DNA of 33,742 nt from a virus. Made by a program: the position numbers and the translations under genes. The stretch covers positions 1 through 33,742 of IMG/VR virus record IMGVR_UViG_3300034060_001688; one strand, written 5' to 3'. The notes under the pieces were generated by a model. It saw nothing but the letters and a program-made list of their open reading frames with translations, did no database searches and was not told the DNA's origin. Positions 1-33,742 of this stretch are shown piece by piece (the first letter of the stretch is position 1; each line of letters begins with the position of its first letter).

Positions 1-309
1 GCCGCTATCGGCGAGCACAATATCCCCGCGCCCAGCAAGGAGAGTGGCCGGGCGAGGCTCGCCCAGAAGCGCGCTCCCCATGTCTTCAAGCGAAGCCCAG
101 CCCAGACGGCGCATGACCCTTTGGCCGCCAAGGGCCGTGGTGTACCGCCCGCGCCAGAGGGCCGCGATATCCTCACCGCCAGTCAGGATCATGCGCGTCT
201 CGAATGCGAAGGTGGGGCAATCATGCAGGCCCCAGATAAAGGGCCGAACGCGGGCCGTATCTATGGCTGCGGCCAGAAGGCGTTCCCAGTGGTCAACGCG
301 GGCGCGCAT
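1..309 (-). CDS. DUF6950-like phage tail-module protein, C-terminus cut by window edge
   Basis: This minus-strand frame starts at ATG 309 and stays open to the left edge, so only the first 103 residues are visible. The start overlaps the stop of the upstream gene as TAATG, which fixes it by translational coupling. The protein begins MRARVDHWERLLAAAI and contains WGLHDCPTFAFE near residues 26-37, the WG-x-HDC pattern I associate with DUF6950 phage proteins. It is the most distal tail-module gene in view, in the zone where related phages place tail-tip peptidases and similar proteins. Whether C31 or any other residue is catalytic cannot be judged from this fragment, and the family call comes from pattern memory only. 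Confidence 0.6.
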   Translation of the reverse strand, partial: MRARVDHWERLLAAAIDTARVRPFIWGLHDCPTFAFETRMILTGGEDIAALWRGRYTTALGGQRVMRRLGWASLEDMGSALLGEPRPATLLAGRGDIVLADSG

Positions 310-869
310 TATCCGCGTCCCCAGGTGATTTCGCGGTCCTGGATCGCGGTGACATATTCGAACCCGAGATCGCCGGGAAAGAGGACCTGCTGGCTTTCAT
401 GGGTGTAGCGCCAGGCGCGCGGTACGGTCAGATCGATCAGACGGCTTTCATAGCTGATGGTGATCGTGCAGCTGTCGGCATCATCCTTGATTTCAGGAAC
501 ATCAAGCCGACCCGAGAAAGCCTGAACTGGATCGGCAATGACACTGCCGTTTTCACCGCGTAGGCCAAGCCAGACCCGTCCCGGCAGCCCCTGGCGCGCT
601 TCCGCGATCGCCATCTGCACCAGATCGAGCGGTACGCCCGAAAGGGATATGGCTGTGCCGCCCGCCACAACCTCTCCGGTTTCTTCGATCGATCCCAGCC
701 CCAGGAGCGTCCCCGCGCCCGACCATGCTTTGCCGTTCCAGGTGATCCCGCCAAGCCCTGACCAGAGCCGCACCCAGCCCGACGCGAATTGGCCCTCGAA
801 GAAGATGACTGGCCGAAGGGTTTGATCCGCCAGTGCAGAACTAAAAGCGACGGTGAGATCGCGGCCCAT
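309..869 (-). CDS. Conserved distal tail protein, function unknown
   Basis: This 186 aa protein follows the tape measure gene by two positions and is translationally coupled on both sides: its ATG overlaps the upstream stop (ATGA at 869) and its TAA overlaps the next ATG. It is beta-rich by eye, with many Gly, Trp and Val residues, and has no signal peptide or membrane segment. Position after the tape measure is typical of distal tail, hub or tail-tip components in siphophages. The start MGRDLTVAFSSALAD loosely resembles N-termini of phage proteins that set up the baseplate hub, but I cannot name a family. The role as a virion component is inferred from operon position. Confidence 0.6.
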   Translation of the reverse strand: MGRDLTVAFSSALADQTLRPVIFFEGQFASGWVRLWSGLGGITWNGKAWSGAGTLLGLGSIEETGEVVAGGTAISLSGVPLDLVQMAIAEARQGLPGRVWLGLRGENGSVIADPVQAFSGRLDVPEIKDDADSCTITISYESRLIDLTVPRAWRYTHESQQVLFPGDLGFEYVTAIQDREITWGRG

Positions 870-1456
870 CAGAGCGCCTCCCGCGCAGATATCGTGAAGC
901 GGTGCTGGTCCACCCGGCCGATGATCGAGGGGACCGGTGCCGTCAGGCGCAAAAGGACCGACGGGGCATCAAGACCAAGCAGCGTGCCGACTGGGACCGA
1001 GGCCCTGAGCGGCGGGACAAAGCTGATCACCGCCTCACTTCCGAATGGCGTGACATCTGCGGTTACTTGGTAAAGCCGAGCGGTTGCGTCCGATCCGAGC
1101 TGGAAGAAATCCCCCGCACCCAGACCAAGTCCCCAACCTGCCGTGCGCAAGGTGGAGGCTCCCGCCACCTGCGCCTCGGTAACATAAGGATTGCCCGCTG
1201 CCACCGGCACTTCGATCGAGGGATCGGGAAAGAGGAACCGGCCCCGAAGGCCACCAAGCGCAGTGAAGAAGGCCGAGAGCCTCCGGGCCTTGGCGCCTTG
1301 GGTTACCGCCATCTCGATCTGATACTCCCACCACGACGCGCCCCAGTCTTGGATCTGCGAGGTGCCGGTAAAGGGCGAGCGGGCCTCGGCCACAGATGCG
1401 ACGAGCCGCCGCTCAAGGGAGGACACGAGCGTCAGGGGCAAGACAGGAATGGCCAT
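869..1456 (-). CDS. Phage minor tail protein downstream of tape measure
   Basis: This 195 aa protein begins MAIPVLPLTL one base after the tape measure gene ends. No catalytic motif, membrane segment or signal peptide is visible. The centre contains FFTALGGLRGRFLFPDP (around residues 63-79), a pattern seen in phage proteins that form the distal tail or tail-tip complex. The same slot in lambda holds gpM and gpL. I do not recognise a named domain with confidence. It overlaps the next gene by four bases, so the block 309-3935 is very likely co-translated. A structural tail role is inferred from location and coupling. Confidence 0.6.
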   Translation of the reverse strand: MAIPVLPLTLVSSLERRLVASVAEARSPFTGTSQIQDWGASWWEYQIEMAVTQGAKARRLSAFFTALGGLRGRFLFPDPSIEVPVAAGNPYVTEAQVAGASTLRTAGWGLGLGAGDFFQLGSDATARLYQVTADVTPFGSEAVISFVPPLRASVPVGTLLGLDAPSVLLRLTAPVPSIIGRVDQHRFTISAREAL

Positions 1457-1457
1457 C

Positions 1458-3935
1458 TCAGATCACCTGGCCCCGGCGTCGCCCATCTGCGACGCTTTCT
1501 TTGGCAATACGCGCAATCTCCGGAATGGCCGCGCGAAGGCGCGCGTCAATTTGCTCGGCCACGCCCATCTGCGCGCCGCGCGCATCGATTTGGATGCTGA
1601 ACCCGGCTCCGGCTTGGGACCCGCGTCCATAATCCGCTGCCTCTCGTCGGTCTAAAACCCGCTCGCCACGTTGCAAGATGGTCGGGACTTCATCCGGCCT
1701 CAGGCCCGCCCAACCGCCTGAATGCATCCGCGGCGCAGCGGCGAAGGCCAAGGCTGGTACATTGCGACGATGGCCTGACAACCCCACGATGCCACCCGCA
1801 TGGGAGACTGCAGCGGTCAAAGAGCCTCCGCCGAAGACACCCGAGAGCGCAGATGCCAGTGGACCCAAGACCGCGTTGCGGAAGGCCAGTGTCGCAAGAT
1901 CGGCGAGGATCGAGGAGACCAACGATTTGAAGTCGAACTTGCCGGTGGTGACAAACTGCCGAAAGGCGTTCTCAGCAGAGGAGAAGGCCGAGGTGAGCGT
2001 CTCGCCAAGCCCTTTGCCCCAGTCCATCGCGCCCTTGGCATAATCAGCGAGGGATTTAGTGACTTGCGCCCAGCCGGTTGCAGCCTCTTCGGCCGCGGCC
2101 TTTGCTGCGCCACCGGCTCCTCCTGCTGATCGGCCAGCGTCTTCAAACCCGTCTGAGAGCGCACCAGCCGCCGCGGCCGCGCCGTTCAGCGCGTCTTCGC
2201 CCTCGGTACCCGCACCGGTCATCGCCGCCCTGAGGGCTTCCCAAGCTGTCATTGGGCGTGAGGCTGCCTCCGACAACATGCCGGCCGCCTCGCCAAACCC
2301 TGCCGCACGCGATCGCGCAGCCTCAGCCATGCTCCCAAAGAGGTCTGGGGCGTCGATATAGGTGGTTCCCATGGCAGCACGGAAAGCATCAGCTGCTGCC
2401 GTGCCCGCGGCGGATGCTGCGCCCTCGAAGGGATTGGTAATCCCGCCAAGATCCACCGCCTCCAGCGTGCCGATTTTCAGTCCACCCTCGCCCGTGGCCC
2501 AGTCGGGCAGGAGGGCGAGGGCCGCGTTCAGCCCTTCGATGAAGCTGTTGATGCGCGTGACCACCGCATTCAGCATGGACTCGACGCCACCGATCAGTCC
2601 ATTCGCCGCTTGATAGGCAAAATCCCCGATCGCTTGCGGCAGCGCGCCCCAGATCGCCTTCACCGCATCAAACGACCCCTGGAACGTCCCGACCGCAGAA
2701 TTGCCCCAACCCACGACAGCCGTCAGTGCCGCTTGCAGCCCGTCGTAAATCCCTGCCTGCGCGCGCGCCCAGCCTGTTTCGACGCGAGACCAGGCTGCTG
2801 TGGCCGCCAGCGCAAGGCGGTCCCAGGCCTCTGCCGCGACATCGCGCAAGAGGCCAAAGGCGGCGCCAACCCCGCCAACTTTTGCGACCAGTTGCGTGAA
2901 CTGATAAACAAGTTCGCCCGCGCCAACGATCAGTGCGCCGATCCCCGTGCGGATCAAGGCTCCACGCAGAAAGACCAATGCTGTGGCGAGGCCCTTCACG
3001 GAGAGGGCCGCCGCCGCCAGCCCTGCCACCCAGCGCCCCGCCATCAGGGTGGCAAAGGTTGCAGCATAGGTTGTGATGCGGCCAAGGTTTTCGAGCACGG
3101 CCGTGAAGGCGCGGTTGATCGGACCGCCTGTCTCGGCAAGGCGGACAAACCCCTCGGCAAGGGCTGTCACCGCGGGTGCGAGTGCGGCGCCGATTTGATT
3201 GCGCATGCCCTCAAAAACCTGACCCACGCCAACGAGTGCCACCTGTGTCCGCCGCAGGGCTGTGAGCGTCCGCTGGTCCAAAACCACGCCCAGTCCCTCG
3301 GCCCGCTCGCCAAGCCGCGTCATCTCAACACCACCGTGTTGCAAAAGTGGAATGAGGCGTGTGGCATCTGAGGCCATCGCCTCGAGATAAAAAGTCATCT
3401 CCTGTTGGTTGACGCCCGCCTTCTCCAGGCTCGAGACATAAAGCTGCAGCGCCTCGGGCCCCGACAGCCTCGCAAACTGCTCTGCCGTGACGCCCACCTT
3501 CGGGGCGATGTTCTCAAAAAAGTCCGCCATCGGGCCGCCGCCCGTTTGCAGGAAGTCCCCAACCCGGTCGTTCACGTCCTTCAGGATATCGGCGAGCTTT
3601 TCCTGTTCGATCCCAACCGTGCTTGAGGCCGCCGACCAGCGCTGGAATGCCTCTGGCGTGGCGTTGGCGATCTGCGCAAATTGGCTGATCTCATTGGCTG
3701 CCGCGACCGTCGATCGCACCATGGCACCAAGCGCTGTCGCCAAGGCAGCCGTCGCCGCGCCGGCAGCCACCCCAGTGCGGCGCCAAAAGGCTTCCATTCG
3801 CCGATTGGCTGCCTCCATTTCGCGGCTCAGACGTCCAAGACCACGCGCCCCAGCCTCGCCAACGCCTTCGAGCTCCGCACGAACCTGCCGTCCGCCGGTC
3901 GCAGAGAGGCGAACGGAGACCTGTTTGGTGGCCAT
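1458..3935 (-). CDS. Phage tail tape measure protein
   Basis: At 825 aa this is the longest protein in the tail block. It sets tail length and is packed in the tail tube. The N-terminal part (residues 1-60) resembles the start of many tape measure proteins, with an Ala/Arg-rich helical stretch. Long helical segments and a hydrophobic region rich in Ala, Gly and Leu (about 290-345) follow. The C-terminal part, WGKGLGETLTSAFSSAENAF and then a short FDFKSLVSSILADL-type helix, matches the conserved C-terminus of lambda-type tape measures. The ATG at 3935 has an AGGAAA ribosome site eight bases upstream. It follows the frameshifted chaperone gene, the standard siphophage order. The GC-rich third positions and compositional bias match its neighbours. 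Confidence 0.92.
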   Translation of the reverse strand: MATKQVSVRLSATGGRQVRAELEGVGEAGARGLGRLSREMEAANRRMEAFWRRTGVAAGAATAALATALGAMVRSTVAAANEISQFAQIANATPEAFQRWSAASSTVGIEQEKLADILKDVNDRVGDFLQTGGGPMADFFENIAPKVGVTAEQFARLSGPEALQLYVSSLEKAGVNQQEMTFYLEAMASDATRLIPLLQHGGVEMTRLGERAEGLGVVLDQRTLTALRRTQVALVGVGQVFEGMRNQIGAALAPAVTALAEGFVRLAETGGPINRAFTAVLENLGRITTYAATFATLMAGRWVAGLAAAALSVKGLATALVFLRGALIRTGIGALIVGAGELVYQFTQLVAKVGGVGAAFGLLRDVAAEAWDRLALAATAAWSRVETGWARAQAGIYDGLQAALTAVVGWGNSAVGTFQGSFDAVKAIWGALPQAIGDFAYQAANGLIGGVESMLNAVVTRINSFIEGLNAALALLPDWATGEGGLKIGTLEAVDLGGITNPFEGAASAAGTAAADAFRAAMGTTYIDAPDLFGSMAEAARSRAAGFGEAAGMLSEAASRPMTAWEALRAAMTGAGTEGEDALNGAAAAAGALSDGFEDAGRSAGGAGGAAKAAAEEAATGWAQVTKSLADYAKGAMDWGKGLGETLTSAFSSAENAFRQFVTTGKFDFKSLVSSILADLATLAFRNAVLGPLASALSGVFGGGSLTAAVSHAGGIVGLSGHRRNVPALAFAAAPRMHSGGWAGLRPDEVPTILQRGERVLDRREAADYGRGSQAGAGFSIQIDARGAQMGVAEQIDARLRAAIPEIARIAKESVADGRRRGQVI

Positions 3936-3983
3936 GTCGTCAGTTTCCTGTGGTTGGTGACATCGCTCGCGAACTGAACGGTG

Positions 3984-4681
3984 TCATCGGGCAGCACTGG
4001 TCGTGGCCCGTGTCTCTTCATTGATCGTTCGCACCATGACCGCCTCAATCGGGGGCAGCAGCTCGGCGATCGCCAAGGCGGATATGCCCAGCGCTCCGCC
4101 GAGCTGCAGGGCTGCACCCATGTCCCAGCCGATGACCAAGGTCCCTGCGACCCGCATCTGTCCGCCGAGGCGCAGGACCAGATCCCAGACCTGCCAGCCC
4201 TCCACAGTCTGCGGTGCGTTCAGCCGCGCCGGGCACTCTGGGCATGGGCCAGTGCAGGCTGTGCAATAGTCTCCGCCCCCGCCGAAGTCCCATTCGGCAA
4301 GAGCGGTGAGGCGTTTTTTTCAGCGTCCAGGATCATTGCGCGGGCGACGTATTTGGTCTGGAAGGCCTCAAAGATCGGCCAGATGTCGAGGAGGGCGTCG
4401 ATGCCCTGGGGCGACACGGACAGCGCGTTGCCATCCGCATCGCCAACACCCTCCCAATCGGTGACCACGATCCGCGCTACGGCCTTGGCCATCACAAGTC
4501 CGATGCTGTCAGTGTCGATGTCTGCCAGCCCAGGTGCGGTGCCTTCGGGCAGTGTGATCAGACCCTGCGCGTCCTTGCGCGCGGCCATCATGGTCGCGGT
4601 GGTCAGGGGCGCGACCTGCAGGCGCACGCCATGGCCAAGATCGAGCCAATCTGGCCCGGTGTTCAGGTTCAGGCGCAGCAT
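3984..4681 (-). CDS. Tail assembly chaperone GT-type fusion made by -1 frameshift (C-terminal part DUF7697-like)
   Basis: Reading starts at ATG 4681 and shifts -1 at A AAA AAC (4313-4319), after which the -1 frame is open with no stop to 3984. The fusion is 232 aa: 123 residues shared with the short product, then 109 from the new frame. The new part carries Cys140, 143, 147 and 150 (CTACTGPCPEC), and then the 73 aa frame starting VEGWQVWDLVLRLGG at 4205, which would usually be called a separate DUF7697 gene from a GTG. In lambda, gpG and gpGT arise by the same kind of slip and chaperone the tape measure during tail assembly. Position between tail tube and tape measure is identical. Family similarity to lambda GT is by arrangement, not by sequence. 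Whether the 73 aa part is also made alone is unknown. Confidence 0.78.
4220..4681 (-). CDS. Tail assembly chaperone, short (G-type) product
   Basis: This is the unshifted product, 153 aa, beginning MLRLNLNTGPDWLDLGHG. A longer frame reaching 4759 exists but overlaps the tail tube gene deeply. ATG 4681 sits two bases after the tube gene stop, so it is preferred. The protein is acidic and helical with no catalytic motif. It contains the slippery heptamer at codons 121-123 (GAA AAA AAC). After it, ribosomes that do not slip add 30 residues (ASPLLPNGTSAG onwards) and stop at 4220. Its place between tail tube and tape measure, and the frameshift signal, identify it as the abundant tail chaperone; sequence alone would leave it a hypothetical protein. 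Confidence 0.75.
   Translation of the reverse strand: MLRLNLNTGPDWLDLGHGVRLQVAPLTTATMMAARKDAQGLITLPEGTAPGLADIDTDSIGLVMAKAVARIVVTDWEGVGDADGNALSVSPQGIDALLDIWPIFEAFQTKYVARAMILDAEKNASPLLPNGTSAGAETIAQPALAHAQSARRG
4313..4319 (-). promoter_or_regulatory. Slippery heptamer A AAA AAC for -1 ribosomal frameshift
   Basis: On the minus strand seven A residues and a C (4320-4313) give GAA AAA AAC in the zero frame, which is exactly the X XXY YYZ layout. A shift of -1 enters a frame that is open for 109 codons and contains the downstream DUF7697-like region. No stimulatory hairpin was worked out; the GGGGGCGGAG stretch about 40 bases downstream is a possible part of one. Confidence 0.8.
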
Positions 4682-4683
4682 GT

Positions 4684-5622
4684 TCAATACCCCACAATCG
4701 TGTTGGTCAGGACGACCGTGCACATTCTCCCCGGATCCGCAGCGACCGCGGCCTGCCAATCGAAGGTCGCCTGAATGCCTTGTGGCCCCGCAATTTCGAC
4801 GCGCGGTCGGGGCAGATAGACGGCATGAGCGGTGAGTTTCAGCGCTACGCCGCCGGCAACCGCATACTCGAACTCCAGCGTGCAGGCCTCGCCGTTGATG
4901 GCTTGGGTCACCAGAGCCTGATCTGCAAAGCGCACGGCGATATTGCCAGTGAGCGCCGCAATCGACGGGTCGGCACCCTCGATCTTGCCGTCGGCACGGA
5001 TGGTCTCCACCCGGTCGAGGTTGTTGGCATAGGTGATGTCCGCCGTGACCACATTGCCGATCGGCTGGCCGTTGCGCTTGATTGATCCGTTGAAGTGACC
5101 AAAGCGCGTCAGCGCCAGATCCGCCAGAGTGCCCGCCGTTGAGGCCGTCGCCGCGGTCTCGCCCTGTGCGATCACGCGTGCGGTCGCAGTCAAAAGCCCG
5201 GTGCGCCCCATCTGCCAGCTCAGACTGTCGAGTTTGCAGCCGGCATACATCGCATAGCGCGGCACCTCCGGCATGCCGGTCTCGATGGCAAAGGACGGTA
5301 GGTTCCAGTTCCCGGACTGGAAGGTATGGGTCTTGGTGGTCGTGCCGCTGGTCGTGGGTGCACCAAAGGCAGCCTTGAGCCAGAAACCGATCGAGGCCGC
5401 GTCGATCGGGATCACCACATCGCCGTCGCAGGTCACCGCATCCTTGATCGGCGCCAGCGGATCGCGGCCGTAGCCCAGGAGTTCCGAGGCAAGGAGCGGC
5501 TGCTCTGCCCCGAGCGTGGTGCTGGCGAACGGCATCCGCGTGAAGCCGCTTGCAGGCGGTGTTCCATAGGTCGTCTCGAACGCCAGCGCCATCTGCGCCC
5601 GCGCCCCTTGGGCTCGTGCCAT
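4684..5622 (-). CDS. Phage tail tube protein
   Basis: This 312 aa protein begins MARAQGARAQMALAFETTYG, followed by TPPASGFTRMPFAST. An N-terminus of this type, ALAFETTYGTPP, is shared by many phage tail tube (major tail) proteins. It polymerises into the non-contractile tail tube. The rest is beta-rich with repeated Thr, Gly and Val and no enzymatic motif. It is first in the tail block after the tail completion genes and is immediately followed by the chaperone pair, the expected siphophage order. The 122-base gap upstream (5623-5744) is the only sizeable gap in the late operon apart from the moron insertions and holds the divergent start of the bactofilin gene. The assignment is firm on context and moderately firm on sequence. 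Confidence 0.85.
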   Translation of the reverse strand: MARAQGARAQMALAFETTYGTPPASGFTRMPFASTTLGAEQPLLASELLGYGRDPLAPIKDAVTCDGDVVIPIDAASIGFWLKAAFGAPTTSGTTTKTHTFQSGNWNLPSFAIETGMPEVPRYAMYAGCKLDSLSWQMGRTGLLTATARVIAQGETAATASTAGTLADLALTRFGHFNGSIKRNGQPIGNVVTADITYANNLDRVETIRADGKIEGADPSIAALTGNIAVRFADQALVTQAINGEACTLEFEYAVAGGVALKLTAHAVYLPRPRVEIAGPQGIQATFDWQAAVAADPGRMCTVVLTNTIVGY

Positions 5623-5744
5623 TTTTTTATCCTTTTTGCAGGTTTGCGGTTATACGCGCAGAGTGCAAATTGACTGCGCAATCAATCGCAGGCGCATTTT
5701 TGTTGATCCTAACCTAAAACCCTCAGGCTTAAGGCTGACGACGA

Positions 5745-6119
5745 ATGAACTCTCCAACATCGACCGCAGGCAAGCCCTCTGTGCTTGCGCCTGATCTCGA
5801 AGTCATTGGTGATATTACGAGCAAAGGCCCTTTGGTGGTGCAAGCGCGTGTTGTCGGCAATATCACCGGTGACATCGTGACCATCGAGCACTGGTCCAAT
5901 GTAAAGGGTGACATCGAGGCTAGGCATGCCGCGATTGAAGGCGTCGTTGTCGGAGCCGTCGTCGCAAGCGATGTGCGGGTCGCACATTCGGGTCAGATCA
6001 ACGGCTCTGTTCATTACGCCAAGCTAACCGTTAAAGCAGGGGCGGTGATCGAAGGTCACTTGAGAAAGATCGCTCCAGCGCCTGAATTCGTTCAGGCGAG
6101 CGCATCCACAAGCGAATAA
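5745..6119 (+). CDS. Bactofilin-family polymer-forming protein carried in the tail operon
   Basis: This 124 aa protein has the short-repeat right-handed beta-helix signature of bactofilins (DUF583): LEVIGDITSKGPLVVQARV, VGNITGDIVTIEHWSNVKG, then regularly spaced Val/Ile-Gly turns to about residue 108, with short disordered tails. Bactofilins polymerise without nucleotide and scaffold cell-envelope processes. It reads against the late operon, between the tail tube and tail completion genes, and its last 28 bases overlap the 3' end of the convergent gene. The upstream 122 bases are AT-richer than the surroundings and hold TTGATC at about 5704 as a weak -35 candidate. It behaves as a phage moron with its own promoter. 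Its role in the lysogen is not known. Confidence 0.88.
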   Translation: MNSPTSTAGKPSVLAPDLEVIGDITSKGPLVVQARVVGNITGDIVTIEHWSNVKGDIEARHAAIEGVVVGAVVASDVRVAHSGQINGSVHYAKLTVKAGAVIEGHLRKIAPAPEFVQASASTSE

Positions 6120-6514
6120 TGCAAAATGATGGGTACGACCGCCGCCTTGAGGCTGGCCGCGCCCTCTATCGCCTGATCAACGTGCTCTGGCGCCTCGGCC
6201 TCCACCCAATCGCATAGGCCGCGTAACGTGCGGTCTGCTGCGATCACAGTACCGATCTGCGCCGCAATGGCGTCGAAGAGCGCGTCTCGTGCGGTGCTAC
6301 TTTGCACGATCACTTCGAGTTCAGCCCGGTGCTGGTAATGATACGTGAGTGGCGACAGTGTGACGCCTGGCTCGCCAGGATTGCCGTCACGCAGGATCAT
6401 CAGGCCTGAGGGTGGGATCCGCTCGGGCAAGACCTCGCCGCGTAGCACTGGCACATGGGGGATCGTGCGCAAAAGGTCTGCGAGCGCGGTCAGTATGGTT
6501 TCGCGGGGCGTCAT
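6092..6514 (-). CDS. Tail completion or tail terminator-like protein
   Basis: The protein is 140 aa if started at ATG 6514, which overlaps the upstream stop as ATGA; a GTG or ATG further up (6535) would be inside the previous gene. It begins MTPRETILTALADLLRTIPH and contains ELEVIVQSS and an I-G-x-V segment, the alpha-beta layout expected of tail terminators such as lambda gpU and similar neck proteins. Proteins of this kind are sometimes annotated acyl-CoA transferase by error. It sits between DUF6441 and tail tube genes, where a tail terminator is expected. Its last codons overlap the bactofilin 3' end. The function is inferred from position and size. Confidence 0.6.
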   Translation of the reverse strand: MTPRETILTALADLLRTIPHVPVLRGEVLPERIPPSGLMILRDGNPGEPGVTLSPLTYHYQHRAELEVIVQSSTARDALFDAIAAQIGTVIAADRTLRGLCDWVEAEAPEHVDQAIEGAASLKAAVVPIILHYSLVDALA

Positions 6515-7143
6515 GCGAGTTTTCCTTCCATCCAATTCGCTACGATCGCGCCCGGGATACGCTCATGCGCGGCCTTGGCATCGCGTATGAGATCAAGCCG
6601 CTTGCGAAGCTTGACCTGTGGCACCAGCAGGAAGATCGGCACGGTGGTTGCACCGCGCCCAGTCTTTGACCGCGAGCCCACAGCGAGGCCTCTGCTGTTC
6701 AGCCTCCCCTCGGCCACCAGCAGGCTCGGGCCACGGGGGCGATAGACGAAGCGCAACCGGATGCCCCGACGACGTTCCCATTCGCCCGGTGTGATGCGCC
6801 CACCGCGAGTGGATTTGCCCGCGGCAGGTGTTGGGATCGCCAGCCAGAAGCCGGATTTGGAGCGGATCAGCGGGCCTTCTTCATGCGCGCCGATGATTAC
6901 GGGCGCGTTCGACCACACCAGCGCGGCGGCATTTAGGCTGTCCTTGCCCTTCGGAAACTGCTCGGAGCGTATGGTGCGTGCCAGGCGCGTACCGAGGCCT
7001 GCTCCAGTGATCTGGCCGCGCCAGGCGGTCTTGAGACTGCCCGCTGCCTCACCGATGGCCTTGCTCACGGCGCGTTCGCCTGCCTTGATCTCTGCAGCCA
7101 TCATCGCCTGAAGATTGCCGGTGATGTCCATGCGGATGTTCAT
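6511..7143 (-). CDS. DUF6441-family head-tail connector protein
   Basis: This 210 aa basic protein begins MNIRMDITGNLQAMMAAEIKAG. It has SLKTAWRGQITGAGLGTRLA around residues 36-55 and VYRPRGPSLLVAEGRLN around 133-149, which I recognise as the DUF6441 pattern of phage proteins found at this locus. Position between the head-tail joining protein and tail terminator suggests a neck role comparable to lambda gpZ. Start ATG 7143 overlaps the upstream stop, and its own stop overlaps the next ATG, so translation is coupled across three genes. No catalytic motif is seen. Confidence 0.7.
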   Translation of the reverse strand: MNIRMDITGNLQAMMAAEIKAGERAVSKAIGEAAGSLKTAWRGQITGAGLGTRLARTIRSEQFPKGKDSLNAAALVWSNAPVIIGAHEEGPLIRSKSGFWLAIPTPAAGKSTRGGRITPGEWERRRGIRLRFVYRPRGPSLLVAEGRLNSRGLAVGSRSKTGRGATTVPIFLLVPQVKLRKRLDLIRDAKAAHERIPGAIVANWMEGKLA

Positions 7144-7451
7144 GCTGGTGCTGCCTCGATGGTCCAGATCAGCCGCTCCCGATCACGGATCGGCTCGCCC
7201 TGGATCAGGAATGTCTCATCCCCGATGAGGATCTGCTCGTCTGGGCGGGGCGCGGGAAGCTCAGAGACGCGCACATCAAAGCGCATGGTCTCTGAGACCA
7301 GACGCGCTGCCCCGAATGTGGTCACATCATCATTGCGCCGCGGGATGATGCGGATGCGGGTGAACTGCCCTTCGCTGTCGCGATGCCAGGCCTCATGGGC
7401 GAGGTTTGGATCAGCGAAGAGCAGATCAACTGCCACGGCAAAGGCCGTCAT
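7140..7451 (-). CDS. Head-tail joining protein (gpFII-like)
   Basis: This 103 aa protein begins MTAFAVAVDLLFADPNLAHE. It contains VSELPAPRPDEQILIGDETF with a C-terminal beta-rich part ending LIWTIEAAPA. Small proteins of this type after the major capsid gene act as head-tail joining proteins in lambda-like phages (gpFII). Its start lies 12 bases after the capsid gene ends and it overlaps the next gene by four bases. The family call rests on size, the L-I-G-D-E motif area, and location. Confidence 0.7.
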   Translation of the reverse strand: MTAFAVAVDLLFADPNLAHEAWHRDSEGQFTRIRIIPRRNDDVTTFGAARLVSETMRFDVRVSELPAPRPDEQILIGDETFLIQGEPIRDRERLIWTIEAAPA

Positions 7452-7463
7452 GGCTCGGCGTCC

Positions 7464-8486
7464 TTAGTTCGAGCTGAAGATCCGGATCGCGAGGCGAGGG
7501 CGCTTGTTCACCGGCAGGATCGAGGCCTCGGTCATGAGATCAATCCAGCGGCCCTTGGCGTCCATCATCTGCCGCGCGTAAAGCGGCAGACCCACGGTAT
7601 TGGCGGTCTCGAGAAGGTTTGCCGGCCCGCCATAGGTGGTGAAGGTGTCAAACGTGCCAAGCGGGAATGCAATGCCTTCGCCCGCGGGGATCAGGCGTTC
7701 CGAGGTGCCATTTGAGAGGGTGACCGAGCCGTTGTATTCCTCGAAGAGGATGCCTGCGAAGGGAAAGGCCCGGCGCATATCCTCGCGCAGGGGCTGGCCG
7801 CCGGTGGCGGAGAAGAACTTGTAGGCTTCCTCGGTCTTGGGGTGGCTGATCAGCTTGTCGAAGAATTCGGAACTGACGAGTGCATGCGCCGTGGTCATGG
7901 TTTCGCCTAGAAGGCTGTCCTCGATCCCGCGCAAGGTCGTGCGAACCTTGCCCTGCACATTCGTACCCGCCGTGCCGAAGACGAAGTCGACCGAGATCTG
8001 CTCGATCCCAAACTCGGTGAAATAGTTGTAAAGGGTGGCGCCCGCTCCGTCCTTTACGATGCCGCGAAGCGCATTCATCTCCATATATTCGCGGGTCTGG
8101 GCATGCTTGCGGCGCATGAGTGTCAGCTTGCGGTTCATCACCTCCACGAGGGGATCGGCCGCGTCCGACAGGCCCAGCGCGGGCATGCCTTGGATGTCAG
8201 CGGGCAGGATAACATCGTCATGCGGGATCCAAGGGAGAGCGAAGCTGCGCATCGAGCGGGCTTCGCGATTGCCCACCGTGGCGGGCGCGCCGAGCGGCAC
8301 CGAGGGCAGGAGGCTCAAGACCCCTTGGCGCTGTTCGATCACGATCGAACGCTGGGTGACGCCTTCAAAGCGGAAAAGGCCGATCTGGCCGAGGCGGGTG
8401 TAGAGATTGGGCAGGATATTGATGGCCTGCGTCATATCGGCGAGCGAATAGCCGCCCGCGTCAAACGGATTGCGGGTGATGGTCAT
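7464..8486 (-). CDS. Major capsid protein, lambda gpE family
   Basis: This 340 aa protein is the expected length for the gpE family. It contains typical segments: MTQAINILPNLYTRLGQIGL (residues 18-37), VPLGAPATVGN, then ARSMRSFALPWIPHDDVILP (about 76-95) and the middle region with LTLMRRKHAQTREYMEMNAL. The C-terminal half holds AGEGIAFPLGTFDTFTTYGG (about 270-290). These are recurrent in gpE-like capsid proteins. The start is preceded by GGAG seven bases upstream. It forms the icosahedral shell with the decoration protein encoded just upstream. I see no sign of damage. Confidence 0.93.
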   Translation of the reverse strand: MTITRNPFDAGGYSLADMTQAINILPNLYTRLGQIGLFRFEGVTQRSIVIEQRQGVLSLLPSVPLGAPATVGNREARSMRSFALPWIPHDDVILPADIQGMPALGLSDAADPLVEVMNRKLTLMRRKHAQTREYMEMNALRGIVKDGAGATLYNYFTEFGIEQISVDFVFGTAGTNVQGKVRTTLRGIEDSLLGETMTTAHALVSSEFFDKLISHPKTEEAYKFFSATGGQPLREDMRRAFPFAGILFEEYNGSVTLSNGTSERLIPAGEGIAFPLGTFDTFTTYGGPANLLETANTVGLPLYARQMMDAKGRWIDLMTEASILPVNKRPRLAIRIFSSN

Positions 8487-8535
8487 GGGGAACTCCGGGG
8501 AATGAGGGGGAATGGTGCGGCGTGATCAGGCCCGA

Positions 8536-8916
8536 TCAGGCGGGGTCGCGCGGGATGATGCCGAGCGCGGTCAGCTGGGCGTGCTTGGCGGCCTTCTTGG
8601 CTGCGTCATCGACACTGGCGTCGAACACGAGCGCGGCTTTTGAGACGATGGCGGGGCCGCGCACGACCACGATGCCGGTCGTATCAGCCGCTGTCGCGTC
8701 GACGTCGTAAAGCAGGACAGCGGCCGCGTTCTGCGCGCCGTCGGTACCTGTGGCGGTGCTGAGCTTCATCTTGCCGCTCGCGGTGATGCGACCGAGCACA
8801 GCGCCGACAATGTAGCTGGTGCCGGCCAGCAGCGTGACGGTCTCGCGGGTAAAGTTGGGGTTCAGCTCGTATTTGAGGACATCGCCCATCGTGGGCGGTT
8901 GGGTCAGCACGGACAT
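8536..8916 (-). CDS. Head decoration protein, lambda gpD family
   Basis: This is a 126 aa protein starting MSVLTQPPTMGDVLKYELNP. The start was chosen at ATG 8916 because AGGAGA lies seven bases upstream; the longer reading from TTG 8922 would remove that spacing. The pattern LAGTSYIVGAVLGRIT and the C-terminal AQLTALGIIPRDPA match gpD-type decoration proteins, which bind as trimers on the expanded capsid and stabilise it. It lies directly upstream of the capsid gene and downstream of a hairpin terminator, as an abundant capsid component would. Confidence 0.9.
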   Translation of the reverse strand: MSVLTQPPTMGDVLKYELNPNFTRETVTLLAGTSYIVGAVLGRITASGKMKLSTATGTDGAQNAAAVLLYDVDATAADTTGIVVVRGPAIVSKAALVFDASVDDAAKKAAKHAQLTALGIIPRDPA

Positions 8917-8941
8917 GGGCAATCTCCTGAAGATTTGGGGT

Positions 8942-8980
8942 CAAAAAGAAATCCCCCGCCGGGGAGGAGCGGCGGGGGAT
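8942..8980 (-). terminator. Intrinsic terminator between scaffold/protease and decoration genes
   Basis: On the minus strand ATCCCCCGCC (8980-8971) pairs perfectly with GGCGGGGGAT (8960-8951), giving a 10 bp stem with a 10-base loop, followed by TTCTTTTTGA. It lies between the 3' end of the protease/scaffold gene and the decoration gene in the direction of transcription. It may act as a partial terminator or as an RNA 3'-end stabiliser within the late operon. Confidence 0.7.
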
Positions 8981-9013
8981 CAGGTGGGCGGTCAGCTGTC
9001 TGGGGGCTGGCGT

Positions 9014-9457
9014 TCAGCCCCTGCTGCCCGCCGAGGCAGCCTTCTTCGCGGCGGCCACAATGGGGCTTTCTGCGGATTTCGGGAGAACAGGAGAGGGTGG
9101 TGCCGCAACGATATCGCGGGCATCCGCCGCTGCGGAGGCGCGTTGAAGGACCAGTTTGCGGAGGGCTTCCGGGGCCGTGCCCTCGCGGAGCGCCTTCGCT
9201 GCATCGATCGCGATGCCGAGCCGGCCCGCTTGCGCCGCGATCTCGGCGATCTCGGCTGCCGCCTCGCGCAACTCGACCGAGAGGTCTGCCAGATTGCTTG
9301 GAGCAGGAGCTGCCGAGACAGACCGCCGAGATGCTTCGGGGGCCTCGGCTGGCGTGGCCGGCGGCGGAGCGGCGGCATCGTTTTCGCTTTCTGCAGTGTT
9401 CGTCACATCCGCGTCGGCGTCCTGCGGGCTGTCGTCGGGCTGTTTCGCTTGGGCCAT
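9014..9457 (-). CDS. Nested capsid scaffold protein (Nu3-like) from an internal start
   Basis: An ATG at 9457, in frame with the protease, is preceded by a perfect AGGAGG (9463-9468) five bases away. It would give a 147 aa protein beginning MAQAKQPDDSPQDADADV. The N-terminal 60 residues are acidic and disordered-looking, and the rest is an Ala-rich helix (LRKLVLQRASAAADARDI) and a basic tail. This matches lambda, where Nu3 scaffold is translated from within gene C. The protein has no catalytic residues. Its existence is inferred from the ribosome site and by analogy; it is not an independent gene in DNA terms. Confidence 0.72.
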   Translation of the reverse strand: MAQAKQPDDSPQDADADVTNTAESENDAAAPPPATPAEAPEASRRSVSAAPAPSNLADLSVELREAAAEIAEIAAQAGRLGIAIDAAKALREGTAPEALRKLVLQRASAAADARDIVAAPPSPVLPKSAESPIVAAAKKAASAGSRG

Positions 9458-10426
9458 GTGTGCCTCCTGTTTGGGCTGAGGAAGGGATGCGCGTCGCGCG
9501 CGCATGGATGAGAGTGGTGGGGAGCTGGAAAGCATCTGACGAAAGCCGGCAAAGCCGCGCGCCAGATCGATGACTTCATCGGCAAGGCCTGCGGCGACGG
9601 CATCGGTTCCGCGATAAGTCGCAGCCTCGGTCGCCAGCGCCGCCTCCTGGCTCAGCCTGCCGGCGCGGCCAGCGGCCACAGTTTCCGCGAAGAGGAACCG
9701 CAGCACGTCGGTCTCGCGCTGGATATCGTCACGCACGCCCTCCGGCAGCGGCTCGTAGGGGTTGCCGTCAACCTTGTGCTGTCCGGAATGGATCAGCGTC
9801 ACCCGCACGCCGTCCTGGTCGAGTTGCCCGCTCAAATCGGCATGCATCACCACCACCCCGATACTGCCAACGGTGCCGGTGCGGGGCAGCAGGATGCGGT
9901 CCGCCTGAGAGGCAAGCGCATAGCCCGCCGAGAAGGCGTGCTCGGCGACAAAGGCCCAGACGGGTTTGTTACCCCGAATGGCACGAATGCGATCGGCGAG
10001 GTCAAAAACGCCGGCAACCTCTCCGCCAAAGCTGTCTATTTCTAATGCAAGGCCGCTCACGCTTGGATCACTGGCCGCCGCTTCGATCTGCGCCGAGATC
10101 CCCTCGTAGCTGGTTTGGCCCGAGGACTGTCCAATCCAGCTCCCTCGATGGATCAGCACGCCGGAGATCTCGATCACCGCGATTCCGTCGACGATCGGGT
10201 AGGGCGCATCGGCATTGTGCTGGAGGCTCTCGGTCAGGCCACCCGCGAGAATGCTGGCGCGTGCGGGAAGATATGCGGCGCCATCTGAGGCCCCGTCGCT
10301 GTCCACCATCTCGAAGCGCCGCCCCAGTATGCGTGGTCCGAGCCCAGACAGAAACGCCATGGCCTTTGTGGGTTCAACCAGCAGCGGCGTGTTGAAAGCG
10401 CGCGCGGCAATGCGGGCGTGAAGCAT
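9014..10426 (-). CDS. Capsid maturation protease, S49 (SppA/gpC-like), with scaffold C-terminus
   Basis: The protein is 470 aa from ATG 10426, chosen over upstream start codons because AAAGGA precedes it and the longer reading would overlap the vapB start. Residues 80-225 show the S49 fold: IAVIEISGVLIHRG, LALEIDSFGGEVAGV, the nucleophile Ser166 in AFSAGYALAS, and the Lys218 region LIHSGQHKVDGNPYEP. Residues 320-470 are Ala/Pro/Asp-rich and look like a scaffold, which also starts on its own at 9457. In lambda, gpC cleaves capsid components and the scaffold Nu3 lies in the same frame. It lies between portal and decoration genes, with VapBC inserted at its 5' side. Confidence 0.9.
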   Translation of the reverse strand: MLHARIAARAFNTPLLVEPTKAMAFLSGLGPRILGRRFEMVDSDGASDGAAYLPARASILAGGLTESLQHNADAPYPIVDGIAVIEISGVLIHRGSWIGQSSGQTSYEGISAQIEAAASDPSVSGLALEIDSFGGEVAGVFDLADRIRAIRGNKPVWAFVAEHAFSAGYALASQADRILLPRTGTVGSIGVVVMHADLSGQLDQDGVRVTLIHSGQHKVDGNPYEPLPEGVRDDIQRETDVLRFLFAETVAAGRAGRLSQEAALATEAATYRGTDAVAAGLADEVIDLARGFAGFRQMLSSSPPLSSMRARRASLPQPKQEAHMAQAKQPDDSPQDADADVTNTAESENDAAAPPPATPAEAPEASRRSVSAAPAPSNLADLSVELREAAAEIAEIAAQAGRLGIAIDAAKALREGTAPEALRKLVLQRASAAADARDIVAAPPSPVLPKSAESPIVAAAKKAASAGSRG

Positions 10427-10505
10427 CACGACTGGTCCTTTGCGGGTTTTGCAAGTCAGTGCGGTCTGTGGTAAGGAGATCGTGCAATAAGTAAGGAATA
10501 CGGCC

Positions 10506-10757
10506 ATGCAGGAATCGACCGTGACCATCAAAGGCCAGACGACCTTGCCCCGCGATGTTCGGGCCGCACTGGGCCTGCGCAGCGGTGACAAGGTTCGCTA
10601 TGTGATCCTCGACGGCGAGGTGCGCATCCTCAAGGCGCGCTCGGTCAAGGAGCTGCGGGGCTTGCTCGCCCGCGCGGGCCAGAGCCCGGTCACACTCGAG
10701 GCGATGGACGAGGCCATGGCTGCAGGAGCCGCAGCCAGCACGAGCGGTGATCGGTGA
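10506..10757 (+). CDS. vapB: VapB-type antitoxin, AbrB/SpoVT fold
   Basis: This 83 aa protein begins MQESTVTIKGQTTLPRDVR, the swapped-hairpin AbrB DNA-binding signature (residues 1-45, including GQTTLPRDVRAALGLRSGDK). The C-terminal half is the toxin-neutralising tail. It would bind VapC and repress its own promoter. AAGGAA lies about seven bases before the ATG. Its stop overlaps the vapC GTG start as GTGA, so translation is coupled. The pair reads against the phage late operon, between portal and protease genes, and is a probable moron. Confidence 0.88.
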   Translation: MQESTVTIKGQTTLPRDVRAALGLRSGDKVRYVILDGEVRILKARSVKELRGLLARAGQSPVTLEAMDEAMAAGAAASTSGDR

Positions 10758-11152
10758 TCGCGCTCGACACCAATGTGCTGGTGCGCTTCCTCGTTCAAGA
10801 CGATCCTAGCCAGGCGCGCCTTGCAGGCGAGATCATCGACCAGCTGACCGAGGAGGCCCCCGGGTTCGTCAGTCGAGAGGTACTGCTCGAATTGGTTTGG
10901 GTGCTCGAGCGCGCTTATCGCCTCGCTCGGTCTGAGATCGCAGGGGCGATTGACGGGCTTCTGGCATCGACGGAATTGGTGGTCGAGGGTGCGGACGCGA
11001 TAGGCGCCGCCCTGGAACTCTATCGCAATGACGGGTTTGGTTTTGCGGACCTGATGATCGTCGCCGCAGCCCGGCGCGCAGGTGCCGCCGAACTGGTGAC
11101 CTTCGATCGCAAGGCGGCAAGACTTCCGGGCGTTCGCCTGCTGGGTGACTGA
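10754..11152 (+). CDS. vapC: VapC-type PIN-domain toxin ribonuclease
   Basis: This 132 aa protein begins at GTG 10754 as MIALDTNVLVRFLVQDD. PIN-domain acidic residues are visible: Asp5 in ALDTN, Glu42 in SREVLLELVWV (about 40-50), the Asp near residue 97 in GFADLMIVAAA, and Asp117 in VTFDRKAARL. PIN toxins cleave tRNA or rRNA when the antitoxin is lost. It ends only three bases before the 3' end of the convergent portal gene, so the pair is packed into the late operon with no spare sequence. The stop at 11152 and the full set of acidic residues suggest an intact toxin. Confidence 0.9.
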   Translation: MIALDTNVLVRFLVQDDPSQARLAGEIIDQLTEEAPGFVSREVLLELVWVLERAYRLARSEIAGAIDGLLASTELVVEGADAIGAALELYRNDGFGFADLMIVAAARRAGAAELVTFDRKAARLPGVRLLGD

Positions 11153-11155
11153 CGT

Positions 11156-12646
11156 CTATCCTTCCTCTGGTGCTGTGGTTGGTTGGTCGTCGGGATCTGG
11201 ATCCTCGGTTTCAGCGTCATGTTCCTCGACAGGTACGGCCTGCACACCCTGCGCGGGCGATCCAGGCCGGCGGAAATCGAGGCCCAGAGCGCGTTCACGT
11301 TTCCGCTCTGCCGCAATCTCGCGATCGACCTGTTCGGCGTCATAGCCGCGTTCAGCGATGGCCTGCGTTCGGGATTTGAGGCCCGCCTCGATCTGCGCGA
11401 TCTCGGCATTGGCGTCTTTCAGCGGGTCGACCCAATCCCATTTCGTGGGGAGCCAGTCGGCGGCAAGCATGCGTGGGCGCTCGGCCTCATAGCCGGGCAA
11501 GGCCAGCGCGCCGGAGAGCACGGCAAGATCGAGCCACCGTGCATAAACCGGGCGGCAAAGCTGATAGACCATCACTGAGTGCTGCCATGCCGAAACCCGA
11601 CGGCGGAACTCGATTAGCGCCAGGCGCGAGTTCGAGAAGTTCCCCTTCACCATGTCATTGGCGAGATATGGATAGGGGATGCCCAGCGCGGCCGAGATTT
11701 GCAGCAGCGTCCGGTACTGGAAGGGCTCATAGGTCGCACCGCTGTCGGCAGGCTGGCCGACAGTGACATCCTCGCCGGGGTCCAGCCGCACGATTTGGCC
11801 CGGGCTGATCTCCACTCCGGCCGGCACCTCGTCGTCGTCCAAGGGCGCTAGCGGGTTCTCCGGGGCAGGTGAGGTCACGAACATTGCGTACATTGCCGCG
11901 ACCTTTTTCCGATCGAGCTCAGCATCGTCGTATTGATCGAGCAGGAAGAGCTTCACGATCGCCGGGGCCAGTTTCGACACACCGCGCAGCTGACCGCCCT
12001 CGACTGGGTCGATGACGTGGATCACCTCACTGGCGGGAACGCGCACGATTTCGCCTGATAGCCCGGGATCGGTACTGTCACCCGGGTGACGGCGTAGGAA
12101 GTGATAGGCCACACGCCGCCCGATACGGTCGAACTCGATCCCTTGACGGATGGCATTGCCGTTGCGGGCCACGCCCGTTTCATGCAGCGGCAGCATTTCC
12201 GAGGGCAGCATCTGCAGTTGGAGCGGCACCGTCAGCCCATCCTCCACCCGCCGCGGCCTGATCCGGACAAAGACCTCACCTGCCAGGAACACCTCGCGCG
12301 CCGCGCGGCGCTGCAATCCGTAGAAATCTGTCAGCCCCTCGGCATCCGCCTCATCGGTCCAGGCCAACCACAGCCGCTGAAGCTCTTCCTTGCGGGCGGC
12401 GTCTGTCAGTTTGGAGATCGGCTTTATCCCATCGCCCACGGTGTTTGCGGCCCAGCTTTCGACCGCATTCACGGCGTAGCCGTTGTTGCGCACCAGCCAG
12501 CGGGCACGCGCGGTGATGTCGGGACCAGATGCCGCGATCAGCGCGTTCACATGTGCCCGTGTCGCCTGGAACCCGCGAAGACGGCGATGATGCTGGCCCG
12601 CGTCAAACCCACCGATAAACGCCCCAAGGCGCTGCCGCCAGTTCAT
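11156..12646 (-). CDS. Phage portal protein, lambda gpB family
   Basis: This 496 aa protein is the portal vertex through which DNA is packaged and which starts capsid assembly. It begins MNWRQRLGAFIGGFDAGQHH. The residues RARWLVRNNGYAVNAVESWA (about 46-65) are the classic lambda-type portal signature, followed by SNTVGDGIKP-like sequence here as ANTVGDGIKPIS. Later, VIHVIDPVEGGQLRGVSKLA and YPYLANDMVKGNFSNSRLAL are equally characteristic. ATG 12646 overlaps the gpW stop as TGATG. The C-terminal 30 residues are acidic and Pro-rich. Confidence 0.95.
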   Translation of the reverse strand: MNWRQRLGAFIGGFDAGQHHRRLRGFQATRAHVNALIAASGPDITARARWLVRNNGYAVNAVESWAANTVGDGIKPISKLTDAARKEELQRLWLAWTDEADAEGLTDFYGLQRRAAREVFLAGEVFVRIRPRRVEDGLTVPLQLQMLPSEMLPLHETGVARNGNAIRQGIEFDRIGRRVAYHFLRRHPGDSTDPGLSGEIVRVPASEVIHVIDPVEGGQLRGVSKLAPAIVKLFLLDQYDDAELDRKKVAAMYAMFVTSPAPENPLAPLDDDEVPAGVEISPGQIVRLDPGEDVTVGQPADSGATYEPFQYRTLLQISAALGIPYPYLANDMVKGNFSNSRLALIEFRRRVSAWQHSVMVYQLCRPVYARWLDLAVLSGALALPGYEAERPRMLAADWLPTKWDWVDPLKDANAEIAQIEAGLKSRTQAIAERGYDAEQVDREIAAERKRERALGLDFRRPGSPAQGVQAVPVEEHDAETEDPDPDDQPTTAPEEG

Positions 12647-12855
12647 CACAGATCCTTCACGGCAAAGGGGCGGAGCACGCGCCCAGCGCCGCGTTCGAGT
12701 TTGGCGATACGCCGTTCGACGTCGCCTATGGCTGCGGCGAGCTCGGTATCGGTGCCGTAATTCACGGTCTTGCCGTCATAGCTGACCGAGCGTGTACCGC
12801 TGTAGCGCGCGGACAGCAGCGTGCTGTGGCGAAGCTTCAACTCGTCGAGGGTCAT
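12646..12855 (-). CDS. gpW-like head-tail joining protein
   Basis: This 69 aa protein begins MTLDELKLRHSTLLSARYSG and ends with an alpha-helical part (ELAAAIGDVERRIAKLERG), consistent with the small helix-hairpin gpW fold. In lambda, gpW adds to the portal to stabilise packaged DNA. It sits between terminase large subunit and portal as in lambda, with three bases between the terminase stop and its ATG. It is within the usual 60-75 aa range of the family. Confidence 0.85.
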   Translation of the reverse strand: MTLDELKLRHSTLLSARYSGTRSVSYDGKTVNYGTDTELAAAIGDVERRIAKLERGAGRVLRPFAVKDL

Positions 12856-12858
12856 TTG

Positions 12859-14904
12859 TCATTCCATGTATTTAGGCGTGCTGATCTTCCAGCCGCGCCG
12901 CCGGGGCGTAGCAATCCGCCCCGCCCGAGGTTCGCTCGGTTTCTCGGGCTCAGTACCCTGAGCTTTGACAGTCGTTTCTACGCCGGCCTGTTTCTCCAAC
13001 TGACGCCACATCCGTTCGTCAAAGCGGTCGGCGCCGAGGATCCACGCGGCGGCCCGCGCATAGACCCGTGTGTCCAGCGCTTCGTTCCTCTCGCGCATCT
13101 TTTGCCATTCCTGGCGGGCATAGCCGCGTCGGTCGCGGATGGTGACCAGCTGTTCGGCCACCAGTTGCTTGAGCCATTCGCTGTCCGCCCAGTCGGGCAG
13201 GTGGATCATGCCCGCAGGGTTGGGCACGCCCAGCGCGCGAGCCTCATCCGATGCTCGTTCGATACTCAGATACCGATAAGTCTCAGCCTTGAAGGTGGCC
13301 GTGGCCACCGTCCAGAGCCGCGCCCCACGCTTGAGCTTCCGCCCATTCACGGTCGCATCGACAAAGGTAGGCCCCGACACCGGCGTCGCGCGGTTGAACC
13401 CTTCGAGACCTTTGACGGGCGCGACCTGCGATATCCCCTGCGGCCGCGCCCAGGCGTAGACCGCAGCGGTTTCATACCCGGTGTCGATGGCCAGCTTGGC
13501 AAGCGGCATAACCGCGCCGTTCTCATGCACCCAGGTTTGACCGAGCAGCTCTGTCAGTGCTTGCCAGCAAGCGGGATCACCAGGGCCGCCCGGAAGCACA
13601 ATGTGGTCAACCAGCCAGCTTTCGAGGCCACGGCCCCAGGCCCAGACGTCAACCTCGATCCGGTCCTTTTGGACGTCCGCCCCTGCGGTCAGGAACAACC
13701 CACCCATGGGAACCTGCGCCGGGAACGCTTCTCGCCGATCTGCCAACCTCTGCCATTCCGGCGCGTCGCCGCTTTCGACCCAGGTCTCACCCAGAAGCGT
13801 GTTGCGCGCCGCGCGCAGCATCTCGTCCGAACCCTGGGCCGCCAACCAGTCTCGCGCGATCTGCTCCCAGCTCTTCCAGCCGATCGGGGAATAGAGGGCC
13901 GAGAGGTGGAATCCGATCGCGTTCGGATCCGCGCTGGTCGCCGTCGACCGCCATTCGCCGCGTGCCAGCATATCCGTCTTGTGGTGCTCAGCGATGGGCC
14001 GCTCGCAACCCTCGCAATGGTAGGCGGCTGTCTCGGGCTTCCCCTTCGCCCAGCGCAGGCGCTCGAACTGCAGCCATTGCTTGTGGCCGCAATGCGGGCA
14101 GGGCACGAAATACCGCCGCTGGTCACTCGCCTCGAACTCGCGCTCGATCCGGCTCAGCCCCCGGATCGTCGGCGTCGACACCATAAACACCTTGCGCCGA
14201 TGCGCGAAGGTTGTGGTGCGCGCCTCTGCCAGTGTGACCGGATCGCCCTCCTCGTCGGCTGAGGCCGGATAAGCGTCAACCTCGTCCAAAAACACATAGC
14301 GCGCTGGCATCGAACGCAGACCAGTCGCGCTGTTCGCGCCGGTTAGCACCAAGATGCCGCCGGGGAATTCTTTAGACAGCATGGAATTGCCCGCGTCGCG
14401 CGACCGCGCGGGCTGCACGCGTTCTTTCAGTGCCGGGCTGTCTTCGATCAAGGGATCGATCCGCCCTCGCGAGGTGCGCTTGGCCATCTCCACGGTGGGC
14501 AGCACCGCCAGCATCGGCCCTGGCGCGTGGTGGATGACAAAGCCGATCCAATTGTTCCCGGCCTCGGTCGCGCCAACCTGCGCCGCCTTCATGAACGAAA
14601 TCCGCTGTGCCGGGTGCCTTGGCGACAGCGCATCCATGATCTCACGCAGATAGGGCGCGCGTGCCGTCCGATACCGGCCAGGTTCTGCTGCCGCGCGCGA
14701 TGACAGCCAACGATGCTTGTCCGCCCACTCTGACACTGTGAGGTCAGCATCAGGCCGCATGCCCCGGCGCCACACACGCAAGATGTCCTGTGCACCGTCA
14801 AACCCGAGATCGAGGCCTTCGGTCAGGTCGTGGTCATCTTCCCCTTCCCTGTCATGCAAGCGAGACCCGGAGGTCTGCGAGGGCATCGAGCTGCTCTCGG
14901 ACAT
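12859..14904 (-). CDS. Terminase large subunit, GpA family
   Basis: This 681 aa DNA-packaging ATPase/nuclease has the GpA-type layout. AAQVGATEAGNN (about 107-118) is the deviant Walker A, VFLDEVDAYP (about 204-213) the Walker B. Two CxxC pairs, CPHCGHKQW and CEGCERP (about 250-280), form a zinc-ribbon-like element. Nuclease acidic residues are in LFLTAGADVQKDRIEVDVWA and LAIDTGYETAAVYAWA. It packages DNA from a concatemer and cuts at cos. Its start at 14904 lies 53 bases inside the small terminase gene. The C-terminal tail, rich in Arg and Lys, probably docks to the portal. Confidence 0.95.
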   Translation of the reverse strand: MSESSSMPSQTSGSRLHDREGEDDHDLTEGLDLGFDGAQDILRVWRRGMRPDADLTVSEWADKHRWLSSRAAAEPGRYRTARAPYLREIMDALSPRHPAQRISFMKAAQVGATEAGNNWIGFVIHHAPGPMLAVLPTVEMAKRTSRGRIDPLIEDSPALKERVQPARSRDAGNSMLSKEFPGGILVLTGANSATGLRSMPARYVFLDEVDAYPASADEEGDPVTLAEARTTTFAHRRKVFMVSTPTIRGLSRIEREFEASDQRRYFVPCPHCGHKQWLQFERLRWAKGKPETAAYHCEGCERPIAEHHKTDMLARGEWRSTATSADPNAIGFHLSALYSPIGWKSWEQIARDWLAAQGSDEMLRAARNTLLGETWVESGDAPEWQRLADRREAFPAQVPMGGLFLTAGADVQKDRIEVDVWAWGRGLESWLVDHIVLPGGPGDPACWQALTELLGQTWVHENGAVMPLAKLAIDTGYETAAVYAWARPQGISQVAPVKGLEGFNRATPVSGPTFVDATVNGRKLKRGARLWTVATATFKAETYRYLSIERASDEARALGVPNPAGMIHLPDWADSEWLKQLVAEQLVTIRDRRGYARQEWQKMRERNEALDTRVYARAAAWILGADRFDERMWRQLEKQAGVETTVKAQGTEPEKPSEPRAGRIATPRRRGWKISTPKYME

Positions 14905-15421
14905 GGGCTTCCAGCACCCTTTGCAGGATCGCAGTCTCGATCGTCACGGGTCTGCCCGATGTCTTCTCCAACTCTGCGGATAACTGCGCGGCCATGAGGG
15001 CGGCCACGCGGGTGGGCCAGGTGACCCATGTGTCCCGCTCCTGGCGCGCGAGGCGAAACACCAGGGTCTCGGCGCGCGCACGATCGACCAGCACGCCCTT
15101 CTTCTTCTGGATCGACAGCTGCCGTTCCTGCGCCTGATAGACGGTCAGCGCCGTGCGGGCCTTGATATAGGATGTGCCGTCGCCGGGGCCGGAGACGGCA
15201 CTGGGAGCCAGCGTTGAACTCTCACCACCTGCGCCGAGCCCGCCCCGTGACCGTATCTGCTGGTCGGGATCGGTCATGCTGCCGCGCCGCGCATCTGAGG
15301 CAGCTGTGTTGATCGAGCCATCTGCGAAGAGCACCAGCCGCCCGGTCTTGCGCGCTTTTTGCACGGCCCCGCGCGAGAGGCCCGTGTGCTCGGCATAGGC
15401 GCGTTCTGATATACCTTCCAT
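14852..15421 (-). CDS. Terminase small subunit (Nu1-like DNA-binding)
   Basis: This 189 aa protein begins MEGISERAYAEHTGLSRGAV, a helix-turn-helix typical of small terminases (residues 4-26). A Gly/Ser-rich linker follows, then a helical part with VYQAQERQLSIQKKKGVLVD and LRVSLA at the end. The small terminase binds the cos/pac region and brings in the large subunit. It overlaps terL by 53 bases. It is the first gene of the leftward late operon, so the divergent gap 15422-15560 should hold the late-operon promoter side and possibly cos. Confidence 0.8.
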   Translation of the reverse strand: MEGISERAYAEHTGLSRGAVQKARKTGRLVLFADGSINTAASDARRGSMTDPDQQIRSRGGLGAGGESSTLAPSAVSGPGDGTSYIKARTALTVYQAQERQLSIQKKKGVLVDRARAETLVFRLARQERDTWVTWPTRVAALMAAQLSAELEKTSGRPVTIETAILQRVLEAHVREQLDALADLRVSLA

Positions 15422-15560
15422 GGCGTTTTGATTGGCCTCAACATATTGGAAATAAACAGGAAAAATGATCTATTTGAGTTGATTACACTCCGCGATAGAG
15501 CGATTCATGGATCCAGAATGCGGGTGCATCGCACCCCGCACTCAAGGATCGGAGAGAGCC

Positions 15561-15779
15561 ATGCGCGCACAGGAGAAGATGGGTCACAGCTCGATGAGCG
15601 AAGGGTGGCGGGATCACACCAGCCCTGCCCAAGAGCGGGTGAACTGGGTGATGGACGAAGTGATGTCGGGGCGGATGAGCCAGGCCGACGGGATGGTCGA
15701 GATGGCACGCGCCCAGGAGATGATGCGCGAGCAAGTCCGCGCGCGCACCACCCACCCCGAACACGGCTGGGAGGACTGA
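15561..15779 (+). CDS. Small unknown protein, Met-rich
   Basis: Read from ATG 15561 this is 72 aa, beginning MRAQEKMGHSSMSEGWRDHT. The start is preceded by GGAGAGAG. A longer reading starts at 15507 without a ribosome site. It has many Met residues and an amphipathic helical centre (MDEVMSGRMSQADGMVEMAR). I recognise no family. It opens the plus-strand cluster of small genes. Two bases separate it from the next gene (stop 15777-15779, ATG 15782), so the genes are co-transcribed. Confidence 0.6.
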   Translation: MRAQEKMGHSSMSEGWRDHTSPAQERVNWVMDEVMSGRMSQADGMVEMARAQEMMREQVRARTTHPEHGWED

Positions 15780-15781
15780 CC

Positions 15782-15991
15782 ATGGCACGCCGCAAGCCCA
15801 CCGATCCCAACGTCACCCGCGATGCTGAACTCCTTGAGATCGCCCAGCGCCAGTTCCGTGTCGAGACACTGGAGACCCGGAACTGGGACCGGCTGGATTT
15901 TCACGATGTCGCCGTCTGGTCCATCCGCGCGGCGCTCGAGGAAGCCTTTGAGGCTGGACGTCGCGCAAGCGCATCGGAAACCCAACACTGA
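15782..15991 (+). CDS. DUF6900-like small protein
   Basis: This 69 aa protein begins MARRKPTDPNVTRDAELLEI and contains FRVETLETRNWDRLDFHDVA followed by VWSIRAALEEAFEAGR, which I recognise as the DUF6900 pattern in phage and mobile regions of Alphaproteobacteria. The much longer frame starting at 15428 is in the same frame but has no supporting ribosome site and overlaps the previous gene. Function is unknown; it is a compact helical protein. Confidence 0.75.
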   Translation: MARRKPTDPNVTRDAELLEIAQRQFRVETLETRNWDRLDFHDVAVWSIRAALEEAFEAGRRASASETQH

Positions 15992-16003
15992 AAGGATCTG
16001 ACC

Positions 16004-16222
16004 ATGACCGCCATCACCACCATCCGCATCGACCACGCCGCGCTGCCGGAACATTTCGATCGCTCGCGCCCCGACGTCGTTGCCGAGGTCATCGAGGCCG
16101 AGCTGCGCGACGCAGGGATCACGTCCGCGGCCTCTGACGTGATTTCGCACATCAAGATTGAACTGCCGACCACTCAGCTCGCCGCTGCCAGCACCCTGCT
16201 GGCGAGCCTTCAGCTGATCTGA
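16004..16222 (+). CDS. Small unknown protein in plus-strand cluster
   Basis: This 72 aa acidic protein begins MTAITTIRIDHAALPEHFDR and has a helical core (VVAEVIEAELRDAGITSAAS). It follows the DUF6900-like gene after 12 bases and has an AAAGGA site upstream (about 15991-15996). No motif is recognised. It is part of one likely transcript with its neighbours. Confidence 0.6.
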   Translation: MTAITTIRIDHAALPEHFDRSRPDVVAEVIEAELRDAGITSAASDVISHIKIELPTTQLAAASTLLASLQLI

Positions 16223-16232
16223 GGGTGCGACG

Positions 16233-16517
16233 ATGAGCACCCGCGCGCAGATCGCCATTCAGATCGGGCCCGAGGAATGGGCGCAGATCTATGTGCATTA
16301 CGACGGTTACCCGTCCCACATGCTGCCAGCGCTTGCTGCCTGGACGCCCGAGGACATCCTCGCCGCCCGGGAAATCCGACAGGCCACCGCCGGGGCGCTG
16401 GACTGTTTCGATCCACCCCGAGCGCCCCGCATCCTGCCGCGCCCGACCTGCGAACTGTCCCACCTCTATGTCCGGCAGGACGGTACGTGGGTCGATGCAA
16501 CGACCTCTGCCGAGTGA
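16233..16517 (+). CDS. Small unknown protein in plus-strand cluster
   Basis: This 94 aa protein begins MSTRAQIAIQIGPEEWAQIY, with VHYDGYPSHMLPALAAWTPE following. That start resembles small proteins encoded in phage and plasmid regions that I cannot name. It ends VRQDGTWVDATTSAE. The start has a GAGG-like site (AGGGTGCGACG) just upstream. Function unknown. Confidence 0.6.
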   Translation: MSTRAQIAIQIGPEEWAQIYVHYDGYPSHMLPALAAWTPEDILAAREIRQATAGALDCFDPPRAPRILPRPTCELSHLYVRQDGTWVDATTSAE

Positions 16518-16619
16518 TCATAAAGCAAGGTTATTACTCTGATTTTGCTACGTTAATCGGCCAGTAAGAGCGAATGTCGTCGCACCAAAACGATGCAACT
16601 CACCTGAAAGGCCCAAGCC

Positions 16620-16967
16620 ATGACCGACGCCACCGCCACCTTGATCGCCGACTTCCGCAGCGCCGCTGAAGAGATCGAAGCCCGCCTCGCGCCCAGCGCC
16701 TGCGCCACGATCGCCTCGCACAACTGGATCGTCATCGACGACTTCGGCCCCCTGACCTTCACGCTCGCGCCTGAGGACAAGAAACACCGCGCCACCTGCA
16801 CGGGTCATGGCAGCGCCCATAAGGTCAATCGCTTCACCCGTGAGGACGCAGAACGCCTTGCAGCTGCCTGCAACGCCCGCGCCGCCTTCTGGGCGGACGC
16901 CGCGCGCGAAGAGGCCGCCACGCTCCGCAACCACATCGCCGCGCTCGAAGCTCTCAGCGCCGCCTGA
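16620..16967 (+). CDS. Small unknown protein in plus-strand cluster
   Basis: This 115 aa protein begins MTDATATLIADFRSAAEEIE, with a hydrophobic beta region (WIVIDDFGPLTFTLAPE) and a helical end. AAAGG lies about ten bases before the ATG. The 103-base gap before it is AT-richer than the rest of the cluster. I recognise no family or catalytic residues. Confidence 0.58.
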   Translation: MTDATATLIADFRSAAEEIEARLAPSACATIASHNWIVIDDFGPLTFTLAPEDKKHRATCTGHGSAHKVNRFTREDAERLAAACNARAAFWADAAREEAATLRNHIAALEALSAA

Positions 16968-17022
16968 GCCTTAGCCGGCGGGGCCCAGCGCCCCGCCCGC
17001 GCCCATCACGAGGATCCCGACC

Positions 17023-17424
17023 ATGACTACGCACCCCTGCCTTCCCAGCCGCAACAAGGATTACGGCTTCTTCCGCACCCTGACCGTCTGCCCAGAGCGC
17101 GACCGCTGCAGCGCGGAGGTCTGGATGCTTGCCTCGCGCCTGATCGCCGAAGCCATAGGCGCCAGCAGCGAGGACGAGATGATCGGCATCCGCGACTTCC
17201 TGGACAGCAACATGGGCCGCCACTTTGCCGACGACGTCGTCGGCAACATGACCGGCTGCAACATCGGGCTCGAACCCGCCATTGGCTCCGCGATCCGTCG
17301 CTGGCAGGACTGGCGCATTGACCGCAAGACCGAGCGTGAGCACGGCATCCCCGCGGGGCTGCCGTACCTGACCGGCTGGGTGCAGCACTTCGCCGTCACC
17401 GCCGCGATGGCCGAGAGCGACTGA
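17023..17424 (+). CDS. Small unknown protein in plus-strand cluster
   Basis: This 133 aa protein begins MTTHPCLPSRNKDYGFFRTL. It has a helical body (WMLASRLIAEAIGASSEDEM) and a short C-terminal region with WVQHFAVTAAMAES. The start has GAGGATCC upstream, a moderate ribosome site. It carries few Cys residues and no metal-site pattern. Function is unknown; similar genes co-occur with DUF3489 genes in related regions by my recollection. Confidence 0.6.
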   Translation: MTTHPCLPSRNKDYGFFRTLTVCPERDRCSAEVWMLASRLIAEAIGASSEDEMIGIRDFLDSNMGRHFADDVVGNMTGCNIGLEPAIGSAIRRWQDWRIDRKTEREHGIPAGLPYLTGWVQHFAVTAAMAESD

Positions 17425-17461
17425 CTCATCCCCGATATTCCCATCACGACAGGAGGCCGAG

Positions 17462-18046
17462 ATGCCAAAGCTCACCGATACGCAGTCCATCATCCTCAGC
17501 CGCGCGGCCACCCGCCCCGATAATCTCGCGTTGCCGCTGCCCGAAGGCTTGGCTGGTGCTGCCGCGAAGATGGCGGTGGCCAAGATGATCGAGCGCGGCT
17601 GGCTCGAAGAGGTCGAGGCCAACCTGCGCCGCGGCGAGCCCCTTTGGCGCGAGACCGGCGATGGTCATGGCACCACGCTGATCGCCACAGAAGCTGGCCT
17701 CGCCGCGATCGGCATCGAGCCCGTCGTCGCGACGACCATGACCAACTTGCGCAAGGCAAAGCTGGAGGTGGTCACGGCGCCGAAAAACGCTGCCGAAACA
17801 CAAGCGGATCCTAGCATTCCGAAGCCTGTCGTCATCCGCGCAGGCACCAAGCAGGCGGCGATCATCGCGCTCCTGCAGCGACCTGAAGGCGCCTCTATCT
17901 CCGAAATTTCCAACATGACCGGATGGGCGCCGCATTCAGCACGCGGCATGATCGCTGGTGCCCTAAAGAAGAGGCTCGGTCTGCAGATCAGCACCAGTTC
18001 CCAAGACAAGCGTGGGCGAGTTTATCACATTTGCCACTCAAGATGA
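17462..18046 (+). CDS. DUF3489-family protein, wHTH-like C-terminus
   Basis: This 194 aa protein begins MPKLTDTQSIILSRAATRPD and has an N-terminal MarR/HTH-like part (about 1-85). The C-terminal part, AGTKQAAIIALLQRPEGASI followed by SEISNMTGWAPHSARGMIAG, is the DUF3489 signature, a winged-helix-like fold. GGAGG lies before the start. It is the last gene of the plus-strand cluster, ending about 140 bases before the hairpin terminator. It could be a DNA-binding regulator, which is inferred only from the HTH-like layout. Confidence 0.82.
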   Translation: MPKLTDTQSIILSRAATRPDNLALPLPEGLAGAAAKMAVAKMIERGWLEEVEANLRRGEPLWRETGDGHGTTLIATEAGLAAIGIEPVVATTMTNLRKAKLEVVTAPKNAAETQADPSIPKPVVIRAGTKQAAIIALLQRPEGASISEISNMTGWAPHSARGMIAGALKKRLGLQISTSSQDKRGRVYHICHSR

Positions 18047-18185
18047 TGTGGCTGAAGTCACTGCTCTGTCTAAATGTCGTTATGCCCTTGCGAATCGTAG
18101 CATTGAAGCCGACAAGCGAGGAAGGTTGACCGCCTGTCGACCTGTAGCTTTTGCGGTTGCCGACCGCGAACATGCCTCAACTTTC

Positions 18186-18212
18186 AGGGTCAGCTTCGGC
18201 TGGCCCTTTTTT
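18186..18212 (+). terminator. Strong intrinsic terminator for the plus-strand gene cluster
   Basis: AGGGTCAGC (18186-18194) pairs with GCTGGCCCT (18199-18207) around a TTCG tetraloop, with one G-U pair, followed by a run of six T. It lies after the DUF3489 gene and at the stop of the convergent DUF7220 gene. Confidence 0.85.
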
Positions 18213-18427
18213 CATTTGCCGGTCCAGCGTGCAAACGCGCGCCGCAGGGCATAGCTGCGCAAGAGCGAGATCGCCACGAATGCACCGCCAATCGCCAAGT
18301 TATCGCCGAGACTGACCTGCAACCCAAACCATGGAAACACAACAATCTGCGTCACCACTGCCAGTGCGTATCCCAAGACTACGTTGGTCACGGCTTCGAT
18401 GAGCGAAAGGCGACGCGATTGGGTCAT
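18212..18427 (-). CDS. DUF7220-like small membrane protein
   Basis: This 71 aa protein begins MTQSRRLSLIEAVTNVVLGY. It has two hydrophobic stretches: about 12-33 (VTNVVLGYALAVVTQIVVF) and about 42-58 (DNLAIGGAFVAISLLR), consistent with two inner-membrane helices, and a basic C-terminus. It matches the DUF7220 pattern. ATG 18427 overlaps the methyltransferase stop as ATGA. The longer frame reaching 18670 is the antisense of the methyltransferase and is not used. Function is unknown. Confidence 0.78.
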   Translation of the reverse strand: MTQSRRLSLIEAVTNVVLGYALAVVTQIVVFPWFGLQVSLGDNLAIGGAFVAISLLRSYALRRAFARWTGK

Positions 18428-19692
18428 GCAGCCAACCGCTGTGACTTGAGGGCTGCAAAGGTCTCGCCGCTGTCCAGCAAGACTGCCTCCTCGCCTGTGA
18501 AGGCCTGCCAGCGCTCGATGGCCACATCTACGTAGACCGGGTTCAGCTCCACCCCGTAGCACAGGCGGCCAGTCGTCTCGGCTGCGATCAGCGTGGTGCC
18601 GGAGCCCATGAAGGGCTCGTAGACAGCCTGGCCAGGGCTCGAGTTGTTCAAGATCGGACGGCGCATGCATTCCACCGGCTTTTGCGTGCCGTGCACGGTG
18701 GTCGCGTCCTGGTCCTTGTTGGCAATCGGCCAGAGGGTCGTCTGCTTGCGATCACCCGCCCAGTGGCCTTTGCCTTTGGCCCTCACAGCATACCAACAGG
18801 GCTCGTGCTGCCAGTGATAATCGCCGCGGCTCAGCACCAGCCGATCCTTGGCCCAGATGATCTGCGACCGGATCGCGAAGCCGGCGGCGATCAGGCTGTC
18901 CGCAACCGTGGCCGCGTGTAAGGCGCCATGCCAGATATAGGCGACATCACCGGGAAAGAGCGACCAGGCCTCGCGCCAGTCCGCGCGGTCGTCATTTAGT
19001 ACCTTGCCCGTGCGTTTGGTTTTTGCTGCTCCGGCTTGGTTGCGCCAGGATGGATCGTATTCCACGCCATAGGGCGGGTCAGTCACCATCAGCAGCGGCT
19101 TCACGCCACCAAGCAGTCTTCCAACAACATCTGCGCTGGTGCTGTCCCCGCAGATCAACCGATGCGAACCCAGCTGCCAGAGGTCACCCGCCACCGACAC
19201 AGGGGTTACCGGGGGCTCGGGGATGTCGTCCTCGCCTTCTGTCGCCCCGCCGTTCGCGTCATCGCCACCTTGCGCCGCATTCAGCAGCCCTTCCAGGAAC
19301 GCATCTGAGAAGCCCAGGAGGTCCGTGTCAAAGCCCAGCGCCTGAAGGTCGATCACTTCCAGACCCAGATTGAGCTCATCCCACTCCGCCATATCTGCGA
19401 CGCTGTTGTCCGACAGGCGCAGAGCGCGGCGATGATCCTCATCGAGATGCGACAGCCGAAGGACAGGGATCTTGCTCAGGCCAAGCTGCGTCGCCGCCAA
19501 GATGCGGCCGTGGCCAGCGATCAACTCACCGTCGTCTGAGATCAGGCATGGCATGGTCCAGCCGAACTTGACCATGTTGGCTGCCAAGACCGCGATCTGA
19601 TTGTCGCTGTGTAAGCGCGCATTGCGGGCATAGGGCCGCAAGCGTTCGATCGGCCAGAGTTCAATCTGGCTCGGCATGAATGGGAGATCCAT
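18424..19692 (-). CDS. ParB-like domain fused to beta-class DNA methyltransferase
   Basis: Read from ATG 19692 the protein is 422 aa. Residues 10-115 form a ParB/sulfiredoxin-like domain with GELIAGHGRILAATQLG around 56-72. The methyltransferase follows: motif IV DPPYG at about 205-209, and motif I FMGSGTT at about 361-367, the IV-before-I order of N4/N6-type (beta) enzymes. It probably protects phage DNA from host restriction or affects gene expression; its target sequence cannot be told from here. ATG 19677 is a good alternative start; neither has a strong ribosome site. No cognate restriction enzyme is seen, so it appears to be an orphan enzyme. Confidence 0.88.
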   Translation of the reverse strand: MDLPFMPSQIELWPIERLRPYARNARLHSDNQIAVLAANMVKFGWTMPCLISDDGELIAGHGRILAATQLGLSKIPVLRLSHLDEDHRRALRLSDNSVADMAEWDELNLGLEVIDLQALGFDTDLLGFSDAFLEGLLNAAQGGDDANGGATEGEDDIPEPPVTPVSVAGDLWQLGSHRLICGDSTSADVVGRLLGGVKPLLMVTDPPYGVEYDPSWRNQAGAAKTKRTGKVLNDDRADWREAWSLFPGDVAYIWHGALHAATVADSLIAAGFAIRSQIIWAKDRLVLSRGDYHWQHEPCWYAVRAKGKGHWAGDRKQTTLWPIANKDQDATTVHGTQKPVECMRRPILNNSSPGQAVYEPFMGSGTTLIAAETTGRLCYGVELNPVYVDVAIERWQAFTGEEAVLLDSGETFAALKSQRLAA

Positions 19693-19770
19693 AGGGCAGG
19701 GCTCGCATGGGCGTGCGCAATGTCCTGTGGCCGCGCTCAGGCGCCAGGTTTTGCGATCCACGATGTCAGG

Positions 19771-19804
19771 AAAACGAAACGCCCGCGAGGGTTTCCTCCG
19801 GGCG
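19771..19804 (-). terminator. Bulged hairpin with T-rich tail, leftward terminator
   Basis: CGCCCG (19780-19785) pairs with CGGGCG (19799-19804) with an inner GAGG/CCTC stem and one bulged C. On the minus strand the stem is followed by TTTCGTTTT (19779-19771). It would end transcripts from the Abi-type gene before the methyltransferase gene. Confidence 0.55.
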
Positions 19805-20147
19805 CAATTCTTCGATGATCAAGGGGTACGTCAAGGGGGGCAGCTTTGTCAAACCGTTTTTTGACTTTGAATCAATACCTTCTGGCCAGCCCAGGCGAAG
19901 GTGGCTTCCTGGAGTGGCTTCCGAGGTCCGTGGATTCCTCTGGGTGGATTCCCTGGATCCGGTCAGGAATCCACCTTTCCCTGAGCGCTGGTTGCGCAAG
20001 CCCCTGAAAATGAGTCGAAATCTCCGCCGAGCCGGCGCAGGTGGCTTCCGGGTGGATTCCCCGGTGAAAAGGCCAGACGCTAGAAAAGTCTCGGGCTGCG
20101 CCCCCCCGTATACGGATGGGGTCCGGGAGGAACCATGCCGGGGGGGA
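19805..20147. repeat. Non-coding region with GTGG(C/A)TTCC repeat array
   Basis: This 343-base gap has no convincing gene. It holds GTGGCTTCC at 19901, 19914 and 20041, GTGGATTCC at 19930, 19944 and 20052, and one inverted copy GGAATCCAC at 19966-19974. The first four copies start 13, 16 and 14 bases apart. Near the right end a run of seven C (20101-20107) faces a run of seven G (20141-20147), which could pair. The array lies upstream of the methyltransferase gene and downstream of the Abi gene. It could be an operator, an iteron set or a processed RNA; none is shown. Confidence 0.55.
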
Positions 20148-20819
20148 TCACGCCCGACGCGGATCGCTCTCGAGCAATTCTGACGTGCCGTTGATCTTGG
20201 CCATCCAGTCCGCGGTCTCGTTGTTCCGCCACCTAACAATCGTGTCCATTCTCCCAAGGTCAGCCCGAAGGTCTCGAGAGAAGATTGGTTCATGATGCGC
20301 GATACGATTTCGTAGCTCGCGGACTTCATTCACGTGCGAGTAGACTTCGTTCCTGAGAGCACTGGCTTGGCGGTTTGTCGGCGCGTTGGGGAAAACGGTA
20401 GCAAAGTGCTGGTTCCAGATTCGCCCATCGTGACGTTTCGTCAGCATGCGCTCCCAGAAAACGAACTTCAGGTCGGCGATGATCTTACCCGATGTCGCGT
20501 GCTTGCCGCCGAGGACAGTCAGATCGCGCTGGGGGCTGTAATTCGGGGGCGTTGGGTTGGGCAGGGAGCGCAAGAAACCTGCGGACCAGGGCCACGTCCC
20601 GCCGTGAACGGTCTCGATGGCCTCAACCACGGCGTTGCGAAGGGTGACCTCCACGATGTGCAGCGGGACCATCAGAGCAGCAGAAATCTTGAGATTCCAG
20701 AGGTATAGCCGAAGAGCATCTTCGCGATTATTGTCGCTTGTCTGAAGGTACGTCGCAAATCTTGGTGCAGACAGCACGTTTGGAAGATGGTGCAACTCCC
20801 CTGGAGAGAACTCATACAT
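20148..20819 (-). CDS. Abi-type HEPN-domain protein (Abi_2-like)
   Basis: This 223 aa protein is read from ATG 20819 (GTG 20846 is an alternative; neither has a strong ribosome site). It begins MYEFSPGELHHLPNVLSAPR, has ALMVPLHIVEVTLRNAVVEA in the middle, and shows RELRNRIAHHEPIF near residues 164-177, the R-x4-6-H motif of HEPN ribonucleases. The whole is similar to Abi_2/AbiD-F type abortive-infection proteins. Such proteins halt the cell when a second phage infects. The gene stands alone between two candidate terminators, with AT content slightly above its neighbours, and is a probable superinfection-exclusion moron. Confidence 0.78.
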   Translation of the reverse strand: MYEFSPGELHHLPNVLSAPRFATYLQTSDNNREDALRLYLWNLKISAALMVPLHIVEVTLRNAVVEAIETVHGGTWPWSAGFLRSLPNPTPPNYSPQRDLTVLGGKHATSGKIIADLKFVFWERMLTKRHDGRIWNQHFATVFPNAPTNRQASALRNEVYSHVNEVRELRNRIAHHEPIFSRDLRADLGRMDTIVRWRNNETADWMAKINGTSELLESDPRRA

Positions 20820-20901
20820 CTTGACAAGCCTGCTCTGACGGGCCACCTAAGAAGGGAGCTTTGAGAATGCGGCTTCGGCTCCCCTCATGGCAGAACGAAT
20901 G

Positions 20902-20930
20902 AAAACCCGTCGCTTGCGGCGGGTTTTTTC
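20902..20930. terminator. Bidirectional hairpin terminator
   Basis: AAAACCCGTCGC faces GCGGCGGGTTTT with one T-G pair, giving a long A/T-ended stem. On the plus strand it is followed by TTTTTTC; on the minus strand by TTTTCATTC. It ends the leftward early/replication operon (21057-23680) before the Abi-type gene. Confidence 0.75.
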
Positions 20931-21056
20931 TTTGGATTTGGTGTTGTCCTTGCCGCATTTAGAGCGCCCCTCAATCCACAAATCATAGGGCGCAATAGAT
21001 GTTGTGTGCAAGCCGCCGTGGGGGATCAGCATATGGTGACGATGTTGCGTCCGAAA

Positions 21057-21752
21057 TCACGGCGGTGTTGCGGAGCCGGACCGGTTGATCCACGGTTCAG
21101 CCTTTGGCATCCGATTGATCAGCTCAACATCTCTTAACATTCCGCCAGCCAGCAGCCCTTCCCGTACCGAGTCCAGCGCCCGCCACCAGTCTCTGTACGC
21201 CCGCCGCGCCGCCTCGATCTGCTGCGGATGTGGCGAGAACGTCACCGGGCACGCCAGCACCTCCACCGTTCGCCACTTCCCGCGCGACAGCACGCGCTCG
21301 GTCCCGACCACGGTGGTGGTGGCCCGCTCCCCATGCTGGTTGCGCTTTACTTCTACCGGTACACATCTTGGCGTCGCCCCCGGCATCCAGTCCGGCGTCA
21401 GCGCAGCGCGGGCGAGCTCGGCAACCCGGATTGCCATGCGCTTGCCTCCGAGGCTGTCTGGCATTCCGGCAACGGTTGCCGCGATGACCTCGGCGTCCTC
21501 ATGTGTGTAGCTGCCGATCTTGTACTGGCCGCCATCCACCTTGCAGCCGAGAACTGCGCGTTGGAGCAGAACGTATTCGAGGCCAAAGCCAAACCCGTGC
21601 TCTCGCTCGGGATCGGGCGGCTCCGGCAACTCAAGCTGGGCGTGCTCGACCCGGAATGCCCATTCCAGTGCCTGCTGAACCGACATGGACCGCTTTGGGC
21701 GCCCCGACCCAAGATGCCCTGTGCGGGACTGCAAACTACGATCGTGTTTCAT
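21057..21752 (-). CDS. Unknown protein in replication block
   Basis: This 231 aa protein begins MKHDRSLQSRTGHLGSGRPK, a basic start, then RSMSVQQALEWAFRVEHAQL. The C-terminal half contains QIEAARRAYRDWWRALDSVR, likely helical. I know similar proteins only as phage hypotheticals of Rhodobacterales that follow replication genes. ATG 21752 overlaps the stop of the O-like gene, so they are co-translated. There is no P-loop, so it is not a DnaC/P-type helicase loader by that criterion. It is last in the block before the hairpin at 20902. Confidence 0.65.
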   Translation of the reverse strand: MKHDRSLQSRTGHLGSGRPKRSMSVQQALEWAFRVEHAQLELPEPPDPEREHGFGFGLEYVLLQRAVLGCKVDGGQYKIGSYTHEDAEVIAATVAGMPDSLGGKRMAIRVAELARAALTPDWMPGATPRCVPVEVKRNQHGERATTTVVGTERVLSRGKWRTVEVLACPVTFSPHPQQIEAARRAYRDWWRALDSVREGLLAGGMLRDVELINRMPKAEPWINRSGSATPP

Positions 21753-22759
21753 CGGATGCCCCGCTCACGGAGGCGCTCCGCTGTCACGAGACCACGGGCA
21801 AGCATTGCGTCGCGCATGGAATTCGAGATCGCACTCACCGGTAAGTAGCGATCGGAGTTGACCATCTCGGCATAGAAGACCGGCAGATCCGTGATTGGTC
21901 GGGGTTCCTGCGCCGTGGCCGTCTTTGCCTTGCGTCGTTTTAGCGAGGCCGCATCCGCCTTGCGCTGGGCGGCGCGCTGCATAACACGGTCCAGCGCTTT
22001 TGGCCCATCGGGGGGCTCGGGATGTTCGTGCCGTGACGCCTCTGCCGCCTCGAGGATTTCAGCCTCGCTCAGCCCGAGGTCAGTCTGCCAGCGCCGAACA
22101 TGTTCACGCGGCGGCCAGCCTTGCCACCAGCCGGGCAGGGGCCCGTTGGGGTCAAAGCCCAGCGCTGAGAGCAGCGATCCGAAAAACTCCTCATCGAGGC
22201 CGTCACGCGCGCCCGCGCCCTCCTCCTCCTTTACTGGTTTACTTACTGGTTCTCTTACAAGGTTACTGTCCGGATTTCGGACACGGCTCGGGGCATTTTC
22301 CGGACACGGCTTGGAGGCAAAATCGGACACGGCTCCGCGTCCGGTTTCCGGACACGGGGGCTGGCTATCCACCGGCGAACTGGCAGTTTCGGCAGCGTTT
22401 TCGGGGATCGCGAAGGTCAGGTCGTCTTGCACGTTGTCGCCATGTCCGGTTTCCGGACACGGGGCCCCCTGATTTTGCGTAAAGCCTGGCTCGAAGGCCA
22501 AGATGTAGCGGGTCGGCATCTGTCGCTTGTTGCCGGGATTGAGACGCTGCACGCGACGGATCAGGCCTGATGCCTCGAGCAGGGCCAGATGCTCGTTCAG
22601 CGTCGATCGGCTAATCTCGCAGTCCTCGGCCAGCTGCTCTTGGGAGGGGAAGCAGCCGAAATCGGGATTGAACCGATCGCAGAGATGCCAAAGCACGATC
22701 TTGGTCGTGGGTTTCAGCCCGCGCTGCTGGATGGCCCAGTTGGTGGCGGCATGGCTCAT
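21749..22759 (-). CDS. Winged-helix replication protein (lambda O-like layout)
   Basis: This 336 aa protein begins MSHAATNWAIQQRGLKPTTK, a winged-helix domain (residues 5-95) with FPSQEQLAEDCEISRSTLNE as recognition region. Residues 95-175 are low-complexity with CPETG-type repeats and coincide with DNA repeats. The C-terminal half holds GWPPREHVRRWQTDLGLSEA and a basic helix. Phage replication initiators such as lambda O share this arrangement: N-terminal DNA-binding domain, origin within the gene, C-terminal partner-binding part. The gene overlaps its VRR-NUC neighbour by four bases. Function is inferred from layout. Confidence 0.72.
   Translation of the reverse strand: MSHAATNWAIQQRGLKPTTKIVLWHLCDRFNPDFGCFPSQEQLAEDCEISRSTLNEHLALLEASGLIRRVQRLNPGNKRQMPTRYILAFEPGFTQNQGAPCPETGHGDNVQDDLTFAIPENAAETASSPVDSQPPCPETGRGAVSDFASKPCPENAPSRVRNPDSNLVREPVSKPVKEEEGAGARDGLDEEFFGSLLSALGFDPNGPLPGWWQGWPPREHVRRWQTDLGLSEAEILEAAEASRHEHPEPPDGPKALDRVMQRAAQRKADAASLKRRKAKTATAQEPRPITDLPVFYAEMVNSDRYLPVSAISNSMRDAMLARGLVTAERLRERGIR
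22231..22462 (-). repeat. Candidate replication origin: iteron-like palindromes plus AT-rich 9-mers inside the O-like gene
   Basis: CGGACACGG occurs at 22278, 22301, 22324, 22349 and 22454. The first four are 23, 23 and 25 bases apart, near two helical turns. Three copies sit in a fuller palindrome, GTCCGG(N3-5)CCGGAC-like. TTACTGGTT is repeated at 22231 and 22243, in an AT-richer tract next to the array. The core is translated in three different reading frames in the O-like protein (P-C-P, R-V-R, A-V-S), so conservation must act on DNA. This resembles lambda ori with iterons beside an AT-rich region. Confidence 0.6.
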
Positions 22760-23151
22760 GGCGCAGGCCTCCTCACCGGAGGCGCCACACGCGTGGTGAA
22801 GCCATGATCCGCCAAGGCGCCCAGCGCATCGTCCAGTGATCGTACCAGTGCCCAGCCAAAGCCCTGCGCGGTCACCGCATCACGAAACGCCTCCTGCGCT
22901 TGGCTCAGCCGACCCTTCAAGGACTTCAGCTCGAGGAACAGCACGCGCCCAGCGCAGAGCACCATCAGATCGGCGAAGCCAGGATGGACACCCATCCCTA
23001 CGAGGATCGCTTGCCGCTTGGCGCCGCGCGGGCCGGCTTCGGTGATCTCGTTCGGGCAATGGTGAATGATCGCGCCTTTGGGCAGCGCGAAACGCAGCGC
23101 CGTGACCACAGCGCGCTGCAGATCCGCTTCGGGTGTGCCACGGCGCTTCAT
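22756..23151 (-). CDS. VRR-NUC domain nuclease
   Basis: This 131 aa protein begins MKRRGTPEADLQRAVVTALR. The PD-(D/E)XK core is seen in HPGFADLMVLCAGRVLFLEL followed by KSLKGRLSQAQEAF: Asp in FADLM, Glu and Lys in LELKS, and the downstream QAQ. VRR-NUC proteins in phages are structure-specific or Holliday-junction-type nucleases that help process replicating DNA. It is a stand-alone VRR-NUC of typical size. It overlaps the O-like gene (ATGA), and its own start overlaps the previous stop, so it is within the replication operon. Confidence 0.85.
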   Translation of the reverse strand: MKRRGTPEADLQRAVVTALRFALPKGAIIHHCPNEITEAGPRGAKRQAILVGMGVHPGFADLMVLCAGRVLFLELKSLKGRLSQAQEAFRDAVTAQGFGWALVRSLDDALGALADHGFTTRVAPPVRRPAP

Positions 23152-23417
23152 CGGTGGCCCTCCCGTTCGGGTCGATCACGGTCCACTCGCCCGGGCGACT
23201 TCGCATCGAGGACGACAAGCAGGATCCGGGCGTCCTCGCGCTCTTCGGGCGTTTCGCCATGCTGGACCAGGACATTGCAGGCCAGCCTGATCAGGTGATC
23301 GGAATGGTTCACGACATCGGCCACGACGATGCGTGCCTCGCGCCGTCGATCATCGATCCATTCCTGGCGCACATGGTCGCGGCGGCTTTTCTGGCGGAAG
23401 GGCAGGGGGATGCTCAT
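23148..23417 (-). CDS. Small unknown basic protein
   Basis: This 89 aa protein begins MSIPLPFRQKSRRDHVRQEW and is rich in Arg and Asp. ILLVVLDAKSPGRVDRDRPE is near the end. It is coupled to the VRR-NUC gene at 23148-23151 and to the HTH gene at 23414-23417. No fold is recognised. It might be a nucleic-acid-binding partner on charge alone. Confidence 0.6.
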   Translation of the reverse strand: MSIPLPFRQKSRRDHVRQEWIDDRRREARIVVADVVNHSDHLIRLACNVLVQHGETPEEREDARILLVVLDAKSPGRVDRDRPEREGHR

Positions 23418-23680
23418 CGATGTCCACCCGAACGCGCACGCCGCGGCTCACGCACCTCTTGGGCTTCCAGCCAGTCGAGGACGGCTGTCCTGCGATAGAG
23501 GATCTTTCGTCCCGCTTTCACGAAGGCCGGTCCGCGCCGGGCATCGGCCCAGCGCCGAAGGGTTTCCTCGCACACCCCAAGTTCCTGGGCGAGGTCGGTG
23601 CGGCTGATCCAGCCCTGCAACAGCGCGCCTTCGTTTCCCCTTGTCTTCGGGGCCTCAGCGCTCGTTTCAAGTTGCGTCAT
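23414..23680 (-). CDS. Excisionase-like helix-turn-helix protein
   Basis: Read from ATG 23680 (GGGAG nine bases upstream) the protein is 88 aa. The frame continues upward to 23737 without a ribosome site. Residues 22-78 are a MerR/excisionase HTH: ISRTDLAQELGVCEETLRRW, then ADARRGPAFVKAGRKILYRR and TAVLDWLEAQE. Such proteins serve as Xis or as early regulators. It is first in the leftward early operon, next to a repeat-rich gap and the integrase 600 bases away, which suits a recombination directionality factor. Confidence 0.78.
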   Translation of the reverse strand: MTQLETSAEAPKTRGNEGALLQGWISRTDLAQELGVCEETLRRWADARRGPAFVKAGRKILYRRTAVLDWLEAQEVREPRRARSGGHR

Positions 23681-24285
23681 CTGTGTTCTCCCGATTGTCG
23701 CCCGCAGTGGGCGAATGTCGTGAGCCAGCAGAAGCACAGACGCAGGGGTGGCAGGGTGGCAGTGACCGGCAGTGAGATTGCGGTCGCCGCCACCCCCCGT
23801 GCCACCCCTTGTTTTATTGATCGAGTCGAAATCTTCGCTGCGTCGCAGCGCGATTTGCAGGCTTTACAAACCCGACGGCCCACCACCCGCGATGTCGCAG
23901 ACAAGCCCGATCGACGGAATTTCCGCTTATTCGTCAACATTGGCCAGATTTCGGCGACATTCAGGGGTGGCAATGGGTGGCAGTGACCGGCAGTGGCGTG
24001 CCGCTTACCGTGCCGGTCCCTGATTTTCTTGAGAAATCGATGCGCGACGCGTCCGAGATCGAGTGTTGAAGCGCGAGTGATGTTTTCAACGGAAGCAGTT
24101 TTGGCAGGCTCGGCGCGCTAACCGTCCCAAAAGGCAGCGGCATGTGGGTGGCAGCGAGGCGGCACAGGGGTGGCACGCCATGCAGGGTCATTGCCGGTCG
24201 CTGCCACCCTGCCGGTCAGAGCGCCATGATTACCTTGATAGACCCGCGAATCTACGCGTCATGAACGGGGAAAGGAGGTGCGTCG
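23681..24285. repeat. Non-coding control region with GGGTGGCA repeat array
   Basis: No gene is supported in these 605 bases. GGGTGGCA occurs directly at 23746, 23754, 23965, 23975, 24146 and 24168, and inverted (TGCCACCC) at 23800 and 24202. A 21-base unit starting GGGTGGCAGTGACCGGCAGT is exact at 23754-23774 and 23975-23995. A 7 bp palindrome CGCTGCG-T-CGCAGCG lies at 23836-23850. The region separates the excisionase-like gene from the integrase. Integrase arm sites, an operator set or an origin are possible; the copies come in three clusters of two or three, as arm-type sites often do. Confidence 0.6.
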
Positions 24286-25545
24286 ATGCCAACACGAGAA
24301 CGCCTAACAGAGAAACTGGTGCGGGATGCCATCCCCGCCGAAGGACGCGATTACCAGATCTTCGATGACGACATCCGCGGCTTTGCGGTCTGCATCTATC
24401 GAGGAGGTGGCCGCGCCTTCACCTTCGACTATCGCGTGGCTGGACGACAGCGCCGGATGACTTTCGGGCGCTGGCCGGAATGGACCGTGACAGCTGCGCG
24501 CGACCGCGCGCGCGCCCTGCGGCGTGAGGTTGACCTTGGTGGTGACCCGCTTGGCGACCGTGATCAGATCCGCGAGGCGGCGCGCGTCAATGACTTGATC
24601 GATCGCTATCTCAAGGAGCACTGCGTCCGGCTCGCACCAACGAACGCGTCCGACCAGAAATCCATGATGATGAAACTGGTCGCGCCGCACTGGGGCAAGA
24701 AGCTCGTCACGGAAATCACCAAGGCCGATGTCGAGAAGCTCCTCGCGAAGGTCGCGGAGGGCAGGGCGCGGCCCCACAAGGAAAAGCCAAACAATCGCGC
24801 CCGCAAGCTTCAACCCGCGCGACCCACGCCGGTGCGGGCAAATCGCTTGGGGGAGGCGTTGCGCAAGATGTTCAACCTTGCTGTCGAGTGGGAGATGCGC
24901 GCCGACAATCCGGCCAGCAGCTTCTATCGTCGGATCGAGAATGCCCGCGAACGCTTCCTGACCAAGGAGGAGATCGATCGGCTGGCCAAGGCGCTGGAGT
25001 CCGATGAGGATCAGCGTGCCGCGGGCATTATCCGGATGTGCCTCTTGACCGGTGCTCGCGTTGGCGAGGTCCGCCAGTCGCGCTTTGAACAGTTCAACCT
25101 TGAACTCGGCATCTGGGCCAAGCCAGCGGCGACCACCAAGCAGCGCAAGGTCCACCGCGTGCCGATCTCGGACGAGGTCGCGGCGATTGTGCGCCAGCGC
25201 CAGTTGCTGGTGCCAAAGGGCAATCCCTGGCTTTTCCCTGGCGATGTGCCGGGGCAGCCCGTGAAGGAAATCCGACGGTTCTGGCGCCGCATTCAAGCGG
25301 AAGCCGGGATTGGTGACGCACGGATCCACGACCTTCGTCACACCTTTGCCTCGCTCCTCGTCAGCGGCGGGGCGTCGCTCGAGATGATCGGCAAGCTCTT
25401 GGGGCACACCCAAATGCAGACGACGCAGCGATACGCCCATCTGCTCGACGCCCCGCTGCGGGCGGGGCTCGATGCCGTGGCCAGTGCAGTCCGCCCACGG
25501 CTGACGATTGTGCAGAACGAACGGGTCGACCGTAAGTCAGCATGA
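24286..25545 (+). CDS. int: Tyrosine-type integrase (site-specific recombinase) with Arm-DNA-binding N-terminus
   Basis: This 419 aa protein is full length for a prophage integrase. Residues 1-90 are the arm-binding domain (DUF4102-like, FDDDIRGFAVCIYRGGG). The core-binding part follows. Catalytic residues appear in order: Arg in LLTGARVGEVRQ, Lys near TKQRKVHRVPIS, His-x-x-Arg in RIHDLRHTFASLLVS, His in LLGHTQMQTTQRYAHL with the nucleophile Tyr. AAAGGAGGTG (24271-24280) lies a few bases before ATG 24286. It would carry out integration at tRNA-fMet, whose 3' half is repeated at 32402-32448. It is separated from that site by 6.9 kb of cargo. Confidence 0.95.
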   Translation: MPTRERLTEKLVRDAIPAEGRDYQIFDDDIRGFAVCIYRGGGRAFTFDYRVAGRQRRMTFGRWPEWTVTAARDRARALRREVDLGGDPLGDRDQIREAARVNDLIDRYLKEHCVRLAPTNASDQKSMMMKLVAPHWGKKLVTEITKADVEKLLAKVAEGRARPHKEKPNNRARKLQPARPTPVRANRLGEALRKMFNLAVEWEMRADNPASSFYRRIENARERFLTKEEIDRLAKALESDEDQRAAGIIRMCLLTGARVGEVRQSRFEQFNLELGIWAKPAATTKQRKVHRVPISDEVAAIVRQRQLLVPKGNPWLFPGDVPGQPVKEIRRFWRRIQAEAGIGDARIHDLRHTFASLLVSGGASLEMIGKLLGHTQMQTTQRYAHLLDAPLRAGLDAVASAVRPRLTIVQNERVDRKSA

Positions 25546-25553
25546 TCTGCGAG

Positions 25554-26351
25554 TTATGGAACAAGTTCTTCGATCTCGATCGGAGACAAGAGCATCCTTG
25601 AACGCCTTTTGATACGACGCGTTAGATGCTGAAACATAGGATCGACACTTGCGGCGTCATAATACTGTGGGTTCTCCGGATCGTAGTCAGCGGCAACTTT
25701 TAAGCCAACGAATTTTGCGCCCCAACCGCGCGCAAGCATCTGTTCTGCGATCCGCGCCGCGTTTTCCGGTCGCTCGCCTTTATCCGGACCCTTGTTCGAA
25801 TTTCGCACGACGAAACCGCAAAGCTTACCATTTTTGTGGGCAAATATAGACGGATCCACATGCAGATCAGACTGCCAGCTTGCGATTGTCCATCCATTTG
25901 ACACCAGGTGCTGGCGCACGGCTTGCACGCCAACGTCGTGAATTTCCCAAGGTGTCATCAAGACAGGTTCATCGGTAACTAGCTCGAACGGATTAAGGGG
26001 TATTTGGCTTTTCCAATCAATCAAGCCCCATCCTTTTTCAACAACCTCCCAAGAGGAGCCGACGCGTTTCATAGGCATGATACAGCCTATGCCATTTGCG
26101 TCTTCCACTGCCGCTGTCAGTCGTCCTTCTTGGTACCACCCGTTATCCAGCGAACTCACATCAATGATCTGAATGAAAAACAACTGGTTGCCGAGCGCAA
26201 AAGAGAGATGCTCGCGGAACGGAGGTAAGTCAGCGCGTAGCCAAGATGCGCCAGCATCAAGTATGCGCAAATTCAGGTGACGACCCGCTGCCATCCAACA
26301 TGCTTCGAACTCAGGGGTCAGCTCGAACGGTTTGATCTGATAATTGGTCAT
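25554..26351 (-). CDS. Unknown cargo protein
   Basis: From ATG 26351 the protein is 265 aa (272 aa from ATG 26372). Neither start has a clear ribosome site. It begins MTNYQIKPFELTPEFEACWM. The C-terminal half has NGWTIASWQSDLHVDPSIFA and then HKNGKLCGFVVRNS, a layout a little like a PD-(D/E)XK nuclease, but the E-x-K half is not clear (V-R in place), so a nuclease role is not claimed. Base composition is visibly less GC-rich than in the structural genes. It lies convergent to the integrase, nine bases away, at the start of the cargo region. Confidence 0.55.
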   Translation of the reverse strand: MTNYQIKPFELTPEFEACWMAAGRHLNLRILDAGASWLRADLPPFREHLSFALGNQLFFIQIIDVSSLDNGWYQEGRLTAAVEDANGIGCIMPMKRVGSSWEVVEKGWGLIDWKSQIPLNPFELVTDEPVLMTPWEIHDVGVQAVRQHLVSNGWTIASWQSDLHVDPSIFAHKNGKLCGFVVRNSNKGPDKGERPENAARIAEQMLARGWGAKFVGLKVAADYDPENPQYYDAASVDPMFQHLTRRIKRRSRMLLSPIEIEELVP

Positions 26352-26454
26352 CGTAGAGCTTTCGGAAGTCATTAGTTGAGTTCAGTGTTACATGATGCTC
26401 GAAGGGTGGGCCATCTTCGTGGTTGACTGCAACCGTGGTCATGTTTGGCCTTGG

Positions 26455-27060
26455 TCATTTGTTTTCAGGCTTCTTGGTCAGCTCTCTCCAGATCGGCGTG
26501 ATCCGGCGACGTATCGAGCGCTCGTCTGGCACGTCGTTGCCGTCAGAGTGTTCCACGAACCAATCTTGCATTTCGGCTACGAGTTCACCTTGCGAGGCAG
26601 GCAGGCCGCGCTCGTGGATGCGCAGGGCCAAGGCTTGCAGCATGCCCTCCCAGTCGTAGGGCGACACTGAACCACTGCTACCACTGACCCGCCGAAAAAG
26701 TTCGTTCTTTTCCTCGAAGCGGTGGACGTGCTGGCCAGAAATCAAAAGGTCCGCCACTGAAACCTCGACGCCTGAAACAGGTTCGGTGATCAGCTGCCAG
26801 TCTGTTTCGGCTTTCGTGCGGAGGCGGCGTAGCCAGGCGGTCTGCGGTCCTGCCCCGCAGCGGCGGACCATCGGCAGGATGTCGAAGGCGGAAATGATGA
26901 CCTCGCCGGCGACGACCTTCTCGCCGCACATGGCTGGCGGAATGCCGGTCAGGATGTCAAAATGTCCGGCGGCAGACCAGCCTGCGACATCGGCGATGGT
27001 ATAGCCCCACCGTGCAGCTACTTCATGGACGGTATAGAATTCGCGTTTTGGCAGCTTCAT
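26455..27060 (-). CDS. HTH-like protein divergent from the WYL-Gabija operon
   Basis: From ATG 27060 (AAGGAG seven bases upstream) the protein is 201 aa. Residues 6-35 look like a MerR/excisionase-type HTH: YTVHEVAARWGYTIADVAGW. The middle contains ISAFDILPMVRRCGAGPQTA. The C-terminal part, DVPDERSIRRRITPIWRELT, is a second helical segment common in cargo-type proteins I have seen but cannot name. It is transcribed away from the WYL regulator gene across a 159-base shared region and could be a regulator or an adaptor of the defence cluster. Confidence 0.65.
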   Translation of the reverse strand: MKLPKREFYTVHEVAARWGYTIADVAGWSAAGHFDILTGIPPAMCGEKVVAGEVIISAFDILPMVRRCGAGPQTAWLRRLRTKAETDWQLITEPVSGVEVSVADLLISGQHVHRFEEKNELFRRVSGSSGSVSPYDWEGMLQALALRIHERGLPASQGELVAEMQDWFVEHSDGNDVPDERSIRRRITPIWRELTKKPENK

Positions 27061-27219
27061 GCTTGCTCCTTTTCTGATGCATGTGCCGCCCGCGCAAACG
27101 ACCGGCACCGTGTTCTTTGGAGTGCAAGCGGCCGTCAGCATTCCCCGGAGCCGATTCCGACTCGCTTGCGAAGCGATCCTGCACTAGCGTGGGCGTAAGA
27201 ACGCGACGTGGAGCCCCCT
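27061..27219. promoter_or_regulatory. Divergent control region with inverted repeats
   Basis: This gap serves both the 201 aa HTH-like gene and the WYL operon. It has TCGCTT-GCG-AAGCGA (27162-27176), a clean 6 bp palindrome with a three-base centre, about 45 bases before the WYL start. AGTGCA (27121-27126) and TGCACT (27180-27185) form a second, wider pair around it. This is a likely operator for an autoregulating WYL protein. No confident -35/-10 pair was identified. Confidence 0.5.
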
Positions 27220-28212
27220 ATGGCCTTCCGAAAAGCACAGGAACTTATCCGGCTGGCTGAGATGGCCGGCTCGCGATACCGCGGCGTGTGTCTGAACGAC
27301 GTCAGTGACGCCTTCGGGGTCAATCAGCGGACTGCCCAGCGCATGATGCGCGAGTTCGAGGAGGCTTTCCCGTCCTACATCTGCTCAACCGACAGCGATC
27401 GACGCCGCTGGTGGAAGCTGAGCGACACGACCTTAATGCACATGCAAGGTGTTCGCGCGAGCGAGCTTTCTGCCCTCGATATGGCCATTAAGCGCGCGCA
27501 GCACGAAGGCGCCGTCATGGATGTGCGGGGGCTGGTTTCTCTGCGCGATCGCTTGTTGGCCAGCATGCCGTCCATCCATGCACGCAAAACGGAGACCGAC
27601 GCTGCCGCGATCCTGGAGGCGCAAGGATTGGCATGCCGCCCTGGGCCGAAGGCAAAGCTTGCGCCCAACATCCTCGGGGCCATCGCCGAGGGTATCAAGG
27701 CGCCGTTCTCGATGGATATTGTCTATCAGGCCGCCCGAGATCCCGAGCCGCGTGTGCGGAAGGTTGAGCCCTACGGACTTCTGCTGGGGACGCGGCAGTA
27801 TCTGATTGCCCGGGACATCGAGAATGGCCGTGCCTATCGACGTTACCGCATGGATCGGATCACCAGCGCCAAGATCACGGGTCAATCCTTCGCCAGGGAT
27901 CCCGACTTCGACCTCGACGCCTTCGCTGTCCAGGCCTTCGGATCATACCATTCGGACGACGAGTACGGGCGCGTCGTGTGGAGGTTTGCACCCAGCGCCG
28001 CCGCTGTCGCGCGGGAGTTCGAATTCCATCCGACGCAGACAGCGACCGAAGAGCCTGATGGCGGCCTTCGCATCGAGTTCATGGCCTCGGGGTGGATCGA
28101 AATGATCTGGCATCTCTACCAGTGGGGGGATCAGGTCGAGGTCGTCGAGCCCGACGCCCTACGAGCGATGGTCCAAGGGTTTCAGCGGGCTGATTTGAGG
28201 GTGCTGCCATGA
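27220..28212 (+). CDS. WYL-domain transcriptional regulator of the defence operon
   Basis: From ATG 27220 (GGAG seven bases upstream; a GTG at 27208 is less likely) the protein is 330 aa. Residues 1-65 are a winged HTH with LNDVSDAFGVNQRTAQRMMR. Residues about 155-230 form the WYL domain with VEPYGLLLGTRQYLIARDIE and RYRMDRITSAKITG; the C-terminal WCX-like part includes ASGWIEMIWHLYQWGDQVEV. WYL regulators of the BrxR/CapW kind repress phage defence operons and respond to ligand. The stop lies 19 bases before the OLD nuclease start on the same strand, so it is likely the first gene of the operon. Confidence 0.88.
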   Translation: MAFRKAQELIRLAEMAGSRYRGVCLNDVSDAFGVNQRTAQRMMREFEEAFPSYICSTDSDRRRWWKLSDTTLMHMQGVRASELSALDMAIKRAQHEGAVMDVRGLVSLRDRLLASMPSIHARKTETDAAAILEAQGLACRPGPKAKLAPNILGAIAEGIKAPFSMDIVYQAARDPEPRVRKVEPYGLLLGTRQYLIARDIENGRAYRRYRMDRITSAKITGQSFARDPDFDLDAFAVQAFGSYHSDDEYGRVVWRFAPSAAAVAREFEFHPTQTATEEPDGGLRIEFMASGWIEMIWHLYQWGDQVEVVEPDALRAMVQGFQRADLRVLP

Positions 28213-28231
28213 CGGCGCGAAAGACGGTAGG

Positions 28232-30220
28232 ATGAAGATCGACACGCTCACGATAAAGAACTTCCGCTGCTTCGGTCCTGAGCCTGAAACTCTGTCGCTC
28301 GAATCTGGCGTCACAGCAATGGTCGGCGGAAACGGGGCTGGAAAGACGGCAGGATTGCAAGCGCTCGCGCGGCTCTTCGGCGTTTCTTCAGCGCAGCGGC
28401 AGATCCAGAAGCGCGATTTCCATCTTCGGCCCGGGGAGACCGAGCTCGTCTCTGGAGCCACGCTCGCCATCGAGTGCGTTCTGTCTTTCCCGGAGTTGGA
28501 CGGTCGAGATGATGACGTAGTTGCCGATTCTGTACCTGATTTCTTCAACCATATGGCGGCGACCGGTCCTGGCGAGCCGCTGAAGGCTCGGATACGGCTG
28601 CAGGCGACTTGGACTGATGATGGAACGCCGGACGGCACGGTCGAAGAAGACATTCGATGGATTGGCACGCTCGACAATCACTACGTTTGGGACGAATGCC
28701 AACGCGTCGCCGCTGTCGATAGAGGCACCATCCAACTCGTCTATGTGCCGGCAACGCGCAATCCGGCAGATCGAGTCACTGACTTGCTAAAAGGGCGGCT
28801 ATGGCGCGCTGCCAAATGGTCGGACCGCATGTCTAAAACGACCGAGCGCGGTGCGAAGCTGATCCAGAAGCGCTTCGAGCGCGAAGGGCCTTCGGAATTC
28901 ATCGTTGAGCGTCTCACGAAACGCTGGCAACAGGTCCATGAAGCAGACACCGATACCACGCCGGTTCTAAGGCTGGTGGAAAGCAGGCTCGAAGCACTCG
29001 TCAGGAACGTCGAATTTGCATTCCTTCCTGATGAGGCAGGCCGTGAACGGGCGCTTGCCGATCTGAGCGACGGTCAGCGGTCCCTGTTTCATATTGCTCT
29101 GACTGCTGCGACACTCGAAACTGAAAGGGATTCTTTGCGTCTGGTCGCTCCAGACAGCCCCTTCGACCAGGAGAAGCTTCGTCGCGCTCATCTCACGATC
29201 CTGGCGATCGAAGAGCCGGAGAACAGCCTGTCGCCATTCTTCCTGTCACGCATTATGAACCAGGCACGCGATATCGCGGCACTAGAATCGGCTCAGGTAC
29301 TGATCTCGAGCCACAGCGCCAGTATTCTGAGCCGCATCGAACCCGATGAGGTACGATACTTCAGGCTTGACAGGAACAGTAGGTCTTCATCAGTCAAGTC
29401 ACTGACCTTGCCCGAAGATGCTACCGAGGCCGGCAAGTATGTACGGCTTGCCGTGCGAGCTTACCCCGAACTGTACTTCGCGCGGTTCGTCATTCTCGGA
29501 GAAGGGGACTCCGAACGAATCGTGCTGCCACTTCTCGCCGACGCTATGGGCATACCTCTCGATCCGTCCTTCGTGCCTGTTGTGCCGTTAGGCGGGCGCC
29601 ATGTTGAACATTTTTGGCGGCTGCTGGACGCGCTGCAGATACCGCACGCAACGCTGCTCGATCTTGATCTCGGACGTGCGCACGGCGGAGCGAACATGAT
29701 CAGGTCCACCGTCAACGCGCTGGCCTCCATAGGAAACGATCTGAGCGACAATTTCGATGCCTTGATGGGCGATATCGATCTCAACGAGCTTTCCGCACTC
29801 TCCGACGAAGAGATGACTGATGGCTTTACAGATAATAATTGGATGCAAGCGCTCAAAGACGAAGGCGTCTTCTTTTCCGATCCACTTGATCTGGACTTCG
29901 CGATGTTCGCAGCCTTTCCGGATGCCTACAAGGTGCTGGAAGCCGGCGCACGCGGCCCCGACAACAGCGAAGAAGCTCTGAAAGGGAAGAAGGCGGCCAC
30001 TCTTAAAAAAGGGGGGAATGCAGATCTCTACTCACCTGATTGGGATGAGTGTTTCGTCTGGTATCCCTATCTTTTCTTGAACCGTAGCAAGCCCGAAACG
30101 CATCTTGCCGCGCTTAGTCGCATCCCGGCCGCCGATCTTGCCGCGAATGCGCCCGCAGAACTCCGCGCGTTGATCGCGAATGTCAAAAGCAAACTTGGTC
30201 TCGACGGCGGCGGGTCGTGA
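28232..30220 (+). CDS. OLD-family ATPase/TOPRIM nuclease, Gabija GajA-like
   Basis: This 662 aa protein begins MKIDTLTIKNFRCFGPEPET. ATPase motifs are complete: Walker A GGNGAGKT (32-39), signature LSDGQRS (278-284), Walker B LAIEEPE (324-330), H-loop SSHS (359-362). The TOPRIM part has EGDSE (424-428) and DLDLGR (477-482). The order ATPase then TOPRIM, and a neighbouring UvrD helicase, defines class 2 OLD nucleases, which includes GajA of the Gabija system. Gabija GajA is usually nearer 580 aa, so this one carries about 80 extra residues. It overlaps the helicase by TGATG. In known Gabija, GajA nicks DNA when nucleotides fall; that this one does so is inferred. Confidence 0.85.
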   Translation: MKIDTLTIKNFRCFGPEPETLSLESGVTAMVGGNGAGKTAGLQALARLFGVSSAQRQIQKRDFHLRPGETELVSGATLAIECVLSFPELDGRDDDVVADSVPDFFNHMAATGPGEPLKARIRLQATWTDDGTPDGTVEEDIRWIGTLDNHYVWDECQRVAAVDRGTIQLVYVPATRNPADRVTDLLKGRLWRAAKWSDRMSKTTERGAKLIQKRFEREGPSEFIVERLTKRWQQVHEADTDTTPVLRLVESRLEALVRNVEFAFLPDEAGRERALADLSDGQRSLFHIALTAATLETERDSLRLVAPDSPFDQEKLRRAHLTILAIEEPENSLSPFFLSRIMNQARDIAALESAQVLISSHSASILSRIEPDEVRYFRLDRNSRSSSVKSLTLPEDATEAGKYVRLAVRAYPELYFARFVILGEGDSERIVLPLLADAMGIPLDPSFVPVVPLGGRHVEHFWRLLDALQIPHATLLDLDLGRAHGGANMIRSTVNALASIGNDLSDNFDALMGDIDLNELSALSDEEMTDGFTDNNWMQALKDEGVFFSDPLDLDFAMFAAFPDAYKVLEAGARGPDNSEEALKGKKAATLKKGGNADLYSPDWDECFVWYPYLFLNRSKPETHLAALSRIPAADLAANAPAELRALIANVKSKLGLDGGGS

Positions 30221-32091
30221 TGCCGGCGGATCCCGAAGACTGGCTTCCGCAGGGCGTAGCCGACCTAGAACCGGGTGCGTGGCAGGCGCTGCGCGAGACC
30301 GGTAGAAGCGTTTGCCTTACCGCTGGGGCGGGCGCAGGGAAGACAGAATTTCTTGCACAGAAAGCGGCCTACCTTCTGCAGGCCGGAATTTGTCCGCCGC
30401 CCAAGCGCATCTTGGCCATCAGCTTCAAACGAGATGCCGCGCAGACTCTCATGTCGCGCGTAGGAAAGCGCTGCCCGCCCGATCAGGCGCGTCGCTTCAA
30501 CTCGGTCACTTTCGATGCTTTTACGAAAGGCATGCTAGATCGCTTTCGGGCTGCAGTACCGCAGCCATTTAGACCACCTGCTGACTATGAGATCGGCTTT
30601 CCGCGGCGCAACGATCTGGAGAATTTTCTCACGCGTCACGACCGGGGCGCGATCGGACCGCAGAAGCTGGAAATGGCGATTGCCCGTGCGCCTCTGCCAT
30701 TCGACGCAGAAGGCATTTCACCAGCGTGGCGCGAGCTCCTGAACGCCTACTGGCAAGAACAGTATGGGCGTCCGGCCGGGGCGTTGCTGTCGTTTGCCAT
30801 GATCAACAGGCTGGTCAATTATCTACTGCGCGAGAACCCAGCGGTACGGCGTGCTTTGCAGCTAACCTATCCCTTCGTATTCCTCGACGAGTTCCAGGAC
30901 ACGACCCACGCACAGTACGATCTAGTGAAGACCGCGTTTCACGGTAGCGATGCAGTGTTCACCGCAGTCGGAGATGACAAGCAGCGGATCATGGGCTGGG
31001 CCGGGGCGATGGACAACGCGTTCCAAGAGTTCGCAGCCGACTTTAACGCCGTAAATCTTGCGCTTCGCTTCAACTGGCGCTCCCACGCCGATTTGGTCGC
31101 TATTCAGCAGGTAATTGCGCAGCGTATCGATCCGGATGCAGACGAGGTCGAAGCCAAAGGGCAGTGCGCTGTCGACGGTCAGGTGGCCGCTCTGTGGCGC
31201 TTCGATACGCGGGAGCAAGAAGCGCAGCAGATTGCAGCCTGGATTGCGAACGAAGTGGAGAATGGCAGGGTCGAACCGCACGATTGCGCGATCTTAGTAC
31301 GTATGCGCGCTGATTACGTTGAAGCCGAGCTTGCCGAAGTCTTCGCCACAGAGGGGCTAACGATCAGGAACCTCGCGCGCAATGTCGGCGAGATTGCGCT
31401 TCAGGAACTGCTTGCCGAAGAGATAACCGATGTCATCCTGCCCCTTTTGAGGCTCGGGACAGGGAAGCGGAGCCCAGGTTCTTGGAACGCAGCGCAAGAA
31501 GAGCTGCAGGCGCTCTTCGCAATTGATCCCGATGACGAACGAGCGCAGGAAGGTCTACAGCGGAGCATTGAGGAATTCTCCTCTTCTTTACGGACAGCCA
31601 TGCGCGATAACGAACCGACAGGCGATAGCGCGGCGGAGATTTTTCGGATTGCACTGAAATTCGTTGGTGCCGATCGGCTGCGCCAAGCCTTTCCGGCTTA
31701 TCGACGCGAAGCGGACTTCGAGCGGGTAAGGAGGGGGTTCATCACCTTGCTTTCCGAATGTAGCGAGGCTGCGGACACTTGGTGCGACGCTCTCGATCGC
31801 TTCGAAGGCATAGGCCAAGTGCCTTTGATGACGATCCATAAGAGCAAAGGCCTTGAGTTTCATACCATAATTTTCTTCGGCCTTGATATGCAGACCTGGT
31901 GGAGCCTTTCGCCCGGTCGGGAAGAGGAGCTTAACTCCTTCTTCGTGGCGTTTACCCGCGCTATGCAAAGAGCCTTCTTTTCCTATTGCAGGGAGCGTGG
32001 ACAAGCCATTGTTTGGCTCGAGAACGTGCTTTTGCCTGCGGGCTTGGATCGGGTCGATGGGCTCACCCCTTGCTCGGTCGAACCTGAGTAG
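30220..32091 (+). CDS. UvrD/PcrA-type superfamily 1 helicase, Gabija GajB-like
   Basis: From ATG 30220 (GTG 30217 is an in-frame alternative) the protein is 623 aa. SF1A motifs are present: Walker A AGAGAGKTE (35-43), motif II LDEFQDTT (222-229), motif III VGDDKQRIMGWAGA (250-263), LRFNWRSH, then MTIHKSKGLEFHTIIFFGLD and FFVAFTRAMQRAFFSYC towards the end. This makes it an active-looking DNA helicase. GajB proteins are of this type and activate or complete GajA action. It is about 120 aa longer than commonly cited GajB. TGATG overlap with the nuclease gene implies paired translation. Confidence 0.85.
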   Translation: MPADPEDWLPQGVADLEPGAWQALRETGRSVCLTAGAGAGKTEFLAQKAAYLLQAGICPPPKRILAISFKRDAAQTLMSRVGKRCPPDQARRFNSVTFDAFTKGMLDRFRAAVPQPFRPPADYEIGFPRRNDLENFLTRHDRGAIGPQKLEMAIARAPLPFDAEGISPAWRELLNAYWQEQYGRPAGALLSFAMINRLVNYLLRENPAVRRALQLTYPFVFLDEFQDTTHAQYDLVKTAFHGSDAVFTAVGDDKQRIMGWAGAMDNAFQEFAADFNAVNLALRFNWRSHADLVAIQQVIAQRIDPDADEVEAKGQCAVDGQVAALWRFDTREQEAQQIAAWIANEVENGRVEPHDCAILVRMRADYVEAELAEVFATEGLTIRNLARNVGEIALQELLAEEITDVILPLLRLGTGKRSPGSWNAAQEELQALFAIDPDDERAQEGLQRSIEEFSSSLRTAMRDNEPTGDSAAEIFRIALKFVGADRLRQAFPAYRREADFERVRRGFITLLSECSEAADTWCDALDRFEGIGQVPLMTIHKSKGLEFHTIIFFGLDMQTWWSLSPGREEELNSFFVAFTRAMQRAFFSYCRERGQAIVWLENVLLPAGLDRVDGLTPCSVEPE

Positions 32092-32401
32092 CCTTTTCGA
32101 AGCCGAACCGGTGCCAGCCAGCGTTGTTTGTTTATCCGATGAGTGACCATTCCGTTCCGTCTTTCACACGGGGGCTGCGGGTCACATGGCGCTTTCGGTG
32201 CTCACGTCGGATGATTATTGTTGATCGCGGTTGGCGCGCTTACATCAACGCCACATCAACAGTCGAAAGTGGTTTAAAAACAATTGTCTGGCGTCCGCTG
32301 TCCGTGAACTTGGTCGAGTGTTGGGGAAGAAAATTTTGAAAATCAAAGACTTATAGGCTAAACCGTTGATTTTCATAAATTGTTGGAATCGTTGGGCTTT
32401 C
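32092..32401. other. Non-coding right arm of the prophage before attR
   Basis: No gene is supported in these 310 bases. The left half is unremarkable. The right half is AT-rich and has ACATCAAC twice (near 32242 and 32253), and a 9 bp inverted repeat GAAAATCAA (32338-32346) / TTGATTTTC (32366-32374). An 11-base repeat, ATCAAAGACTT, sits at 32342-32352 and again at 32463-32473 on the other side of the tRNA fragment. The AT-rich stretch next to the crossover region may hold integrase or host-factor sites. Confidence 0.55.
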
Positions 32402-32448
32402 GGCTCATAACCTGAAGGCCGCAGGTTCAAATCCTGCCCCCGCAACCA
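32402..32448 (+). other. attR: 3' half of a tRNA-fMet (CAT) gene
   Basis: The run starting GGCTCATAACCTGAAGG (32402 onward) and ending CCCCCGCAACCA holds the anticodon loop CTCATAA, a full T arm GCAGG-TTCAAAT-CCTGC, the 3' acceptor strand and CCA. The bases just before (TTTC then GG) do not complete the anticodon stem (a C-T mismatch), and no D arm or 5' acceptor TGCGGGG is present. It is thus the duplicated 3' half left at the right end of an element that integrated into tRNA-fMet. The intact gene should lie left of the window. Confidence 0.8.
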
Positions 32449-32474
32449 CAATATCCAAGCTTATCAAAGACTTC

Positions 32475-32500
32475 AAAGCCGAGCGTTTCGCTCGGCTTTT
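32475..32500 (+). terminator. Intrinsic terminator downstream of the tRNA fragment
   Basis: AAAGCCGAGCG pairs perfectly with CGCTCGGCTTT around a TTT loop (11 bp stem), followed by TT and then GGCTTTCC. It lies 27 bases after the tRNA fragment and is probably the original terminator of the host tRNA gene. Confidence 0.85.
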
Positions 32501-32528
32501 GGCTTTCCAAATTCTTGTCAACACCTGG

Positions 32529-33152
32529 TCAACGTTTATTGAATGCTTGACCGCCCGCCTTGCGCAGGTAATTCTCGGCAGCCGCAATGAAGGTGGCGCA
32601 CGTATCCCGGCTGACTGTCGGCAATTCCTGCAGTTGCACATCCAGCGGCGAGCGTTCTGGCCAGAAATAGGGGGCCTTGGTGTCTGGGTGGATCCCGAAA
32701 CCCACGAACTGCTGCCCGGTTGCCAGCACCTCGACCCGTGCCACGGTGCCATCCAGCATCTGGAATTCGCTGGTCTGCACCTTGTCGAAGGGCACATCGG
32801 TGCGGACGGCCAGCAGGATCTTCGGCGCGCGCCCGATGCGGCACAAAGGTGAAGGCCCCAGCATATCGCTGGCCATGCCGGTCAGTCGGCTTGCATGGCC
32901 GGCGTCGAGCACATCGATGTCAATGCCGATCAGGGTGCCGCAGAGCAGGCCGGTATTGGTGCAGTTGCGTTGGGCGTTGGTCCAGCGGGTGATTTCGGCC
33001 TCGTCGGCCGTCGCGCAGACGGCCTCCCAGGATTTCATGGCTGGACGCTTTCCGGCGGCCTTCGTGGCCACATTCGGACCAAGGACGGGGACGGGGCGAT
33101 AGGCGTTGCGATGGAGGGTCAGGCGCAGGTCGGTGCAGGAAAAGGTCGAGGT
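32529..33152 (-). pseudogene. Truncated bifunctional primase-polymerase (prim-pol) domain
   Basis: This minus-strand frame holds LHRNAYRPVPVLGPNVATKA, then AAGKRPAMKSWEAVC, and later GLLCGTLIGIDIDVLDAGHA and RIGRAPKILLAVRTDVPFDK. They match the prim-pol domain found at the N-terminus of phage and plasmid primases, with the metal Asp pair in GIDIDV. The domain ends at RKAGGQAFNKR and a stop, with no helicase half. The frame continues upstream to ATG 33254, but those 30-odd residues are antisense to an integrase fragment. The original start is lost. It is a remnant from another mobile element beyond attR. Confidence 0.65.
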
Positions 33153-33156
33153 GACG

Positions 33157-33345
33157 ATGCGCTGGCATGATCTGCGCCACTTCGCCGTGTCGCTCTGGAT
33201 CGAGCAGGGGTTCTCGATCAAGGAGGTGATGACCTTCGCGGGCCATTCCTCCATCCAGATGACGATGGAACGGTATGGGCATCTGTTCCCCTCGCCAGAT
33301 CACCAAAAGGCCATGGCCATGGTGGAGGCAAAGCTGCTGGGGTGA
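33157..33345 (+). pseudogene. C-terminal fragment of a second tyrosine integrase
   Basis: The 62 residues beginning MRWHDLRHFAVSLWIEQGFS carry the HxLR catalytic motif, then GHSSIQMTMERYGHLFP with the second His and the nucleophile Tyr. It matches the last third of a tyrosine recombinase different from the intact integrase at 24286. No arm or core-binding domain is present. The frame is open upstream (to 33106), but that is antisense to the prim-pol remnant. The junction is at about 33150, suggesting that two deleted elements were joined. Confidence 0.78.
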
Positions 33346-33402
33346 TGGGCGAGATGTGTGAAGTTTGCGAACGGGCCATTAACTCGATTTTACATAAATT
33401 GC

Positions 33403-33742
33403 GTGACACTGAAACACCGGTCCATCGAGTTTCCGATCATGAACATGTACCACACCGACGCCTATCGCGCGGCATTCATTGCCTACCTTCGCAAGGGCAC
33501 ACCGATCAGGCTGTCGCTCAAGGAGGCCGGTGCCACCGGCCAGTATGTCTGGAGAACACAGCACGACAAGCGGGTTCGCACGTCCCATCGCGTCAACGAT
33601 GGCCGAATCTTTTCATGGTCAGACCCGCCGCCGTCCGGCCATCCGGGCGAAGACTACAATTGCCGCTGCGAGGCCGTCCCCTACATTCTGGGTGAAACCG
33701 AGTTCGCTTTTCACGAATTCACGACGGGGCTTGCGTCCAGCA
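33403..33742 (+). CDS. SPP1 gp7-like minor head protein fragment, runs off the window
   Basis: The frame is open from 33346 to the right edge without a stop. A GTG at 33403 or ATG at 33439 could be the start. It contains YVWRTQHDKRVRTSHRVNDG and HPGEDYNCRCEAVPY, the C-terminal pattern of SPP1 gp7/Mu F-type minor head proteins. Those are usually 250 aa or more and have a long N-terminal part that is lacking here, so this is either a shortened copy or the remnant 3' end of a second prophage. It belongs to the flank, not to the prophage of this window. Confidence 0.65.
   Translation, partial: MTLKHRSIEFPIMNMYHTDAYRAAFIAYLRKGTPIRLSLKEAGATGQYVWRTQHDKRVRTSHRVNDGRIFSWSDPPPSGHPGEDYNCRCEAVPYILGETEFAFHEFTTGLASS

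What the first reader, a model, noticed from the sequence alone, without database searches (positions are those of the whole stretch)
27220..32091. Prophage-borne Gabija-type system controlled by a co-operonic WYL regulator
An intact class 2 OLD nuclease (ATPase and TOPRIM motifs complete) and an intact UvrD-type helicase overlap by one base, behind a WYL regulator 19 bases upstream. Both are larger than commonly described GajA and GajB (662 and 623 aa versus about 580 and 490). Gabija is mostly described as a two-gene system; a WYL gene in the same operon suggests inducible expression and possibly a variant subtype carried by a phage.
Basis: partly seen in the sequence, partly recalled or inferred. 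Interest (0 to 1): 0.74.

Follow-up and report, generated by a model that had tools for sequence, protein, structure and literature searches.

The report
Prophage Gabija behind phage-borne WYL switch
A bacterial virus that lies dormant in its host carries a known anti-virus nuclease-helicase pair (Gabija), dropped as interchangeable cargo behind a regulator that belongs to the virus itself and resembles a known sensor of damaged, single-stranded DNA.

Summary
In detail: an intact 330-aa WYL gene, a 662-aa OLD nuclease and a 623-aa UvrD-type helicase lie in tandem at 27220-32091. The pair matches PADLOC GajA and GajB over full length (2e-240, 4e-211), so it is an ordinary member of a large-protein Gabija clade. 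The claim of a WYL-containing Gabija subtype fails: none of 79 independent relatives (45-86% identical) has this WYL gene, while GajB is always present. The WYL gene is instead a full-length homologue of Caulobacter DriD, the ssDNA-activated regulator. It belongs to a temperate phage lineage: integrase, a convergent conserved gene (phrog_13283), then WYL divergent from that gene. Nineteen of 71 loci of this lineage have it, and in about a dozen it heads the phage replication operon. The GajAB cassette fits exactly between the WYL stop and the tRNA-fMet attachment end. Relatives carry CBASS, retron, DSR1, Septu-type or restriction genes in that arm. Best reading: Gabija as cargo in a phage defence hotspot, probably co-transcribed with a DriD-like phage regulator. 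The interesting residue is that regulator: a candidate SOS-independent, ssDNA-sensing phage switch. That function is inferred, not shown.

The parts
24286..25545 (+). phage tyrosine integrase (419 aa)
   Evidence: Homologues precede and converge with the phrog_13283 gene in nearly all loci of the lineage; DNA similarity to relatives L136, L137, L144, L153, L169 and L219
26455..27060 (-). phrog_13283-family gene (PHR), about 201 aa, HTH-like N-terminus, convergent with integrase and divergent from WYL
   Evidence: PHROGs 2.8e-73; 34 of 293 genomes of the order; 36 IMG/VR contigs; AlphaFold model without PDB match
27061..27219 (.). divergent PHR-WYL promoter region
   Evidence: Intergenic by position; no significant operator found in the window itself
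27220..28212 (+). DriD-like wHTH-WYL-WCX regulator (330 aa)
   Evidence: phmmer 1.5e-46 and profile 5e-69 to the full-length chains 9pfq / 8tp8; Pfam WYL and WCX
28232..30220 (+). GajA, class 2 OLD nuclease (ABC ATPase + TOPRIM, 662 aa)
   Evidence: PADLOC GajA PDLC00090 2.1e-240; Pfam AAA_15/AAA_21/OLD-like_TOPRIM; invariant K38, E327/E328, E424, D477, D479; Foldseek to GajA and TsOLD
30220..32091 (+). GajB, UvrD/Rep-type helicase (623 aa)
   Evidence: PADLOC GajB PDLC00103 4.1e-211; Pfam UvrD-helicase and UvrD_C
28230..32064 (+). GajAB cassette as a unit of horizontal exchange
   Evidence: About 77% DNA identity to seven Rhodobacteraceae GajAB loci and one plasmid begins at 28230 and ends at 32064, without WYL or phage flanks
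32237..32452 (+). attachment-end arm with tRNA-fMet 3' end (core repeat 32424-32448)
   Evidence: Same sequence closes the cargo arm in relatives L144, L153, L219, L140 and L169

Best explanation
The segment is a Gabija cassette carried as cargo by a temperate phage of Rhodobacterales. Shown by comparison: the phage's conserved integration module is integrase -> <- PHR (phrog_13283), often followed by a divergent DriD-like WYL gene; the arm between this module and the tRNA-fMet attachment end is a hotspot of interchangeable, mostly defence, genes; in this phage the GajAB cassette lies directly behind the WYL gene. Inferred: GajA (nuclease) and GajB (helicase/NTPase) form the usual Gabija complex and act on DNA of competing phages in the lysogen. 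Inferred: WYL, gajA and gajB are read as one transcript from the PHR-WYL promoter region, so defence expression is tied to the phage's own regulator. By homology to DriD that regulator is expected to be activated by ssDNA, which arises on DNA damage or infection.
For: Full-length GajA/GajB matches; invariant ATPase and TOPRIM residues; AF2 model matches GajA and OLD structures; GajB adjacent to GajA in all loci with sufficient sequence. Phage backbone: terminase, portal, capsid, protease, tail genes, replication and ParB/MTase genes. WYL homologous to DriD over full length. WYL-PHR divergence in 19 of 71 PHR loci, and att on the cargo side in 16 of 16 layout-1 and 18 of 19 layout-2 loci with a recognised att. 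WYLs of the two phage layouts each form one clade. Mosaic junctions: GajAB similarity starts at 28230, phage WYL similarity ends at 28208, att-arm similarity starts at 32237. GC3: WYL 0.746, integrase 0.762, GajA 0.627, GajB 0.641. Cargo in the same arm elsewhere: CBASS cyclase + phospholipase, retron VI RT, kinase, DSR1, PtuA-like, GajAB + SacI-type enzyme without WYL (L169).
Against: No expression data: co-transcription rests on the 19-nt spacing, with no terminator-like site in the gap and no promoter-like site before gajA in a consensus scan that is weak for alphaproteobacteria. No DriD-type GAC-N7-GTC operator was found in the window's PHR-WYL region. DriD-like ligand sensing is inferred from homology only. 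Anti-phage activity of this pair is untested, and its sequence identity to the studied B. cereus GajA is low.
Confidence: 0.66

Rival explanations
1. WYL-GajA-GajB is a dedicated three-gene Gabija subtype whose WYL regulator co-evolved with the pair.
For: 19-nt spacing and same strand; WYL regulators are known to sit with BREX and other defence systems (PMC9122601).
Against: 0 of 79 independent GajA relatives in genome contigs (76 of them with at least 1.2 kb upstream) and none of 6 plasmid loci has the WYL; neither of 2 other IMG/VR GajA contigs has it. The WYL follows phage phylogeny and sits beside other cargo elsewhere.
Confidence: 0.05
2. The WYL gene is the phage's lysogeny/induction regulator, acting on the PHR-WYL divergent promoters; GajAB is merely downstream and expressed from the lysogenic state, without meaningful damage induction.
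For: In about a dozen phages WYL is the first gene of the replication operon, divergent from PHR, next to integrase. The PHR/WYL divergence is the part that stays constant when the module is inverted relative to the backbone.
Against: Most loci of the lineage (52 of 71) have PHR without an adjacent WYL, so WYL is accessory to the basic switch; its regulatory sign is unknown.
Confidence: 0.3
3. GajAB is passive cargo with its own cryptic promoter; the nearness to WYL is accidental and without regulatory consequence.
For: The shared DNA of the cassette starts only 2 nt before the gajA start codon whatever the upstream gene, so GajAB must work behind many neighbours; L169 carries GajAB in the same phage arm without WYL.
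Against: Only 19 nt separate WYL and gajA, with no terminator-like or promoter-like site found.
Confidence: 0.2

Closest known systems
Gabija (GajA-GajB; class 2 OLD nuclease + UvrD-type helicase), e.g. Bacillus cereus VD045
   Same: ABC ATPase + TOPRIM nuclease followed directly by UvrD-type helicase; full-length PADLOC matches; model resembles GajA structures
   Different: Larger proteins (662/623 aa), low sequence identity to VD045 GajA, carried by a Rhodobacterales phage behind a WYL gene
DriD of Caulobacter crescentus (ssDNA-activated WYL transcription activator)
   Same: Homologous from the wHTH to the WCX domain; R180, Y194, R210 and R213 of the WYL groove align with DriD arginines and tyrosine
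   Different: Phage-encoded, next to integrase and PHR; ligand, targets and regulatory sign unknown; no DriD-type operator seen in the window
Prophage/satellite anti-phage hotspots (P2, P4, Vibrionales, Bacillales; Rousset et al. 2022, PMC9122126)
   Same: Small variable arm between conserved phage anchors carrying exchangeable defence systems
   Different: Different phage lineage (Rhodobacterales, tRNA-fMet site); arm bounded by the integrase/PHR/WYL module and the attachment end
BrxR / CapW (WYL repressors of BREX and CBASS)
   Same: WYL regulator near a defence system
   Different: Only remote similarity (BrxR 4e-4 with the profile against 5e-69 for DriD); not conserved with the defence genes here

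Membership tests
Gabija | OLD-type nuclease with N-terminal ABC ATPase and C-terminal TOPRIM | tested here: met
   PADLOC GajA 2.1e-240, Pfam AAA_15/AAA_21 and OLD-like_TOPRIM, invariant catalytic residues, Foldseek to GajA/TsOLD
[quoted passage not shown]
   PADLOC GajB 4.1e-211; adjacent in every relative locus with sequence to show it
Gabija | helical insert in TOPRIM typical of class 2 OLD | tested here: inconclusive
   Model shows several helices at 487-566 beyond the TOPRIM core, but no residue-level superposition was available
Gabija | GajA-GajB complex and anti-phage activity | not testable with these tools
   needs biochemistry and phage challenge
DriD-type ssDNA-activated WYL regulator | wHTH - three-helix bundle - WYL - WCX architecture | tested here: met
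   alignment over residues 3-321 with DriD chains
DriD-type ssDNA-activated WYL regulator | basic/aromatic WYL groove residues | tested here: inconclusive
   R180, Y194 and R210/R213 are conserved and align with DriD; their role in ssDNA contact is inferred from PafB work (PMC11804915)
DriD-type ssDNA-activated WYL regulator | GAC-N7-GTC type operator near the gene | tested here: not met
   absent from the window's PHR-WYL region; a perfect CCCTGAC-N7-GTCAGGG dyad only in the closely related loci L190/L191/L193
DriD-type ssDNA-activated WYL regulator | activation by ssDNA | not testable with these tools
   needs binding and transcription assays
Prophage anti-phage hotspot | variable arm between conserved phage anchors | tested here: met
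   att copy on the cargo side in 16 of 16 layout-1 and 18 of 19 layout-2 loci with a recognised att
Prophage anti-phage hotspot | several different defence systems at the same position | tested here: met
   CBASS, retron VI, kinase, DSR1 and PtuA-like, Gabija twice (window, L169)
BrxR/CapW-type WYL repressor | closest sequence relationship to BrxR/CapW | tested here: not met
   DriD 5e-69, BrxR 4e-4

The most novel reading that the evidence does not exclude
A temperate phage lineage has taken up a DriD-type ssDNA sensor as part of its integration/early-control switch, giving an SOS-independent, ssDNA-triggered induction or early-gene activation pathway; defence cargo such as Gabija or DSR1 placed behind the same gene becomes damage- or infection-inducible.
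Probability: 0.3. Interest if true: 0.75.

Novelty: new variant of a known kind. Interest (0 to 1): 0.5.

Why it matters
Gabija itself is well known and its presence in prophages is not surprising. What is less expected is a stable, phage-borne homologue of DriD in the integrase/early-operon control region, with exchangeable defence cassettes inserted behind it. If it senses ssDNA, prophage induction and prophage-encoded immunity in this lineage could respond to DNA damage or infection without RecA/LexA, and that is directly testable in laboratory alphaproteobacteria. I found no paper in the searchable library that describes a WYL regulator as a phage switch gene; the library is incomplete.

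Tried and rejected
Single-sequence scans of viral contigs with GajA and WYL found nothing; alignment queries worked. A search for PHR in the phage record collection found nothing. A DriD-type operator in the window was sought and not found; palindromes there are no better than in shuffled sequence. The early idea that integrase, PHR, WYL and GajAB formed a separate island inserted beside the phage was dropped when the phage early genes proved to flank the same module in relatives and the tRNA-fMet end closed the arm. The PHR fold search gave no meaningful PDB match. A GajA-wide phylogeny with the B. cereus proteins was not built; PADLOC models, identities and fold comparison were used instead. 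No tRNA gene or Rfam family was found in the window itself.

Full report
What is there. The helicase and nuclease match the PADLOC GajB and GajA models over full length, Pfam finds ABC ATPase, OLD-like TOPRIM and UvrD domains, and 28 aligned relatives keep the Walker A lysine K38, the acidic pair E327/E328 at the Walker B position and the TOPRIM acids E424, D477 and D479. An AlphaFold model of GajA (mean pLDDT 84) has the Thermus OLD nuclease and Gabija GajA as best PDB matches. A class 2 OLD protein next to a UvrD-type helicase is what current usage calls Gabija (review PMC10568477). The sizes are not unusual for the clade: the matching PADLOC models are 659 and 612 positions long and the relatives align over the same length.

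The window is an IMG/VR record of 33.7 kb. Its left two thirds are phage structural and replication genes. A 99.95% identical stretch lies in an uncultured Rhodobacterales MAG (L016).

The WYL gene is not part of Gabija. A scan of one genome for each of 84,980 species returned 80 GajA loci, one of them the window's own host contig. Of the other 79 (45-86% identical), none has a WYL gene of this type in the flanks (up to 8 kb), although 76 hold at least 1.2 kb upstream; GajB follows GajA in every locus with enough sequence. Six plasmid loci and two further IMG/VR contigs agree. In 293 genomes of the same order, 7 have such a GajA and only the host MAG has WYL beside it.

What the WYL gene is. 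It is homologous from end to end to DriD of Caulobacter (phmmer 1.5e-46, profile 5e-69), while BrxR is only marginally similar. DriD is held inactive by its three-helix bundle until ssDNA binds its WYL domain, and then activates promoters (PMC12340889). PafBC, another WYL activator, also responds to ssDNA (PMC11804915).

Where the WYL gene belongs. The host MAG has eight such paralogues. In four of them, the window's included, the gene lies divergent from a phrog_13283-family gene (PHR), and an integrase convergent with PHR follows where the contig reaches that far. Across genomes and IMG/VR, 71 loci carry PHR; 19 have the WYL gene divergent from it. These counts include some records of the same isolates. 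Two layouts exist. In layout 1 (window) the replication genes lie left of the integrase and the WYL gene heads the arm that ends at the attachment site. In layout 2 the WYL gene is the first gene before AlpA-like, VRR-NUC and replication-initiator genes, the place of an early or immunity regulator. The WYL proteins of each layout form one clade, and both together are separate from WYL genes beside TM0106-type nucleases on plasmids. The regulator is therefore best read as a phage gene inherited with the integration module.

The cargo arm. A copy of the tRNA-fMet 3' end closes the arm on the cargo side, at window 32424-32448 and in 34 of 35 loci of the two layouts where a copy was recognised. 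Other phages carry in this arm a CBASS cyclase and phospholipase, a type VI retron reverse transcriptase, a defence-type kinase, DSR1 directly behind WYL (split into two frames) and a PtuA-like ATPase. Another phage of the lineage (L169) has GajAB with a SacI-type enzyme and no WYL. DNA comparison shows the joints: similarity to free-standing Rhodobacteraceae GajAB cassettes begins at 28230 and ends at 32064; similarity to phage WYL genes ends at 28208; similarity of the attachment arm begins at 32237. GC3 of WYL (0.746) is that of the phage backbone; that of GajA and GajB is lower (0.63-0.64).

How it probably works. Shown: architecture, mosaic origin, conserved active sites. Inferred: GajAB protects the lysogen against other phages as Gabija does; a recent preprint proposes that Gabija acts on linear DNA not occupied by RecBCD (PMC12407980). 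Inferred: WYL and gajAB are co-transcribed, given 19 nt between them and no terminator-like or promoter-like site in between (weak evidence). Inferred from homology: ssDNA activates the WYL protein. Whether it activates or represses here, and whether its main target is the PHR/WYL promoter pair, the early operon or the cargo, is open. A perfect CCCTGAC-N7-GTCAGGG dyad 38 nt before WYL in closely related layout-2 phages has the spacing and GAC-N7-GTC core of the DriD site, but such a site is missing in the window and the palindrome scan there is no better than shuffled sequence.

Verdict. As a claimed Gabija subtype the finding is not supported. As a prophage-borne Gabija in a defence hotspot it is a new example of known kinds. 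The phage-borne DriD-like regulator is the part worth following.

Noticed in passing
G001 contigs L136-L142: The host MAG holds eight DriD-like WYL paralogues, several beside the same PHR gene and integrase, so it seems to contain several related prophages or to be a mixed bin.
   Followed up: partly
L190, L191, L193 (variants in L156-L158, L195, L206, L009): Dyad CCCTG(A/T)C-N7-GTCAGGG about 38 nt upstream of WYL, with the same geometry as the DriD target.
   Followed up: partly
window 23754-23995 and 24188-24213: Direct and inverted copies of GGGTGGCAGTGACCGGCAGTG between the AlpA-like gene and the integrase; possible operators or origin repeats.
   Followed up: no
window 25554-26372: A GC-poor (51%) 272-aa gene without family match separates integrase and PHR in this phage; most relatives have only 3-40 nt there.
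   Followed up: partly
window 32529-33345: Right of the attachment end lie a Prim-Pol domain protein (minus strand) and an integrase C-terminal fragment (plus strand), apparently remnants of another element or host flank.
   Followed up: no
L010-L015, L143: On plasmids DriD-like WYL genes are repeatedly divergent from TM0106-family RecB-like nucleases, another unexplored pairing.
   Followed up: partly
window 26455-27060 (PHR): Conserved phage protein with a confident model (pLDDT 85) but no meaningful match in the PDB.
   Followed up: yes
L219:11221-15050: DSR1 directly behind a phage WYL gene, split into two overlapping frames (frameshift or sequencing error).
   Followed up: partly
L007/L012 (Agrobacterium vitis plasmid): Gabija and a DriD-like WYL gene about 6 kb apart in one defence island, not adjacent.
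   Followed up: no
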